Shown here: positions 1 to 64,000 of the stretch, piece by piece
Numbering within the stretch: the first letter of the stretch is position 1
How the letters are laid out: every line of letters starts with the position of its first letter
DNA from: Proteiniphilum saccharofermentans
GTDB taxonomy: Bacteria; Bacteroidota; Bacteroidia; Bacteroidales; Dysgonomonadaceae
Direction of reading: 5' to 3'
NCBI RefSeq assembly: GCF_900095135.1
Contig: NZ_LT605205.1
Location: 62,001-126,000, forward strand
DNA length: 64,000 nucleotides
Notes under the pieces: generated by a model
The model's database searches: none
Told to the model about the DNA's origin: nothing
Seen by the model: the letters and a program-made list of their open reading frames with translations, nothing else
Translations under genes and position numbers: made by a program

Positions 1-682
1 TGACCGAGCAGTGTTTCATTTCCAAGATATGCGTTGTGCAGGCCGGCAGGTCGTCGAATGACGGAGAAATAAACAATAGCCGGATATTATAGCGGTTAAG
101 AAGAAACACAAACATTGCATTGAGAGACTTACGCGATTCTTCATCCAGACCGATAAAGGGATTATCGAATATCAGCATTTTCGGGTTGTCGAGCAATACC
201 TTAGCTATAAGGAATTTCCGTAATTCTCCACTTGACAGGTGGATAAACTTCCGATCCATTAGGTCGAAAAGATGGAAAGTTTTGAAAATAAGACGATTCT
301 CTTCGGAGAGGTTGTCTAATGGTAATAGATCACTTACCAACGGTATTTCTTCATTTTCGGAGTTATTGAATCGTTGTTGATAGAATAGCTTACGGTAATC
401 GAGTAGGGAATAGGCGGCGTTGAACTCGATCTTCCTGATCTGTTGGGAAGGTAACCGGAAACCGCCTTTTTTATCCGGATCATCTGAAAAATGATACCGG
501 ATATTACCTGATTGTATTGCTATCTTTCCACATATCAGTTCCGATAGTAATGATTTACCACTTCCGTTACGCCCTGTAATGCCCCAAACCTCATCACTGT
601 TAATTTGCCAGTTGATAGGTTGTGTGAAAGGTGAATCGGGCATCCTTGGTATAACGTTGTCCAGTGCAATGACCTGATGCAT
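1..682 (-). CDS. ABC transporter ATP-binding protein, ModF-like (3' end outside window)
   Basis: The reading frame opens at an ATG (682) and stays open to the window edge, giving about 227 residues of an incomplete protein. A Walker A motif GRNGSGKS lies near residue 40, the ABC signature LSSGELRK near residue 150, and the Walker B region reads MLIFDNPFIGLDEE. The residue after the Walker B aspartate is asparagine, where most ABC ATPases have the catalytic glutamate. From memory, Bacteroidetes ModF-like proteins, which usually carry two fused ATPase halves and no transmembrane domain, often read DNPF here. What remains is therefore probably the first half of a tandem ATPase. It is 27 nt upstream of the radical SAM gene in the opposite direction of reading order and on the same strand. 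The transported substrate or cellular role cannot be inferred. Confidence 0.8.
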   Translation of the reverse strand, partial: MHQVIALDNVIPRMPDSPFTQPINWQINSDEVWGITGRNGSGKSLLSELICGKIAIQSGNIRYHFSDDPDKKGGFRLPSQQIRKIEFNAAYSLLDYRKLFYQQRFNNSENEEIPLVSDLLPLDNLSEENRLIFKTFHLFDLMDRKFIHLSSGELRKFLIAKVLLDNPKMLIFDNPFIGLDEESRKSLNAMFVFLLNRYNIRLLFISPSFDDLPACTTHILEMKHCSV

Positions 683-709
683 AAATGTTTGAAGTAAGAT
701 GAAAGAGCC

Positions 710-1489
710 TTATCCCGCCACGTTTGTTTGTATCCCTAACCCTTCCACCCTGGCAGCTATTTTCTGCAAATCGCCGACAGGCACTTTTTCAAGCTCTTTA
801 GCGGGCGTTTCCCGGTCGATGGTGTAGATCATCACCTCGCGGGGATTAAGCGCCCTGACGAGCTCTAACCATGCTGAAATCTCCTCTTCGGTGGTGTTGT
901 CTATCTCCTTTCCCTCGAACCGGCCTCTCACGAACATAGTCTGTAGGATAAAATCACCTTTGAAACGCTTATAGCGTTCTACCTGTTTGGCCACTGAATA
1001 TCCTGGTGCGTTGGGACGGTCGAGCAGACGTACGGTCTTATCGAGTGCCGAGTCGAGTTTCACTATGGGATTCTCTATCTTTTGGAGTGCCTCGAATACC
1101 TCGGGCTTGTTGAGGTGCATACCGTTTGTCAGCACACTTATTTTGGCATCGGGGAAATAACGGTTCCGTAACTCTATGGTGTCATCAATGATACCCTTGA
1201 ATTCAGGATGCATCGTCGGTTCCCCGTTACCGGCAAAAGTGATTACATCGGGTGTGATTCCTTCCCGGCGGAGCGATAACAGTTTATCTTCCAGCGCCGC
1301 CCGTACATTTTCCCGGTCGGGTAATTTGGTCTTTGTACGGAAATCCTTATTGAACCCGCATTCGCAATAGATACAGTCGAATGAACAGAGCTTACCGTCA
1401 TACGGCAGCAGGTTCATTCCAAGCGATACCCCCAGCCTCCTGCTGTGGATAGGCCCAAAAACAATCTCATGAAAAAGTATGGTGGACAT
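710..1489 (-). CDS. Radical SAM protein of unknown substrate
   Basis: This 259-residue protein carries the radical SAM cluster motif CSFDCIYC (CxxxCxxC) near residue 36, preceded by GPIHSRRLGVSLGMNLLP. That leader is typical of a small uncharacterised radical SAM family (COG0731-like) widespread in anaerobes. A later segment, FAGNGEPTMHPEF, is the GGEP-type motif that contacts the methionine amino group of SAM. No extra C-terminal cysteine cluster (SPASM type) is visible. The product should bind a [4Fe-4S] cluster and cleave SAM reductively in the cytoplasm; the substrate is not known to me. It probably shares a transcript with the ABC gene that follows it on the minus strand. Its 5' flank is low-complexity repeat DNA rather than a clear promoter. 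Confidence 0.85.
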   Translation of the reverse strand: MSTILFHEIVFGPIHSRRLGVSLGMNLLPYDGKLCSFDCIYCECGFNKDFRTKTKLPDRENVRAALEDKLLSLRREGITPDVITFAGNGEPTMHPEFKGIIDDTIELRNRYFPDAKISVLTNGMHLNKPEVFEALQKIENPIVKLDSALDKTVRLLDRPNAPGYSVAKQVERYKRFKGDFILQTMFVRGRFEGKEIDNTTEEEISAWLELVRALNPREVMIYTIDRETPAKELEKVPVGDLQKIAARVEGLGIQTNVAG

Positions 1490-1497
1490 GTGAATAA

Positions 1498-1525
1498 ATA
1501 GTGAAAAATGAATAGTGAAAAATGA
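1498..1525. repeat. Two tandem copies of a 14-bp A-rich unit
   Basis: ATAGTGAAAAATGA occurs twice without a gap (1498-1511, 1512-1525) and is followed by degenerate A-rich continuation to about 1540. It fills the gap upstream of the radical SAM gene. A related but shorter GTGAAAAATT string lies near 11847-11860, upstream of the beta-galactosidase gene. Confidence 0.7.
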
Positions 1526-1558
1526 AAAATTAAAAACTAAAAGTGAGCGGCTGTTCCA

Positions 1559-2011
1559 TTAAAACCATGAAAGGATGCGGTCGGTGCCGAAAGCGATCAC
1601 CAGATACCGCAGAAATTTACCGGCAGTCATTGATATCATCACTATGGGTGTGTTGGCCCGCATGAAGCCTAATGCGACCAGCATCAGGTCTCCCACACCG
1701 GGGAGAAAGCCGAAAAAACCCATAATTGCCCCTTTGGTCTGCAACCGTGAGATCATGCTATCTATCTTCTCCCGTTTTATATTAAACCACTTTTCGAGCC
1801 ATTCTATTTTACCTAAGCGTCCCAGATAATAGCAGGTTGCACCGCCAATGGAGTTTCCAACCGTGGCATAGGTGATGCAACTCCATATATCATATCCTGC
1901 GGCAATCAGCGCGGCGAAAACCACTTCCGAACTTAACGGCAGGATAGTGGCTGCCAGAAAAGAAGCCAGCAGTAGTCCCCAGTAACCGAATTCCGCTAAT
2001 CCGTCGAGCAT
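1559..2011 (-). CDS. YqaA/DedA-family (VTT domain) inner-membrane protein
   Basis: A 150-residue protein with four to five hydrophobic segments. The N-terminal part has the LPLSSEVVFAALIAAG pattern of the DedA/SNARE-associated family, and a later GFLPGVGDLMLVALGFMR segment matches the conserved small-residue loop of YqaA proteins. The length agrees with the short YqaA branch; full DedA proteins have about 200 residues. DedA relatives are linked to lipid flipping and proton-dependent membrane homeostasis, but this short branch is poorly characterised, so no specific job is assigned. Its 3' neighbour is the radical SAM gene and polA ends 20 nt upstream, so all three may be co-transcribed on the minus strand. 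Confidence 0.85.
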   Translation of the reverse strand: MLDGLAEFGYWGLLLASFLAATILPLSSEVVFAALIAAGYDIWSCITYATVGNSIGGATCYYLGRLGKIEWLEKWFNIKREKIDSMISRLQTKGAIMGFFGFLPGVGDLMLVALGFMRANTPIVMISMTAGKFLRYLVIAFGTDRILSWF

Positions 2012-2031
2012 ACAACTGATATGCTAATTGA

Positions 2032-4830
2032 TTAGTGTGCTGCCAGCCAGTTTTCCCCCACCCCTATGTCGGTCTTCAGCGGGATTGACAATTGACAGGC
2101 ATTTTCCATCTCCTCCGTCACAATTGCTTTTACTTTTTCCAATTCCTCCGGGAATACATTGAAATTCAATTCGTCATGTACCTGAAGGATCATTTTGGAT
2201 TGGAGCTTCTCCTTTTGTAGCCTGGTGAAGATGCGGATCATGGCCATTTTGATGATATCTGCCGCACTCCCCTGGATAGGGGCGTTGATGGCATTCCGTT
2301 CAGCATAGCCACGTACGATGGCATTCCGGGAGTTGATATCGGCGAGATACCGTTTACGTCCTAAAATCGTTTCTACAAATCCTCTCTCACGCGCCTGGGA
2401 AATGCTTTCATCCATATATTGTTTCACCTGCGGGAAAGTCTCAAAATATCCATCGATCAGTTCTTTGGCTTCGGTACGGGAGATGGTAAGCCGTTCTGAC
2501 AGGCCGAAGGGTGTGATACCGTAGATAATCCCGAAGTTGGCTGTCTTTGCCTTACGCCGCATATCCCCGGTGACCTCTTCGAGGGGAATCTTATAGATCT
2601 TGGCAGCAGTAGCGGCATGGATATCCTGCCCTTTACTGAACGCTTCGGTCATGTTCTTGTCACCGCTCAGGTGAGCCATAATACGCAGTTCGATCTGTGA
2701 GTAGTCCGATGAAACAAACAGGCATCCTTCGTCGGGAATAAATACTTTCCGCATCTCTTTACCCCGTTCATCACGGATAGGGATATTCTGCAGATTGGGG
2801 TTGGTGCTGCTCAGGCGTCCTGTGGCGGCTACCGTCTGGTTGAATGAGGTGTGTATCTTACCCGTACGGGGATTGATAAGCAGCGGGAATGCATCGATAT
2901 AAGTACCGAGCAGTTTTTTAAGTCCCCTCTGCTCCAGTATCTTTTCGATGATCGGATGTTTCGAGCGGATTTTCTCCAGCTCTTCCTCACTGGTTTTATA
3001 TTGTCCGGTCTTGGTCTTTTTCGGCTTATCCACGATCATCAGCCTGTCAAACAGTATCTCACCGATTTGTTTGGGAGAATTGACATTGAACTCGATACCG
3101 GCCATATCGGTGATATCTTTTTCAATCCGTTGCAGTTCGGCGGTGTATTGGGTAGAAAGCTCTTCCAATGCTTTCAGGTCGAGCCTTACCCCGGTCCATT
3201 CCATATCGGCCAGCACATAGATAAGAGGACATTCAATGTCGTAGAACAGCTTCTCCAGTTTGTTATCGTGAATCTCCCGTTCCAGTATATTTTTCAGTTT
3301 CAGTGTGATGTCGGCATCTTCTGCGGCATAATCGACCACGATCTTCGGATCCACATCGCGCATGCTTTTTTGGTTCTTACCTCTTGGGCCGATCAGTTCT
3401 TCGATATGGATCGTCCGGTATTTCAGGTAGGTTTCAGCCATATAATCCATCCCGTGCCGGATTTCCGGGTTCAGGAGATAGTGGGCGATCATGGTGTCGA
3501 AGAGTTTCCCTTTCACATGGATATCATAATTGCGGAGTGACAGGATATCATATTTGAGGTTTTGCCCGATCTTATCGATAGCCTCATTTTCAAAGAAAGG
3601 CTTGAATATCGCTGCCTGGCGACAGGCCTCTTCACGGTCGGCAGAAATAGGTACATACCAGGCTTCCCCCTCCTTGAACGCGAAGGAGAGTCCCACCAGG
3701 TCACTTAATAACGGATCCATACCGGTAGTTTCCGTGTCGAAGCAGACCGATGGCTGTGCCGTCAACTTTTTGCATAGTCCTGCCATTTCCTCTTCCGACC
3801 GTATCATCGTGTATTGATGGGGTGTTGTGTGGATATCGGTGTAACCGGCGGATAATTCGACCGGCGGCAGTGTTTCTATTTCGGTTTCCTCTTCGACTTC
3901 GACCGTATCAAACAGATTGCCCTGTACAGGCCCTTTGGATACAACGACCGCAGGCGTCTGGTTGAACATGCGATTCAGGAATGTACGGAATTCCAGCGTT
4001 TCGAAAAGTGCCTTCATGGTCTCTCTGTTTATCTCTTTCCGGGCAAAATCATCCTCTTTTACCTCAATGGGTACATCCGTCTTGATAGTGGCAAGGAATT
4101 TTGAGAAAAGGATCTGTTCCCGGTTATCCTCTACCTTCTTTTGCAACGCACCTTTCAGTTGATGGCTTTGTGCAAGTAGGTTTTCGATTGTGCCGAACTC
4201 TTTGAGCAGTTTTATAGCCGTCTTTTCTCCTACTCCCGGGCACCCGGGGATATTATCTGAGGTATCTCCCATCAGCCCCAGCAGGTCGACCATCTGGGTT
4301 GGACTCGAGAGGTCATACTTTTCCATTACCTTTTTATCGTCCAGGATATCGAAATCATTGCTGCCGTATTTGGGTTTGTAGATGAAGATATGGGACTCGG
4401 CAAGCTGCCCGTAGTCTTTGTCCGGTGTCATCATATAAACATCAAAACGGTCCTTATCTACTCGTTTGGCAATAGTGCCGATTACATCATCTGCTTCATA
4501 GCCGGGTACTTCCAGTATGGGGATATTGTAAGCGGCAATGACCTGCTTGATGATGGGAACCGATCGCCTGATATCTTCAGGGGTAGCTTCACGTTGCGCC
4601 TTATAGGCCTCGAATTCCTGATGACGGAAAGTAGGGCCATCAGGATCGAAAGCCACCGCGATATGTGATGGATTTTCCTTATGGAGTACTTCTTCCAGGG
4701 TATTTACAAACCCGAAAATGGCAGATGTATTCTCACCTTTTGAGTTTACCCTCGGGTTCCTGATGAAAGCATAATAGGAACGATAAATAAGAGCATAGGC
4801 GTCCAGAAGGAAAAGCTTGTTTTTGTGCAT
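2032..4830 (-). CDS. polA: DNA polymerase I
   Basis: This 932-residue polymerase fills gaps and removes RNA primers during replication and repair. All three domains are intact. The N-terminal 5'-3' exonuclease begins FLLDAYALIYRSYYAF. The 3'-5' proofreading domain has CFDTETTGMDP near residue 366 and keeps the metal-binding DxE, unlike the inactive versions in many Gram-positives. The polymerase domain has motif A DYSQIELRIMAHLS near 710, the O-helix region RRKAKTANFGIIYG, and motif C LQVHDELNFNV near 887. The start is placed at the ATG for MHKNKLF; an in-frame TTG four codons upstream is less likely. The divergent gene ispB starts about 157 nt away. Confidence 0.97.
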   Translation of the reverse strand: MHKNKLFLLDAYALIYRSYYAFIRNPRVNSKGENTSAIFGFVNTLEEVLHKENPSHIAVAFDPDGPTFRHQEFEAYKAQREATPEDIRRSVPIIKQVIAAYNIPILEVPGYEADDVIGTIAKRVDKDRFDVYMMTPDKDYGQLAESHIFIYKPKYGSNDFDILDDKKVMEKYDLSSPTQMVDLLGLMGDTSDNIPGCPGVGEKTAIKLLKEFGTIENLLAQSHQLKGALQKKVEDNREQILFSKFLATIKTDVPIEVKEDDFARKEINRETMKALFETLEFRTFLNRMFNQTPAVVVSKGPVQGNLFDTVEVEEETEIETLPPVELSAGYTDIHTTPHQYTMIRSEEEMAGLCKKLTAQPSVCFDTETTGMDPLLSDLVGLSFAFKEGEAWYVPISADREEACRQAAIFKPFFENEAIDKIGQNLKYDILSLRNYDIHVKGKLFDTMIAHYLLNPEIRHGMDYMAETYLKYRTIHIEELIGPRGKNQKSMRDVDPKIVVDYAAEDADITLKLKNILEREIHDNKLEKLFYDIECPLIYVLADMEWTGVRLDLKALEELSTQYTAELQRIEKDITDMAGIEFNVNSPKQIGEILFDRLMIVDKPKKTKTGQYKTSEEELEKIRSKHPIIEKILEQRGLKKLLGTYIDAFPLLINPRTGKIHTSFNQTVAATGRLSSTNPNLQNIPIRDERGKEMRKVFIPDEGCLFVSSDYSQIELRIMAHLSGDKNMTEAFSKGQDIHAATAAKIYKIPLEEVTGDMRRKAKTANFGIIYGITPFGLSERLTISRTEAKELIDGYFETFPQVKQYMDESISQARERGFVETILGRKRYLADINSRNAIVRGYAERNAINAPIQGSAADIIKMAMIRIFTRLQKEKLQSKMILQVHDELNFNVFPEELEKVKAIVTEEMENACQLSIPLKTDIGVGENWLAAH

Positions 4831-4879
4831 AATTATATTCAAATAAATTTAGTTGTTTTCTATGCTTGACTTTGCTCAT

Positions 4880-4898
4880 TTAGCTTAACGAAAACGTT
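4880..4898 (+). repeat. Intergenic motif copy containing GCTTAACGAAA
   Basis: The string TTAGCTTAACGAAAACGTT here is almost identical to 16330-16347, and the 11-mer core GCTTAACGAAA recurs inverted at 8323-8333. All three copies are intergenic. No function is known to me. Confidence 0.5.
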
Positions 4899-4932
4899 CA
4901 AAATCTGATTAAGAAATGTAAAGTTACGAATA

Positions 4933-4966
4933 TTTGTTGCTGGGAGGAGAATAATTTATAAATTTG
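4933..4966 (+). promoter_or_regulatory. Bacteroidetes-type promoter for the polyprenyl synthase gene
   Basis: TTTG (4933-4936) and TAAATTTG (4959-4966) match the -33 and TAnnTTTG -7 elements of the Bacteroidetes primary sigma factor, with a 22-nt spacer (slightly long). Transcription would begin around 4973, leaving a short leader before the ATG at 4988. Confidence 0.6.
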
Positions 4967-4987
4967 TGACATAAAATTCAGGATGCG

Positions 4988-5962
4988 ATGGATCAGAGTC
5001 AGGTCATAAGAGATTTTTTGCAGGAAGAACTGGAACTTTTTGATACTTATTTACGAGAGTCAATCAAAAACGACAATCCCCGCATTTCAGGTATTATCGA
5101 TTATGTTTTTAAGGCGAATGGTAAACGGTTAAGACCCATGTTGGTGTTGCTGACTGCAAAAGCCTGCGGGCAGATTATTCCGGAAACATATCATGGTGCT
5201 GTGACTGTTGAGTTGTTGCATACAGCCACGCTTGTACATGATGATGTGATTGATAAGTCCGATATGCGCAGGGGCAGGCGTTCTGTGAATGCTGTTTATG
5301 ATAACACCAGGGCGGTACTTGTGGGTGATTATCTTTTGTCGTCGGCTTTGGCTGAGAGTGTAAAGACTAAGGATCTCAATATTGTACGTATCATGTCGGA
5401 GTTGGGAAAAAGTCTTGCGGAAGGAGAGTTGGTACAGTTTGCACTTGCTGAGGAGATCCTAATTGATGAAGCATCCTATTTTCAGGTGATCGAAAAGAAG
5501 ACAGCCTCTTTATTGCGTGCCAGCATTACTATCGGAGCTATTACCGGAGGCGCTTCCCCGCAGACTATCTCCGGATTCAGCCGGTTGGGAGGCATCCTGG
5601 GTATCTGTTTCCAGATAAGGGATGATATCTTTGATTATTACAAAACCGATGTGGGTAAACCTACCGGAAACGATATCCGGGAAGGTAAAGTGACACTTCC
5701 CCTTATATATGCTTTGCAGCATGCACCCCGGACGGTTTCCGACGGGATGTTGAAAATCATTCAATCACGGGATTATTCAGATGAAAATATCGAGAGGGTG
5801 CTTGATTTTGCCAAAGAATATGGTGGGGTAGAATATGCCTATAAAAAGATACGGGAATTGCTGGATGAGGCGGAAACGATCATCTCGGAGCTCTCCATCG
5901 ATGACCAGATCAAAACTCTTTTGCGTCTTCTCCTGATCTATTTGAATGATCGGGATCATTAA
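4988..5962 (+). CDS. Polyprenyl (octaprenyl-type) diphosphate synthase
   Basis: A 324-residue all-helical trans-isoprenyl diphosphate synthase that condenses isopentenyl diphosphate onto an allylic primer, most likely to make the side chain of menaquinone. Both aspartate-rich metal-binding motifs are intact: LVHDDVIDKSDMRRG near residue 83 and FQIRDDIFDYYKT near 209. The first has the two-spacer DDxxD layout expected of long-chain synthases. The substrate-binding GKRLRP motif is near residue 40. Chain length cannot be read reliably from the sequence, so ispB-like is a description rather than a name. It is a single gene convergent with hsp20, with its own promoter just upstream. Confidence 0.93.
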   Translation: MDQSQVIRDFLQEELELFDTYLRESIKNDNPRISGIIDYVFKANGKRLRPMLVLLTAKACGQIIPETYHGAVTVELLHTATLVHDDVIDKSDMRRGRRSVNAVYDNTRAVLVGDYLLSSALAESVKTKDLNIVRIMSELGKSLAEGELVQFALAEEILIDEASYFQVIEKKTASLLRASITIGAITGGASPQTISGFSRLGGILGICFQIRDDIFDYYKTDVGKPTGNDIREGKVTLPLIYALQHAPRTVSDGMLKIIQSRDYSDENIERVLDFAKEYGGVEYAYKKIRELLDEAETIISELSIDDQIKTLLRLLLIYLNDRDH

Positions 5963-5990
5963 AAAAAGAGAGTGGAACCATTGGCCACTC
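5961..5990 (-). terminator. Intrinsic terminator between hsp20 and the polyprenyl synthase gene
   Basis: GAGTGG (5970-5975) pairs with CCACTC (5985-5990). Read on the minus strand the hairpin is followed by CTCTTTTTTT (5967 downward), a good U-tract for ending hsp20. On the plus strand it overlaps the end of the synthase gene but lacks a close U-tract. Confidence 0.65.
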
Positions 5991-6015
5991 CCTTACCCGA
6001 TTCATTTTTTGTTAC

Positions 6016-6441
6016 TTACTGGATTTCAATCAGCTTGGATGTAGAAACTTTTTCTTCTTCCACAGTGGGGATTTCAACGGTCAAAACCCCGTTTTCCACC
6101 TTTGCGGAGATCTTATCCTTTTCTACGTTCTCAGGCAATACCATTCTTCTTTGGAACTGCGTATAAGAAAATTCACGTCTGAGGTAAGCTCCCTTTTTAT
6201 CTTTTTCTTCTTGTTCATTCTTCTTCTCAAAGGAGATCACCAGATTATTTTCCTCATCGATCCTCACCACACAGTCTTCTTTGGTCATGCCCGGAGCCGC
6301 AACTTCCACCGTAAATCCTTTTTCATTCTGCTGGATATTGATGGCAGGAACAGATCTGCTGCTGTTTTCCATCCATTCATTACCGAAAAAGTCATTGAAA
6401 ATACTCGGTAACCAGTTGTTTGTACGTCTTATAATTGCCAT
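6016..6441 (-). CDS. Small heat-shock protein, Hsp20/alpha-crystallin family
   Basis: This 141-residue chaperone holds unfolding proteins in a refoldable state in the cytoplasm. The alpha-crystallin domain spans roughly residues 33-141. It includes the diagnostic AAPGMTKEDCVVRI strand region and the A-x-x-x-NGVLTVEIP motif near the C-terminus that mediates oligomer packing. The N-terminus (MAIIRRTNNWLPSIFNDFF) has the aromatic-rich arm seen in many Bacteroidetes members. An unusually strong ribosome binding site precedes the start. The gene is monocistronic with a terminator after the stop codon. No classic CIRCE element is visible upstream; heat regulation cannot be deduced from the sequence. 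Confidence 0.95.
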   Translation of the reverse strand: MAIIRRTNNWLPSIFNDFFGNEWMENSSRSVPAINIQQNEKGFTVEVAAPGMTKEDCVVRIDEENNLVISFEKKNEQEEKDKKGAYLRREFSYTQFQRRMVLPENVEKDKISAKVENGVLTVEIPTVEEEKVSTSKLIEIQ

Positions 6442-6448
6442 AATTTTA

Positions 6449-6455
6449 CTCCTTT
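6449..6455 (-). promoter_or_regulatory. Strong Shine-Dalgarno sequence of hsp20
   Basis: On the minus strand AAAGGAGT lies 7 nt before the ATG at 6441. Bacteroidetes genes seldom use a Shine-Dalgarno motif, and most starts in this window lack one, so this site fixes the hsp20 start and hints at high expression. Confidence 0.7.
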
Positions 6456-6670
6456 CTTTTAGTTTTCTTTTGTTACACTATCAAAAGTGCAAAATATATG
6501 CCGGGAGGAAGCTTAACCCGTTTTTAAGTATATTTGTGACAAAATGACCGAAAAAGGTCGAAAAACGGTTTAATACTGTAAAATTAGAGGACAAAATGGC
6601 AGTGTCTAGGGATGTTGAAAAGGTATATGACAGTCTCTTTTCGATTGGTTTGGCCGTTCGGCAGGAAAAA

Positions 6671-8239
6671 TTATTCGAGGATTGAATATGTTCTTTTGCC
6701 GGAGTGAGTCTTGCCATATCTGTCGGTAACCCGTACTTCGATGGTATGCTTGCCCGCCGGCAAATCCGTTGGAACAGGGCCGATCCATACGTGCGTGCTG
6801 TTCACGGGATTCGAAGGACGTCGTCCCGGCAGTAATTCCTCGGTGAAATCCCACTCCAGTAATTTTGTGAGATAGTTGAGGTCGGGAGCGGAGACATAGT
6901 GCATTTTCCGCCATCCCCCCTCATCAATCCGGTATTCGACCAAATCGTTTTGACTGCCCATAAAGAAGTTCACCATGATCTGAGATGTGGTTCTTCCTTT
7001 GTGCGGCACTACTTTCGGAGCAAAGATATTCATTTGATACTCGCTTTCCCTACCGGCAACTTTGTAATCCACATCATATTGATTCCCGTTGATATTCAGG
7101 AAAGCATATCCTTGCGGCGTGCCGTCACGCATAGTAGCGTCGGGTAATCCCTTCTCATCCAGTTTCCCCGAATACCAGTCGCCCGAAGTAGTACCCACAT
7201 TATATTCATGCAGAGGTTTTTTTCCTTTCCATCCGTCTGCTTCGGTGTATTCGATCTGGTCCTGTAAATGGGTGTGCGCCGACATGATCAGTACATTCTC
7301 ATAATCTTTCAGCAGGTCGAACAGGCGCTGGCGGTCTTCCAACCGGTACGAACCACCCGAATTGTCTTTCATATGAATGTGTTGCGACAAAACCACCAGT
7401 TTGTTTTTGGGGACATGCTTCAGGTTGTTTTCCAGAAAAATAAGCTGGTCCTCACGGTAACCGCCCCAATAGCCTTTACCATCACGCGGATCGGGATAAA
7501 GGATGTTGTCAAGGATGATAAAATGTGCCTTGCCGTAGTTGAAGGCATAATTGGCGCTGCCGAAATTCTTTTTGAAGGTTTCATCCGAGAGCTCATCGGA
7601 TGGCGCGTCGTAATTCATGTCGTGATTACCCATTACGTTGTACCATGGCAACTGTAGGCGACGCATCCGCTCTTTATAGACCGGATGCAGATCAAGATTA
7701 TCACCTGCGATGTCACCTAAGCTTATACCGAACAGGGTTTTATCGGTTTTCACCACATCATTCACTATTTTTTCCGTGAAATAATCCATATCCTGAATGG
7801 AATAGGGTTGTGGGTCACCGAAAATAACGGCGGTGAAGTTCTCCGGCTCATCCTGTTTGTGAAACGCAAAATCTATCGACTTAGGGAGACTTCCCGTTGG
7901 TGATATTCCTTTATAGGTGAAAGAATCGGGTGAACCCTCCGGTTTGTGGTGGTAATAGAACCGGGGAATAAAATTTTCATCCACAGGAGTTTTGTATCCG
8001 CCGGGCTTGATCACGAAGATAGTACTACCGTCATTTACAGGGAGAGTGTAAAATCCTTTACTATCCGTAAGTACCACATCTGTTCCGTTTGAAACGGACA
8101 CATTGGGAATACCGGCTTCACGCCTGTCTTTCTTCCCGTTTCTATTGGCATCTTCATATACATATCCTTTGGCAGTCTGTTGGGAATAGGCCAGGATGCT
8201 GCTGAATAGCAGAATAAGAAAGAGTAAATTTTTTTGCAT
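6671..8239 (-). CDS. Secreted calcineurin-like phosphoesterase
   Basis: A 522-residue protein with an N-terminal signal peptide (LLFLILLFSSILAYSQQ). An N-terminal beta-sandwich with the YVYEDANRNGKKDRREAGIPNV calcium-like/Metallophos_N pattern comes first. The central metallophosphatase core has GDPQPYS near residue 140, GDIAGD near 175, GNHDMNYD near 205, QHIHMKD near 290 and SAHTH near 322. These match the D-x-H, GDxxD, GNHD/E and final H-x-H metal ligand motifs. A C-terminal beta-rich domain follows. Related proteins remove phosphate esters in the periplasm or on the cell surface; the substrate is unknown. It follows lacZ on the same strand but a terminator separates them. A second member of this superfamily lies at 63743. 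Confidence 0.88.
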   Translation of the reverse strand: MQKNLLFLILLFSSILAYSQQTAKGYVYEDANRNGKKDRREAGIPNVSVSNGTDVVLTDSKGFYTLPVNDGSTIFVIKPGGYKTPVDENFIPRFYYHHKPEGSPDSFTYKGISPTGSLPKSIDFAFHKQDEPENFTAVIFGDPQPYSIQDMDYFTEKIVNDVVKTDKTLFGISLGDIAGDNLDLHPVYKERMRRLQLPWYNVMGNHDMNYDAPSDELSDETFKKNFGSANYAFNYGKAHFIILDNILYPDPRDGKGYWGGYREDQLIFLENNLKHVPKNKLVVLSQHIHMKDNSGGSYRLEDRQRLFDLLKDYENVLIMSAHTHLQDQIEYTEADGWKGKKPLHEYNVGTTSGDWYSGKLDEKGLPDATMRDGTPQGYAFLNINGNQYDVDYKVAGRESEYQMNIFAPKVVPHKGRTTSQIMVNFFMGSQNDLVEYRIDEGGWRKMHYVSAPDLNYLTKLLEWDFTEELLPGRRPSNPVNSTHVWIGPVPTDLPAGKHTIEVRVTDRYGKTHSGKRTYSILE

Positions 8240-8274
8240 TGCCGTGTGTTTTATGATTGAGCTATATTGAATTG

Positions 8275-8282
8275 CAAAGATA
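8275..8282 (-). promoter_or_regulatory. -7 element upstream of the phosphoesterase gene
   Basis: TATCTTTG on the minus strand fits TAnnTTTG, 36 nt before the start codon. A TTTG further upstream (8298-8301) is only 15 nt away, shorter than the usual 19-21, so the -33 element is uncertain. Confidence 0.5.
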
Positions 8283-8322
8283 TGTCTTTCTTCCTGTCAA
8301 ACTGTTACGAATCGGTGAACTT

Positions 8323-8333
8323 TTTCGTTAAGC
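8323..8333 (-). repeat. Inverted copy of the intergenic 11-mer GCTTAACGAAA
   Basis: This is the third exact copy of the core found at 4883-4893 and 16333-16343, here on the minus strand, in the gap between the phosphoesterase and beta-galactosidase genes. Confidence 0.5.
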
Positions 8334-8359
8334 GAGTACAAAGGAAAAACATAAACAAA

Positions 8360-8395
8360 ACGGGCAGAAAGCCGGAAAACCAACCTTCTGCCCGT
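8360..8395 (-). terminator. Intrinsic terminator after the beta-galactosidase gene
   Basis: Perfect 10-bp arms ACGGGCAGAA (8360-8369) and TTCTGCCCGT (8386-8395) enclose a 16-nt loop. Read on the minus strand the stem is followed by TTTGTTTATGTTTTT. The stem lies 41 nt past the lacZ-type stop codon. Confidence 0.8.
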
Positions 8396-8435
8396 TGCAA
8401 TAAGATCTGAAACGATTTGATGCAACTAAATCCCT

Positions 8436-11837
<3,402 letters not shown>

Positions 11838-11891
11838 TTACTATATAATGAAAAGTGAAAAATTGGTGGTTATTAATTACTTATTGATACA

Positions 11892-12752
11892 TTAAATTTT
11901 TGAGAGAAGGCTATCCGCCAGTCGACTTGCCCCGAGACGGAACAGGGTATTGTTGCACCATTCTTCGCCAAGTGTCTCTTTCACAATAGTATAATATTTC
12001 ACGGCATCCTCTGTAGTAGCAATCCCTCCGGACATTTTCAGGCCGATTTTCTTCCCTGTTTTGGCATGATAGGAGAGGATGGCCTGACATATTACGTACG
12101 CCGCTTCAGGGGAAGCCCCGGGATATCCTTTTCCGGTGGATGTCTTCAGGAAGTCAGCCCCGGAATAGAGCGCCAGGATGGCTGCATTATGAATATTCTT
12201 TACATTTTGTAGTGCACCGGTCTCCAGAATTACTTTCAGTGAAGCGTGACGGCAGGCTTCTTTTATTTCGGTGAGTTCTTCACACATCTCTTCATATTCA
12301 CCCTCTAAAAATTTTCCTACGTTGATGACCACATCTATCTCGTCTGCCCCGTCTGCTACAGCGAGCGATGTTTCGGCTATCTTGATCTCGTTAAAGGTCT
12401 GGGATGAAGGAAATCCTCCTGCGACACAGGCGATTTTCACATCTGCAGTCAATGCCTCTTTCACCGTATGGGCAAAGTTGGGATAGACGCAGATGGCTGC
12501 TACATTATCCATTTCGGGATTAGAGCCGTCGAAACTGTTTACCTTCTCGACGAATTTCCAGATACTTTCATTGGAGTCGGTGCTATTGAGAGATGTAAGA
12601 TCTATACAACTATACAGTTTCCTATAGACTGCGGAATTATTATTTTCACTATATTTTTCAGCGAGAAGGTCGTTTACTTTTTTAGTAACTTCTTCGTCCG
12701 TCAGCATAAACGGATGTGTATTGATAGCTTTGCTATACTTGTTTGTTTCCAT
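11892..12752 (-). CDS. deoC: Deoxyribose-phosphate aldolase
   Basis: A 286-residue class I aldolase that splits 2-deoxyribose-5-phosphate into glyceraldehyde-3-phosphate and acetaldehyde, the last step of deoxynucleoside salvage. The Schiff-base lysine sits in FLKTSTGKGYPGASPEAA near residue 204, a second conserved lysine in IGLKMSGGI near 240, and the substrate aspartate in ADEIDVVINVG near 140. It is longer than the ~220-residue Gram-positive form because of an N-terminal helical extension, as in the E. coli-like group. It ends the minus-strand run apt-uvrC-dtd-MazG-like-deoC, with 26 nt separating it from the MazG-like gene. Confidence 0.95.
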   Translation of the reverse strand: METNKYSKAINTHPFMLTDEEVTKKVNDLLAEKYSENNNSAVYRKLYSCIDLTSLNSTDSNESIWKFVEKVNSFDGSNPEMDNVAAICVYPNFAHTVKEALTADVKIACVAGGFPSSQTFNEIKIAETSLAVADGADEIDVVINVGKFLEGEYEEMCEELTEIKEACRHASLKVILETGALQNVKNIHNAAILALYSGADFLKTSTGKGYPGASPEAAYVICQAILSYHAKTGKKIGLKMSGGIATTEDAVKYYTIVKETLGEEWCNNTLFRLGASRLADSLLSKI

Positions 12753-12778
12753 CGGTCTTTTTATCTTTATTTAATAAA

Positions 12779-13120
12779 TTATTTATCATTGTTATCCTGT
12801 AATTTTGCGTTATTAAGGTGTCTGTCGGCATCTCTCATGGTTTTCTTTTTTATGTTTTTGATTAATGCCTCTTCCAGGTTTACCCCGGTCTGGTTGGCCA
12901 GGCAAAGGAGTACCCAAAGCACATCCGCCATTTCATCGGCCATATTTTTCGATAAGTCAGATTTTTTGAAAGATTGATCACCATACGTACGTGCCATGAT
13001 CCGTGCCAATTCACCGACCTCCTCAGTGAGGATCGCCATATTGGTCAGCTCGCTGAAATAGCGGACACCATAGGTTTTGATCCATTCATCCACTTGCTGT
13101 TGGGCTTCCTGTATCGTCAT
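12779..13120 (-). CDS. MazG-like nucleotide pyrophosphohydrolase
   Basis: A 113-residue all-alpha NTP pyrophosphohydrolase of the single-domain MazG type. The metal-binding EExxE motif appears as ILTEEVGELARIM near residue 28, and the second ExxD half as MADEMADVLWVLLCLAN near 60. Such enzymes hydrolyse non-canonical or excess (d)NTPs to the monophosphate and pyrophosphate, a housecleaning role in the cytoplasm. Its position between dtd and deoC, in a block of nucleotide and tRNA quality-control genes, fits that role. The preferred nucleotide cannot be read from the sequence. Confidence 0.9.
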   Translation of the reverse strand: MTIQEAQQQVDEWIKTYGVRYFSELTNMAILTEEVGELARIMARTYGDQSFKKSDLSKNMADEMADVLWVLLCLANQTGVNLEEALIKNIKKKTMRDADRHLNNAKLQDNNDK

Positions 13121-13226
13121 ATTGTTTCGTTTTGTTTCTCGTTACTTTTTGGAATTCGTCGGGAGTGATTACACCTACTTTCTCCCCAATCTTCCTGGTT
13201 TCCCGGTCTCCTCCTTCTTCCGGTTT

Positions 13227-13679
13227 CTATTCCCTATTTTTTGAGTCGATCCAAATCGTAACCGGTCCATCATTTACCAGGCTGACCTGCATGTCGGCCC
13301 CGAACTTCCCGGTCGCTACCGGTTTTAATAACATCTCCGACAGAGTAGAGCAGAACTGCTCATAAAGAGGGATGGAGATATCCGGTTTCGCAGCACGTAG
13401 ATAAGAAGGTCGATTGCCTTTCTTTGTGCTGGCATGCAGTGTAAATTGTGAAACCACTAATATATCGCCCCCGGTTTCAAGCACCGACCGGTTCATAACC
13501 CCTTTTCCATCGTCAAATATACGTAAATTTACCGTCTTTTTACATAGGAAGCCAATATCCTCTTCATTATCGGCTTCTTCTATTCCTACCAATAGTAGCA
13601 TCCCTTCGCCAATACTGCTTATTTTTTGCCCGTCGATATGAACGGCTGCTTCCCTTACGCGTTGAATAAGTAGTCTCAT
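13227..13679 (-). CDS. dtd: D-aminoacyl-tRNA deacylase
   Basis: A 150-residue enzyme that hydrolyses D-amino acids wrongly attached to tRNA. It has the DTD catalytic motif VVSQFTLHASTKKGNRPSYLRAAKP near residue 76-100 and the cross-subunit NDGPVTIWID motif near the C-terminus (the family's NxGPVT). It starts with the usual MRLLIQRVREAAVHIDG. Its start codon overlaps the uvrC stop codon by 4 nt, so the two are translationally coupled. Length and motifs are normal for the family. Confidence 0.95.
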   Translation of the reverse strand: MRLLIQRVREAAVHIDGQKISSIGEGMLLLVGIEEADNEEDIGFLCKKTVNLRIFDDGKGVMNRSVLETGGDILVVSQFTLHASTKKGNRPSYLRAAKPDISIPLYEQFCSTLSEMLLKPVATGKFGADMQVSLVNDGPVTIWIDSKNRE

Positions 13680-15481
13680 AATTGCTCATTTTCCCTTGTT
13701 ATCCATTTCCAGATGATCTCGCCTTTACTTTTTCCGATCACAGAAATGAGCTCTTCTTTGGTTGCCTCTTTAATCCGTTTGATACTTTTAAAATAGATCA
13801 ACAATCTCTTTTTTGTTTCAGGGCCGATACCTTTGACCTGGTCCAATTCCGAAGTTGTTTGAGATTTGCTCCTTTTTTGCCGGTGGAAGGTGATCCCAAA
13901 CCGGTGCGCTTCATCCCGTGCCTGCTGGATAAGTTTTAACGTTTCTGAACTCTTGTCGATATAGAGCGGAATGGGATCTTCAGGGAAATAAATTTCTTCC
14001 AGGCGCTTGGCAATACCTATAATTGCGATTTTTCCGTATAGTCCGATTTTCTGAAGCGATTCCACAGCAGCATGCAATTGTCCTTTACCTCCATCAATTA
14101 CAATGAGTTGGGGTAGGGGAGCGCCTTCGTTAAGTAGCCGAGAATAGCGTCTTTCTATAATCTCGCGCATTGATGCGAAATCATCAGGCCCTACAACCGT
14201 TTTCACGTTGTAATGGCGGTAATCTTTTTTTGATGGTTTTGCTTTTTTGAAAACAACACAGGCTGCCACCGGATTTGTCCCCTGGATATTGGAATTGTCG
14301 AAGCACTCGATGTGCCATGGAATTTCTTTTAACCGGAGATCATTCTGTACTCCCTTCAGGATTCTGGTTGCCCGTTGTTCGGGATTGAGCATCTCTGCTT
14401 TTTTCAATTTGTCGATCTTATATTGCTTTACATTCTTTTCTGACAGACTGAGCAGTTTTCGTTTTTCTCCCCTTTGTGGAATGGTGAACTCTACGTCCGG
14501 CAGTTTCAGGTCGGGAATAAAAGGTACGATCACCTCTTTCATGTCACTGCCGAATCGTTGCCGCATCTCTACAATCCCCATTCCAAGCAGTTCTTCAGGA
14601 GATTCATCGAGTTTCTTTTTATATTCGAACGTATAAGCTTGATTCACAGCGCCATTCACTACGTGTAGGTAATTAATGTATGCTGAATTTTCAGCCTCTT
14701 CAATGGAGAAGACATCCAGATTATAGTTTATGTTACTTACTACCTGTGATTTCTCTCTGAAATTCTGGATCAGCAGCAATTTTTCCTTTAACCTGTGTGC
14801 CTCTTCAAACCGCAGTTGTCCCGCAAGGGTCTGCATCTTTTCATGAATCTGTCTTTCGATAATAGCTACATTCCCCTTCAATATCTCAATGATCTCTTCG
14901 ATATTTTTATTGTACTCTGCCAGTGATTGCAAAGCCTCACATGGCCCTTCACATCGTTTGATATGATATTCGAGGCATACCTTGAATTTTCCGGCGGCTA
15001 TGTTTTCAGGAGTCAGATTGAGCCGGCACGTACGTATTTTGTATACACGCCTGAAAATATCCAGCAGTGCATTCACCGATTGTACCGAGGTATAGGGGCC
15101 GAAATATTTGGACCCATCTTTCACTATATTCCGGGTTTTATAGACCCGGGGGAAATATTCATTTTTCACCACGATAAAGGGGTAGGATTTGTCATCCTTA
15201 AGCATCACATTGTATCGTGGCTTTAACTTTTTGATCAGGTTATTTTCGAGTAAGAAGGTGTCCTCTTCAGAATTGACGACAATGTATTTTATCTTTCGTA
15301 TCTTTCTTACAAGAATGCGTGTTTTCGGATGATCATGGTGTTTGTTAAAGTAAGAAGAGACTCTTTTTTTGAGATCCTTGGCTTTACCGACATATATAAC
15401 GGTGTCATTCTCATCAAGGAACTGATAGCAGCCCGGTTGGTGAGGGATAACGGCAAGCGTATTTTTAATTTCGTCGGTCAT
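13676..15481 (-). CDS. uvrC: UvrABC nuclease subunit C
   Basis: A 601-residue nuclease that makes both incisions around bulky DNA lesions after UvrAB recognition. The N-terminal GIY-YIG domain (PGCYQFLDENDTVIYVGKAKDLKKRV, split here across residues 15-40) makes the 3' cut. A UvrB-binding UVR helix lies near residue 205-240. The RNase H-like endonuclease domain (IECFDNSNIQGTNPVAACVVF and VIDGGKGQLHAA) makes the 5' cut. The C-terminal tandem helix-hairpin-helix (LDQVKGIGPETKKRLLIYF) binds DNA. A large inverted repeat separates it from apt upstream and may modulate read-through. Confidence 0.97.
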   Translation of the reverse strand: MTDEIKNTLAVIPHQPGCYQFLDENDTVIYVGKAKDLKKRVSSYFNKHHDHPKTRILVRKIRKIKYIVVNSEEDTFLLENNLIKKLKPRYNVMLKDDKSYPFIVVKNEYFPRVYKTRNIVKDGSKYFGPYTSVQSVNALLDIFRRVYKIRTCRLNLTPENIAAGKFKVCLEYHIKRCEGPCEALQSLAEYNKNIEEIIEILKGNVAIIERQIHEKMQTLAGQLRFEEAHRLKEKLLLIQNFREKSQVVSNINYNLDVFSIEEAENSAYINYLHVVNGAVNQAYTFEYKKKLDESPEELLGMGIVEMRQRFGSDMKEVIVPFIPDLKLPDVEFTIPQRGEKRKLLSLSEKNVKQYKIDKLKKAEMLNPEQRATRILKGVQNDLRLKEIPWHIECFDNSNIQGTNPVAACVVFKKAKPSKKDYRHYNVKTVVGPDDFASMREIIERRYSRLLNEGAPLPQLIVIDGGKGQLHAAVESLQKIGLYGKIAIIGIAKRLEEIYFPEDPIPLYIDKSSETLKLIQQARDEAHRFGITFHRQKRSKSQTTSELDQVKGIGPETKKRLLIYFKSIKRIKEATKEELISVIGKSKGEIIWKWITRENEQL

Positions 15482-15511
15482 GGCTGGGTTTTAGTCTAAA
15501 TTGGAGTGAAA

Positions 15512-15559
15512 ATCCCTGATGGCCGGTCAGCAATTCTATCTGCCGATACTATCAGGGAT
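15512..15559 (-). terminator. Inverted repeat between apt and uvrC, possible terminator
   Basis: ATCCCTGAT (15512-15520) and ATCAGGGAT (15551-15559) are perfect 9-bp arms around a 30-nt loop that can itself fold (GGCC core). On the minus strand the stem is followed by only TTTTC, so termination would be partial. Confidence 0.45.
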
Positions 15560-15570
15560 ATTCTCTCTCC

Positions 15571-16095
15571 TTAAAATTTGATTACCGAATTTACTTCGAC
15601 ATCTTTCGGGAAATGATCAATCCCTTTTAGCTCTTCCAGTTCTATAAGAAAGTTGATATAAATCTTCTTTACACCCAATTTCTTTACAAGATTATACGCA
15701 GCCACCATCGTTCCTCCGGTAGCCAGCAGGTCGTCGTGAAGCAACACCACGTCCTCATTCGTCAATGCATCCTGGTGGATCTGGATGGTGTCTTCCCCAT
15801 ATTCTTTCGTGTAAGTTTCTTCTATTACTTTATAAGGGAGTTTTCCGGGTTTACGGATAGGTACAAATCCTACACCTAACCGGATCGCGGTAGCCGGCCC
15901 CATAAAAAAACCCCTGGATTCGATCCCCACCACTTTGGTAATACCCTTGTCCTTATATCTGTCATATAGGATATCCGAAAGTTCTTTCAAGTGGGATGCT
16001 GATTGGAACAGGGTCGTGATGTCGTAGAATTCAATCCCCGGAATAGGGAAGTCAGGGATGCTCCTGACAGCGGAAGTAAGTGTTTCGATACTCAT
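15571..16095 (-). CDS. apt: Adenine phosphoribosyltransferase
   Basis: A 174-residue purine-salvage enzyme that makes AMP from adenine and PRPP. The PRPP-binding loop reads VVLLHDDLLATGGTMVAAYNL near residue 115-135, and GIESRGFFMGPATAIRLG near 57 is the conserved adenine/PPi segment. It begins SAVRSIPDFPIPGIEFYDITTLF, the standard APT N-terminus. In this window it lies between mnmG and uvrC on the minus strand. The 300-nt gap upstream is unusually structured (stem-loops plus a parS-like site), so its expression signal is not obvious. Confidence 0.95.
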   Translation of the reverse strand: MSIETLTSAVRSIPDFPIPGIEFYDITTLFQSASHLKELSDILYDRYKDKGITKVVGIESRGFFMGPATAIRLGVGFVPIRKPGKLPYKVIEETYTKEYGEDTIQIHQDALTNEDVVLLHDDLLATGGTMVAAYNLVKKLGVKKIYINFLIELEELKGIDHFPKDVEVNSVIKF

Positions 16096-16119
16096 TTTTT
16101 ATTCATTAAAATTAGTCTA

Positions 16120-16191
16120 TTTGAGTCGCTTTCGCTCCTCGATTTTCAATTCTTTACAGACTATTTCTGCGTCCGACATAAGTAAAACTTG
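16120..16191 (+). repeat. Intergenic repeat copy A, flanking mnmG
   Basis: This stretch from TTTGAGTCGC to AAAACTTG aligns with 18473-18547 on the other side of mnmG in the same orientation. Shared blocks are TTTGAGTCGC, CCTCGATT, AATTCT, CTGCG, CGACATA and AAAACTTG, with indels between them. Confidence 0.5.
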
Positions 16192-16203
16192 TTTTGCTTA
16201 TGT
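16176..16203. repeat. Long stem-loop upstream of apt
   Basis: The 13-nt arms ACATAAGTAAAAC and GTTTTGCTTATGT enclose a 2-nt loop with a single T-G pair as the only imperfection. The stem is strong but no U-tract follows on either strand, so it does not look like a terminator. Confidence 0.6.
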
Positions 16204-16222
16204 TCTCTCTTGTCGAAATAGT

Positions 16223-16312
16223 ACTCGCGATGGTAATATAAGCGAGTTTATACTATGCTCATTTAAATAAATAACTCTCGCTCGGCAATGTTCAAGCGAG
16301 CTTGACACTGCC
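16223..16312. repeat. Two further inverted repeats between apt and mnmG
   Basis: ACTCGC (16223-16228) pairs with GCGAGT (16242-16247). From 16284 to 16312, GGCAATGTTCAAGC pairs with GCTTGACACTGCC around a GA loop, with one bulge and one mismatch. With the stem-loop at 16176 they make this 300-nt gap highly structured. Confidence 0.55.
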
Positions 16313-16329
16313 CTCGCTTACGCGTTATT

Positions 16330-16347
16330 TTAGCTTAACGAAACGTT
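16330..16347 (+). repeat. Intergenic motif copy containing GCTTAACGAAA
   Basis: TTAGCTTAACGAAACGTT differs from the copy at 4880-4898 only by one A. It lies 24 nt from the parS-like site. Confidence 0.5.
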
Positions 16348-16371
16348 GTTATATAATTTATCTTTTTTGAA

Positions 16372-16387
16372 TGTTCCACGTGAAACA
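16372..16387 (+). other. parS-like ParB binding site
   Basis: TGTTCCACGTGAAACA is a 16-bp near-palindrome that fits the chromosomal parS consensus TGTTNCACGTGAAACA at every position. It starts 8 nt past the mnmG stop codon. In several bacteria parS sites cluster near the origin and near gidA (mnmG). No parA or parB gene is in the window. Confidence 0.75.
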
Positions 16388-16395
16388 TTTCTGTT

Positions 16396-18270
16396 TTAAC
16401 GTCCTAATAAGACAAGCAAAACGGATATGTCATTGGGTGAAACACCCGGAATTCTGCTCGCCTGGGCAATCGTCCCCGGGTTAATTCTGGTCAGTTTTTG
16501 TCTTGCTTCTGTCGAGAGCGATTGTATTTCGTTGTAGTTGAATTTGTCCTTGATGCGAATATCTTCTAAACGTGTGATTTTATCCGCCATCATCCGTTCA
16601 CGCTTGATATAGCCGTTATATTTTATCTCTATGTCGGCCGACTCAATGATCTCCTCTTCCCGTTCGTCGATAGTCTCTAATAGCTCTTTGAGCGGAGCCA
16701 CCTCTTGCGCCATTAGCGTCAGGTCGATGTGTGGCCTTGTTAACAGGTCATGTAGCTTCACGCCGTGCTTCAAAGGTGCTGTGCCGATGTGTTCGAGGAA
16801 TGGGTTGATACGATCTGCCTTGATGGAGAAATTGTGTGCGAAATTGATGATTTGTGCAACTTTTTCTTCTTTTCGGTTGAGTAGCCGGAGTCTCTCTTGA
16901 GTCGCCAGTCCTAACTCATAACTCTTTTTTGTGAGTCTTTCGTCTGCATTGTCCTGACGGAGAAGAATACGGTATTCAGCACGGGAGGTGAACATCCTAT
17001 AGGGTTCGTCAACACCCTTCGTGATCAGGTCGTCGATCAATACTCCTATGTATGCTTCGTCTCTGCGTAATACAAAAGGATCTCCCCCATGACAGTTGAT
17101 ATGGGCGTTGATGCCTGCTATCAATCCTTGCCCTGCCGCCTCTTCATAACCCGTAGTGCCGTTGATTTGTCCTGCAAAAAAGAGGTTTTTCACCAACTTT
17201 GTTTCCAGTGTCGGATACAATTGCCGGGGGTCGAAGAAATCATATTCTATGGCATAACCGGGACGGAAAATATGTGCATTCCGGAAGGCCGGTATCCGTT
17301 GCAAGGCGCTCAATTGTGTCTGCAAGGGTAGGGAAGAAGAGAAGCCGTTGAGATAACACTCATGGGTTGTTTCTCCTTCAGGTTCCAAAAACAGTTGATG
17401 GCTCGTCTTCTCGGAAAAAGTGACGATTTTGGTCTCTATGCTGGGGCAATAGCGAGGCCCTATGCTTTGTATCTGTCCGTTGTAGAGTGGCGAATCACTT
17501 AATCCATCACGTAAGGCTTCATGTACCTCTTCAGAGGTATAAGCTATCCAGCAGCTTCTTTGTTTGAGTGTTCGTTGTACATCCGGAAGATAGGAGAATT
17601 TATGAAAATCTTCATCTCCTTTCTGTTCTTCCAGCAGGGAAAAATCAACCGTTCTCCCGTCAATACGTACTGGAGTCCCTGTCTTCATCCGGTCAGTGGA
17701 GAATCCCAGGTCACGCAATTGCTCTGTCATCCCGTAGGAGGCCGGTTCGGAAACACGTCCTCCGCCGATCTGTACCTTGCCAATATGGATCAGTCCATTT
17801 AAAAAAGTGCCGTTTGTAAGGATTACTGCTTTGCTGAAAAACTCTACTCCCATGCCGGTTTTTACTCCGGAAATAGTAGAGTCTTTACAAAGAAGCCCGG
17901 TCACCATATCCTGCCACATATCCAGGTTAGGTGTGTTTTCTATAATTGTGCGCCATGTTTCGATAAATTTCATCCGGTCACTTTGTACACGGGGGCTCCA
18001 CATGGCAGGGCCTTTTGAACGGTTCAACATGCGGAACTGGATAGCAGTCTTGTCGCTCACAATTCCCGTCTGCCCACCCAATGCATCAATTTCACGCACA
18101 ATCTGTCCCTTGGCAATACCACCTACGGCGGGATTGCAACTCATCTGGGCAACCTTGTTCATGTCCATCGTGATCAGGAGTGTCTTGGATCCCAGATTGG
18201 CAGCGGCTACAGCCGCTTCGCATCCGGCATGGCCTGCCCCTACCACTATGATGTCGTAATTGAAAGTCAT
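16396..18270 (-). CDS. mnmG: tRNA uridine-5-carboxymethylaminomethyl modification enzyme, FAD subunit
   Basis: With MnmE this FAD enzyme modifies the wobble uridine of several tRNAs. The protein is about 624 residues when started at MTFNYDIIVVGAGHAGCEAA. The longer frame beginning eight codons upstream would start inside the promoter region and is rejected. The FAD dinucleotide motif is GAGHAGCEAAVAAANLG near residue 11. The two MnmG signatures are CNPAVGGIAKGQIVREIDALGG near 47 (shown here in part) and GPRYCPSIETKI near 270. The C-terminal helical domain that binds MnmE and tRNA is complete. The older name is gidA. The parS-like site lies directly after its stop codon. Confidence 0.96.
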   Translation of the reverse strand: MTFNYDIIVVGAGHAGCEAAVAAANLGSKTLLITMDMNKVAQMSCNPAVGGIAKGQIVREIDALGGQTGIVSDKTAIQFRMLNRSKGPAMWSPRVQSDRMKFIETWRTIIENTPNLDMWQDMVTGLLCKDSTISGVKTGMGVEFFSKAVILTNGTFLNGLIHIGKVQIGGGRVSEPASYGMTEQLRDLGFSTDRMKTGTPVRIDGRTVDFSLLEEQKGDEDFHKFSYLPDVQRTLKQRSCWIAYTSEEVHEALRDGLSDSPLYNGQIQSIGPRYCPSIETKIVTFSEKTSHQLFLEPEGETTHECYLNGFSSSLPLQTQLSALQRIPAFRNAHIFRPGYAIEYDFFDPRQLYPTLETKLVKNLFFAGQINGTTGYEEAAGQGLIAGINAHINCHGGDPFVLRRDEAYIGVLIDDLITKGVDEPYRMFTSRAEYRILLRQDNADERLTKKSYELGLATQERLRLLNRKEEKVAQIINFAHNFSIKADRINPFLEHIGTAPLKHGVKLHDLLTRPHIDLTLMAQEVAPLKELLETIDEREEEIIESADIEIKYNGYIKRERMMADKITRLEDIRIKDKFNYNEIQSLSTEARQKLTRINPGTIAQASRIPGVSPNDISVLLVLLGR

Positions 18271-18291
18271 TTTTTTTTTGATTTGAGATAG

Positions 18292-18299
18292 CAAAGATA
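18292..18299 (-). promoter_or_regulatory. -7 promoter element of mnmG
   Basis: TATCTTTG on the minus strand fits TAnnTTTG, 21 nt before the chosen ATG. No clear TTTG is found about 20 nt upstream. Its position rules out the longer mnmG start at 18294. Confidence 0.5.
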
Positions 18300-18472
18300 C
18301 TAAAAAAGAAAAAGTTACCTGTTATAGTAATGTTAATTACCGGAAAGAGGTATAAAATCCCTTTTAATTCAGATGTTTACAGAGAAAATGATTCTTCAAG
18401 TTCATTCGTTTGTTTATCGGAATCTTTATATATTTGCACCCAAAATATCAATTGTTCAATTACATTATTCGT

Positions 18473-18547
18473 TTTGAGTCGCCTTTATTCCTCGATTGTT
18501 AATTCTGCGATCGACATATATTTTATATAAAAAATTTCTAAAACTTG
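18473..18547 (+). repeat. Intergenic repeat copy B, flanking mnmG
   Basis: Partner of 16120-16191, same orientation, sharing TTTGAGTCGC, CCTCGATT, AATTCT, CTGCG, CGACATA and AAAACTTG in order. It ends 5 nt before the start of the interrupted barrel gene. Confidence 0.5.
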
Positions 18548-18552
18548 CGATA

Positions 18553-19320
18553 ATGAATCTGAAACAACTTTTCTTGGCTGCATTCTGCATATTTTTTATC
18601 TTTTCTGTATATGGACAATCTGATAACAGTGGATAGCAATACCAAAAAATTTATTTGTCGTTGAATGCCGGTATGAACTTCAACTTAGGATCTTCAAGTA
18701 TTGAATTATCGAATGAACTTATCGTTCCTCCAACCAAAAGGGGATTTTCTCCCGGTTTTGATGGTGCTTGGTTTTTCTCAAAGAATTATGGAGTTGGGAT
18801 AAAGTATGCTTTCTATACCTCCAAATACAATAAAGAATCTTATCTGGAATATACAGAACACTCCTATGATTATCCTGTGTATGAATATAAGTCATTAGCT
18901 TTTAAAGAGAAATCGCATATGTTTGGTCCCGCCATTTATGGAAGATGGCCTTTGGGTGAAACGAAATGGATGATCATGGCTAATGCCGGAGTAGTGATGT
19001 TTTATAATGAATTGACAGGAATAGAAAAGATAATTACTTATATTATTGATTCTCCTGATTTAATCGTTGATCAAAGTCAATTACCCGAGGATAGAAAAAT
19101 GGGTGGTGCATATAAAGGAATTGCTGCAGGTTTTACTTTGTCCGGAGCTATCCGTTACCAACTTCTCCCTTTTGCAGGAATAACTGTCCAAACCAGTGGT
19201 ATTTATGCACCCTTTTCCAGAATGAGTAATCCCAATTTGAAGACTGGACCACATGGTGAGGATTTCTCCAGGAGAATCGGCAGAGTAGGTCTTTCAGCCG
19301 CTATTGATTTCTCTTTTTAA
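18553..19320 (+). pseudogene. Outer-membrane beta-barrel protein gene interrupted by an in-frame TAG
   Basis: The frame starts with ATG at 18553 and a convincing signal peptide (MNLKQLFLAAFCIFFIFSVYG followed by Q-S). Codon 28 (18634-18636) is TAG. The same frame then runs open for another 228 codons to a TAA. The downstream part has alternating hydrophobic strands, a glycine-rich turn pattern (GMNFNLGSSS, GAIRYQLLPFAGI) and ends with DFSF, the aromatic C-terminus typical of outer-membrane barrels. An internal TTG at 18655 could in principle start translation, but the product would lack an export signal. Only one base change separates this from an intact 255-residue gene, so the lesion is recent, a sequencing error, or a recoded stop. 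Function unknown. Confidence 0.75.
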
Positions 19321-19365
19321 CGATTTGTTTTTTCCAAGGTGCTTTATATGGCGGGAATTACAGAA

Positions 19366-19794
19366 TTAATTCCCTTTTTCTTTTCTCAGGCTGAGGGCTC
19401 TTTCTTCAGCCTCTTTCATCTGTTTGCTTTCGGCTTCCGATTTATCATTGATACCGCATAAGTGGAGCACGCCATGGATAATGACACGGTATAACTCCTC
19501 TTCGAAATCAGTGTCATATTGAATTGAGTTGGATAGTACCGTATCGAGGCTGATAAAAATATCTCCCGAAATGCGATTACCTTCGGAATAATCGAAGGTG
19601 ATGATATCGGTATAAAAATCATGTTGAAGGTATTGCCGGTTGACTTCCAGAATTTTTTCGTCGGTACAAAAAAGATAGGAAATATCACCGGTTTGTTTCC
19701 CGTAACTTTTCGTAACGGATTTTATCCAGTTTGCCGTCTCCCTTTTTTTGATCTTCGGGAAATCGATATTTTCAGCTTCGAAAGTAATTGCCAT
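19366..19794 (-). CDS. ybeY: Endoribonuclease YbeY, rRNA maturation
   Basis: A 142-residue metal-dependent RNase involved in 16S rRNA 3'-end processing and ribosome quality control. The metal-binding region reads IIHGVLHLCGINDKSEAES near residue 105. The two first histidines of the HGxLHLxGxDH motif are present, but the third position is lysine (DK rather than DH), a variation I recall from other Bacteroidetes YbeY proteins. The upstream TDIITFDYSEG segment is conserved in the family. It is convergent with the interrupted barrel gene and 38 nt downstream of the nucleoside-recognition gene. Confidence 0.93.
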   Translation of the reverse strand: MAITFEAENIDFPKIKKRETANWIKSVTKSYGKQTGDISYLFCTDEKILEVNRQYLQHDFYTDIITFDYSEGNRISGDIFISLDTVLSNSIQYDTDFEEELYRVIIHGVLHLCGINDKSEAESKQMKEAEERALSLRKEKGN

Positions 19795-19832
19795 TTTATT
19801 AACATTTATTCACCTGGAGGATGCTTTATTTT

Positions 19833-21065
19833 TTATCCGAAAAAGAGATAGGCCACAAAAATGGCGGCAATAATACCTGCCAAATCGGCCAAAAGCGCAT
19901 AGGGAACGGTATAGCGGGAATTTTTGATGTTCACCGCACCATAATAAACAGCCACGATATAGAAGGTGGTGTCGGTAGCCCCCTGAAGTACGGAGGATAA
20001 TCTGCCGGCAAACGAGTCGGCTCCGAATGTCTGCATGGCATCGATCATCATTCCCCTGGCACCGCTACCGCTCAGCGGTTTCATCAATGCGGTGGGCATA
20101 CCATCCACCCAGCGGGTATCGAGGCCTGTCAGCGCTACCATATCCCGCAGCCCTTCCATCAGGAAATCCATCGCTCCCGAAGCACGGAAGACCCCAATCC
20201 CTACCAGTATAGCGATAAGGAAAGGAATAATGGTGACAGCAGTCTTAAAACCCTCTTTTGCCCCGTCGATAAACGCATCAAAGATATTTATTTTACGGCG
20301 TAGTGCCTTTACAATGAAAAGTACGATAATAGTGAAGAGAAAGATATTTGCAGCAAGACCCGAGACAATATTGATCTGTTCCTGCGACATCGACCGGAAG
20401 AGAATTATCGTGCCGATGATAAGTATTGCTATGCTCAATACAAAACCCATGATCGCCTTGTTGAAGATATTGATACGCTGTTTCAGACAGACGGCAATCA
20501 TGCCGATCACGGTAGAGGAAAAGGTAGCGATCATAATCGGGACGAAGATGTCGGCAGGGTTGGCAGCACCCAACTGTGCACGATAAACCATAATAGTGAC
20601 GGGAATCAATGTCAAACCCGATGCATTCAGGATTAGGAACATGATCATGGGATTGGAGGCTTCCTCTTTTCTCAGGTTAATCTCCTGCAGTTCCTGCATC
20701 GCTTTCAACCCGAACGGTGTAGCTGCATTGTCAAGGCCCAGCATATTGGCAGAGAGGTTCATCAGGATGGAGCCCGAAGCAGGATGATTCTTGGGTATAT
20801 CGGGAAAAAGCCGGGAAAAAAGGGGGGCGACAGCCCTCGAAAAGAGCTCTATCATGCCTCCCCGTTCACCTATCTTCATCACCCCCAGCCAGAGTGACAG
20901 CACCCCCGTCAATCCCAGAGAAATTTCAAAACCGGTTCTGGCGGACTCATAAGTAGAATTCATGATCTCGGTAAAGACATTTACATCTCCAAAGAAAACC
21001 AGCTTTACCAAAGCCACCACGAAAGCGATCAGAAAAAAAGCAATCCAAATATAATTCAATACCAT
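19833..21065 (-). CDS. Nucleoside-recognition (SpmA/SpmB-like) membrane protein
   Basis: About 410 residues with ten or so hydrophobic segments, started at MVLNYIWIAFFLIAF rather than at the longer frame. It consists of two Gate/nucleoside-recognition domains in tandem, corresponding to the spore maturation proteins SpmA and SpmB fused into one chain. The first half has the conserved MNLSANMLGLDNAATPFGLKAM (quoted in part) and the second VDGMPTALMKPLSGSGARGMM. This fusion is common in Bacteroidetes, which do not sporulate. The role is unknown; transport of a nucleoside-like or peptidoglycan-related solute has been suggested for the superfamily. It is co-directional with ybeY. Confidence 0.88.
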   Translation of the reverse strand: MVLNYIWIAFFLIAFVVALVKLVFFGDVNVFTEIMNSTYESARTGFEISLGLTGVLSLWLGVMKIGERGGMIELFSRAVAPLFSRLFPDIPKNHPASGSILMNLSANMLGLDNAATPFGLKAMQELQEINLRKEEASNPMIMFLILNASGLTLIPVTIMVYRAQLGAANPADIFVPIMIATFSSTVIGMIAVCLKQRINIFNKAIMGFVLSIAILIIGTIILFRSMSQEQINIVSGLAANIFLFTIIVLFIVKALRRKINIFDAFIDGAKEGFKTAVTIIPFLIAILVGIGVFRASGAMDFLMEGLRDMVALTGLDTRWVDGMPTALMKPLSGSGARGMMIDAMQTFGADSFAGRLSSVLQGATDTTFYIVAVYYGAVNIKNSRYTVPYALLADLAGIIAAIFVAYLFFG

Positions 21066-21181
21066 ATTCTGCGGGAATCTGAGATTAGACGGACATTTAA
21101 CGGACAAAGATTCACCAAAGATACAATTTATGACTATTTATCAAAAAGAAAACAATATAATTTCTAACTTTAAGGCAGGTT

Positions 21182-21297
21182 AATGTGCCAATGAGAATAA
21201 TGTGCCAAACAACGTTCAACGGAGCAAATCGTGGTTAATATGCCAATGAATTTGGATGGCACAATGATTTAATAATTTAATTGGCACATTGGCATAT
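21182..21297. repeat. Direct and inverted copies of AATGTGCCAA
   Basis: AATGTGCCAA occurs at 21182-21191 and 21199-21208 and inverted at 21281-21290. ATATGCCAATG (21238-21248) is inverted at 21287-21297. The cluster fills the divergent gap between the nucleoside-recognition gene and the helix-hairpin-helix gene. Confidence 0.6.
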
Positions 21298-21322
21298 TGA
21301 TTAATTAGCACGTTAGAAAGAC

Positions 21323-22117
21323 ATGCGCTGGAAAGATTTTCTATATTTTCAGAGAGGTTCAAAGACAGCAGTCATCCTGTTGCTTATTCTTATTGTGTTA
21401 ACCTTTATTTTGAATGCACTTCTCAGCTACAAGAACTCGTCGGATGTTATCCTGATGCAGAATGATTCGCTGGTTCGGGAATTTGAAGAATTTCGGCGTA
21501 CATTAAAGGTAAGGGAACCTTCCGCCGTTACTGTTCCAGAAGAGAGAGAGGCTCCAATGGAGCGGAAAAGTGCTGCAGAGCGTTCGTCGGACAAGGGTGG
21601 TTCTGCAAATAAGAGCATCTCCCGTCAAGGTGAGAAGAATGCTACAGAAAGGTATTCCTCACGAAGCAGTGACATATCATCCTTCCGTGCTGCTTATCCG
21701 TCTATGGAGAAACTTTCCGAAGGGGAAACTATTTCCCTGAACAAAGCCGATACGTCCGAATGGAAGAAAGTGCCCGGTATCGGTAGTGTGTATGCTTCCC
21801 GTATTGTGAAGTACCGCGACTTGCTGGGCGGATTTGTATATGTTGAGCAACTATTGGAAGTGTACGGTATTGATCAGGAACTTTTCTCCCGCATAGCTGT
21901 TTATATTGAACCTGATGGCAATTTCCGCAGGATCCAGGTTAATCAATCAGATTTCAAGGAATTATTGCGTCATCCCTACCTGAATTACAAACAGGTACAA
22001 GCGATCATGAGCATTCGCCGGAGAAAAGGTAATATCACCTCTATTCGTGAACTCTCCATCCTCGATGAGTTTACACCGGATGACATCCTTCGTCTTGAAC
22101 CCTATTTGGAATTCTGA
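21323..22117 (+). CDS. Membrane-anchored helix-hairpin-helix (ComEA-like) protein
   Basis: A 264-residue protein with one N-terminal membrane helix (TAVILLLILIVLTFILNALL). A charged, low-complexity linker covers residues ~50-130. Two helix-hairpin-helix DNA-binding modules follow: ISLNKADTSEWKKVPGIGSVYASRIVKYR near 140 (quoted around its GIGxxxAxxI core) and a degenerate second one near 210-260. ComEA-type proteins hold double-stranded DNA in the periplasm during uptake, and the Bacteroidetes versions commonly have this two-module arrangement. No other competence gene is nearby, so a DNA uptake role is inferred from the fold only. Confidence 0.82.
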   Translation: MRWKDFLYFQRGSKTAVILLLILIVLTFILNALLSYKNSSDVILMQNDSLVREFEEFRRTLKVREPSAVTVPEEREAPMERKSAAERSSDKGGSANKSISRQGEKNATERYSSRSSDISSFRAAYPSMEKLSEGETISLNKADTSEWKKVPGIGSVYASRIVKYRDLLGGFVYVEQLLEVYGIDQELFSRIAVYIEPDGNFRRIQVNQSDFKELLRHPYLNYKQVQAIMSIRRRKGNITSIRELSILDEFTPDDILRLEPYLEF

Positions 22118-22190
22118 TAATTGATATTTCTGTAGATTAATAAATTGAATAATTAAGCAAGTCTTGACTCTTGTATCTAATTTTTATCGT

Positions 22191-25100
22191 ATGAGACGAA
22201 CATCTCTCCTTTTTTTTTCTGTTATATGTGTGGCTCTTCTCCTGTTGTTAGCCGGTTGTAGTACAAAAAGCGGTAAAGAAATTGACCCGGAATTTGCCCG
22301 TTATATTTCAGCATTTACGTATGGAAATGTCTCTTCCGATGCATTTATCCAGATAGAACTTGTGCAGGAGATTCCTGCCGTGGAGTTGAATGCTGAAGTA
22401 AAAGATAAGTTATTTTCGTTTTCGCCCTCTTTGAAAGGACAAACTTTTTGGGTGAATGGGAACACCATCCGTTTTATGCCCGATGCGGGAGAGTTGGAGC
22501 CGGGAAAGGAATACCATATTGGCTTCCTTTTGGGAAAAGTGTTGGACGTGGAGGAGAAATTCCGACAATTTAACTTCTCCATCCGTGTAAATGAGCAAAG
22601 TTTTACTGCCGACCTGCTTCCCTTTTCACCGATGAGTATGTCCGACCTGACATGGAACAGGGTAGAAGTGACGATGAATCTGTCCAATCCTGTTTCGTCG
22701 GACGACGTTACCAGAATGTTCGATGTGAAAGGAGCGAAACAGAGCCATATACAGGTAAAGCCTGCTGGTGCCACTGCGTTTCACGTTTCGATAGATAGCC
22801 TGCAGCGGACGGATAAGCCGCAGCAATATGCGCTGACCATTGACGGGAAAGCAATTAATTCAAAGAAGAAGGTTGAATATACGATCGATATCCCCGCATT
22901 TTCGAAGGATCATTTTGAAGTGACGGATGTGCGTATGATGCAGGTTGCCGATCCTCATATCCGGCTGACTTTCAGTGATCCGGTTTCACAGACGCAGGAT
23001 CTGGAAGGATTGATCGTACCCTCCGGTGTGAAGAATTTCACTTACCGTATCGACAAGAATGTGATCAAGATATATCCTGAAACCCTGCCGAAAGGACAGA
23101 TGGAACTGCAGATCTATGAGGGTATTAAAAATAACTCCGGATTGAACCTTGACAAGAGTTATCTTTATCAATTGCAAGTGGACGATGATAAACCGCAGAT
23201 AAAATTCGAAAAGAGTGGAAATATCCTGCCCGATGCAGAACAACTATTATTACCATTCAGCGCTGTAAACCTTTGGGCGGTAGATGTGCAAGTGGTGAAA
23301 ATATACCGCAACAATCTCCTTTATTACCTGCAATCCTCTTCACTGAACAACAACCAGTCGGGTAGTGAGTTGCGTCGTTTCGGACGGTTGGTGATGAAGA
23401 AACGCATCCGTCTGGATAGGGATAAACAATTGGATCTTTCAAAATGGAACAATTTCACCATCGATCTTTCCCAGATGATCGGGAAAGATCCCGGTGCTCT
23501 CTATATGGTACAGCTCTCCATGCGGTCCGATTATTCGCTCTATCCCTGCGAAGGGATAAGGCCACAGTCTCCCGATGAAGCGATCATGAAACGTTTTTCC
23601 GATGACCAGCTATCTGAAGAGGATGAAGCGGTGTGGGATGAACCATACCCTTATTATTATGAACCGATCGACTGGAGCGGATATAAATGGGAAGAGCGGG
23701 ATGATCCTTGTAAGCCGACCTATTATATGCTTCAGGATCGCAGGATCCAAACAATGGTCATGGCATCCAATGTGGGAATCATTGCCAAAGCAGGGCAGGG
23801 GCATATCATGAGTGTGGCTGTGACTGATATACTCTCCACCGAGCCTCTCTCCGGAGCCGAAGTGACTATATACAACTATCAGATGCAGGTCATGGGTTCG
23901 GGTAAGACCGACCGCAAAGGCTTTGCTGAGATCGATTATAAGAAAGGGCGCCCGTTTGTCGTGACGGTAGCCAAAGGTAATGATACCGGCTATCTGGAAG
24001 TGGCAGACCAGGCGTCGTTATCGCTCAGCCGGTTCGATGTAAGCGGAAAAGAGATACAAAAAGGACTGAAAGGGTATGTCTATACCGAACGCGGCGTATG
24101 GCGCCCCGGTGATACCATCTTCGTATCGTTTATCCTTGAAGACAGAGAGAAAAAATTACCGGAAGGACACCCCGTGACCCTTGAGGTCTATACTCCCCGG
24201 GGGCAATTTTACCAAAGGCAGGTGAAGAGCGACGGCCTGAACGGGTTCTACACTTTCACCGTGCCGACAGATCCGGCTGCAGAGACCGGTGTCTGGCAGG
24301 GACAGGTAAAAGTGGGCGGTACCACTTTCCATAAGTCGCTTCGCATAGAAACCATCAAACCCAACCGGTTAAGGGTGCGTTTGGATACCGACTCCATTAT
24401 TGATGCGTCAAATGGCGTTATCTCGGGTACACTTACATCACAATGGCTGCACGGCGCACCTGCTTCGAACCTGAAAGCAGATGTAGACCTGACGCTCTAT
24501 GCATCTGATAACCCGTTCAAAGGATATGTCGGCTATTCGTTCAATAATCCGATAGTGAAATTCGAAACAAGTAAGACGAAAATATTCGAGGGAGTACTCA
24601 ATGCTTCCGGTGTGGCGGGAGTCAATGCCAAAGTCCCTGTAGCCGAAAATGCACCGGGAATGTTGCGCGGGAATATCCTTTCACGCGTGTACGAAACCGG
24701 TGGGGATATGAGTTTTTATGCCCAGACGGTCTTTTATTCGCCTTATAAAAGGTATGTAGGGGTAAAAGCACCTGACTTGCGTCCCGGCCAGTTCCTGGAG
24801 ACCGACAGCCCGGTCCCGTTCGATGTGGTTACGGTAGATGCTTATGGCAAGGCTGTTTCGGGAAATGTGGAATATACGGTTTATAAACTCAACTGGAGCT
24901 GGTGGTGGGACAGTACGCAGGAAGATCTGGGGTCTTACGTGAACAATACTGCCGCCAACATCGTGGCAAACGGAGATGTAACACTCACCAACGGAAAGGG
25001 TAAAATCGATTTTCAGGTGGATTATCCCGATTGGGGGCGCTACCTCCTTCTGGTGAAAGATAAAGAGGGTAAACATGCTACCGGGACGGTCTTTTATGTC

Positions 25101-27764
25101 GATTGGCCGTTATGGCGGGGACGCTCGGCCAAGAGTGACCCGGAAGGGCTGACCATGTTGGCATTCTCCACCGACAAACCGTCGTATGAAACCGGTGAGA
25201 AGGCAACGGTTATCATCCCGAAAAGTTCGGAAGGCCGCGTGCTCATCAGTATCGAAAACGGATCGGGAATCCTTCATCGGGAATGGGTGAAAACTTCCGG
25301 TGAGGAAGATACCAAATATGTGATAGAGGTCACTGAGAATATGGCGCCCAACTTCTATGTATTCGCCACCATGCTGCAACCACACGCGCAGACCGTGAAC
25401 GACCTGCCTATCCGGATGTATGGTGTGGTGAATGTGGGTGTGGAGAACAAGAATAGTATTCTGGAGCCGGTTATCCGTATGCCGGATATGCTTAAACCTG
25501 AAAAAGAGTTTACCATCTCGGTATCGGAAAAAACAAAAAAACCGATGACCTATACCCTGGCTATTGTGGATGAAGGTTTGCTCGATCTGACCGCTTTCAA
25601 GACACCCAATGCGTGGAGCGAATTTTATGCGCGTGAAGCCCTTGGCGTACGAACATGGGATCTGTTCGACCGTGTACTGGGAGCAAATACCGGTATGATG
25701 GGACCGTTGTTGAGTATCGGCGGTGATGAAGCATTGAGACCGTCGCGTGACAATGTGAACCGCTTTAAGCCGGTGGTGAAATTTATCGGGCCATTTGAAT
25801 TGAAAGGTGGTGAGACAAAATCGCATACGATCAGGCTTCCGCAATATATCGGGTCGGTACGGGTGATGGTGGTGGCCGGTGGAGACGGTGCCTATGGCAA
25901 CGCCGAGAAAACCGTGGAAGTGAAAAACGACCTGATGACGCTTTCCACACTTCCACGCATCATGGGGCCGGACGAAGAAGTATGGCTCCCTGTCAATGTT
26001 TTTGCTATGGGGAATAGCGTGAAAAATGTGCAGGTTTCCATTCAGACAAAAGGTTTACTTAAACCAACGGACGGGACAACCAAAAACGTGTCGTTTGACA
26101 AGCCGGGCGATAAAATTGTTTTCTTCAAACTTGCATCCGGTAAGGAGACCGGAGCTGAACAGGTGGAAATTAAAGCTACCGGTAATGGTATGTCATTCTC
26201 GGAGACCATTGATATCGCAGTCCGTAACCCGAATCCGCCTACCGTTATCACACAGGCAAAACTGATCGATCCGGGAGAATCGGTCACACTCGATATTCAA
26301 ACCGAGGGAGTGGAGCCTGATGATTGGGCTACCCTCGAACTCTCACGTCTGCCGAGTGTCAATTTCAGTCAGAATATGAATTATCTGCTTGAGTACCCTC
26401 ACGGATGTACCGAACAGATCACTTCGCAGGCTTTCCCGTTGCTCTATATCGAGGAGTTCACGGTGCTGAGAGAGGATGAAAAGAAGCAGATGACTGCGAA
26501 AGTGAATGAGGTGATCAGGATGCTTTCATCACGGCAATTGGCCGATGGCGGATTTATGTATTGGTATGGAGATAGTTACGCATCGGAATGGGCAACTACT
26601 TATGCAGGGCATTTTCTGATTGAGGCGAAAAACAAGGGATACGAGGTGCCGGAAACCGTGCTTTCACGATGGGCCCAGTTCCAGAGGAGGCTTGCGCAGA
26701 ATTGGCTACCTACCAATCCCAACCGAACTTATTACTCCGTTTCTATGATCGAACTGCAACAGGCGTATCGCCTTTACACCCTGGTGCTGAACGGAACTAC
26801 GGAGCTCGGTGCTATGAACCGTATGCGGGAACTGTCCGGTTTGTCGTTGCAGGCGCGTTGGCGGTTGGCTGCCGCGTATGCAATGGCAGGTAGAGTTGAT
26901 GTTGCCAATTCGTTGGTCTTCAATCTGCCCGATGAGGTCTCAGCGTACAGCTTCAACAATGATACCTATGGAACATCGGCGCGGGACAGGGCGATGATCC
27001 TGGAAACATACCTGCTGCTTGACAATGTGGAAAAAGCGATGTCAATAGCCCCCTCAGTGGCAGAATCGTTATCTTCCAGTTATATCACTACCCAGACCGC
27101 CGCGTTCGGACTGGTGGCAATGGCTAAACTCGCCGGACAAGTCGGTTCGGGTAATATCGATGTCGATTGGACATTGAATGGCAGGAATATGGAGAATGTG
27201 AATACGCCGAAAGCGATCCATCAGGTAGATATAAATCCGGACAAAAAACTTTCGGTAAATCTTACCAATAAGGGAGAAGGTAAGCTCTATACACGCCTTT
27301 CGGCCAGGACAATTCCACAGGTCGGTACAGATCAGGAACCGACGCAAGGGCGGTTTAGGATGTCGGTAAGGTATGTCGATCTGAACGGCAACCCGTTGAA
27401 TGTGGAATCGCTTCCGCAGGGAACGGAATTCACGGTAGTGGTAACCGTCCAGAACAGCGCCGAACAGGCCTTTACTGATCTGGCACTGACACAGGTGTTC
27501 CCGTCCGGTTGGGAAATTTTCAATGAACGGATGCTCGAAGCGGATGCGTCTGCTTCCGGCGGAGGATATAACTACCGCGATATTCGCGACGACCGCGTAC
27601 TGACCTATTTTAACCTTGGTGCAGGACAGACGAAGACATTCCGCGTGCGGTTGCAGGCAGCATACCGGGGTAATTATTATCTGCCGCCGGTATCGTGCCA
27701 GGCAATGTATGCACCGCACGAAGAGGCAAGAAACAGAGGTGCGTGGGTGAAGGTTGTAGAATAA
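22191..27764 (+). CDS. Alpha-2-macroglobulin family lipoprotein
   Basis: A 1857-residue lipoprotein, started at MRRTSLLFFSVICVA. The lipobox LLAGC places the acylated cysteine near residue 24. An N-terminal Ig-like region is followed by tandem macroglobulin (MG) domains, a bait region, the alpha-2-macroglobulin domain and a terpenoid-toroid thioester domain. The thioester motif is in YPHGCTEQITSQ near residue 1406, where Cys and Gln form the internal thioester; the usual bacterial form is CLEQ. These proteins are thought to trap invading proteases in the periplasm. Its partner penicillin-binding protein 1C lies directly downstream, as in E. coli yfhM-pbpC, supporting a joint role in envelope defence and repair. 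Confidence 0.93.
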   Translation: MRRTSLLFFSVICVALLLLLAGCSTKSGKEIDPEFARYISAFTYGNVSSDAFIQIELVQEIPAVELNAEVKDKLFSFSPSLKGQTFWVNGNTIRFMPDAGELEPGKEYHIGFLLGKVLDVEEKFRQFNFSIRVNEQSFTADLLPFSPMSMSDLTWNRVEVTMNLSNPVSSDDVTRMFDVKGAKQSHIQVKPAGATAFHVSIDSLQRTDKPQQYALTIDGKAINSKKKVEYTIDIPAFSKDHFEVTDVRMMQVADPHIRLTFSDPVSQTQDLEGLIVPSGVKNFTYRIDKNVIKIYPETLPKGQMELQIYEGIKNNSGLNLDKSYLYQLQVDDDKPQIKFEKSGNILPDAEQLLLPFSAVNLWAVDVQVVKIYRNNLLYYLQSSSLNNNQSGSELRRFGRLVMKKRIRLDRDKQLDLSKWNNFTIDLSQMIGKDPGALYMVQLSMRSDYSLYPCEGIRPQSPDEAIMKRFSDDQLSEEDEAVWDEPYPYYYEPIDWSGYKWEERDDPCKPTYYMLQDRRIQTMVMASNVGIIAKAGQGHIMSVAVTDILSTEPLSGAEVTIYNYQMQVMGSGKTDRKGFAEIDYKKGRPFVVTVAKGNDTGYLEVADQASLSLSRFDVSGKEIQKGLKGYVYTERGVWRPGDTIFVSFILEDREKKLPEGHPVTLEVYTPRGQFYQRQVKSDGLNGFYTFTVPTDPAAETGVWQGQVKVGGTTFHKSLRIETIKPNRLRVRLDTDSIIDASNGVISGTLTSQWLHGAPASNLKADVDLTLYASDNPFKGYVGYSFNNPIVKFETSKTKIFEGVLNASGVAGVNAKVPVAENAPGMLRGNILSRVYETGGDMSFYAQTVFYSPYKRYVGVKAPDLRPGQFLETDSPVPFDVVTVDAYGKAVSGNVEYTVYKLNWSWWWDSTQEDLGSYVNNTAANIVANGDVTLTNGKGKIDFQVDYPDWGRYLLLVKDKEGKHATGTVFYVDWPLWRGRSAKSDPEGLTMLAFSTDKPSYETGEKATVIIPKSSEGRVLISIENGSGILHREWVKTSGEEDTKYVIEVTENMAPNFYVFATMLQPHAQTVNDLPIRMYGVVNVGVENKNSILEPVIRMPDMLKPEKEFTISVSEKTKKPMTYTLAIVDEGLLDLTAFKTPNAWSEFYAREALGVRTWDLFDRVLGANTGMMGPLLSIGGDEALRPSRDNVNRFKPVVKFIGPFELKGGETKSHTIRLPQYIGSVRVMVVAGGDGAYGNAEKTVEVKNDLMTLSTLPRIMGPDEEVWLPVNVFAMGNSVKNVQVSIQTKGLLKPTDGTTKNVSFDKPGDKIVFFKLASGKETGAEQVEIKATGNGMSFSETIDIAVRNPNPPTVITQAKLIDPGESVTLDIQTEGVEPDDWATLELSRLPSVNFSQNMNYLLEYPHGCTEQITSQAFPLLYIEEFTVLREDEKKQMTAKVNEVIRMLSSRQLADGGFMYWYGDSYASEWATTYAGHFLIEAKNKGYEVPETVLSRWAQFQRRLAQNWLPTNPNRTYYSVSMIELQQAYRLYTLVLNGTTELGAMNRMRELSGLSLQARWRLAAAYAMAGRVDVANSLVFNLPDEVSAYSFNNDTYGTSARDRAMILETYLLLDNVEKAMSIAPSVAESLSSSYITTQTAAFGLVAMAKLAGQVGSGNIDVDWTLNGRNMENVNTPKAIHQVDINPDKKLSVNLTNKGEGKLYTRLSARTIPQVGTDQEPTQGRFRMSVRYVDLNGNPLNVESLPQGTEFTVVVTVQNSAEQAFTDLALTQVFPSGWEIFNERMLEADASASGGGYNYRDIRDDRVLTYFNLGAGQTKTFRVRLQAAYRGNYYLPPVSCQAMYAPHEEARNRGAWVKVVE

Positions 27765-27778
27765 GTAGATCGGGTGTA

Positions 27779-27930
27779 TGCAACTAAATCGTTCGACTGA
27801 CGATGTTTTGTGACCCATTTTTGCTCTCGATCGCTAAAAGAGTAGAAGTCGCTTGGCTAACTACTCTTTTAACGCTCTTCTTGAGCTATGGGTCCCCACA
27901 AAACATCTAAAGGTCTTCGCTTTAGTTGCA
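27779..27930. repeat. 152-bp nested imperfect palindrome upstream of pbpC
   Basis: Three pairs of arms share one centre near 27854: TGCAACTAAA (27779-27788) with TTTAGTTGCA (27921-27930); GATGTTTTGTGACCCAT (27802-27818) with ATGGGTCCCCACAAAACATC (27888-27907, 3-nt insertion); TAAAAGAGTAG (27835-27845) with CTACTCTTTTA (27861-27871). It resembles a small palindromic mobile repeat (MITE-like) more than a plain terminator. No transposase or target-site duplication is evident. Confidence 0.65.
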
Positions 27931-27956
27931 CATATCTATATGGGATAGAGAGTGAG

Positions 27957-30443
27957 ATGGTAAAGCATGCTGATAAGAAGATAGGGAGGCATACAGTGTC
28001 GTACGGGGGAACGTTATTGAAACGGGTTCATACATTGAATCTACGAAAAAAAACCGTCCTGTTGGTGCTTGCTTTCTTGTTGGTTTGGTACTTGTTTTCC
28101 CTGTCCGGCACGTTGTTCGACCCGCCATACAGTACGCTGGTGTCGGACCGGAACGGTGAACTGTTGGGTGCACGCATTGCATCCGACGGACAATGGCGCT
28201 TTCCACCGGCCGACAGCGTCCCCGGGAAATATGAAATATGCCTTATCCAGTTTGAAGACAGGTATTTTCGTTATCATCCGGGCGTAAACCCTTTAGCGCT
28301 TGGCAGGGCGATGATACAGAACGTGAAAGCGGGTAGGGTAGTGAGTGGCGGAAGCACCATCACCATGCAGACAGTCCGGCTGATGCGCCGGAATAAACGT
28401 ACTTATTTCGAAAAGTTCATCGAAGTCATCCTCGCTACCCGGCTTGAATTATCATACTCAAAAAAGAAGATTCTGGCGTTGTATGCCTCGCATGCGCCGA
28501 TGGGTGGAAATGTGGTGGGTATTGATGCTGCGTCGTGGCGATATTTCGGACATAGCGCAGAGTCTCTTTCATGGGGTGAAGCGGCTGTGCTGGCAGTATT
28601 GCCCAATTCACCCGCGATGATGCACTTTGGTCGTGACCGGGAAGGTTTGTTGAAGAAGCGAAACCGTCTCTTGCGTCAATTGCTCGATGACAATATCATT
28701 GACCAGACAGACTATGAACTGGCTGTGTCGGAGCCGTTACCTGATCACCCGCATCCTTTGCCGCAGATCGCACCTCACCTGGTGACACAGGCCTTTTTAC
28801 AGAATCCCGGAAACCATATCCAATCTACGGTTGACAAACACCTGCAAATGCGTGCCGAAGAGGTGTTAGACCGCTGGAATACCGAATTTTCGCAAAACGG
28901 TATATTTAACCTTGCCGCGTTGATTGTCGACCTGGAGACGAACGAAGTGCTTTCTTATAACGGTAACGTGGGATTCAGAACCAATGCCTATGGCAGCCAG
29001 GTAGATATTATTCAATCTCCCCGAAGTACGGGTAGCATACTGAAACCGTTCCTCTATTGCGCCATGTTGCAGGAGGGTGCACTGTTGCCCACGGAGTTGC
29101 TTCCCGATGTTCCCATCAATATAAACGGATTTGCCCCTAAGAATTTTAGTCTGGGGTATGACGGTGCGGTACATGCGGATGAGGCACTGGCGCGTTCGTT
29201 GAATGTCCCTTCAGTGGTTTCATTAAGGAAGTATGGCGTACCGAAATTCTACGATCTTTTAAAAAAGGCGGGACTGACCACCCTCAACCGGCCGGCCGGC
29301 CATTACGGGCTTTCCCTGATCCTCGGAGGGACAGAGGGTACGTTATGGGATATTGCCAACGCCTATGCCCGGATGGCACATACCGTGACGGATTATAACC
29401 GTGACGGGACATACTATGAGTGGGAGAATTTCAGGCTGTTGCGTGATCATCAGCCACGAGAACGGAACTATTTTGTTAAGCCAGATGGGCAAAGTTCGAA
29501 CTTGTTCGGGAACTTTGCCATGGCGAAAAATAGTGCGCTAAGATCGAAACAGGATGAATCACCATTGTTCAATGCCGGTGCCGCATGGCTTATGTTACAG
29601 GCGCTGACCAATGTGAACCGGCCGGAAGAGTTGAACTGGGACTTTGTACCATCTCTCCGGAGGGTCGCATGGAAAACAGGTACAAGTTACGGATTCCGCG
29701 ATGCGTGGTCGGTAGGTGTTACACCCAAATATCTTGTCGCTGTATGGACAGGCAATGCAAGCGGTGAAGGCCGTCCGGGACTCACAGGGGCACGTACGTC
29801 AGCACAGGTGATGTTCGACCTGTTCAATATTTTACCTGCTACCAGGTGGTTCGAAACGCCTTACGGAGAGCTGGCCGAAGTGGCTGTATGCCGTGAGAGC
29901 GGCCAGTTGAAGGGGATGTATTGTCCAGAAAACTCCATCGACACCCTGCTTGTTCCTGCAAAAGGGTTGCAGGGAGCGGTCTGCAGTTATCACAGGCGAA
30001 TCCACCTGTCTGAAGACGGACAGTACCGGGTATATGAACAATGTGCAGGTGACAGGGGTATTCGGTCCGTTTCATGGTTCCAGTTACCGCCGTCGTGGGA
30101 ATGGTACTACAAACAAAGTCATCCGGGTTATCGGTCGTTACCTCCTTTCTCCCCTGAATGTACTTCCGGAAACCTCTCCGACACGGTGATGCAGTTTATC
30201 TATCCCTATCCGGGAGCGATACTCAGAATAACCAAACAATTGGATGGTTCGCGTGGAAAAGCCGTTTTCGAACTGGCACACCGGAATCCCTCGGCACGTG
30301 TCTTCTGGCATCTCGGCACGGATTATTTGGGAGAAACATCCAGTATCCACCAGATGGAACTCTCTCCTGATCCGGGTGAGTATATCCTTACCGTTGTGGA
30401 TGAGAATGGTATTTCGTTGTCAATACGGTTTGAAGTAGAGTGA
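27957..30443 (+). CDS. pbpC: Penicillin-binding protein 1C
   Basis: An 828-residue bifunctional peptidoglycan synthase with one N-terminal membrane helix (TVLLVLAFLLVWYLFSLSG). The GT51 glycosyltransferase domain has the catalytic glutamate in FEDRYFRYHPGV and GGSTITMQTVRLMR. The transpeptidase domain has the serine motif in GSILKPFLY, SLN in ARSLNVPSVV and KTG in WKTGTSYGFRDAW. The C-terminal BiPBP_C domain defines the 1C branch. The ATG at 27957 is preferred. The in-frame ATG at 27888 lies inside the right arm of a palindromic element and would add 23 residues that look like non-coding sequence. It follows the alpha-2-macroglobulin gene, a conserved pairing. Confidence 0.93.
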   Translation: MVKHADKKIGRHTVSYGGTLLKRVHTLNLRKKTVLLVLAFLLVWYLFSLSGTLFDPPYSTLVSDRNGELLGARIASDGQWRFPPADSVPGKYEICLIQFEDRYFRYHPGVNPLALGRAMIQNVKAGRVVSGGSTITMQTVRLMRRNKRTYFEKFIEVILATRLELSYSKKKILALYASHAPMGGNVVGIDAASWRYFGHSAESLSWGEAAVLAVLPNSPAMMHFGRDREGLLKKRNRLLRQLLDDNIIDQTDYELAVSEPLPDHPHPLPQIAPHLVTQAFLQNPGNHIQSTVDKHLQMRAEEVLDRWNTEFSQNGIFNLAALIVDLETNEVLSYNGNVGFRTNAYGSQVDIIQSPRSTGSILKPFLYCAMLQEGALLPTELLPDVPININGFAPKNFSLGYDGAVHADEALARSLNVPSVVSLRKYGVPKFYDLLKKAGLTTLNRPAGHYGLSLILGGTEGTLWDIANAYARMAHTVTDYNRDGTYYEWENFRLLRDHQPRERNYFVKPDGQSSNLFGNFAMAKNSALRSKQDESPLFNAGAAWLMLQALTNVNRPEELNWDFVPSLRRVAWKTGTSYGFRDAWSVGVTPKYLVAVWTGNASGEGRPGLTGARTSAQVMFDLFNILPATRWFETPYGELAEVAVCRESGQLKGMYCPENSIDTLLVPAKGLQGAVCSYHRRIHLSEDGQYRVYEQCAGDRGIRSVSWFQLPPSWEWYYKQSHPGYRSLPPFSPECTSGNLSDTVMQFIYPYPGAILRITKQLDGSRGKAVFELAHRNPSARVFWHLGTDYLGETSSIHQMELSPDPGEYILTVVDENGISLSIRFEVE

Positions 30444-30614
30444 ATTTATTCTATCCACAGAAGAGGCTTAAACGTAGCGCTGTATCGACCGTAATTCGTC
30501 TGTTACCTTTGATGATCCCGGATATTGTTTGAAAATACAAAGTTAGATGAGAGCATTGCTTCGTTATTGATATTTGTGGGTGTGGATATTGTAACGCAAA
30601 CGAAATCGAGAATG

Positions 30615-31268
30615 TCACCGGGGAACGTACCTTAATACCCTTAGATCCTCTTCCTCTTTCACTAAATGTGTTTTCCCGTTTGAAAGTAGATAGACGGGAT
30701 CGCTAACCTTACGGATACGGCGATACATATGGTCGGTAATCAGAAAGCCTTTATTTTCAGCTTCCGAAAGGATGGTATTTTCTATTATATCGTTATGTAC
30801 GGGACTGATATGGGTGAAAGGTTCGTCGAGCAGTATAAACTGCGAGTCGGACTTTAAAATAATATACAGCTCCACCAGACGGTGCATTCCCCCGGAGAGT
30901 TCTCCTGTTTTTGCTTTTTCACGTCCCCGGAACTCGGGAAAGAGTTCAGCGAATCCGGTGAAGTCAACACGGAAATCCCGAAAGATATGTTTTAAAGAGA
31001 GCCATTTGGGAATAAAATTGTGTTGAGGAAGATAACGTACTAGTTGGGGATGTTTGTAAACATCAAGAAAATAGATATCGTCAATACTTACAGATTTCTC
31101 ACAAGCAAGCGTTCCATATATACCGCGCATCAGGCATGATTTTCCACATCCATTCTGTCCGAGTAGCCCCATTATATTTCCGGTTTCAATTTTCAGGTAA
31201 ACGTCCGAAAGAATGAGTCTTTCTCCAAATAGCAACCGGACACTACTTATTTCCAATGCATGTTTCAT
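30615..31268 (-). CDS. ABC transporter ATP-binding protein
   Basis: A 217-residue ATPase subunit with Walker A GQNGCGKSCLMRG near residue 37, a Q-loop near 75 (YLPQHNF), signature LSGGMHRLVE near 123, Walker B FILLDEPFTHISP near 143 and H-loop LITDH near 178. All catalytic residues are present, so it should hydrolyse ATP. The closest general type is the small ATPases of export and self-protection systems. The only candidate membrane partner is the 101-residue protein encoded 44 nt upstream. The frame overlaps no other gene. Substrate unknown. Confidence 0.85.
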   Translation of the reverse strand: MKHALEISSVRLLFGERLILSDVYLKIETGNIMGLLGQNGCGKSCLMRGIYGTLACEKSVSIDDIYFLDVYKHPQLVRYLPQHNFIPKWLSLKHIFRDFRVDFTGFAELFPEFRGREKAKTGELSGGMHRLVELYIILKSDSQFILLDEPFTHISPVHNDIIENTILSEAENKGFLITDHMYRRIRKVSDPVYLLSNGKTHLVKEEEDLRVLRYVPR

Positions 31269-31312
31269 CTCTTAATTATGTTTTACATCAGGATATAGGG
31301 AACGAAAATTAT

Positions 31313-31615
31313 TTATCGAAGATTATAGGCCAAAATCATCATAGCGAAGAACAGGAGCAGGTCAAACAGGAGAGAGAATATCCAGAGTACTTTTTTAGAA
31401 AGGCCAAAATTGTGGAAATAAAAGTATATCTGCTTCCTGTAATCATTTATAAGATAGAATGATGCTCCCATTGTAAATATCTTGAACCAGAATAGCATTG
31501 GATACATGCCAATCCCGTTTTTCCATAAGAAAAAAGCACAAATCAGATTGACAAGAAGAGATACCCAGATATAATACCGGTAAAAGGTGAATAAGATGCA
31601 TAATTTTTTTACCAT
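31313..31615 (-). CDS. Small multi-spanning membrane protein next to an ABC ATPase
   Basis: A 101-residue protein started at MVKKLCILFTFYRYYIW (an ATG six codons upstream is possible). Hydrophobic segments at roughly residues 14-32, 36-55 and 78-98 suggest three membrane helices with a short basic loop (NDYRKQIYFYFHNFG). I do not recognise the family. It precedes the ABC ATPase gene on the same strand with a 44-nt gap, so the two probably form an operon. At this size it would have to oligomerise to make a translocation path, or serve as an accessory subunit to a permease encoded elsewhere. Confidence 0.65.
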   Translation of the reverse strand: MVKKLCILFTFYRYYIWVSLLVNLICAFFLWKNGIGMYPMLFWFKIFTMGASFYLINDYRKQIYFYFHNFGLSKKVLWIFSLLFDLLLFFAMMILAYNLR

Positions 31616-31710
31616 AATCCTACAAAGTTGCAAAAAATATATAGATTAATAGATATTTAGCTTTACAGATGTTGCTTCCCTGAATGTTAACGTTGGTTTA
31701 TCCGTTTATC

Positions 31711-32580
31711 TCAAAAGTATCTTTTCAAAATGGATGAGACGGAAGAGTAGTACCCGCTGCCGAAGAGGTTGAGATGTACCAGCAAATAGTAGAGTTGATA
31801 CAATTCAATTTGTGTATCGTAATGAGTAGATTGGGGGATAATCTCGTGATAGGCATCGTAGAACTCGGCCCCGAAACCGCCAAAGAGCCGGCTCATGGCA
31901 ATGTCGACCATTGAGTGGCCATAATATACGGCAGGATCGATCAGGAAGGGCGTGCCGTCTGCTGCGATCAGGTAGTTGCCACCCCAGAGGTCACCGTGCA
32001 GTAAAGCAGGTCTTATATCGCCGGAGATTTCCCGGAACAGGGTGATGGCTCTCTCTTCTTCCGGTATCATTTGTGATTGTATTAATCCGTCTCTGAGTGC
32101 CAGTTGAAGTTGAGGGAGAATACGCTCGAACCAATAGAATTCAGCCCAGTTGGTATGAGGATGATTTTGCTGGGGCAGACTGCCGATAAAATTATCGGAA
32201 GAAAATCCAAAGTCTGCTTGTGAACATTGGTGTAATCCGGCCAATTGACTACCCAGGCGTTGATAATCGGAGAGATTCGGTCGTTTGCTTTCCACAAGAT
32301 CCATCAGGAGAAAGGCTTGCCCATTGATGGAGCCAGCAAGATGCACATGGGGTACAGCGATAGTTTTGGATTCTTCAATGGCTTGTAATCCCTCCTGTTC
32401 CGAGTAGAACATTTCCAGGGCAAAAGGAGCGTTGTTCACTTTCAGGAAGTATTGTCCCGTTGCGGTATCCACGCGGTATGCCGAAGAGATATCCCCGCCG
32501 GAAACTGGTCTGGCGTTCATCACTCTTTCTCCCAGACAGGAAGTGATATATGGCAGAATATGTGCTAAGGGTTCACTCAT
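31711..32580 (-). CDS. Fructosamine/ketosamine-3-kinase family protein
   Basis: A 289-residue kinase of the aminoglycoside-phosphotransferase fold. The catalytic loop reads LLHGDLWGGNYLI near residue 195 (HGDxxxxN with the Brenner-type aspartate), followed by the metal-binding LIDPAVYYGH near 213. The N-lobe lysine is in YFLKVNNAP near 45. Family members phosphorylate the C3 hydroxyl of sugars bound to protein amines, which makes the adduct fall off and repairs glycated protein. The bacterial forms (YniA type) often act on ribulosamines. It is 77 nt downstream of valS on the same strand. Confidence 0.9.
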   Translation of the reverse strand: MSEPLAHILPYITSCLGERVMNARPVSGGDISSAYRVDTATGQYFLKVNNAPFALEMFYSEQEGLQAIEESKTIAVPHVHLAGSINGQAFLLMDLVESKRPNLSDYQRLGSQLAGLHQCSQADFGFSSDNFIGSLPQQNHPHTNWAEFYWFERILPQLQLALRDGLIQSQMIPEEERAITLFREISGDIRPALLHGDLWGGNYLIAADGTPFLIDPAVYYGHSMVDIAMSRLFGGFGAEFYDAYHEIIPQSTHYDTQIELYQLYYLLVHLNLFGSGYYSSVSSILKRYF

Positions 32581-32657
32581 TATTCAGCCGTGTTATAGTT
32601 AAATGGGAGAGACCGGACAGGGCCGGTATCCCGGATATAAAAACTGTAATCCTCTGT

Positions 32658-35282
32658 TTATTTCTCCAATACCGCGATATTCTCCTTCAGCAGGGCGATT
32701 TTACTTTCGGCGTCAGCCTGTTTCTTGCGCTCCCCTTCCACGATTTCAGGTTTTGCATTCTGTACAAACCGTTCGTTACCCAGTTTTTTTAATACCGACT
32801 GTAAAAAACCTTCGGTATAGGTGAGTTCTACCTTCAACTTCTGGAGTTCAGCTTCCACATCCATTTTATCCGCCAGGGGAATACTGTATTCGATAGTCCC
32901 TACAAGAAAACCCGATGCTCCGGGTTGCTTTTCAGAAACAGAAATGACGGAGGAGAGACGGCATATCTTGGAAATCACACTATTATATTGATGGTTGTGT
33001 TGACCGATTACCTGTAATTCCAATTCATCCTTGTTGGGGATATTCTTTTCCAGACGGATAGTACGTACACCGGCAACTACCTCTTTCAGTGTTTCGAAAT
33101 CGTTCAGTAGTTCCTTATCTGCCGGAGTCTGTTTCGGTTGAAGACTGGTCATGATGCTCTCACCTGCCTTCCTGTCGCACAAAGCCTGCCACAACTCTTC
33201 GGTAATAAACGGCATAAAGGGGTGTAGCAGCCGCATCAGCGCATCAAAATAAGAGAGTGTGATCTTATATGTTTCCGTGTCGATAGGCTGTTGATAGGCC
33301 GGTTTTATCATTTCGAGGTACCAGGCAGAGAACTCGTCCCAAAAGAGTTTGTAAAGCAGCATCAACGCTTCCGAAAGGCGATATTTGGAGAAGAGGTCAT
33401 CTAATTCGGCGATAGTTTCGGAGAGTTTGCTCCGGAACCATTCAGCCGCGATCTTAGCCGTTTCCGGCTGAGGTATGGTGTCATCGGTCTCCCATCCTTT
33501 GATAAGGCGGAAAGCATTCCATATCTTGTTGTTGAAATTACGTCCCTGTTCGCAGACCGATTCATCGAAAGGAAGGTCGTTCCCGGCCGGGGAAGTGAGC
33601 AGCATACCCATACGTACGCCGTCAGCACCGTATTTCTCCATCAGTTCGATAGGATCCGGTGAATTGCCGAGCGATTTGGACATCTTCCGTCCCAGTTTAT
33701 CCCGTACAATCCCCGTGAAATAGACATTGCGGAAGCAGGGTTCCTTGCGGTATTCATATCCTGCCATGATCATGCGTGCCACCCAGAAGAAAATAATTTC
33801 GGGAGCAGTCACCAGGTCGCTTGTAGGATAATAGTATGCAATCTCCTTGTTATCGGGGTGGTTGATGCCGTCGAATACCGAAATAGGCCACAGCCATGAA
33901 GAGAACCAGGTATCGAGCACATCCTCGTCCTGTTTCAAGTCGTCGATCGATAGCGGATAATCCACTTTTTCCAATGCTTTTTCGAATGCCTCCTCCCGGC
34001 TCATGGCTACCACATATCCTCCCTGCGGGAGGAAGTAAGCTGGTATCCGGTGTCCCCACCATAACTGGCGACTGATACACCAGTCCTTGATGTTTTCCAT
34101 CCAGTGGCGGTAAGTGTTCTTATATTTTTCAGGATAGAAGCGGATGGTTCCATCTTCCACCGCTTCAAGGGCAGGACGTGCCAGGTCGTCCATTTTCAGG
34201 AACCATTGCATTGAGAGCTTCGGTTCGATTATTGCATCAGTACGTTCCGAAAAGCCTACTTTGTTGGTGTAAGGCTCCATTTTTTCCAATAGTCCGGCTT
34301 CTTCCAGGTCTTTTTCGATCTGCCTGCGTACCTCAAAACGATCCATTCCCACATATCGGTCGCCATTTTCATTCAGTGTGCCGTCCTGATTGAATATGTC
34401 GATGGATGGCAGGTTGTACTTTTCGCCCAGCATATAGTCGTTCACATCGTGTGCCGGGGTCACTTTCAGGCAACCGGTACCGAATTCGATATCCACATAG
34501 TCATCTTCAATTACGGGAATAGCCCGGCCGACTAAAGGAACAATGACTTTTTTCCCTTTCAGGTGGGTGTTTTTGGGATCATCGGGATGGATGCACATGG
34601 CCGTATCACCCATGATAGTTTCGGGGCGGGTAGTGGCGACCACTGCGTATGCCCCGTCGGGATCACCCTCAATTTTATATCGTAGATAATAGAGTTTGCC
34701 GGTCACTTCCTTATGGATCACCTCTTCGTCAGAAAGTGCTGTAAGGGCTTTTGGATCCCAGTTGACCATCCTTACTCCGCGGTAAATAAGTCCTTTATCA
34801 TGTAGATCACAAAATACTTTTAGTACGCTCTCAGAACGGATCTCATCCATAGTGAAAGCAGTCCTGTCCCAATCGCAGGAAGCACCCAGCTTCTTCAACT
34901 GTTCCAGGATAATCCCTCCATGCTCGTGAGTCCAGTCCCATGCATGATTCAGAAATTCTTCCCGGCTGAGTTCATTCTTTTTGATACCCTGTGCAGCCAG
35001 CCTGTTCACCACTTTTGCTTCGGTAGCAATAGAAGCATGATCCGTGCCGGGCACCCAGCAGGCGTTCTTTCCCTGCATCCGCGCCCTGCGTACCAGTACG
35101 TCCTGGATAGTGTTATTGAGCATATGCCCCATATGCAGTACGCCGGTGACGTTAGGTGGCGGAATAACGATAGTATAGGGTTCGCGACTATCCGGTTCAG
35201 AGTGGAACAATTTGTTGTCCATCCAATATTTATACCACTTCTCTTCTACCTCTGCGGGGTTGTATTTGCTTGCAATCTCCAT
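32658..35282 (-). CDS. valS: Valyl-tRNA synthetase
   Basis: An 874-residue class I synthetase, started at [20 protein letters not shown]. The longer frame adds 17 residues with no family support. The HIGH motif is in [14 protein letters not shown] near residue 51 and the KMSKS motif in [14 protein letters not shown] near 534. The editing domain (CP1) lies between them, with [13 protein letters not shown] and [14 protein letters not shown]-terminal coiled-coil arm is present (residues ~800-870, [20 protein letters not shown]). It is complete and typical in length. Confidence 0.97.
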
Positions 35283-35693
35283 ACGAACATAATTGAGTTT
35301 AATCATACAAAATCCGCACACAACTACGATCATCTTGTCTCGTCTTGTGCGGTCTTATCCTGTTTTACGATGATGCTTCACCTCCGGTTTTTTTGCCCGG
35401 CGGACGTAACGTCAAAAAGACGGAAGCAAAATACAAAAGTACAAAAAATAACTCAAAACGTTCTTGTATTTGAAAACAGCTATGCCTGTAAAATAGGCGT
35501 CCCCTGTTTGTTCTTAAAGGTAGTACTGGATATACTCGCGGCAAGGAGAGACAATGTATGATCGACCCCATCAGCATTTACAATTGCTATGGTGGGTCCT
35601 GTCTCGGAACTTCCGGCAACAACCCTCAGAGTATAGGATAAATATTCAAAAAATAATGACAAAATTTTAATATCCGGGATATCATTTTTCCAA
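35283..35693. other. 411-nt gap between valS and namZ, no gene assigned
   Basis: Next to valS the sequence is AT-rich with a possible minus-strand -7 box TACTTTTG (35434-35441) but no -33 at normal spacing. From about 35480 to 35640 the base composition is more even and an 80-residue minus-strand frame is open into namZ. I do not recognise its translation (for example GSSETGPTIAIVNADGVDH) and it has no start signal of its own. A perfect short palindrome GACGTAACGTC lies at about 35404-35414. Confidence 0.4.
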
Positions 35694-36860
35694 TTACTCT
35701 GGATAGAGAAGATAAGGTTTTCGTTGCCGTTTGAATGTCTCCACATCGCCGGACCATTTTTCCCTGATCTCTCCGGCTGATTTTCCCGCGATAATATCTT
35801 TGCGGATATAGTCTATTCCGACCAGTTTTTCAAAGAAGGAGGAGAAAAACTTCTCTCCCATATTCAGGTTATTATAGGCATCGATGATATAGGAGAGGTC
35901 GAATCCGTTTTTCCATATTAGTTCATTGGGGACCTGCCGCAGATCCACTCCGTAGCATTTTTTATTGAGCAGTGGCGGATTCTTGGCGCCGGGTACGCTT
36001 CGGGGAGTGAACGAAAAATCAGATCCTTTATACTGCGGATGTCCGTATACCTCAAAAGGGAATGATGTACCACGCCCCAGGCTCATCACCGTCCCTTCGA
36101 AAAGACAGGTGGAAGGATACAGGTAGATCGAGTGGATATTGGGGAGGTTTGGGGACGGGGCGATGGGCAGCTCATAACGGGTTTGATGGGTATAGTTTTT
36201 GCAGGGAACGACCGTCACATCACACACCTTGCCTTCCGGAAGCCATTTCTCCCCGTTGATCATCAACGCCAGCTCACCGAGTGTCATGCCGTGTACCACC
36301 GGAATAGGCAGCCATCCTACACCCGATTTATGTTTCATATCGAGGATCGGGCCATCCACATAGAATCCGTTCGGGTTGGGACGATCCAGCACGACCATCT
36401 TTTTTTCGTGCTCCGCACAGGCATCCATCAGGCGGGCCATGCTGGCGTAATAAGTATAGAAGCGGAGCCCCACATCCTGCAGGTCGAACAGCAGTACATC
36501 GAATTGCTTCATCTTGTCCGGTGACGGTTTACCGCTTCCGCTGCCGTAGAGTGACCAGATAGGGATATTTGTCTTTTCGTCAACCGAATTCGAAACATGT
36601 TCTCCCGCATCCGCAGTACCACGAAAACCATGTTCGGGAGAAAAAATACCCACTACATTGAATTGGTGTCTGGCCAGCATATCCACCAGATGTTCATTTC
36701 CGGCCATTCCTGTCTGGTTGGTCATTACTGCAATCCGTTTTCCTGTCAACAGGGGAAAATAAAGATCAGTTTGTTCAGCACCTACCTTTACGGTCGCTTC
36801 ATTTTGAGCAAATATAAAAGTAGAAAGGAGTAGAATAGGTAGAAATATATATTTTTTCAT
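35694..36860 (-). CDS. namZ: Exo-beta-N-acetylmuramidase NamZ (DUF1343, GH171)
   Basis: A 388-residue secreted enzyme with signal peptide (YIFLPILLLSTFIFAQ). The DUF1343 family hallmarks are present: GKRIAVMTNQTGM near residue 40, FSPEHGFRGTADAGEHV near 75, FDLQDVGLRFYTYYASM near 125 and LDRPNPNGFYVDGP near 160. Characterised members (NamZ) release terminal N-acetylmuramic acid from peptidoglycan fragments, which fits cell-wall recycling or scavenging in organisms needing external MurNAc. It has no obvious operon partner; a 7-bp tandem repeat lies just upstream. Confidence 0.9.
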   Translation of the reverse strand: MKKYIFLPILLLSTFIFAQNEATVKVGAEQTDLYFPLLTGKRIAVMTNQTGMAGNEHLVDMLARHQFNVVGIFSPEHGFRGTADAGEHVSNSVDEKTNIPIWSLYGSGSGKPSPDKMKQFDVLLFDLQDVGLRFYTYYASMARLMDACAEHEKKMVVLDRPNPNGFYVDGPILDMKHKSGVGWLPIPVVHGMTLGELALMINGEKWLPEGKVCDVTVVPCKNYTHQTRYELPIAPSPNLPNIHSIYLYPSTCLFEGTVMSLGRGTSFPFEVYGHPQYKGSDFSFTPRSVPGAKNPPLLNKKCYGVDLRQVPNELIWKNGFDLSYIIDAYNNLNMGEKFFSSFFEKLVGIDYIRKDIIAGKSAGEIREKWSGDVETFKRQRKPYLLYPE

Positions 36861-36876
36861 ACTTATTTGAACTAAA

Positions 36877-36960
36877 GGATTTGGGATTTGGGATTTGGGA
36901 ATTGGGAATTGGGAATTGGGAATTGGGAATTATCTACATCCGACATCCGACATCCCACAT
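36877..36960. repeat. Heptanucleotide tandem repeats upstream of namZ
   Basis: Nearly eight 7-bp units run from 36877 to 36930: three GGGATTT-type followed by four and a partial GGGAATT-type. A second array, ACATCCG ACATCCG ACATCCC ACAT, follows at 36936-36960. Together they fill the gap between the namZ start and the end of the MerR-type gene. Confidence 0.85.
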
Positions 36961-36966
36961 TCATTG

Positions 36967-37359
36967 TTATTCCGTTTTTATTTTGGTGTATTTCTGCTGT
37001 TCATGGAGCCAGTCGAATTCCGTCTCCAGCGATAGCAGCTCTTTTTTTATTTTTGTGAGTCTGGAAAGAACTTCAACCCGCTTCTCTTCCTCGTCTTTTT
37101 TTGATTTTAGCGTCTGCCGGGCTCCTTCCAGCGTCATTCCTTTCTCTTTTACCAGATGATACACGATTTCTACCTGTTGTATATCTTCACGGGTGTACTG
37201 GCGGGTACCTCCCGCTGTTTTTTTAGGATTGATATTTTCGAATTCCTTTTCCCAGAAACGTAGAAGTGACACGTTGACCGCAAAATGATCGGCCACTTCC
37301 TGAATGGAATAGAAGAGGCGCTTGTCATCAAACTGAATTGGTTTCTTTCTTTTTCCCAT
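36967..37359 (-). CDS. MerR-family transcriptional regulator
   Basis: About 130 residues, started at MGKRKKPIQFDDKRLFYSI. The N-terminal winged helix-turn-helix is YSIQEVADHFAVNVSLLRFWEKEF with TRQYTREDIQQVEIVYHLV, the standard MerR DNA-binding layout. A coiled-coil dimerisation helix rich in Lys/Glu occupies residues ~85-130. There is no effector domain or cysteine pair, so the signal is unknown. It is one of the short MerR proteins common in Bacteroidetes genomes. The methyltransferase gene precedes it on the same strand, 79 nt away. Confidence 0.9.
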   Translation of the reverse strand: MGKRKKPIQFDDKRLFYSIQEVADHFAVNVSLLRFWEKEFENINPKKTAGGTRQYTREDIQQVEIVYHLVKEKGMTLEGARQTLKSKKDEEEKRVEVLSRLTKIKKELLSLETEFDWLHEQQKYTKIKTE

Positions 37360-37437
37360 AATAATCTTTTTGTAAATGGGCACGGTTGGAATAATTGGCC
37401 GGATAAATGTTATCCATTTCAAAAATAATATTTTCCG

Positions 37438-38388
37438 TTAGGAGGGGCAAGTTTTTTCGCTATTATTCGCCTGATTTCTGTTTATCTCCCATTTTTTCGC
37501 GATGTAAATGATAGAACTTGCTCGCTCCGGATTGAATAGGGAGCGCATAAGGCCTATCGCACCTACTCCGAATGGCCTCCCATATTTCATCAACGGATTA
37601 CTCCCCCTGTATTTCTCACTCAGCAAGGAGATGTAAAAGGCATCCAAAGGCATACGTACTCTCTTTATTATTTTCAGGTGATGTTTGGTAAGTAGTTTTT
37701 CGACAGTATCAGGAGAGAAATGCCAGAGATGGCGTGGAATATCATAAGCAGCCCACAACTCTTTATAGAATCCTGCATCGTAGGAGTGACAGTTGGGGAG
37801 CGCAAGTACGATAATCCCTTCCGGAGTGGTAATCTCTTTTATTTTGTCGATGGTTTCATTGAGTTTTTCAAGATGTTCCAGTACATGCCACAGTGTTACG
37901 ACATTGAATGAGGAACTCTCCATCTCCCAGAAAAAATTTTCGTCATTTACCATCAAGCCTGAGCGGATAGTCGCGCTTTCCCGGGCTTTTTCATCCTTCT
38001 CGATACCCGAAACAATCCATCCTTGTTCCTTTGCTGCTTCCAGAAAGTGACCCGTGCCGCAGCCGATATCCAGTAATCGGATGGGGGGCCTGGCCGCATG
38101 AGCTGCTACCAGGCCGACTTTTTTTCTCAGCATCCTTTTCCGGAAGTAGTGGTATAGCCGGTTGATCAGCCCTTTGTATGAATCGGAATGGGAGATATAA
38201 TCCGGTGAGTCGTAATATCTGCCGATAGCATCTTCCGAAGGAAAATTATTTGTGAAACGAAACCCGCAATGGGCACAATCACAGACGGGAAATACCTCTC
38301 TGCTTGAGAAGTAATCGACACCGTCAAAAGTTTTCTTCAAATCGTTACTGCCGCAAACAGGACAGCTTGTAATGGTGATAATTGACAT
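37438..38388 (-). CDS. Class I SAM-dependent methyltransferase with N-terminal zinc-ribbon-like motif
   Basis: A 316-residue protein. It starts with two Cys pairs, SCPVCGSNDL and CDCAHCGFRF, consistent with a small zinc-binding fold. The SAM-binding core follows with motif I LLDIGCGTGHFLEAAKEQGW near residue 105 and the post-I region VTLWHVLEHL near 165. This domain order is typical of Methyltransf_23 proteins often found in cell-surface sugar or lipid modification loci. No acceptor substrate can be named. It lies between MerR and a 420-nt gap. Confidence 0.85.
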   Translation of the reverse strand: MSIITITSCPVCGSNDLKKTFDGVDYFSSREVFPVCDCAHCGFRFTNNFPSEDAIGRYYDSPDYISHSDSYKGLINRLYHYFRKRMLRKKVGLVAAHAARPPIRLLDIGCGTGHFLEAAKEQGWIVSGIEKDEKARESATIRSGLMVNDENFFWEMESSSFNVVTLWHVLEHLEKLNETIDKIKEITTPEGIIVLALPNCHSYDAGFYKELWAAYDIPRHLWHFSPDTVEKLLTKHHLKIIKRVRMPLDAFYISLLSEKYRGSNPLMKYGRPFGVGAIGLMRSLFNPERASSIIYIAKKWEINRNQANNSEKTCPS

Positions 38389-38808
38389 ATATACGGATTA
38401 AACCTATATTAGACGTTCAAAAGTACGACTATTCACGTGGAAAGACAAATTTTCTATTTTCCTTTTTATAGGAGATTAGAAAAGTATTATTGTTAACTCA
38501 ACGTTCGCATGTAAATTTGAAGCCATATATGGCTAAAGTGGGGATCTTTAGTTGTAATCATCAGAACAAGCGAAACATGATTGGTTAATATTATACCTGT
38601 TCTACAATATTTGATAGAAAAGCCAATTAAAAAATCTGTTTTTCTTGTTTAATAAATTGTAATAATTTATCTTTATAGCTTTCGATTTAGAACACCTGGC
38701 ATTAAGGGAACAAAAGTTTTAAAAGAAAGTGTCCAGGACAGAGATCAATAAGGCTCCTTAACTTAAACAGATCCAGGCCATTGATGAATTCACATAAAAA
38801 CAACCATT
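38389..38808. other. 420-nt gap with palindrome, no gene seen
   Basis: No frame of convincing composition is present. There is a perfect 14-bp palindrome AGCCATATATGGCT at 38521-38534. TTCACGTGGAA at 38432-38442 matches the inner 11 bases of a parS site on the opposite orientation, but its flanks do not match. The gap is divergent, so promoters for both neighbours must lie here; none fits the consensus well. Confidence 0.4.
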
Positions 38809-39756
38809 ATGCAGTATTCTAGAAGACAATTTATTAAATCTGCGGCTGTCATTGCAGGAGCAGCGGCAGTCAATCCCCTCTCTTCCGCCGTTACACCTTC
38901 GGTTTCAGGATCTGTCTGGCAGAGCGGATCTACGCAGGGAATGAAGAAGGTGACCTTAAAAAAGAGTTTAGGGTTTGGAATGATCGATGAGAAATTGTCA
39001 CTAACCGAAAAATTCAAACTGGTCAGGGATTTGGGTTTCGATGGAGTGGAACTCAACAGCCCGGTAGACTTGCCGATAGCGGAGATACTTGACGCAAAAG
39101 AAAAATCAGGGATTGAACTCCCGTCGGTAGTGAATAAGGATCACTGGAAATTGCCACTTTCCGATCCCGATCCGGAAGTGAGAAAGAAGTGTATCCAGTC
39201 GGTAGCCGCTTCACTTCGGGATGTGAAGGAACTGGGTGGTGATACCGTATTGGTGGTACCTGGAGTTGTCAATGAAAAGGTATCGTATGAACAGGCATAT
39301 ATCAATTCGCAGAACTCTATCCGTGAATTGATCCCTTTTGCAGAGGAGACCGGCATGCAGATTGCCCTGGAGAATGTATGGAACAATTTCCTCATCAGCC
39401 CCGTGGAAGCCAAAAGATATGTCGATGAGATCAATCATCCGCTGGTGGGATGGTATTTCGACATCGGTAATGTGTTGCGTTATGGATGGCCGGAACATTG
39501 GATCCGTACATTGAACAGGCGTATCATGAAACTCCATATCAAGGAATTCAGCCGTGAGTTGATGAATTCAAAAGGATTGTGGGAAGGTTTTAAGGTGGAT
39601 CTGTTGAAGGGAGACAATAACTGGCCGGTGGTCATGGAAGCAGTACGTGAGATCGGTCACACGGGCGGATGGCTCACCGCTGAGGTTCCGGGTGGAAACA
39701 GGGATCATCTGAAAAAGATCTCCATGCAGATGGATGAGATTATTGGATATTTGTAA
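38809..39756 (+). CDS. Tat-exported sugar phosphate isomerase/epimerase family protein
   Basis: A 315-residue TIM-barrel protein of the xylose-isomerase-like/AP endonuclease 2 superfamily. The N-terminus SRRQFIKSAAVIAGAAAVNP is a twin-arginine signal, so the protein is exported folded. Barrel metal ligands appear as LENVWNNF near residue 185, GWYFDIGNVLRYG near 220, KLHIKEF near 245 and AEVPGG near 290. Periplasmic relatives act as hydroxypyruvate isomerase-like or sugar epimerases in carbohydrate use. The substrate is unknown. It stands alone, upstream of alaS. Confidence 0.85.
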   Translation: MQYSRRQFIKSAAVIAGAAAVNPLSSAVTPSVSGSVWQSGSTQGMKKVTLKKSLGFGMIDEKLSLTEKFKLVRDLGFDGVELNSPVDLPIAEILDAKEKSGIELPSVVNKDHWKLPLSDPDPEVRKKCIQSVAASLRDVKELGGDTVLVVPGVVNEKVSYEQAYINSQNSIRELIPFAEETGMQIALENVWNNFLISPVEAKRYVDEINHPLVGWYFDIGNVLRYGWPEHWIRTLNRRIMKLHIKEFSRELMNSKGLWEGFKVDLLKGDNNWPVVMEAVREIGHTGGWLTAEVPGGNRDHLKKISMQMDEIIGYL

Positions 39757-39846
39757 TATGTTATAATGGCCTTATTCATCACGATATAATACAAACAACT
39801 TATTTACCTGTTTCACGACTTCCCCTTCACGGTTTTTATTCACACA

Positions 39847-39878
39847 CTTGGGGATACGAAGTTTTTCATGTAATTTTG
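39847..39878 (+). promoter_or_regulatory. Promoter of alaS
   Basis: CTTG (39847-39850), a 20-nt spacer and TAATTTTG (39871-39878) match the Bacteroidetes promoter with one mismatch in the -33 element. It supports the alaS start at 39919 rather than the longer frame. Confidence 0.65.
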
Positions 39879-39918
39879 CATCTTGTTTAGAATAAATAAG
39901 AAGCAAAGAATAGTTTAT

Positions 39919-42537
39919 ATGATCACTTCCAAAGAGATAAGACAATCGTTTAAAGATTTCTTTCAATCGAAAGAACACCGGATCGTGCCTTCGGCTCCCA
40001 TGGTGATAAAGGATGACCCTACACTGATGTTTACCAACGCGGGTATGAATCAGTTTAAGGATATTATTCTGGGAAATGCGCCGGTAAAATATCCTCGCGT
40101 AGCCGATTCGCAGAAATGTCTGCGCGTGAGCGGTAAACATAACGATCTGGAGGAGGTGGGACATGATACTTACCACCATACCATGTTCGAGATGCTGGGC
40201 AACTGGTCGTTCGGCGACTATTTCAAGAAAGAGGCTATTGCATGGGCATGGGAGTATCTGACGGAGGTGCTTAGATTAGATAAAGAACGGTTGTACGTCA
40301 CCGTTTTTGAAGGAGCTGCTGAAGAAAATCTCGCACGGGACGATGAGGCAGCTGCTTACTGGGAAGAATACCTGCCCAAAGAACGGATTATCAATGGCAA
40401 TAAACATGATAATTTCTGGGAGATGGGCGATACGGGCCCCTGCGGTCCCTGTTCCGAAATTCATATCGATATCCGTCCGGAAGAAGAACGGACTAAAATA
40501 GACGGATTGTCGCTCGTGAATCAGGGTCATCCTCAGGTGATTGAGATATGGAACCTGGTGTTTATGCAGTATAACCGTAAGGCAGATGGTTCACTGGAGC
40601 CGCTCCCCGCTAAAGTGATTGATACCGGAATGGGTTTTGAACGACTCTGTATGGCTGTACAGGGTAAACTGTCGAATTATGATACCGATCTTTTCCAGCC
40701 CATAATCCGAAAAATAGGAGAAATAAGTAATGCACTTTATGGCGAAGATCCCGCGAAAGATGTGGCAATGCGCGTTGTTGCCGACCATCTGCGTACCATC
40801 GCTTTCTCCATTACCGACGGACAACTTCCATCAAATGCCAAAGCGGGTTATGTGATCCGCCGTATCCTGCGGCGCGCGGTGCGTTACGGTTACACTTTCC
40901 TGGGAATGCACGAGTCATTTATGTACAGGCTGATCCCCACGCTTATTGAAGTGATGGGTGATGCTTATCCCGAACTGGCAGCACAGCAGATACTTATTGA
41001 GAAGGTAATGAAAGAGGAAGAAGAGTCATTCCTGCGTACACTGGAAACCGGTATCCGTCTCTTGGAAAAAAACCTGCCCGAACAGGAGGGTGGGGTGTTG
41101 AGCGGCGAAGTGGCTTTCCAGCTCTATGATACTTTTGGTTTCCCGCTGGATTTAACAGAACTGATCCTGCGTGAACACGGAATGACGGTCGACGTGGGCG
41201 GTTTTAATACCGAAATGGAGAAACAGAAACAACGTGCCCGTAATGCCGCTGCGGTAGAGACCGGCGATTGGACTAAAGTACGTGATGGTGAACCGGAGTT
41301 TACAGGATATGACGAAACTGAAACCGAGACCCGTATCCTCCGTTACCGTGCTGTAAAACAAAAGAACAGGGAATTCTTTCAGATTGTCCTTTCCCGTTCA
41401 CCCTTTTATGCTGAAATGGGGGGGCAGGTAGGGGATACCGGCTGGCTGATTCCCGAAGAAGGCGAGAAGACCGATATTTTTGATACCAAGCGGGAGAATA
41501 ATCTTGCGGTGCATTTTACGCGGAAATTGCCGGCGAATATAGAAGGAACCTTTACTGCCCGGATCGATACGGAAAAGCGGACGGCTACCGAATGTAACCA
41601 TACTGCTACCCACCTGATGCACGAGGCACTTCGTGAGGTATTGGGCATGCATGTGGAACAAAAAGGGTCGTATGTATCTCCTGAACTGTTGCGGTTCGAC
41701 TTCTCCCACTTCGGGAAGATGACTCCCGAAGAGATCCGTGAAGTGGAAAGACGGGTGACGGCAAAGATACGGAGTAATTATCCGATTGAAGAGCATCGTC
41801 ATGTACCCATTGAAGAGGCAAAAGCCCAGGGAGCAATGGCGTTGTTTGGTGAGAAATACGGTGATGACGTGCGTACCGTCCGTTTCGGTTCTTCTATTGA
41901 ATTGTGCGGTGGTACGCATATCTCATCTACGGGACGTATCGGCACATTCCGTATTATTACCGAGAGTGCCATTTCAGCCGGTGTACGCCGTATCGAGGCG
42001 GTAACGGCAAAAGTGTGTGAAGATTATCTTTATGCTAAAGAGGATGCATTAGTCGAGATAAAGAATCTATTGCATAATGTACCTGATGTGATGCAAGGGA
42101 TCCGCCGGTTACTTGCCGACAACGAAGAGATGGAAAAAGAGATCCGGGAGTATGTGAAAGAGAAAACCGAACAGTTGAAGCAGCGAATTATCGATAAAAA
42201 GCAGGATATCCAGGGTATAACTCTCTTTAAGCTGATCATGCCGATAGGATCGGTTGATGTGGTGAAAGATATCGCTTACCAACTGAAAGGACAGTTCCCG
42301 GAGAAGATGATGTTTGTGGCCGGAACTTCTGCCGATGGAAAACCCAGTCTTACCGTTATGCTGAGCGATGATCTGGTGGCCGGAGGATTACATGCCGGGA
42401 ATATGGTGCGTGAAGCGGCCAGGCAGATTCAGGGCGGCGGCGGCGGACAACCTCACTTCGCCACAGCGGGCGGCAAGAACGCCGATGGGCTGATTGCCGC
42501 TGTAGAGTCGATCGTACAGAAACTGAATGATTTTTGA
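39919..42537 (+). CDS. alaS: Alanyl-tRNA synthetase
   Basis: An 872-residue class II synthetase started at [20 protein letters not shown]. The catalytic core has the class II motifs ([34 protein letters not shown]). The editing domain has [15 protein letters not shown] near residue 560 and CGGTH near 662, which bind the zinc used to clear mischarged Ser/Gly. The C-Ala domain ends with [16 protein letters not shown]. It is complete and of normal length. The gene downstream is convergent; the gap holds only low-complexity repeats. Confidence 0.97.
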
Positions 42538-42569
42538 TTTGATAATGTGATGATTTACTGATGTGTTGA

Positions 42570-42603
42570 TTGGTAATTAGTAATTAATAATTTGGTAATT
42601 AAA
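42570..42603. repeat. TAATT-rich low-complexity repeat
   Basis: GGTAATTAGTAATTAATAATT and GGTAATTAAATTAC make up the gap between alaS and the convergent acyltransferase gene. The string TAATTAGTAATT is shared with 54078-54089 in the apgM-thrC gap. Confidence 0.6.
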
Positions 42604-43914
42604 TTACAATCGGATAAGCTCCAGTACCCTCTTCCACGTATCCGGGTGCTGTTTTGTGAACCGGCGTACTTTACTGTCCCGCAGGGTTGTTTTAAGCCAC
42701 TTGCGCCAGTAGAGGGCAAAATAGAAGGTGAGCGGCATCAGGATAAAATAACCGAGCGCCAGCAGCCAGTCCTTTGTAACGGCACCGACGATAAGCGACT
42801 GGATCAGGTCGAATATGGGGACAAAAAAGAGTCCCGCGGCATATCTTGCCGATGGGATAAACTGCTTATCCTTGAACAGACCTGATAACTTTTTATTGAT
42901 CAGGATGGGGAAGATACCATTCAGGAATCCCAGGAATGCTATAGGAGCGCTAAGGATAAGTGCCATGAAACGGGCAAAAAGATTCCATCCGGAGGAAGGT
43001 TTCCATAGCCGGTCTTTCGAAGTGAGTCCATGCTCTTTCAATAGGGCGTGGGCTTCACGAAAACCGGCTGTTTTTTGATCGAATTCCGTGCGATTGTCTT
43101 CGTACAGTTCATCCAGTCTTTTCACGATATAAAGCGATGCCTGCAGAAAATCGTCTTTCCTCCCGGAGAATTTTTCCCTTGCAATCCGGTCGCCATTCCA
43201 GTCAATGGCGTGAGAGTATTCATTATAAAACTCATCATTCCATATATTGACCACCATCGATTTGAGCCGGTTTTCCAGCTCCTGCCTCAACTGATTGATC
43301 GCCAGGACGGAATTCTCATTATACATATCCTTGTAACCGGAGACTTCGATGGGTGTACCGAAAGTAACATAAACGTCCGACAGAAAACCGAACATATCCC
43401 TGTAATAGATAGATACGGGAACAATCTGGCTCCGCAGTTGAAAGTCGACGGATGCTTCGGTGGGTAATACGATGCGGGGAACAGCTTTTTGTATAGGTAA
43501 AAGCGATTGCTTAGGGTTATGTTTTGCTTCGGGAAAGAGCGCGATAGGATTATTTTTTCGCAGGATACGGGCGGCATTGTTGAAGATCTCATTATTTTTG
43601 TCCAGGTTATCCTTGCCGTCGCGGATGCGGAAGACCGGCATAATACGCATTCCTCTCAGCAGCCATGCCATAAAGCTCTTTTTAAAAATATCGGCACGCG
43701 CCAGAAATACAATCTGTTTACGGTGATAGCTGGCGAAGACCAGTATCAGTGCGTCTATCAGTGCATTGCGGTGGTTAGGAGCGAAGATGATCGCTCTTTT
43801 TTTGGATACATTTTCCTTCTTTCCGACAAATACCAGTTTCCTGAAGTTTAATCTCAGGGCGGTATTCACCGGTATCTTGGCCAATGCATAACGAAAATCG
43901 TAACGGTATATCAT
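42604..43914 (-). CDS. PlsC-like 1-acyl-glycerol-3-phosphate acyltransferase
   Basis: About 436 residues, started at MIYRYDFRYALAKIPVNTAL; the longer frame would overlap the upstream transporter gene. The acyltransferase motif I reads IFAPNHRNALIDALIL near residue 45, with the catalytic His-Asp pair one residue further apart than the textbook HX4D. FPEAKHNPKQSLLPIQKAVPRIV near 140 is motif III. Two hydrophobic segments near residues 305-330 and 375-405 anchor it to the inner membrane. It should transfer acyl chains in phospholipid synthesis, though substrate choice is uncertain. Confidence 0.85.
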   Translation of the reverse strand: MIYRYDFRYALAKIPVNTALRLNFRKLVFVGKKENVSKKRAIIFAPNHRNALIDALILVFASYHRKQIVFLARADIFKKSFMAWLLRGMRIMPVFRIRDGKDNLDKNNEIFNNAARILRKNNPIALFPEAKHNPKQSLLPIQKAVPRIVLPTEASVDFQLRSQIVPVSIYYRDMFGFLSDVYVTFGTPIEVSGYKDMYNENSVLAINQLRQELENRLKSMVVNIWNDEFYNEYSHAIDWNGDRIAREKFSGRKDDFLQASLYIVKRLDELYEDNRTEFDQKTAGFREAHALLKEHGLTSKDRLWKPSSGWNLFARFMALILSAPIAFLGFLNGIFPILINKKLSGLFKDKQFIPSARYAAGLFFVPIFDLIQSLIVGAVTKDWLLALGYFILMPLTFYFALYWRKWLKTTLRDSKVRRFTKQHPDTWKRVLELIRL

Positions 43915-43958
43915 ATCTTGGATGTTTTGATCAATAATATCAGGGAAACAGGATTGGT

Positions 43959-44924
43959 TTAAGGCATTACTGCGGGAGTAATCACACGTCTTCTCCAGTA
44001 AAAAGCCAACAAGAGCCCGGCAACGATATGCCATATTCCCCACCATGCGGCGATAAAGGCCATCCCTCCCAGATGTAATTCGGGTGGGAATATCCTTGGA
44101 TTAAAGATCAGTGCAAGTCCCAGTCCCGAGTTCTGGATACCGGTCTCTATGGAAATGGTTCTGCTGTTGATTTCGCTTACTTTGAATGTTTTCGGTAAGA
44201 AATATCCGCTTAAAAATGCCAATCCGTTATGGATAAGTACCAGAAAGAATATCAAATGGATATAGCGTAGGAAGAGGTCAAAATTTCCTGCCAGGGCTGC
44301 CACGATGAAACCCACGAAAAAGATGATAGAAGCGGCCTGTACACTTCTGTCGATTTTTCTTGCGAATACCGGGAATTTTATCCCCACGAACATTCCCAGA
44401 ATCACGGGGATACCCAGGATCAGGAAGACAGTCCGGAACATCTCTACCGGATCAATTGTGATAGGAACCAGCAAGGGTGAATGCTTCGCATAGAGTCCAC
44501 CCCAGAAGGCAAAATTGAACGGTGTCATAAAGAGGCTCATCACGGTAGTGATGGCGGTGAGACTTACTGAGAGAGTGATATTCGATTTCGATATGGAGGA
44601 GATCAGATTCGATACGTTACCACCGGGGCAGGCTGCTACCAATATCATCCCCATAGCTACGGCGGTACTGGGACGAAGCAGGATCACCAAGACAAAAGTA
44701 AATGCCGGAAGAAGTATATATTGCGCAATAACACCCAGTAATACCGGTTTCGGGTTGAATGCCAGTGTTTTAAAGTGCTGAGGCTTGATGCTTAGTGCCA
44801 CACCGAACATGATAAAGGCAATGGCGATATTCATCAGGTTGACACTCTCCTGGTTAAAGTTTAGCCGGACCGTGTCGAGTTGTTCCAGATTTCCGAAAAG
44901 GGACAATAATGGAGTGAATTGCAT
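43959..44924 (-). CDS. Bile acid:sodium symporter (BASS) family transporter
   Basis: A 321-residue membrane protein with about ten hydrophobic segments, started at MQFTPLLSLFGNLEQLD. Family landmarks are GVALSIKPQHF near residue 48, VAACPGGNVSNLISSISKSNI near 110 (the sodium-site loop, quoted in part) and ISIETGIQNSGLGLAL near 255. These inner-membrane symporters move organic anions with sodium; in bacteria the substrate is usually not bile acid (pantoate, pyruvate and others are known). It precedes the acyltransferase gene by 44 nt on the same strand. Confidence 0.92.
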   Translation of the reverse strand: MQFTPLLSLFGNLEQLDTVRLNFNQESVNLMNIAIAFIMFGVALSIKPQHFKTLAFNPKPVLLGVIAQYILLPAFTFVLVILLRPSTAVAMGMILVAACPGGNVSNLISSISKSNITLSVSLTAITTVMSLFMTPFNFAFWGGLYAKHSPLLVPITIDPVEMFRTVFLILGIPVILGMFVGIKFPVFARKIDRSVQAASIIFFVGFIVAALAGNFDLFLRYIHLIFFLVLIHNGLAFLSGYFLPKTFKVSEINSRTISIETGIQNSGLGLALIFNPRIFPPELHLGGMAFIAAWWGIWHIVAGLLLAFYWRRRVITPAVMP

Positions 44925-44949
44925 TGGATGACTAATTGATTGTAAGTTA

Positions 44950-44957
44950 CAAAAGTA
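44950..44957 (-). promoter_or_regulatory. -7 element upstream of the BASS transporter
   Basis: TACTTTTG on the minus strand fits TAnnTTTG, 26 nt before the start. The -33 element is not clear. Confidence 0.4.
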
Positions 44958-45100
44958 CAAAAATTATCATTCTGAAACATCCTGAGATTTTTTTGGTAAT
45001 AAGTTTGATTGGTTTTTTGAGATAAAATTTTGTTTTGTTGCTCTTTTTTCTTTTTTTTGTAATCTGAGAGAAGGCAAATCAACTAATCAAAAATACCGGG

Positions 45101-45132
45101 ATTGAGCATATTTAATAATACCGTTACCTTTT
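45101..45132 (+). promoter_or_regulatory. Probable promoter of the GMC dehydrogenase operon
   Basis: ATTG (45101-45104), a 20-nt spacer and TACCTTTT (45125-45132, followed by G) each deviate by one base from TTTG and TAnnTTTG. The start codon used is 88 nt further on. Confidence 0.45.
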
Positions 45133-45219
45133 GCAGATGAAAAGGTGATTCTCTTTCGATATTTATAGTGAATTTCAATGGATCGTTTTGGTTTGGATAT
45201 CAAATATTTGGATTTTCAT

Positions 45220-45765
45220 ATGATTAATCGACGTCAGTTTGTCAAGCGGGCAGCCATCTGTTACGGTTCCCTACTGCTGTTACCCGGCTGTGTGCGCAGG
45301 GTGGAAAAAGAATTCTACCGTGTCTTCTCCAGGGAGGAAGCAGAGTGTCTGGGGTGTATCTGTGAGCAATTTATTCCTTCCGATGAGTTTGCCGGAGCAC
45401 GTGATGCGGGAGTTGTCAACTTTATCGATAAATTACTTTACCAACGTTTCCCTGAGTTGACCGAACCTTACAAAAACGGGTTGGGATCTTTGGAAGAGTT
45501 TTGCAGGGAAACATACGGAAGAACTTTCGCACAACTGGAATGGAATGTCCAGCATTTCGTGCTCGTGCAAATGGAAAAAGGTGGACTCCCCCCGTCTTTC
45601 TGGGGAAAAATTAACCAGAAAGAGTTTTTCAACATTGTGCTCCGTAATACCATGCAGGGCTTTTACGGTTCTCCCCGCCATGGAGGTAATAAGAACTACG
45701 TGAGTTTTCGAATGATGCGGTTGGATTTCCCGTTATTAATAGGGCAGAACAGATATGAAGAATAA
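45220..45765 (+). CDS. Gluconate 2-dehydrogenase subunit 3 family protein, Tat lipoprotein
   Basis: A 181-residue small subunit started at MINRRQFVKRAAICYGSLLL. NRRQFVKRA is a twin-arginine signal and LLLPGC is a lipobox, so the protein is probably exported folded and lipid-anchored. The mature part has the family pattern SREEAECLGCICEQFIPSDE, GARDAGVVNFIDKLL and FWGKINQKEFFNIVLRNTMQGFYGSPRHGGN. In gluconate/sorbitol/fructose dehydrogenases this subunit carries the flavoprotein through the Tat system as a hitchhiker. Its stop overlaps the next gene by 11 nt, so the two are coupled. A 14-codon longer start is possible but would bury the Tat motif. Confidence 0.88.
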   Translation: MINRRQFVKRAAICYGSLLLLPGCVRRVEKEFYRVFSREEAECLGCICEQFIPSDEFAGARDAGVVNFIDKLLYQRFPELTEPYKNGLGSLEEFCRETYGRTFAQLEWNVQHFVLVQMEKGGLPPSFWGKINQKEFFNIVLRNTMQGFYGSPRHGGNKNYVSFRMMRLDFPLLIGQNRYEE

Positions 45766-47404
45766 CCGTAAGACCGCGATTGTGATTGGAGCGGGAGCAG
45801 GCGGTGGGGTCATCGCAAAGGAGCTCGCCACCCACGGCATCCATGTCACTCTGTTTGAAAGGGGAGGATGGCCGGATTACGACAAGCATATCAATGATGA
45901 ATTGATTTCACAGCGGGTACAGGAACTGGGCTCCGCATTCGGGCCGGATTGGAAAAGGAATCCCCGAGTAGTTATAGGGGATGACGGGAGTAAACATATA
46001 GTTACACCCCAGAATGGTGGTTATAACCATGTGGCAGCTTGTGTAGGTTCAGGTACGGTCTCTTACGGTGCGATGGCATGGCGTTTTATGCCGGAGGATT
46101 TTCACCTGAAATCGATCTATGGTCCTGTAGAAGGCTCTACTCTGGAAGACTGGCCGTTCTCGTATGAAGAACTGGCGCCCTATTACACGAAGGCAGAGCA
46201 TGAAATAGGTGTGGCAGGGGATATGAGCGGGAATCCTTTCGCTCCCAATCGAGAGGAACCTTACCCGATGCCGTCCTTTGAATATAATAAGGAAGGGCGT
46301 TTCCTGGCAAAAGTATGCAAAGAAATGGGATTGCACCCTTTCCCGATACCCATGCTTCGGAACTCGGTTCCCTACAATGGGAGGCCAGGATGTATCAGGA
46401 ACCGTACTTGCTGCGGTTATGCCTGCCCGGTGGATGCCAAGAACGGGACGCACAACACCGTTATACCCGTAGCCATGCAGACTGGCAATTGCCAGGTAAA
46501 GACCCATTGTTTTGTCTATAAAGTCCATACCGACGGCCAGCAACAGGCAACGGCTGTCTCCTACTTCGACGAAAAGAATAAAAGCCGGCAGATGGAGGCG
46601 GATATCATTGTTGTAGCGGCTTCTGCTACGGAGACAGCGCGCCTCCTGCTAAACTCCAAATCGCAGCAATTTCCCAAAGGGATAGGCAATGATAACGACT
46701 GGGTAGGGCGTAACCTGCAGGGACACGCATATACAGGTGCAACAGGGATATTTGATTTCGATGTCCTCGATCTCCAGGGCCCAGGCGCTTGTGTTGCCAT
46801 AATGGATTATAATCACCATAACGAAGGTATCGTTGGAGGAGGTTTGCTGGCCAATGAGTTTTTTATGATGCCATATGCCTTTTCCGGTTTCAGGCCGGGT
46901 GGGTCACCCCGGTGGGGGGCTGAACATAAACGGTTCCAGCGTGAGAATTATTACCGGGTGAGCCGTATGATAGGACCTATACAGGAAATGCCCAATTTTG
47001 ATATGCGGGTGACAGTAGACGAAACGGTAAGGGATTATTGGGGGGTACCGGTTGCAGCCATCTCCGGATCACGTCATCCCATTGATCAAAAGCATTGTGC
47101 TTTCCTTTCGGGGAAAGCACTGGAGATCATGCAACGTGCAGGAGCCTCCCGGGCATGGGCACATGGCGGTGGAGGGGGAATGACAGGCGGGCAACACCAG
47201 GCAGGTACATGCCGTATGGGAGATGATCCGGCCACATCGGTTGTCGACCGGTTTTGCAGGGTGCATGATCTGGATAACCTCTATATCGCCGATGGAAGCG
47301 TATTGGTCACCAACGGCGGTTTTAACCCGGTTCTTACCATTATGGCCATGGCTTACCGTACCGGTGAACAGATTGTGAAAAAATATACAGGGGGTGAGGC
47401 ATGA
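45755..47404 (+). CDS. GMC-family FAD dehydrogenase (gluconate/sorbitol dehydrogenase-like large subunit)
   Basis: A 549-residue flavoprotein. The FAD-binding fold begins at AIVIGAGAGGGVIAKELATHG near residue 9, and the GMC C-terminal domain has GGGGMTGGQHQAGTCRMGDDP near 470 (quoted within limits) and the final LYIADGSVLVTNGGFNPVLT. It lacks its own signal peptide, as expected if it crosses the membrane bound to the Tat subunit encoded just upstream. A cysteine-rich stretch, RNRTCCGYACPVDAKNG near 215, matches the insert of dehydrogenases that feed cytochromes, not oxygen. It should oxidise a sugar or sugar acid in the periplasm. Its stop overlaps the cytochrome start (ATGA). Confidence 0.9.
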   Translation: MKNNRKTAIVIGAGAGGGVIAKELATHGIHVTLFERGGWPDYDKHINDELISQRVQELGSAFGPDWKRNPRVVIGDDGSKHIVTPQNGGYNHVAACVGSGTVSYGAMAWRFMPEDFHLKSIYGPVEGSTLEDWPFSYEELAPYYTKAEHEIGVAGDMSGNPFAPNREEPYPMPSFEYNKEGRFLAKVCKEMGLHPFPIPMLRNSVPYNGRPGCIRNRTCCGYACPVDAKNGTHNTVIPVAMQTGNCQVKTHCFVYKVHTDGQQQATAVSYFDEKNKSRQMEADIIVVAASATETARLLLNSKSQQFPKGIGNDNDWVGRNLQGHAYTGATGIFDFDVLDLQGPGACVAIMDYNHHNEGIVGGGLLANEFFMMPYAFSGFRPGGSPRWGAEHKRFQRENYYRVSRMIGPIQEMPNFDMRVTVDETVRDYWGVPVAAISGSRHPIDQKHCAFLSGKALEIMQRAGASRAWAHGGGGGMTGGQHQAGTCRMGDDPATSVVDRFCRVHDLDNLYIADGSVLVTNGGFNPVLTIMAMAYRTGEQIVKKYTGGEA

Positions 47405-48363
47405 AAAAAAGTTATATGATCATTGCAATTGCGGTCGCAGGATTTCTCACTATAGCAATCTCCTATGTTGCATGGAACAGAATGGATCCGGATTTCACCT
47501 GCGCTTTGTGCCATGAAATAAGACCCAGTTGCGTCTCTTGGAAAAACTCCGTCCATGCAGATATTTCCTGCACGCAATGTCATGGTACAGCATTAAGTGA
47601 TGGTTTTGCAAGCCTGTCGGAGAAGGCCCGGATGGTATATGTCCACTTTACCCGGAAAAAGACCAACGAAGACCTTTACCTTAACGAATCGCAGGCTATG
47701 GCCATGGCAGACAAGTGTGCGGAATGTCACCAGGCGGAGTATGCGGCCTGGAAATCGGGAGCGCATTCCACTACCTACAGGGATATTTTTATGGATGTGG
47801 ATCACAATAAAATGGAAAAGCCCTATTGGGATTGTTTTCGTTGCCACGGCGCACATTATGACGGCAATATCCACGATCTGATGTCACTTGAGGGAGATGC
47901 CACAGCGTGGGAGATAAGGGATGGCAAACAGGCCGATCGTCCGACGATAACCTGCCTGACATGTCACCAGATGCATGGTGGACAAGGTAAGCGAATTGGA
48001 TATACCTCGTTAGATAAGGAGTCCCGGGACAAATTGATGCAAAAAACCGAACGATCTGCTACGGCCTTATATCTACGTGCGGAAAAGCGCCATCTGCCAT
48101 CGGACAAGTTGCTCAAGCCCACCATCTACGACGGGGATTCACCGGTGAAGGTGTCCGACGACCCTAATACATGGCTATGCATGCAATGCCATTCGCCCAA
48201 TGGTCGGCGCGAAGCAGGTACGGAGGATGATAAAACCCCAACCGGCCTTTACGAAGGGATGAGCTGCCTGGATTGCCATAACCCCCATTCTAACGGCTTA
48301 AAGAACAATTATAGAAATGTACATAATTCAAATTTATCTGTTCAACAGGCAGGTATAAATTGA
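47401..48363 (+). CDS. Membrane-anchored heptahaem cytochrome c, NapC/NrfH-like N-terminus
   Basis: A 320-residue protein with one N-terminal membrane helix (IIAIAVAGFLTIAISYVAW) and seven CxxCH haem-binding motifs at residues 34, 57, 106, 145, 185, 260 and 289. The first part resembles NapC/NirT/NrfH quinol dehydrogenases (DFTCALCHEIRPSCVSWKNS). Extra histidines (HGAHY, HQMHG, HNPHS) could be distal ligands. It is the last gene of the operon and translationally coupled to the GMC dehydrogenase, so it most likely carries electrons from sugar oxidation to the quinone pool or to another periplasmic acceptor. Classical gluconate dehydrogenases use a three-haem cytochrome; this architecture is different. 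Confidence 0.88.
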   Translation: MKKSYMIIAIAVAGFLTIAISYVAWNRMDPDFTCALCHEIRPSCVSWKNSVHADISCTQCHGTALSDGFASLSEKARMVYVHFTRKKTNEDLYLNESQAMAMADKCAECHQAEYAAWKSGAHSTTYRDIFMDVDHNKMEKPYWDCFRCHGAHYDGNIHDLMSLEGDATAWEIRDGKQADRPTITCLTCHQMHGGQGKRIGYTSLDKESRDKLMQKTERSATALYLRAEKRHLPSDKLLKPTIYDGDSPVKVSDDPNTWLCMQCHSPNGRREAGTEDDKTPTGLYEGMSCLDCHNPHSNGLKNNYRNVHNSNLSVQQAGIN

Positions 48364-48474
48364 GAATCTTTATTACTTTATGATGGTGGCAATGGTTCGG
48401 AGAGTTAAGCGAAGAGTGATACCATGACATTTTGATGCACTGTAAAAGTAGAAGATAAAGAAATTAAATTTATT

Positions 48475-48482
48475 TATCTTTG
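48475..48482 (+). promoter_or_regulatory. -7 element of rarA
   Basis: TATCTTTG, 23 nt before the start codon. No good -33 element is found about 20 nt upstream. Confidence 0.45.
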
Positions 48483-48505
48483 CAATGTATAAAAATTGAA
48501 TTCCT

Positions 48506-49765
48506 ATGGGTACACCTCTTGCGGAACGGCTCCGGCCGCAACATCTCGATGAACTGATCGGCCAGTCGCACCTGGTTGGCAGGGGGGCTGTACTGCGCCG
48601 GATGATTGACTCGGGAAGAATTCCTTCCATCATTCTCTGGGGACCGCCCGGCGTGGGAAAGACCACCCTTGCAAATATTATTGCAAACACGCTGAATGCT
48701 CCTTTTTACAAGTTGAGTGCCATCAACTCAGGTGTGAAGGATGTACGTGAAGTGATTGAAAAGGCAAAGAATAATCGCTTTTTTGAGTCATCGGCACCTA
48801 TTCTTTTTATCGACGAAATCCACCGTTTTAGCAAGTCGCAGCAGGATTCCCTGTTGAATGCCGTGGAGACAGGTATTGTCACATTGATTGGCGCTACCAC
48901 CGAAAATCCTTCATTTGAGGTGATTCGTCCATTACTATCCCGTTGTCAGGTATATGTCTTGAAACCGTTGGATAAGAAGGAATTGGAACAATTATTGAAT
49001 CGGGCGCTTAACGAGGACTTTATCCTGAAAGAGAGAAAGATAGAAGTTAAAGAAACTGATGCCCTGTTTCGTTTTTCGGGAGGAGATGCCCGAAAGTTGC
49101 TCAATATTCTGGATTTGGCAGTAGCTTCCGACAATGATGAAGCAATCGTGGTCACCGACCAGATGGTGACTGAACGGTTACAGGAGAATCCGGCGGCTTA
49201 TGATAAGGGTGGGGAGATGCATTATGACATCATTTCCGCTTTTATCAAATCGATAAGGGGTAGTGATCCCGACGCGGCAATCTATTGGCTGGCCCGGATG
49301 GTAGCGGGTGGGGAAGACCCCAAGTTCATTGCCCGGAGGCTGGTTATCTCGGCAGCAGAGGATATAGGGTTGGCGAATCCCAATGCATTGCTGTTGGCCA
49401 ATGCATGCTTCGATGCCTTGCAGAAGATCGGTTGGCCGGAAGGGCGTATCGTATTAGCAGAAACTACCATCTATCTGGCCGCATCTCCTAAAAGTAATTC
49501 GGCCTATCTGGCTATTGACAGTGCTATGGCGAAAGTGGAGAAGACCGGCAATCTGCCCGTACCATTACATTTGCGCAATGCACCCACTTCTTTGATGAAA
49601 GAGCTTAATTACGGCAAGGAGTATAAGTATGCACACGACTATGAAAATAACTTTGTAAAACAGGAATATCTCCCTAAAGAGTTAAAAAATAGTCGTTTTT
49701 GGGAACCCCAATCCAACCCGGGTGAATCGAAAATGAACGAGTTAATGAAGAAACTGTGGGGTTAG
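48506..49765 (+). CDS. rarA: Replication-associated recombination protein A (MgsA/RarA)
   Basis: A 419-residue AAA+ ATPase related to clamp loaders that acts at stalled replication forks. Walker A is GPPGVGKTTLANI near residue 47, Walker B ILFIDEIHRFSKSQQD near 97, sensor I GATTENPSFEV near 126 and the arginine finger LLSRCQVYVL near 143. The C-terminal oligomerisation domain has SAAEDIGLANPNALLLA. It is complete. Its last four bases overlap the end of the convergent lptD gene. Confidence 0.96.
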   Translation: MGTPLAERLRPQHLDELIGQSHLVGRGAVLRRMIDSGRIPSIILWGPPGVGKTTLANIIANTLNAPFYKLSAINSGVKDVREVIEKAKNNRFFESSAPILFIDEIHRFSKSQQDSLLNAVETGIVTLIGATTENPSFEVIRPLLSRCQVYVLKPLDKKELEQLLNRALNEDFILKERKIEVKETDALFRFSGGDARKLLNILDLAVASDNDEAIVVTDQMVTERLQENPAAYDKGGEMHYDIISAFIKSIRGSDPDAAIYWLARMVAGGEDPKFIARRLVISAAEDIGLANPNALLLANACFDALQKIGWPEGRIVLAETTIYLAASPKSNSAYLAIDSAMAKVEKTGNLPVPLHLRNAPTSLMKELNYGKEYKYAHDYENNFVKQEYLPKELKNSRFWEPQSNPGESKMNELMKKLWG

Positions 49766-52548
49766 TACCAGCTTGCTCCCCTGTCATACGGTGAACTGCG
49801 TTCGTCCCACTTCAGATCCTGCAATAGTGAGGAGTTGGCACGGATAGTGAAGTTATAGGATTTATAGGGCCCAATAGGGATAAAACTGGCGGACATGCTC
49901 CAGCAATGCAGGTTGCGCGTGAGTGTACAGTTGATACTGGTGAATCTGTTGACTTCGAAATTGTAATCGGTATTGAACGTGAAATTCCAGTTTTTGGTGG
50001 GCTGGATAGAACCACTCAACCCGAAACTATGGGTGAGTTTCCCCTTATACTCCATGCGTTCTTTGTTAAATTCCCCATATCCGTAACGCATCGAATAATT
50101 GAATGAGAGATTCCAATTCACCGAATTCTTCAGATAACCGTCGCTATCGAATTCTCCCATTGAGTTGTCAGTCTGCTCGAAAGAACTTCTCCTTTCGGCT
50201 TCTTCATATGGGTTTGCACCTATTGTGCCGTCATCCGGTAAATTATCAGGATCCGGTTCATTTTCATTCCCCCTGGAACTCCCGTCATCACGACCAAATA
50301 ATTTTTTAAAAGTATCCTGATTCAGTGAATAGGAGAAAGATGTCCCGGTATTCATCAATTTTCCGATCCCTTTGCCATTGAGAACTCTGAGTTTATCTAC
50401 CCTATGGGGAGTTCCGTTATGATCCAGTTCATAAAGATAGGGATCCCAGGTAGCATTCAGGCTGAGAGTATATGATTTTGACAATTTCAGGCGGATGTTG
50501 GAATTGATATTACTCCACTTCATGGAGTCGGCCATCATATTATAACTGAAGTTGATCCCCAGATCGTCGATCAAACTTATCTTTCGTACTCCGGTAGAAT
50601 CTTTGTCGCTCAGGACTTTCATTTCAAGGTTATTCTTGAAATCGAAACCGATACTTCCACTTTGCCCGGTAGGAGCGGTCCCGAACATCATGGTGGAATA
50701 GGGAGAATAGGTATATTCCACATCTTCTCCATACTCGTTCCTGTAGGTGTATGTCTCGTAGAAATTGTATTTCGGGTCGCCGAAATCGGGTCGGTAGCTC
50801 AGGCTGATGCTGGGTGTGAATACATGCCGGATCGCCTGTACTTTATCCCCGAACATCTTCCATGGCGTGTACATCCCGTATATTTTTGTCTGTGCGCTGA
50901 GCGAGGTGCTGTAATCATACACACGTTTTAGCCCATGCACGGTATCCACGGGAACATGCCTCTTGGCGACGGGATCCCAGGCCTGTTTATGCGCACCGGT
51001 GTACCAGCGTTCGGTATAATTGAACGAGGGTGATAACTGGATGAAATCGAACAGGGTAAAGGTTGCGCTTACGGGAATGTTATGCCGCATGCCGTTTGTC
51101 CAGTCACGTACTAGATTCGACTTCAGGAATCGGTCTTCTTTTGTGGTGATGGAGTTACGGAATTCGCCGGAGTAGCTCATCGATATTTTTTCGTACCATC
51201 GTTCCGCACCCACAGCGTTTTTCCTTTTAAGGGGATAGATACGGCTCATGTTGAGAGAGAGGTTGGGTAGGGTGGCTGCGATAGTGGAGTCTCGTGATAC
51301 CTGGTTGATGCTCATAGTGGCCGAGAGGCTCCATGGTGAGTCGGGGAAACGTTGGGTGAGGTTCACACTCGAGCTTTTGGTGTTGTTGGAGGCTTCCCGT
51401 GAATAGAGACGACTAAGATCCCTGTGGTTGTTCCTGCTGGTGGAGAAGTTCACGCTTGCCGAGAGGGTGCGGTACATGTTGGCTTTCGGGTCCTGCGAAT
51501 GGGTCCAGTTGATGCGGAGGTCTTTCGCTACGGAGTATGCCTCGGGCACTACATCCTTAAGTTCTTTTTCACCGGTGACCGTAGTGAGGGAATACACATT
51601 GAAGTTACCGGAGTATTTGTACCGTTTACGGTAGTTTGAGCGAGCACCGATCCCCCATGAACCTTTTGTATAAAGTTCCCCCGTGACAGCAAGATCGATG
51701 TAATCACTCAATGCAAAGTAATATCCTCCGTTTTGGAGATAAAATCCACGGGCCATCTCATCGCCGTAACTTGGCATAATAATCCCTGACGAGTAGGTTT
51801 TTGTAAAGGGGAAGAATGCGAAAGGCAATACGACGGGAAATAGTGGCACATCGGCTACTACCAACCAGGCAGGGCCGGTAACAACATCCTTCTCCGGTCG
51901 TACTTTAGCTTTCGAAAGGTTCAGGTAGAAATGCGGGTGGTCATGCTGGTCGCATGTGGTATATTTCGCATTCCGCATATAAAAAGAGTTGTCGGGATTC
52001 ATTTTGGCTTCATTGGCCACGATATGTCCCTCTCCTTGCTGGGTAATTACATTGTTGATAAATGCTTTTCGGGTATCGAAGTTGTAACGTACTTTCTTCA
52101 TTTCATACTCCATCCCTCCTTCAGAGAAAACGGGGTATCCAAACTCTTTGCCTGCTGAGTCAATACCAAAGGTGGAAGAAATAATACTACTGTCCAGATC
52201 CATAGTAATGAATTCCCCCTTGATAGCCAAATTCCCATATTTAACATCGGCATCTCCGTAGAGATAACCCATATTGTTGCCGGTAAATACCATAGAATCC
52301 TGAGCCGTGTAAAATACAGCAGTCTCCAATACCTGTTTTGAGGAGACTGAATCGGGACTTGTGGAGAGTGTGTCCTGTGGTTGTTGGGGTGAGGCAATAT
52401 CTTGTTTTATTTTGTCAGACAGGATTGATCCCGATGCGGCATTCCATACTGTCGGATCTGTTGCAGCAGCTGCTTTTCGGATAAAGAAGCCTTGCAAAAA
52501 GATGGCCAGCACAAAATATAAAAATATATATCGTAATAATTGCCTCAT
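49762..52548 (-). CDS. lptD: LptD-like outer-membrane LPS assembly protein
   Basis: A 928-residue protein that should insert lipopolysaccharide into the outer leaflet of the outer membrane. A signal peptide (LRYIFLYFVLAIFLQGFF plus a short basic stretch) is followed by a Ser/Gln-rich linker. The OstA/LptA-like beta-jellyroll comes next (residues ~80-210, with YGNLAIKGEFITMDLDSSI). The large C-terminal beta-barrel begins near LFPVVLPFAFFPFTKTYSSG and ends with many alternating aromatic strands. It lacks the four-cysteine pattern of the E. coli protein, as is usual in Bacteroidetes. Confidence 0.85.
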   Translation of the reverse strand: MRQLLRYIFLYFVLAIFLQGFFIRKAAAATDPTVWNAASGSILSDKIKQDIASPQQPQDTLSTSPDSVSSKQVLETAVFYTAQDSMVFTGNNMGYLYGDADVKYGNLAIKGEFITMDLDSSIISSTFGIDSAGKEFGYPVFSEGGMEYEMKKVRYNFDTRKAFINNVITQQGEGHIVANEAKMNPDNSFYMRNAKYTTCDQHDHPHFYLNLSKAKVRPEKDVVTGPAWLVVADVPLFPVVLPFAFFPFTKTYSSGIIMPSYGDEMARGFYLQNGGYYFALSDYIDLAVTGELYTKGSWGIGARSNYRKRYKYSGNFNVYSLTTVTGEKELKDVVPEAYSVAKDLRINWTHSQDPKANMYRTLSASVNFSTSRNNHRDLSRLYSREASNNTKSSSVNLTQRFPDSPWSLSATMSINQVSRDSTIAATLPNLSLNMSRIYPLKRKNAVGAERWYEKISMSYSGEFRNSITTKEDRFLKSNLVRDWTNGMRHNIPVSATFTLFDFIQLSPSFNYTERWYTGAHKQAWDPVAKRHVPVDTVHGLKRVYDYSTSLSAQTKIYGMYTPWKMFGDKVQAIRHVFTPSISLSYRPDFGDPKYNFYETYTYRNEYGEDVEYTYSPYSTMMFGTAPTGQSGSIGFDFKNNLEMKVLSDKDSTGVRKISLIDDLGINFSYNMMADSMKWSNINSNIRLKLSKSYTLSLNATWDPYLYELDHNGTPHRVDKLRVLNGKGIGKLMNTGTSFSYSLNQDTFKKLFGRDDGSSRGNENEPDPDNLPDDGTIGANPYEEAERRSSFEQTDNSMGEFDSDGYLKNSVNWNLSFNYSMRYGYGEFNKERMEYKGKLTHSFGLSGSIQPTKNWNFTFNTDYNFEVNRFTSINCTLTRNLHCWSMSASFIPIGPYKSYNFTIRANSSLLQDLKWDERSSPYDRGASWY

Positions 52549-52581
52549 GCGGAATCAGCAGTTAGCGTATGGTTTTGAACG

Positions 52582-52616
52582 CAAAACTACACATTAATGG
52601 ATTAATTCGCAGCAAA
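52582..52616 (-). promoter_or_regulatory. Possible promoter of lptD
   Basis: TAGTTTTG (52582-52589) and TTTG (52613-52616) on the minus strand match both elements, but the spacer is 23 nt, at the long end of what is known. Confidence 0.4.
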
Positions 52617-52632
52617 AATAATAAAAAGAAAC

Positions 52633-53934
52633 TTAAGACCGGCCGATTAGCTTCTTTTTAAAGAGATCAAAGTCATTGGGTAGAGGGATCGATTGCTTTT
52701 TGTGTTGCATATAAGCAGCCAGCGCATCCGGGACTTGTATTGGGGCGCCGGTGGATGCTTCCACTGTCTCTTTGAATTTAGCCGGATGGGCGGTAGCCAG
52801 AAAAATGGCTGTTTCGTCTGACCTTTTCCCTTCTTTCAGTGCCAGGTATGCACATGCCCCATGCGGGTCGAGCAGATACCCTGATTCTATATAAACATTC
52901 TTGATGGCTGTACTGATCTCCTCATCACTGTATCGGAAAGATGAAATATCGTTAGTGATTGCTTTGTGAGAATGGCCGTAGAGATCAAGGATACGGTCGA
53001 AATTACTGGGAGCACCTACATCCATGGCGTTGGCAATGGTCTGTACCGATGCTCTCGGATTATATTGCCCGGTTTGCAGGTATTCCCTGAAGACATCATT
53101 TCGGTTGTTGGCAGCGATAAATCTATCTACCGGTAGTCCCATACGTTTGGCGAAAAGTCCGGCAGTGAGATTTCCCAGGTTTCCGCTTGGAACAGAAATC
53201 ACCATTTTTGTAAATTGTGTTTGTCTTACTAATTGTGCATAGGCCCAAAAGTAGTAGAATGATTGTGGAAGGAATCTGGCCACGTTAATGGAATTGGCAG
53301 AGGTGAGTTTTATCCGCTTATTCAATTCATCATCCATAAATGCTGATTTTACCAGAGCTTGACAGTCGTCGAATGTACCGTCCACTTCCAGAGCAACTAT
53401 ATTTTGTCCCAAGGTGGTGAATTGAGCTTCCTGCATATCGCTCACCTTTCCGGAAGGGTACAACACAAACACTCTGATACCTTCTACGCCCAGAAATCCG
53501 TTGGCTACCGCACTGCCTGTATCACCCGAAGTAGCGACCAACACGTTTACCTCCTCCTGCTTCTCTTTTACAAAGTGGGAGAGCATCCGCGCCATGAAAC
53601 GGGCACCTACATCTTTAAACGCGAAGGTGGGTCCATGGAATAATTCCAGCACATAAATCCCGTCTTCCACTTTTTTGAGTGGTATCTCAAAACTCAATGT
53701 GTCGCCGACAATGGCATCCAGTTTTTCTTTCGGAATATCTTCCCCGAAAAAGGCCTCCGCAACGGTCTTGGATATCCCTTGCAAGGATAAATCCATCATT
53801 CCATCAAAGAATTTCTGAGGAAGACGTGCGATCCTTTCAGGCATATACAGTCCCCTGTCGGGAGCCAATCCTTTTACTACTGCTTCTTGCAGGGAAACGA
53901 TGAATGCTTCTTTATTTGTACTGTAATATTTCAT
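52633..53934 (-). CDS. thrC: Threonine synthase
   Basis: A 433-residue PLP enzyme that converts O-phosphohomoserine to threonine. The PLP lysine is in HGPTFAFKDVGARFMARML near residue 106, and the phosphate cup is SGDTGSAVANGFLG near 140. The N-terminus (MKYYSTNKEAFIVSLQEAVVKGLAPDRGLYMPE, here named by its first and last motifs) is that of the yeast/E. coli-type enzyme. It is the last gene of the thrA-apgM-thrC operon, separated from apgM by 185 nt of repeat-rich DNA that may allow partial internal termination or re-initiation. Confidence 0.96.
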   Translation of the reverse strand: MKYYSTNKEAFIVSLQEAVVKGLAPDRGLYMPERIARLPQKFFDGMMDLSLQGISKTVAEAFFGEDIPKEKLDAIVGDTLSFEIPLKKVEDGIYVLELFHGPTFAFKDVGARFMARMLSHFVKEKQEEVNVLVATSGDTGSAVANGFLGVEGIRVFVLYPSGKVSDMQEAQFTTLGQNIVALEVDGTFDDCQALVKSAFMDDELNKRIKLTSANSINVARFLPQSFYYFWAYAQLVRQTQFTKMVISVPSGNLGNLTAGLFAKRMGLPVDRFIAANNRNDVFREYLQTGQYNPRASVQTIANAMDVGAPSNFDRILDLYGHSHKAITNDISSFRYSDEEISTAIKNVYIESGYLLDPHGACAYLALKEGKRSDETAIFLATAHPAKFKETVEASTGAPIQVPDALAAYMQHKKQSIPLPNDFDLFKKKLIGRS

Positions 53935-54083
53935 TTTATAGAGAGTAAAGATTTTTAGAGCCAGGAGTCAAGACTATAGAAATTCAAAATTCAAGATTTG
54001 GCTTATGCCGATTGTTAATTGGTTTCGCCGAACGTTGTCTTAATTCACGATTCAATACTCTGATATTGATCCATTTGTAATTA

Positions 54084-54104
54084 GTAATTGGTAATTCCAA
54101 TTAC
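54084..54104. repeat. Inverted repeat and TAATT words in the apgM-thrC gap
   Basis: GTAATTGG (54084-54091) pairs with CCAATTAC (54097-54104) around a 5-nt loop. The preceding TTGTAATTAGTAATT matches the word repeat at 42570. Confidence 0.55.
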
Positions 54105-54119
54105 CTTTCCACCTTTCCA

Positions 54120-55325
54120 TTATCCAAAGACAGCTTTCATAAACTGGTCGCCATAGAGTAATCCGTAACTTCCCTCTTTTGCGGCAAACTCATCATATAC
54201 CTGTACGCTGTCGGGTTCGATATCCCGATGATAGATCAGGAAAGGAATAGGCTCACGTGTATGTGTGCGTATGGCACAGGGGGTGGGATGGTCGGGGAGG
54301 ATGGCGATGGTAACCGGTTCGTCCCATTGCAGGATCTCTTCATAGATGGTCTTTACAATACGGGCATCCAGATATTCAATAGTTTTCACTTTCAACGGAA
54401 CATCTCCTTCATGTCCCGCTTCGTCGCTGGCTTCGATATGGAGATATACGAAATCTTTTTCTTTTAATGCCCTGAGTGCCGCTTCTGCTTTTCCTTCATA
54501 ATTGGTGTCGTAGAGGCCTGTAGCCCCTTCTACCATGATCACTTCCAATCCCGCATACACGCCAATCCCCCTTATCAGATCCACGGCAGAGATCACTGCG
54601 CCGCTTTTGATCGGAAACATTTCATTGAATGGTTTCATCTTAGGGCGGAATCCTGGAGACCATGGCCAGATACTGTTGGCGGGAGACTTTCCTTCTACTA
54701 TCCTTTTTTTGTTGATGGGATGATCTGCCAGTATCTCCTGGGATGCAAAGATCAACCTGTTCAAAGCCTCGGCTGTCGGTCTTGCCTCCTCGTCGTCGGG
54801 TTGTATCAGATGTGCCCGGAATGGTTTTTCCGGAATATCATGGGGAGGAGTGCAACGGAGTCGCTTGTCACCACCTTTCATTTTCAACAGGTGGCGATAG
54901 GAGACCCCGGGGTAGAAACTAAATATGTCGTTTCCCAATTTGCTGTCAAGGGATCGGATCAGTTCCGCTGCTTCAGGGGTTGAGATATGTCCTGCCGAGT
55001 GATTTTTCAACAGTTCTCCTTCGAGACAAACCAGGTTACAGCGCATTCCCATCTCCCCGGGCAGGATATCCACACCCATGCTGGCAGCTTCCAGTACGCC
55101 ACGGCCCTCGTATACCGAAGCCACATCGTATCCCATGACAGAGAGGTTGGCGATCTCACTCCCCGGTGCAAATCCTTCAGGAACGGTATGTAGCAGTCCG
55201 TTTCTGCCTTTTCGTGCCAATAGGTCTATGTAGGGTGTGGCGGCGGCCTGTATGGTTGTCTTGTTTCCCAATGAAGCAATGGGTTCGTCGGCCATGCCGT
55301 CACCAAGAATTATTATATATTTCAT
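54120..55325 (-). CDS. ApgM-type phosphoglycerate mutase family protein, probable homoserine kinase
   Basis: A 401-residue member of the alkaline-phosphatase-like, archaeal-type 2,3-bisphosphoglycerate-independent phosphoglycerate mutase family. It begins MKYIIILGDGMADEPIASLG with the metal-binding aspartate, has the phospho-acceptor region GSEIANLSVMGYD near residue 55, and ends with the paired metal motifs HIEASDEAGHEGD near 295 and ILPDHPTPCAIRTHTREPIPF near 340. It lies 6 nt after thrA and before thrC, where thrB would be expected. No GHMP-type homoserine kinase is in the window. I recall genetic evidence from Bacteroides for homoserine kinase activity of such an operon-borne protein, so that role is more likely than glycolysis. 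Confidence 0.8.
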   Translation of the reverse strand: MKYIIILGDGMADEPIASLGNKTTIQAAATPYIDLLARKGRNGLLHTVPEGFAPGSEIANLSVMGYDVASVYEGRGVLEAASMGVDILPGEMGMRCNLVCLEGELLKNHSAGHISTPEAAELIRSLDSKLGNDIFSFYPGVSYRHLLKMKGGDKRLRCTPPHDIPEKPFRAHLIQPDDEEARPTAEALNRLIFASQEILADHPINKKRIVEGKSPANSIWPWSPGFRPKMKPFNEMFPIKSGAVISAVDLIRGIGVYAGLEVIMVEGATGLYDTNYEGKAEAALRALKEKDFVYLHIEASDEAGHEGDVPLKVKTIEYLDARIVKTIYEEILQWDEPVTIAILPDHPTPCAIRTHTREPIPFLIYHRDIEPDSVQVYDEFAAKEGSYGLLYGDQFMKAVFG

Positions 55326-55331
55326 TTTACC

Positions 55332-57776
55332 TTACCTGATATTTGCAATTGAGATGATATCTGAAAATACGCCTGCGGCCGTTACACCGGCACCGGCACC
55401 ATATCCTTTGATCACCATGGGATATTCATTATACCGCTCGGTAGTGATCATGATGATGTTATTACTTCCTTCCAGGTCATAGAAAGGATGCCCCTGTTCT
55501 ACCTCCCGCAGTCCTACTTCACAATTGCCGTTGTCATACGATGCCACGAATCGGAGTCGTTTTCCCTCTTTGGCCAGTTCTTGCCGGCGTGCCTCGAACG
55601 ATGTATCCATCTCAGGAATAGTCTTCCAGAACTCTTCCAGTGAGCCGTCAAAATATTTCTGGGGTATAAAGAGGTTTTTCTTTACATCTGATTGATTTAC
55701 GTTGGCTCCTGCTTCGCGGGAGAGGATTACTAATTTCCGTGTTACATCCAATCCACTCAAGTCTATGCGGGGGTCAGGCTCGGCGAATTGTGCCTCCACT
55801 GCCATTCGTATTGCTTTGCTGAATGGGATATCTTCACTCAATGTGTTGAAGATAAAGTTCAATGTGCCGGAAAGGACTGCTTCCAGTTTTACGATTTTGT
55901 CGCCTGAATTGGTCAGGGAATTCATTGTGTTGATAATGGGAAGCCCTGCTCCTACATTCGTTTCGAATAGAAATTTCACACCTGTTTTACGGGCAGTTTC
56001 TTTCAGATAACGGTAACTCTCATAATCGGATGAGGCGGCGATCTTGTTGGCGGTGACCACCGAAATATTTTTCGCCATCAGTTCGCCATATAATTTCGCG
56101 ATGTCCGGACTTGCCGTACAATCGACAAATACGGAGTTGAAGATATTCATTTTGATGATCTCTTCGCGGATACGTTCGGGTGAACTCTGTACGCCGTTTG
56201 CCATCAGGTTATCGAAGTATCCGTCCAGAGGAATCCCTTCACGGGTGAACAACGCTTTCCGTCCGTTAGCTATGCCTACGATGTTGATCCTTAACTTATT
56301 TTGTTCCTTTAGGGTGCTTTGCTGCTGCTTGATCTGTTCCAGCAGGTTACCACCCACAGTACCGGTGCCGACGATAAATAGATTCAACTCCTGGTAGGGT
56401 GACAGGAAGAAGGAGTCATGGATCACGTTGAGCGACTTCTTCAGGTCGGATTTGGCTATCACGCAGGAGATATTGGTTTCCCCCCCTCCCTGTGCCAGCG
56501 CCACAATACTGATACCGTTCCGTCCCAAAGCACCGAAAAATTTTCCCGCAATGCCCGGTACATGCTTCATGTTCTGTCCGACAATGGCAATGGTAGCCAG
56601 ATCATATTCCACGATGATATCGTTAATGCTTCCCATCCCTATTTCATGGGCAAATTCCTTTCGGAGCACCTGTTGTGACAGGAGCGCATCCTGTGAACGT
56701 ACCCCGATAGAGGAACTGTTCTCCGATGATGCCTGTGAAACAATAAAAACGCTGACACCGTTGTCGGCTAAAGCAGAGAAAATACGTTTGTTTACACCGA
56801 TCACCCCTACCATACCTAATCCCTGGATAGTGATCAGTGCCGTATCATTGATAGATGAGATACCTTTAATGATCTTTCCGTTTCGTGAGGGTTCGATATT
56901 CTTTATCAACGTACCTTCCGTTTCGGGATGGAACGTGTTCTTGACACGTATGGGGATATTTTTGTGATAAACAGGGAAAATGGTAGGAGGATAGATGACC
57001 TTTGCTCCGAAGTTGGACAGCTCTATCGCTTCGGTAAATGACAACTCCTCGATGACATAGGCAGAATTGATGATCTTGGGATCGGCTGTCATAAACCCGT
57101 CTACGTCTGTCCATATCTCCAGCACCGAAGCATTCATTGCTGCTGCGATGATAGCAGCAGTATAGTCCGAACCTCCCCGTCCCAGGTTCGTGATGTCATT
57201 GTTGTCGTTGCTGGATGAGATAAATCCGGGTACCACTGCCACACGAGGTGGTGGCATTTCGGAGAATGTTTTACGGATCAGTTCATTCGATCGTGCCAGA
57301 TCGGGAATATGATTGTGAAATTGTTTGTCTGTCTTGATGAATTTGGTGGCATCATATAGTTGCGCCATGTCAATTATCTTGCTGATGATCAGGGAGGAAA
57401 ATCGTTCTCCATAGCTGACAATTTTGTCGGAGGTCTTCTGTGAGAGATCGCCGATAAGAAATACTCCTTGTAAAATATTGCGTAGCTCTTCGAATAAATG
57501 TCCTGTCTTTTGCTTTAGCTCTTCCTTGTCATCCGGAGAGGAGATCATTTTTTCAATCAACTCCTCATGACGCAGAATTATTTCCTCGATCAACGTTTTA
57601 TAGCCCGGATTACCGTTCAATGCGAAATTGGCAGCCAGCAACAAGCGGTCTGTTACACCCCCCAGCGCTGAAACTATCACAATGACGGGCTCCCTCTCTT
57701 TTTCTATGATCTTCTTGACTCGTTGTAAACTATCGGGCTCACCTACGGATGTTCCCCCGAATTTCATCACCTTCAT
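55332..57776 (-). CDS. thrA: Bifunctional aspartate kinase/homoserine dehydrogenase I
   Basis: An 814-residue fusion that catalyses the first and third steps from aspartate to threonine and methionine. The kinase domain starts MKVMKFGGTSVGEPDSLQRV and has GRGGSDYTAAIIAAA near residue 210. Two ACT regulatory domains (residues ~310-460, with TIQGLGMVGVIGV and VAIVGQNMKHVPGIAGK-like segments) should mediate threonine feedback inhibition. The NAD(P)-binding homoserine dehydrogenase part begins NLFIVGTGTVGGNLLEQI near 465 and has VTANKIAAS and LSGTLNFIFN. Its 5' leader contains a threonine-rich peptide and attenuator. Confidence 0.96.
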   Translation of the reverse strand: MKVMKFGGTSVGEPDSLQRVKKIIEKEREPVIVIVSALGGVTDRLLLAANFALNGNPGYKTLIEEIILRHEELIEKMISSPDDKEELKQKTGHLFEELRNILQGVFLIGDLSQKTSDKIVSYGERFSSLIISKIIDMAQLYDATKFIKTDKQFHNHIPDLARSNELIRKTFSEMPPPRVAVVPGFISSSNDNNDITNLGRGGSDYTAAIIAAAMNASVLEIWTDVDGFMTADPKIINSAYVIEELSFTEAIELSNFGAKVIYPPTIFPVYHKNIPIRVKNTFHPETEGTLIKNIEPSRNGKIIKGISSINDTALITIQGLGMVGVIGVNKRIFSALADNGVSVFIVSQASSENSSSIGVRSQDALLSQQVLRKEFAHEIGMGSINDIIVEYDLATIAIVGQNMKHVPGIAGKFFGALGRNGISIVALAQGGGETNISCVIAKSDLKKSLNVIHDSFFLSPYQELNLFIVGTGTVGGNLLEQIKQQQSTLKEQNKLRINIVGIANGRKALFTREGIPLDGYFDNLMANGVQSSPERIREEIIKMNIFNSVFVDCTASPDIAKLYGELMAKNISVVTANKIAASSDYESYRYLKETARKTGVKFLFETNVGAGLPIINTMNSLTNSGDKIVKLEAVLSGTLNFIFNTLSEDIPFSKAIRMAVEAQFAEPDPRIDLSGLDVTRKLVILSREAGANVNQSDVKKNLFIPQKYFDGSLEEFWKTIPEMDTSFEARRQELAKEGKRLRFVASYDNGNCEVGLREVEQGHPFYDLEGSNNIIMITTERYNEYPMVIKGYGAGAGVTAAGVFSDIISIANIR

Positions 57777-57988
57777 ATTGATTATATTTTTAACCCTGAG
57801 GTTATATGAAACATTTTTTTAGAATTGAAATTAATAAACTAACTTGTTGATCCCGACAACGTGTCCTGAAATGAATTAACTCATCAGGTAGCTCTTTATT
57901 CTTTAATGGATTTATGGAATTTGAAATTTGACTCCCATTCGGTCGTCGAATAACAGTTTGACCCCTGTCCAGTTGTCTAACGTTGTTT

Positions 57989-58012
57989 CTCGTCAAAAAA
58001 CGGACGAGTCCG
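57989..58012 (-). terminator. Attenuator of the threonine operon: terminator with alternative antiterminator
   Basis: On the minus strand CGGACTCGTCCG (58012-58001) folds back on itself and is followed at once by TTTTTT (58000-57995). The middle of that stem, CTCGTC (58008-58003), can instead pair with GACGAG just past the U-tract (57994-57989), which would prevent the terminator. The two structures exclude each other. Confidence 0.7.
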
Positions 58013-58031
58013 GGTGCGAAGAATTTACATA

Positions 58032-58045
58032 ACCCCCTAAGGGGT
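58032..58045 (-). promoter_or_regulatory. Hairpin at the end of the thr leader peptide
   Basis: On the minus strand ACCCC-TTA-GGGGGT forms a stem spanning the last codons and the stop codon of the leader peptide. It is in the right place to act as a pause or ribosome-sensing stem. Confidence 0.5.
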
Positions 58046-58096
58046 CATGGTCATAGTAGTGGTAGTGTGGAGGTATGTTGAATACAATCTCTGCAT
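58037..58096 (-). CDS. thrL: Threonine operon leader peptide
   Basis: An ATG at 58096 opens a 19-codon frame ending in TAG. The product reads MQRLYSTYLHTTTTMTMTP: seven of 19 residues are threonine, four of them consecutive (ACT ACC ACT ACT) and two alternating with Met. It starts about 20 nt after a good promoter and ends 25 nt before the attenuator stem, with thrA as the first downstream gene. This is the architecture of ribosome-mediated attenuation, as in E. coli thrL, although sequence and codon mix (Thr/Met, not Thr/Ile) differ. When charged Thr-tRNA is scarce the ribosome would stall on the Thr run and favour the antiterminator. The frame is too short for routine gene calling. Confidence 0.75.
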   Translation of the reverse strand: MQRLYSTYLHTTTTMTMTP

Positions 58097-58117
58097 TGCT
58101 CACATTTGATTTTATTG

Positions 58118-58149
58118 CAAAGATAGCGGAATAATTGATAAAATGCAAT
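58118..58149 (-). promoter_or_regulatory. Promoter of the threonine operon
   Basis: On the minus strand ATTG (58149-58146), a 20-nt spacer and TATCTTTG (58125-58118) match the Bacteroidetes promoter with one mismatch. The leader peptide ATG follows 22 nt after the -7 element. About 340 nt of leader RNA precede thrA. Confidence 0.65.
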
Positions 58150-58247
58150 AAAAACAGAGAATATAGCTGTCGTTTTTCATCTTTTACTACAGAAATAATG
58201 CTTATTTTTTCATAATATAGGATGCGTCTCGGAAAAACTCAAACAAG

Positions 58248-58279
58248 TTTGGCTTTTCTCTCGGCTTTCACTATTTTTG
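58248..58279 (+). promoter_or_regulatory. Promoter of the GH43-GH123-GH16 gene run
   Basis: TTTG (58248-58251), exactly 20 nt, then TATTTTTG (58272-58279): a perfect match to TTTG-N20-TAnnTTTG. The GH43 start codon is 80 nt downstream. This is the best promoter in the window. Confidence 0.8.
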
Positions 58280-58358
58280 TCTGTTGTAATTCATGAGTCG
58301 GCAGGATGATATTGTCCACTAACCCTATTGTTCAGTTACCGGCAGAAAAATAGTCATA

Positions 58359-59900
58359 ATGAAACTGACAAATCTTTTGGTAATTTTCTTTCTCGTAGCG
58401 TCCCTCTCAATTTCCCAGGAGAGTTCTTTTTTTAATAATCCTGTTATTTGCGGCGATATGGCTGACCCTTCCGTTATCAGGGTGGGAGATACCTATTACG
58501 CGACAGCAACATCTTCCGAATGGGCTCCTTTTTACCCGGTATTTATATCGAAAGATATGGTCAATTGGGAGCAGATCGGACATATTTTCGACGAGCAGCC
58601 GGAATGGACTTCGAATTCGTTCTGGGCACCGGAGTTGTATTATCACAATGATACCATGTATTGCTATTATACTGCCCGGCGAAAAACGGACAATATCTCC
58701 TACATAGGTGTGGCGTCATCGGAAGGAACTTCCCTGCTTTTTAAGGATCATGGTCCTATTGTGGAGCTGGGTACCGAAGCTATTGATGCCTTCGTGTTCG
58801 ATGATGATGGCCAGCTCTATCTCACCTGGAAAGCATATGGCCTTGACCAACGTCCCATAGAGTTGTTGGGAAGCCGGTTGTCTGCTGACGGATTACGGCT
58901 GGAGGGGGAACCGTTTTCACTGCTAAAGGATGATGAAGGGATTGGCATGGAAGGACAACATCACTTTAAAAAGGGTGATTACTATTACATCCTTTATTCG
59001 GCGAAGAGTTGTTGCGGCCCTTCGAGCGATTATGACGTGCGGGTTGCCCGTTCCAAACACTTTAGGGGGCCTTATGAAAAGTACGAGGGGAATCCTATTC
59101 TCTCGGGAGGGGAGGGAGATTATATTTCCGTTGGACATGGAACTGCGGTGGAGACACCCGATGGGCGGTATTTCTATCTGAGTCACGGATACCAGACGGG
59201 CGATGCATTTTTCTTAGGGAGACAACCTGTTTTGCATGAGTTGGAAATGACAGACAATGATTGGGTTCGCTTTAAAACCGGGAAGCAGGCCGTGGATAGA
59301 CAGCCTGTTCCGTTTGAAGGTTCCGTGCAGAAAAAGGTATCCGATTTTAAGGATGATTTTTCCGGGGAAACATTGAAAGTAGACTGGACATGGAACTATC
59401 CCTTTGCAGAAATAGATGTAACATTGAATGACGGTGAACTGATATTGACAGGAAGACCGATAGCCGGGAACGAACACGGGACAGCCCTTTGTCTGCGTCC
59501 GCAAACAACACACTATAGCTATCAGACAAAAATCAGTAATATCAATGATAGTTTCAAAGGGTTAACGATGTACGGTGATAATAAGAATTTGATGGCAATC
59601 GGTATTAAAGGTGATCGGGTGGAATTGAAATCGGTGAGAGAAGGTCTGGAAACCGTTCTTTTCCCGACTATCCCTGAAGAAAAAATTTCCTATTTCAGGA
59701 TTGACGTGGAGAGGGGATGCTTCCTCACGTTTTCCTACAGTGGCGATGGGGAATCCTGGACTTCGGTGAATGATACTCCTCTCGATGCTGCATTCCTGGT
59801 GCGTTGGGACAGGGTAGCCCGTCCCGGATTGATCCATATAGGAGAGGCTGAGGTTCCGGCAGTGATCGATTATTTTGTATTAGAGAACGAAAAAATGTGA
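58359..59900 (+). CDS. Secreted GH43 family glycoside hydrolase
   Basis: A 513-residue secreted enzyme with signal peptide (LLVIFFLVASLSISQ). The five-bladed propeller of GH43 has the catalytic base in GDMADPSVIRVGDTYYATA near residue 34, the pKa-modulating Asp in EAIDAFVFDDDGQLYLTWKA near 140 and the acid Glu in GIGMEGQHHFKKGDYYYI near 195. The motif WAPELYYHND is typical of arabinofuranosidase/xylosidase branches. A C-terminal beta-sandwich (residues ~330-513) resembles the GH43 C2/DUF1349 domain. It opens a plus-strand series of glycan-degradation genes. Confidence 0.92.
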   Translation: MKLTNLLVIFFLVASLSISQESSFFNNPVICGDMADPSVIRVGDTYYATATSSEWAPFYPVFISKDMVNWEQIGHIFDEQPEWTSNSFWAPELYYHNDTMYCYYTARRKTDNISYIGVASSEGTSLLFKDHGPIVELGTEAIDAFVFDDDGQLYLTWKAYGLDQRPIELLGSRLSADGLRLEGEPFSLLKDDEGIGMEGQHHFKKGDYYYILYSAKSCCGPSSDYDVRVARSKHFRGPYEKYEGNPILSGGEGDYISVGHGTAVETPDGRYFYLSHGYQTGDAFFLGRQPVLHELEMTDNDWVRFKTGKQAVDRQPVPFEGSVQKKVSDFKDDFSGETLKVDWTWNYPFAEIDVTLNDGELILTGRPIAGNEHGTALCLRPQTTHYSYQTKISNINDSFKGLTMYGDNKNLMAIGIKGDRVELKSVREGLETVLFPTIPEEKISYFRIDVERGCFLTFSYSGDGESWTSVNDTPLDAAFLVRWDRVARPGLIHIGEAEVPAVIDYFVLENEKM

Positions 59901-59996
59901 AATAACCTAACTTGATTTATTATCCGGATTAAGTAAATGATAAATTAAAAGTATACAATAACATAAATATATCATATATCTATTATCTTATTTTCT

Positions 59997-61772
59997 ATGA
60001 GTATTTCATCAACTATTTTACGATTATCCGTATGCATGTTGATAGGGTTACAGGTTTTAGTCCTTATCTCATGCGAAAGCAAGCGTCCGAAAAAAGAGTG
60101 TAACACTTTTGAAGAGATGCAGGATCCGACAAACGATACCTTATCCGACTGGTCAAACGTGCCTGCAGGGTTACAGGTATCATTTATTTCGATTGACGAC
60201 AAACTGCCGAAATCGGTGGCGCCCCAGGTATCTCTCAATAAGAGCGTAACAGTTACAGGTTGGAAGGGGGAAAAAGTATCAGCCCAACTACTTTTATGGT
60301 CGGTTTCGAATACCGATCAGGTAGAATTGGAATTCACCGACTTTCAGGCACAGGGAAGTAAACTGCCTGCATCTGTTGCACAGGCAAGGTTTGTCCGCTA
60401 CGTGATGACCGATGAGTTTGGCCCCGGTTGCGGATACCGCAAGCCTGAAGATTTTCCGTCATCACTGGCAGCGGATATGTTGGATAACCTGGAGTGCTTC
60501 AATGTAGAAGCAAAGAGTGTCAGGCCGGTCTGGCTGACTTTTGCCATTCCCTCCGATGCTGTTGCCGGAGACTATAAGAGTACCCTGAAACTGTATGCAG
60601 GAGGAAGTAAGGTGGAGGATTTTGAAATAGCGTTGAATGTGGTGGATCAGGTCCTGCCCGAACCGTCGGAGTGGCTCTATCATCTTGACCTGTGGCAACA
60701 TCCTTCGGCCGTGGCAAGGGTGCATAACCTGGAAGTATGGAGCGATGCCCATTTCGAGAAAATGAAACCATTGATGAAGATGCTGGCCGATGCGGGACAG
60801 AAAGTGATCACCGCTACCCTGAATATGGATCCGTGGAATAATCAGTGCTATGATGCCTATGCCGATATGATCATCTGGACAAAACATGAAGACCAAAGCT
60901 GGACTTTCGACTATACTATTTTCGATAAATGGGTAGAGTATATGATGGATCTGGGTATCGACAAGATGATCAATTGCTACTCTTTGCTCACCTGGAATAA
61001 CAAGCTGCACTATAATGATATGGAAAAAAGAGAGTTGGTCACCGTAGAGCTGAAAGCCCAGTCGAAAGAATATGTGGAGATGTGGAGTGTCTTCCTGAAA
61101 GATTTTACCAGCCACTTACGCGAAAAAGGATGGTTGGAGATAACCAATATAGCCATGGATGAGCGTGCACCGGCAGATATGCAGGCGGCGTTGAAGGTAT
61201 TGGAGAGCGCGGCTCCCGAGTTGGGTGTTTCTTTGGCCGACAACCATAAGAGTTACAGGGACTACCCGTGGATAAAGGATATTTGTGTTGGGGCCGGTAA
61301 CGAGGTAACCAAAGAAGAGATCGCCACACGAAGAGCCAAAGGACTGATTACCACTTATTATGTGTGTTGCTCCGATCCGTTCCCCAATATGTTTACCTTC
61401 TCCGCACCGGCAGAATCGGTCTATGCCGCATGGTATGCCGTAGCTGCCGATTTTGATGGCTTCCTGCGTTGGGCTTATAATTCGTGGGTTGAAAATCCGT
61501 TGACTGATTCACGCTTCAGGACATGGCCTGCAGGTGACACCTATATGGTTTATCCTGATGCACGCAGTTCTATCCGCTTCGAACGCCTGGTGGAAGGAAT
61601 TCAGGATGCGGAAAAGATCCGGGTATTGCGCAAAAAATATACCGAAGAAAACAGCCCTGAGTCATTGGCAAAACTGAATCAACTGGAAGAGGCGATCGAG
61701 TATTTCAATACACTGGATCCTTCTGCCGACTGGCAGGAAAAGTTGAACGATGCCAAGAAATTGCTGAATTAA
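59997..61772 (+). CDS. GH123-like lipoprotein with DUF4091 domain
   Basis: A 591-residue lipoprotein (lipobox VLISC near residue 27). An N-terminal beta-sandwich (residues ~60-220) is followed by a TIM barrel (WLYHLDLWQHPSAVARVHNLE, quoted in part). The C-terminal DUF4091 region, with YNSWVENPLTDSRFRTWPAG and SIRFERLVEGIQDAEKIRVL, is characteristic of the GH123 relatives in Bacteroidetes. GH123 enzymes cleave beta-N-acetylgalactosaminides using substrate assistance by an Asp-Glu pair; MDERAPAD near 390 is the likely position. The actual substrate is unproven. It is in the GH43 operon, with a 96-nt gap before it. Confidence 0.82.
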   Translation: MSISSTILRLSVCMLIGLQVLVLISCESKRPKKECNTFEEMQDPTNDTLSDWSNVPAGLQVSFISIDDKLPKSVAPQVSLNKSVTVTGWKGEKVSAQLLLWSVSNTDQVELEFTDFQAQGSKLPASVAQARFVRYVMTDEFGPGCGYRKPEDFPSSLAADMLDNLECFNVEAKSVRPVWLTFAIPSDAVAGDYKSTLKLYAGGSKVEDFEIALNVVDQVLPEPSEWLYHLDLWQHPSAVARVHNLEVWSDAHFEKMKPLMKMLADAGQKVITATLNMDPWNNQCYDAYADMIIWTKHEDQSWTFDYTIFDKWVEYMMDLGIDKMINCYSLLTWNNKLHYNDMEKRELVTVELKAQSKEYVEMWSVFLKDFTSHLREKGWLEITNIAMDERAPADMQAALKVLESAAPELGVSLADNHKSYRDYPWIKDICVGAGNEVTKEEIATRRAKGLITTYYVCCSDPFPNMFTFSAPAESVYAAWYAVAADFDGFLRWAYNSWVENPLTDSRFRTWPAGDTYMVYPDARSSIRFERLVEGIQDAEKIRVLRKKYTEENSPESLAKLNQLEEAIEYFNTLDPSADWQEKLNDAKKLLN

Positions 61773-61778
61773 ACAATC

Positions 61779-61957
61779 ATGATGAAGAAAGTATTCTTTT
61801 TTATCTCTTTGATCTCCGCTCTCTTTTTTCTCTGTTCCTGTAATGGGGCGAAGAAAGAGTGGCGGTTGGTCTGGGAGGAGAACTTCGACTACGGAGATCT
61901 TTCCGAGGCTGAGTTGTGGTGGTCTAAAATTCCGAGAGGAGGCTCCGACTGGAATTC
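61779..61957 (+). pseudogene. GH16 glycoside hydrolase, N-terminal fragment (truncated)
   Basis: Starts 6 nt after the previous gene with MMKKVFFFISLISALFFLCS, a lipoprotein signal (FLCSC). It continues KKEWRLVWEENFDYGDLSEAELWWSKIPRGGSDWN, quoted here by its parts LVWEENFD and IPRGGSDWN, the usual entry into a GH16 beta-jellyroll. After about 59 residues the sequence turns into the reverse complement of a susC gene, so the catalytic ExDxxE region and the rest are missing. The frame happens to stay open to 62030, but that part is antisense to susC. A real GH16 protein has about 260-400 residues. Confidence 0.75.
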
Positions 61958-62596
61958 GATATCGTCACTGTTCAGGGATGAGATGCCATCGCCTCCGTCC
62001 ACGCCGCCCCATAGTCCGGGTTGTCCGTAGTTGCTGTTGTCGATCGGCATACCGTCTACAATATAGAGCGGTTGGTTGTTGCCGAATGAGCCATTACCCC
62101 GGATGACGATGCGGGTCGAGCCCATAGCGCCGGTAGTGGGTTTCACCACGTTGATACCGGCTACTTTCCCCGCCAGTCCGTCCGCCAGTCCAGGGCTTTT
62201 TACCAGGAAGGCATCTTCTTTCAATTCGGTGACGGAGTAGGCCAGTGCTTTCTTTTCTTTCCTCATGCCCAGCGCGGTGACCACCACCTCATCCATCATG
62301 ATGAGGTCTTCTTTCAGCATCACCTGCATGAACTCTCTGCTCACCGGCTTTTCTACTGAAGTAAATCCTATATAAGAGAATTGTATTACCCCGTCGGCAG
62401 GAGCTGCCAGTGAAAAATCCCCGTCAGCGCCGGTCACCGTGCCGGATGTACTGCCCTTTATTTGTACGGTTACGCCCACAAGCGGTTCCCCATGCTCATC
62501 GGTGACTGATCCCGTGACCGTGATCTGTTGTGCCTTTACAAAAAGCGAAGAGAACAACAGAAATAAAAAAATGAATGTAGGATGCAGATAAATCAT
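61952..62596 (-). pseudogene. SusC-like TonB-dependent receptor, N-terminal fragment (truncated)
   Basis: Starts at MIYLHPTFIFLFLLFSSLFV, a signal peptide ending in KAQQ. Next is a carboxypeptidase-like domain (GSVTDEHGEPLVGVTVQIKG), a TonB-box-like region (MMDEVVVTALGMRKEKKALA) and part of the plug domain (IRGNGSFGNNQPLYIVDGMP). It stops at SSLNSDDIE, where intact SusC proteins go on for about 850 more residues. Beyond this point the frame reads antisense GH16. The gene has a good promoter, so a truncated plug-only product could be made. No susD is present. Confidence 0.82.
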
Positions 62597-62628
62597 AATG
62601 CAGGTGTTTTTAGTATAATGATTATCTG

Positions 62629-62660
62629 CAAATATAAATCGTACCCGACCAGTATGCAAC
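62629..62660 (-). promoter_or_regulatory. Promoter of the truncated susC
   Basis: On the minus strand GTTG (62660-62657), a 20-nt spacer and TATATTTG (62636-62629) match the Bacteroidetes promoter with one mismatch. It lies 33 nt before the SusC start codon. Confidence 0.6.
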
Positions 62661-62740
62661 GCCTCAGGGACGAACACAACTAATCGGGTACGAATGGTAC
62701 GGGTTAGCCTGATTTTGGGTGAACCGGCAGGTAAAACAGG

Positions 62741-63727
62741 TCAGAGCGGGTTGGCAGCTACTCCTTCGAAAGTCATCTCTACCGGTTTGATATACCCGTT
62801 TTCATCAAACTCCATCTTGTCAATACAGGTCACCCGATGGTCGCGATGAATATTCGGCTCTGGTCGGCGGTGGTATACGATGTACCAATCGTCATTTTTA
62901 AGGTTATGGATTATTGAGTGGTGCCCTGCGCCTGTAGCTATTTCAGGATCCTGCTCCAGGATAGTGCCGATCCGTTCAAAGGGTCCTAACGGATTATCGG
63001 CTATAGCATAGGCTACCTTGTAATCGGGGCCACCCCAACCGCCTTCCGACCACATAAAATAATATTTGCCGTCCTTTTTGAACATAAATGGACCCTCTAC
63101 ATAATTCTGAGGAGTTACCTCCTTATAGAGCTCTCCGTCGGGGAACGGCCTGATTCCTGTAAAATCATTATTAAGCAGTACCACGTTACAATGTCTCCAG
63201 CCACCGTAAAACATATAGTAGGTGCTGTCGTTCTCCTTGTAAACGAATTGGTCGATCGGTTGCGCACCATTCACGATCTCGTTGATCAGCGGTTTACCGA
63301 GCAGATCTTTATAGGGACCTTCCGGCCTGTCACTTACCGCAACACCGATACCTCCTGTTTCGTCCTCATTCTGGATATCGTTGGCTGCAAAGAAGAAATA
63401 ATATTTCCCGTCTTTCTCGATCACTCCCGGTGCCCACATGGCTATCTTAGCCCATTTTACCTCTGCCGTGTCGAGGATATTCTCATGTTTTGTCCAGTTC
63501 ACCAGATCGGGAGAGGAGAAACAGTCGAAAAATACCTGTTTTTCATACAAGTCGGAATAGGTTGGAAAGATCCAGTACTGGTCGTCATATACAATCGCCT
63601 CGGGATCGGCATACCACCCTTCAAAGATCGGGTTCCCGGAATATTGGACTGCATCGTTCTTCTCTTTGTTATTCACGCATGCGGATAATAACATGGCTCC
63701 CGCCAACATAAAAAGGATTTTCTTCAT
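62741..63727 (-). CDS. GH43-family lipoprotein glycoside hydrolase
   Basis: A 328-residue lipoprotein (LLSAC near residue 17) containing only the GH43 propeller. The catalytic base is in GWYADPEAIVYDDQYWIFPTY near residue 38, WAPGVIEKDGKYYFFFAAND is near 95, and the acid glutamate is in YVEGPFMFKKDGKYYFMWSEGG near 208. HHSIIHN near 270 supplies the conserved active-site histidine. It differs from the GH43 protein at 58359 in length and in lacking the C-terminal domain. It lies between the truncated susC and a phosphoesterase gene on the minus strand; these may belong to the same locus. Confidence 0.92.
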   Translation of the reverse strand: MKKILFMLAGAMLLSACVNNKEKNDAVQYSGNPIFEGWYADPEAIVYDDQYWIFPTYSDLYEKQVFFDCFSSPDLVNWTKHENILDTAEVKWAKIAMWAPGVIEKDGKYYFFFAANDIQNEDETGGIGVAVSDRPEGPYKDLLGKPLINEIVNGAQPIDQFVYKENDSTYYMFYGGWRHCNVVLLNNDFTGIRPFPDGELYKEVTPQNYVEGPFMFKKDGKYYFMWSEGGWGGPDYKVAYAIADNPLGPFERIGTILEQDPEIATGAGHHSIIHNLKNDDWYIVYHRRPEPNIHRDHRVTCIDKMEFDENGYIKPVEMTFEGVAANPL

Positions 63728-63742
63728 TTCGTTTTCAGTTAT

Positions 63743-64000
63743 CTATAATTCTTTTTCCAGTAACTTTTCTCCTGCTGCATTGATCACTTCGACGGTCAGT
63801 TTGTCTTCTCTCTTCTCAAGCACCATCACCGTACCGTCTGGTTCTCTGTTACCTCCACCGATAATGACAGGGAAGTTATTTCCTGTTTCTCCCTTTTCTA
63901 TTACCCGATAGCGGTGCGTATGGGCGTTGAGGGAAATATTAAATGGGGCATCCTCCAGTACCGGTATCCATAGATCGGAGCAGGGGGAGAAGCTATCGGG
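63743..64000 (-). CDS. Calcineurin-like phosphoesterase, C-terminal part (5' end outside window)
   Basis: The frame enters at the window edge and ends with TAG at 63743-63745, giving the last 85 residues. LNAHTHRYRVIEKG contains the final H-x-H metal ligands of the metallophosphatase core, followed by NFPVIIGGGNREPDGTV and a short beta-rich tail. It is a separate lineage from the phosphoesterase at 6671, whose matching segment is SAHTHLQDQ. It is 15 nt upstream of the GH43 gene on the same strand, so they are probably co-transcribed. Confidence 0.7.
   Translation of the reverse strand, partial: PDSFSPCSDLWIPVLEDAPFNISLNAHTHRYRVIEKGETGNNFPVIIGGGNREPDGTVMVLEKREDKLTVEVINAAGEKLLEKEL

Follow-up and report, generated by a model that had tools for sequence, protein, structure and literature searches.

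The window (the whole 64-kb stretch of DNA that we analysed) comes from a 4.41-Mb genome of one contig, and the named record closest to its ThrA is that of Proteiniphilum acetatigenes DSM 18083 (97% identity). On the minus strand lie, in this order, thrA, an apgM-like gene and thrC (Table 1), the same three genes that an earlier note on this DNA had placed downstream of a threonine-rich leader peptide. The apgM-like gene, situated between thrA and thrC, is a TIGR02535 member and a disputed candidate for the homoserine kinase. Its homologue in Bacteroides thetaiotaomicron, BT2402, is described in the accessible part of one study as important in minimal medium unless threonine is supplied, and as failing to complement an E. 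coli thrB mutant (PMC7311316). Taken together, thrA, the TIGR02535 gene with these BT2402 data, and thrC indicate that the operon makes threonine; that the apgM-like gene shares a Thr leader with thrA and thrC supports a role for it in threonine synthesis.

Table 1. Features of the thr operon and its leader region in the window
Feature	Position	Strand	Basis
thrA, bifunctional aspartate kinase/homoserine dehydrogenase I (AK-HSD I)	55332..57776	-	
apgM-like gene, TIGR02535 'proposed homoserine kinase'	54120..55325	-	
thrC, threonine synthase	52633..53934	-	
Presumed Bacteroidetes-type promoter: TTG 58148-58146, 20-nt spacer, -7-type box TATCTTTG 58125-58118	58118..58148	-	
Thr/Met leader ORF encoding MQRLYSTYLHTTTTMTMTP, stop TAG 58039-58037	58037..58096	-	read in sequence; in-frame ORF in 52/52 near-relative rows
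SL1, 9-bp hairpin C-AUGACCCC / UUAG / GGGGUUAU-G	58028..58049	-	fold, covariation, pair counts
'Terminator' of the earlier note: 4-bp stem CGGA-CUCG-UCCG + U6; weak, sub-clade-specific, role doubtful	57995..58012	-	fold, alignment
Alternative 6-bp hairpin CUCGUC-CGUUUUUU-GACGAG, U-tract in loop; stronger than the 'terminator'	57989..58008	-	fold

The Thr-rich ORF named in the earlier note was confirmed. The 19-codon frame contains seven Thr codons, four of them in a row (TTTT in the peptide), and it was unique on both strands of the window when ORFs of 8-40 amino acids were screened for a TTT run and 7 or more Thr. Among 5000 dinucleotide shuffles of the 374-nt region, an ORF with at least 7 Thr arose in 23, and one that additionally contained TTTT arose in none. 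Upstream stand TATCTTTG and a TTG, which we take, from the consensus, to be a promoter of the Bacteroidetes type. Both boxes of this promoter, also proposed in the earlier note, are present in the window; the TAnnTTTG box was kept in 51 of 52 near-relative leaders, whereas the TTG, at the spacings examined, was kept in just 11 of them. A small hairpin, AAUGCAG / UUGUAUU (window ~58098-58082), lies over the leader start codon and was present in 21 of 48 relatives.

Our comparative set consisted of 161 distinct regions upstream of thrA (125, plus 36 added later), comprising 60 near-relative loci (ThrA identity of roughly 72% or higher) from Proteiniphilum, Petrimonas and genera close to them, and 101 more distant loci. 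Alignment of relatives, which the earlier note had suggested as a way to look for a conserved Thr-rich short frame, recovered the 3' end of the leader upstream of thrA in 54 of the 60 near-relative loci; the other six were two truncated by contig ends, three (L153-L155) with an altered leader, and L144 with none visible. A stricter pattern dropped L141 and L156, and all 52 rows then analysed held an in-frame leader with 3-8 Thr, usually 21-25 codons long. The Thr codon ahead of the hairpin described below (SL1) varied at its first, second and third positions with values of 0.04, 0.10 and 0.44, and all four ACN codons were seen among the 52 rows, indicating constraint on the encoded residue. 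That codon was followed by ATG ACC CCN in 51 of 52 leaders; the combination of Thr with Met codons pointed out in the earlier note was confirmed. A conserved ORF rich in codons for the end product and placed upstream of the operon, the general mark of a leader-peptide attenuator, is therefore present here.

Further searches bore on how specific the leader is to thrA. Of the 159 loci with at least 200 nt of upstream sequence, 53 had a stop-to-stop frame in which a stretch of 10 codons included 5 Thr or more, against 1 of 159 in the reverse complement. Of 101 family genomes, 52 contained a pattern built around SL1, once each, and the control pattern matched nowhere; every occurrence of the SL1 pattern lay 116-364 nt upstream of a thrA match, although in G117 that match begins only at residue 126. 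The leader was not found in any of 19 further loci of the same family with ThrA near 65% identity, which include Dysgonomonas-like genera. Among the 101 more distant loci the SL1 hairpin was found by pattern in 29, and a second form of the leader was found in 25 Bacteroides-type loci, chosen by their invariant downstream motif. In these loci (e.g., L078 and L088) a nearly invariant TGTGTTTCTACGTG stands just past the leader stop, across all 25, with one near-exact copy per genome in five genomes. Whole-genome search with the Bacteroides motif gave six matches in five genomes, which were the five thr leaders and one site elsewhere with 2 mismatches, and one control match. A strict pattern for the Bacteroides form matched one of 295 genomes of the order, a narrow pattern that says little about looser forms. 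A looser hairpin pattern applied to six family genomes found the thr leader in five, together with unrelated sites and control matches, and was discarded as not specific; its second match in G013 lay within apparent coding sequence (L137).

The last Thr/Met codons of the ORF and the bases just beyond it form SL1, a hairpin that the earlier note did not mention. The window SL1 folded with -15.1 kcal/mol (z -3.3), which none of 200 shuffles equalled. When every pair of columns was scored without bias for covariation in an alignment of 48 leaders (effective number 29), with the six-sequence sub-clade of the window (the window clade) set aside, the closing pair of SL1 scored above every other pair, 27.4 compared with 19.8 for the runner-up, which is no base pair. 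This closing pair links the third position of a Thr codon with the base preceding the ancestral stop, and in the 52 leaders it was C-G in 29, U-A in 11, G-C in 3, A-U in 1, U-G in 1 and unpaired in 7 (standard pairs in 45 of 52). In the A1 alignment of 40 sequences, 88.7% of the cells of SL1 and of a second hairpin, SL3, were paired, compared with 27-55% when the pairing was slid one to three columns. Within SL1 itself two-sided changes occurred at the closing pair only, and five of the nine pairs were invariant in the 40-sequence alignment. Alternative registers with upstream Thr codons were seen in 19 and 14 of 48 leaders; these and the invariant pairs count against the SL1-based reading proposed below. 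RNAalifold returned SL1 alone from the family alignment and little more from the Bacteroides alignment.

The position of the stop codon relative to SL1 differs among leaders. The ancestral stop, UAA (58027-58025 in the window), immediately follows the SL1 foot, and in 41 of 52 leaders the frame crosses TGG, the peptide ending as ..MTMTPWGV(M/I/R); in seven, the window's included, TAG replaces TGG, so that the peptide stops at MTP while the stem is intact. In the window clade this UAG lies in the SL1 loop, and the early stop with an intact stem indicates that the peptide tail WGVM is dispensable. Loss of the tail after MTP in these 7 of 52 leaders is not what is expected of arrest peptides of the TnaC/SecM kind, which have a conserved C-terminal peptide. 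An SL1-type hairpin, ACCC-NNNG-GGGU, one pair shorter, was present in 24 of the 25 Bacteroides-type loci, but it is read differently: as ACC CUU NGG GGU and stop in Bacteroides and as ACC CCU UNG GGG GUU in the family, so that Bacteroides leader tails are mostly LRG or LWG, a different frame through the same hairpin. The occurrence of SL1 in two frames, together with the dispensable tail in the window clade, argues for selection on the RNA and not on the end of the peptide.

Most family members carried two more hairpins, SL2 and SL3, after SL1, which we recognised from single-sequence folds, from pair counts and from a helix support matrix. Downstream of the leader, the next 70 nt folded better than shuffles in the family (mean z -2.29, SE 0.17, n=46) and less markedly in the six window-clade members (mean z -0.82). 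All seven pairs of SL3 varied on both sides somewhere in 40 sequences; since the registers of SL2 and SL3 shift between sub-clades in the MAFFT family alignment, the pair count underestimates SL3 and omits SL2. In the window clade SL2 and SL3 are lost or rebuilt, with the stem that the earlier note took for a terminator in their place, and their absence there shows that they are not universally needed. In Bacteroides their place is taken by the nearly invariant TGTGTTTCTACGTG and, in part of the set, by a covarying hairpin. We also considered whether TGTGTTTCTACG, a motif invariant in Bacteroides, pairs with TAGAAACA close to where the leader begins, and rejected this because the pairing, inspected by eye, is broken without compensation in several loci.

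The his leaders provided a contrast within the same genomes. With a rule that required at least 5 pairs, at least 3 of them G-C, and a U-run 0-2 nt after the stem, a terminator was found in 30 of 31 his leaders (expectation 1.0). These leaders came from 33 hisG loci, two of which had no leader, and the sole failure, L212, is probably a false leader. They are textbook his attenuators (e.g., L179), with an HHHH leader and a strong terminator; the window genome's own hisG leader has MKANLFHHHHFHTCNQAS followed by ACCCGUCUGA..UCAGGCGGGU-Un. The thr and his leaders share an ORF of end-product codons, a similar size and, by eye, a TAnnTTTG-type box before the leader; in contrast, a strong GC-rich hairpin stands directly before a U-run in the 30 his leaders and is lacking from the thr leaders. 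In Bacteroides fragilis (L188) we also observed a leader of the BCAA type, MNNHTSINLAVLHIIRVVVIPSRA, ahead of ilvD with a hairpin downstream.

From these features we propose that the thr leader is an attenuator responding to Thr, and perhaps also to Met, that is gated by SL1 and whose output is something other than an ordinary intrinsic terminator, perhaps Rho; we consider this reading about evenly balanced between right and wrong. Its parts differ in strength. The leader very probably senses threonine supply, a point on which our confidence is strong; that SL1 would be the switch we hold with moderate confidence, and sensing of methionine and an output through Rho or pausing are weakly indicated. 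Transcription would begin near 58118, at the promoter, and the leader ORF, in which the Thr/Met codons are packed just before SL1, would then be translated. The anatomy of the leader implies that a ribosome stalled in the run leaves SL1 free and that one travelling on to the stop opens it. A shortage of charged tRNA-Thr would halt the ribosome on the Thr run before it reaches SL1, and SL1 would fold; with ample charged tRNA-Thr, the ribosome would enter and open SL1, stopping in its loop in the window clade or at its foot in most relatives. Formation of SL1, together with the linker and the SL2 and SL3 of most relatives, would then decide whether polymerase arrives at thrA, the leading candidate for the output being Rho-dependent or pause-controlled termination. 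Rho fits the missing terminator, and the alternatives are polymerase pausing at SL1 and mRNA stability. An excess of C over G is a weak sign of a Rho site, and downstream of SL3 this skew was +0.054 in the family (SE 0.009, n=44), +0.022 in the window clade (6) and -0.007 in Bacteroides (n=25), a modest pointer to a Rho site in the family and none in Bacteroides. One study describes Rho as both active and essential in B. thetaiotaomicron (PMC13269538), which shows no more than that the factor is available.

A self-contained hairpin without a conserved competitor is an unusual switch, and a conserved antiterminator was looked for in two ways. Over 52 leaders the 3' arm of SL1 had no better downstream partner than chance (mean z +0.15), and pairing of this arm with the 5' arm of SL3 (GGUUAU/AUAACC) was rejected as a general rule on the same value; pairings of this type looked convincing singly in L033 (z -3.2), L145 (-2.0) and L016 (-2.3, at another site). 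The helix support matrix held no leader-to-downstream helix with support like that of SL1-SL3 and otherwise contained leader-internal registers and the start-codon hairpin. More specifically, and only tentatively, we suggest an attenuator with neither terminator nor antiterminator, in which SL1, built from the sensing codons and kept in two frames, could control Rho or RNA polymerase directly as nascent RNA; we think this possible, with the balance against it.

The earlier note had instead explained the locus by attenuation of the E. coli thr type, in which the hairpin just before the U-tract terminates transcription and pairing of CTCGTC (58008-58003) with GACGAG (57994-57989) blocks termination when ribosomes stall. 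The Thr ORF upstream of a thr operon stands; the intrinsic terminator and antiterminator are not supported. Both pairings do exist in the sequence, three of the six window-clade members had, by eye, an unbroken run of 6 or more U right after the stem, and the textbook his attenuator shows that the organism uses the mechanism. However, the putative terminator stem, CGGA/UCCG, gave only -3.6 kcal/mol (z -0.76), which 40 of 200 shuffles equalled or bettered, and a terminator scan needing 5 pairs reported none at that site. Although the competing pairing is stronger (-7.9 kcal/mol, z -2.25), GACGAG lies 3' of the U-tract and would be made after the termination point; we infer that it cannot act as an antiterminator there. 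Within the window clade the stem was intact in five of six sequences and the GACGAG pairing exact in three of six (by eye); outside that sub-clade neither the stem nor the alternative pairing was conserved, the near relatives having other hairpins instead, and lack of conservation of that pairing in close relatives is what the earlier note had named as refuting its scheme. By the rule used for the his leaders, none of the six window-clade members had a terminator (shuffle expectation 0.4). We consider the scheme improbable. A related explanation, that classical attenuation acts through some other weak intrinsic terminator, either SL2 (AAGCAG-nnn-CUGCUU-Un) in a subset of species or one that the detection rule would miss, has more in its favour: 8 of 46 family leaders passed the rule where 1.7 were expected, five of the eight by SL2 with a short U-run, and this real excess makes intrinsic termination possible in some family species. 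Moreover, the thr leader of L129, a distant member of the order, has MKHQLHTIITITTTRPQTS and a strong hairpin before UUUU (fold z -4.3), indicating that classical thr attenuation also occurs in the order. Against it, most family members lack such an element, the 4 of 25 in Bacteroides do not exceed the 2.9 expected, and there is no conserved antiterminator, and we judge this explanation unlikely.

Conserved hairpins without terminators would also suit control of mRNA stability or translation, in which stalling of the ribosome would shield the leader RNA or leave it exposed, with no attenuation of transcription, and by eye a hairpin of the CCGUU..AACGG type occurred near the thrA start in many family members. 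However, the distance of the leader stop from thrA, given where the SL1 pattern lies, makes direct coupling unlikely, and we found no alternative pairing that involves the thrA start; such control seems to us quite unlikely. That the ORF and hairpin are non-regulatory, by chance or as an unrelated small protein, is contradicted by the conservation, coding constraint, covariation and strict linkage to thrA, and is extremely improbable. An SL1-gated leader without an ordinary terminator is the reading that we prefer.

In E. coli, the thrL attenuator has a Thr-rich leader ORF, with Ile codons among the Thr, directly upstream of thrA. The leaders described here resemble it in having a Thr-rich ORF at that place; they differ in that their sequence is unrelated, Met takes the place of Ile beside the Thr codons, the rules used revealed no conserved intrinsic terminator or antiterminator, and the conserved RNA part is the hairpin inside the ORF. 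Other leader ORFs with Rho-dependent output exist. The accessible part of one paper describes such an output for the uORF of E. coli topAI (PMC12121999). As far as that part goes, the likeness is that translation of a small ORF would determine whether transcription ends prematurely, making an intrinsic terminator unnecessary; the difference is that the signal here would be the charging of tRNA-Thr and not an antibiotic, and the role of Rho here is hypothetical. Transcriptome maps of Bacteroidetes have yielded leader-peptide candidates, namely attenuator-like short ORFs in 5' UTRs of B. thetaiotaomicron (PMC7366714) and, in Flavobacterium, attenuation by leader peptides ahead of operons for amino acids (PMC9723704), in the accessible parts of those papers; the candidates are alike in being short 5' UTR ORFs, and those parts do not describe the thr leader, SL1 or the missing terminator. 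The Bacteroid-trp RNA motif, RF01692, is listed as a candidate cis-regulatory RNA of Bacteroidetes (PMC2864571). Its link to trp is taken from its name. Scanning of the window stretch and 12 loci against Rfam gave no family, the Rfam thr leader included, above the gathering threshold at the thr leaders. The only hit was to the small RNA BTncRNA_FopS, away from the leader but close to the thr locus in a Phocaeicola MAG (L069:8352-8421). Our search of the open-access literature found no description of a thr leader of Bacteroidales; Vitreschak et al., in 2004, reportedly mentioned attenuators in Bacteroidetes/Chlorobi, and an earlier prediction of the thr leader is possible.

If the SL1-gated reading is true, one bacterium would use two designs for one job, textbook attenuation with a terminator for histidine and a hairpin within the ORF, with no terminator, for threonine, and attenuator searches that depend on finding terminators would overlook the threonine type. 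The Bacteroides form makes the design testable in a genetically tractable gut commensal.

Two further observations concern individual relatives. About 200 nt upstream of thrA in L153, L154 and L155 (genus g38) the leaders, read by eye, are nearly Thr-free and rich in Ser and Tyr (e.g., MYNLYSIYSTSYPMPRLGKK), and two of these genomes have a second thrA; possibly this leader has been retuned to another signal. An element beginning CGACCGAAGGGAGTCAAAT forms a tandem repeat 100-300 nt upstream of thrA in L002 (P. acetatigenes-like) and is present as a single copy in the window (57927-57945); of the three genomes searched for it, two carried it at the thr leader and the third carried it elsewhere, with 2 mismatches.
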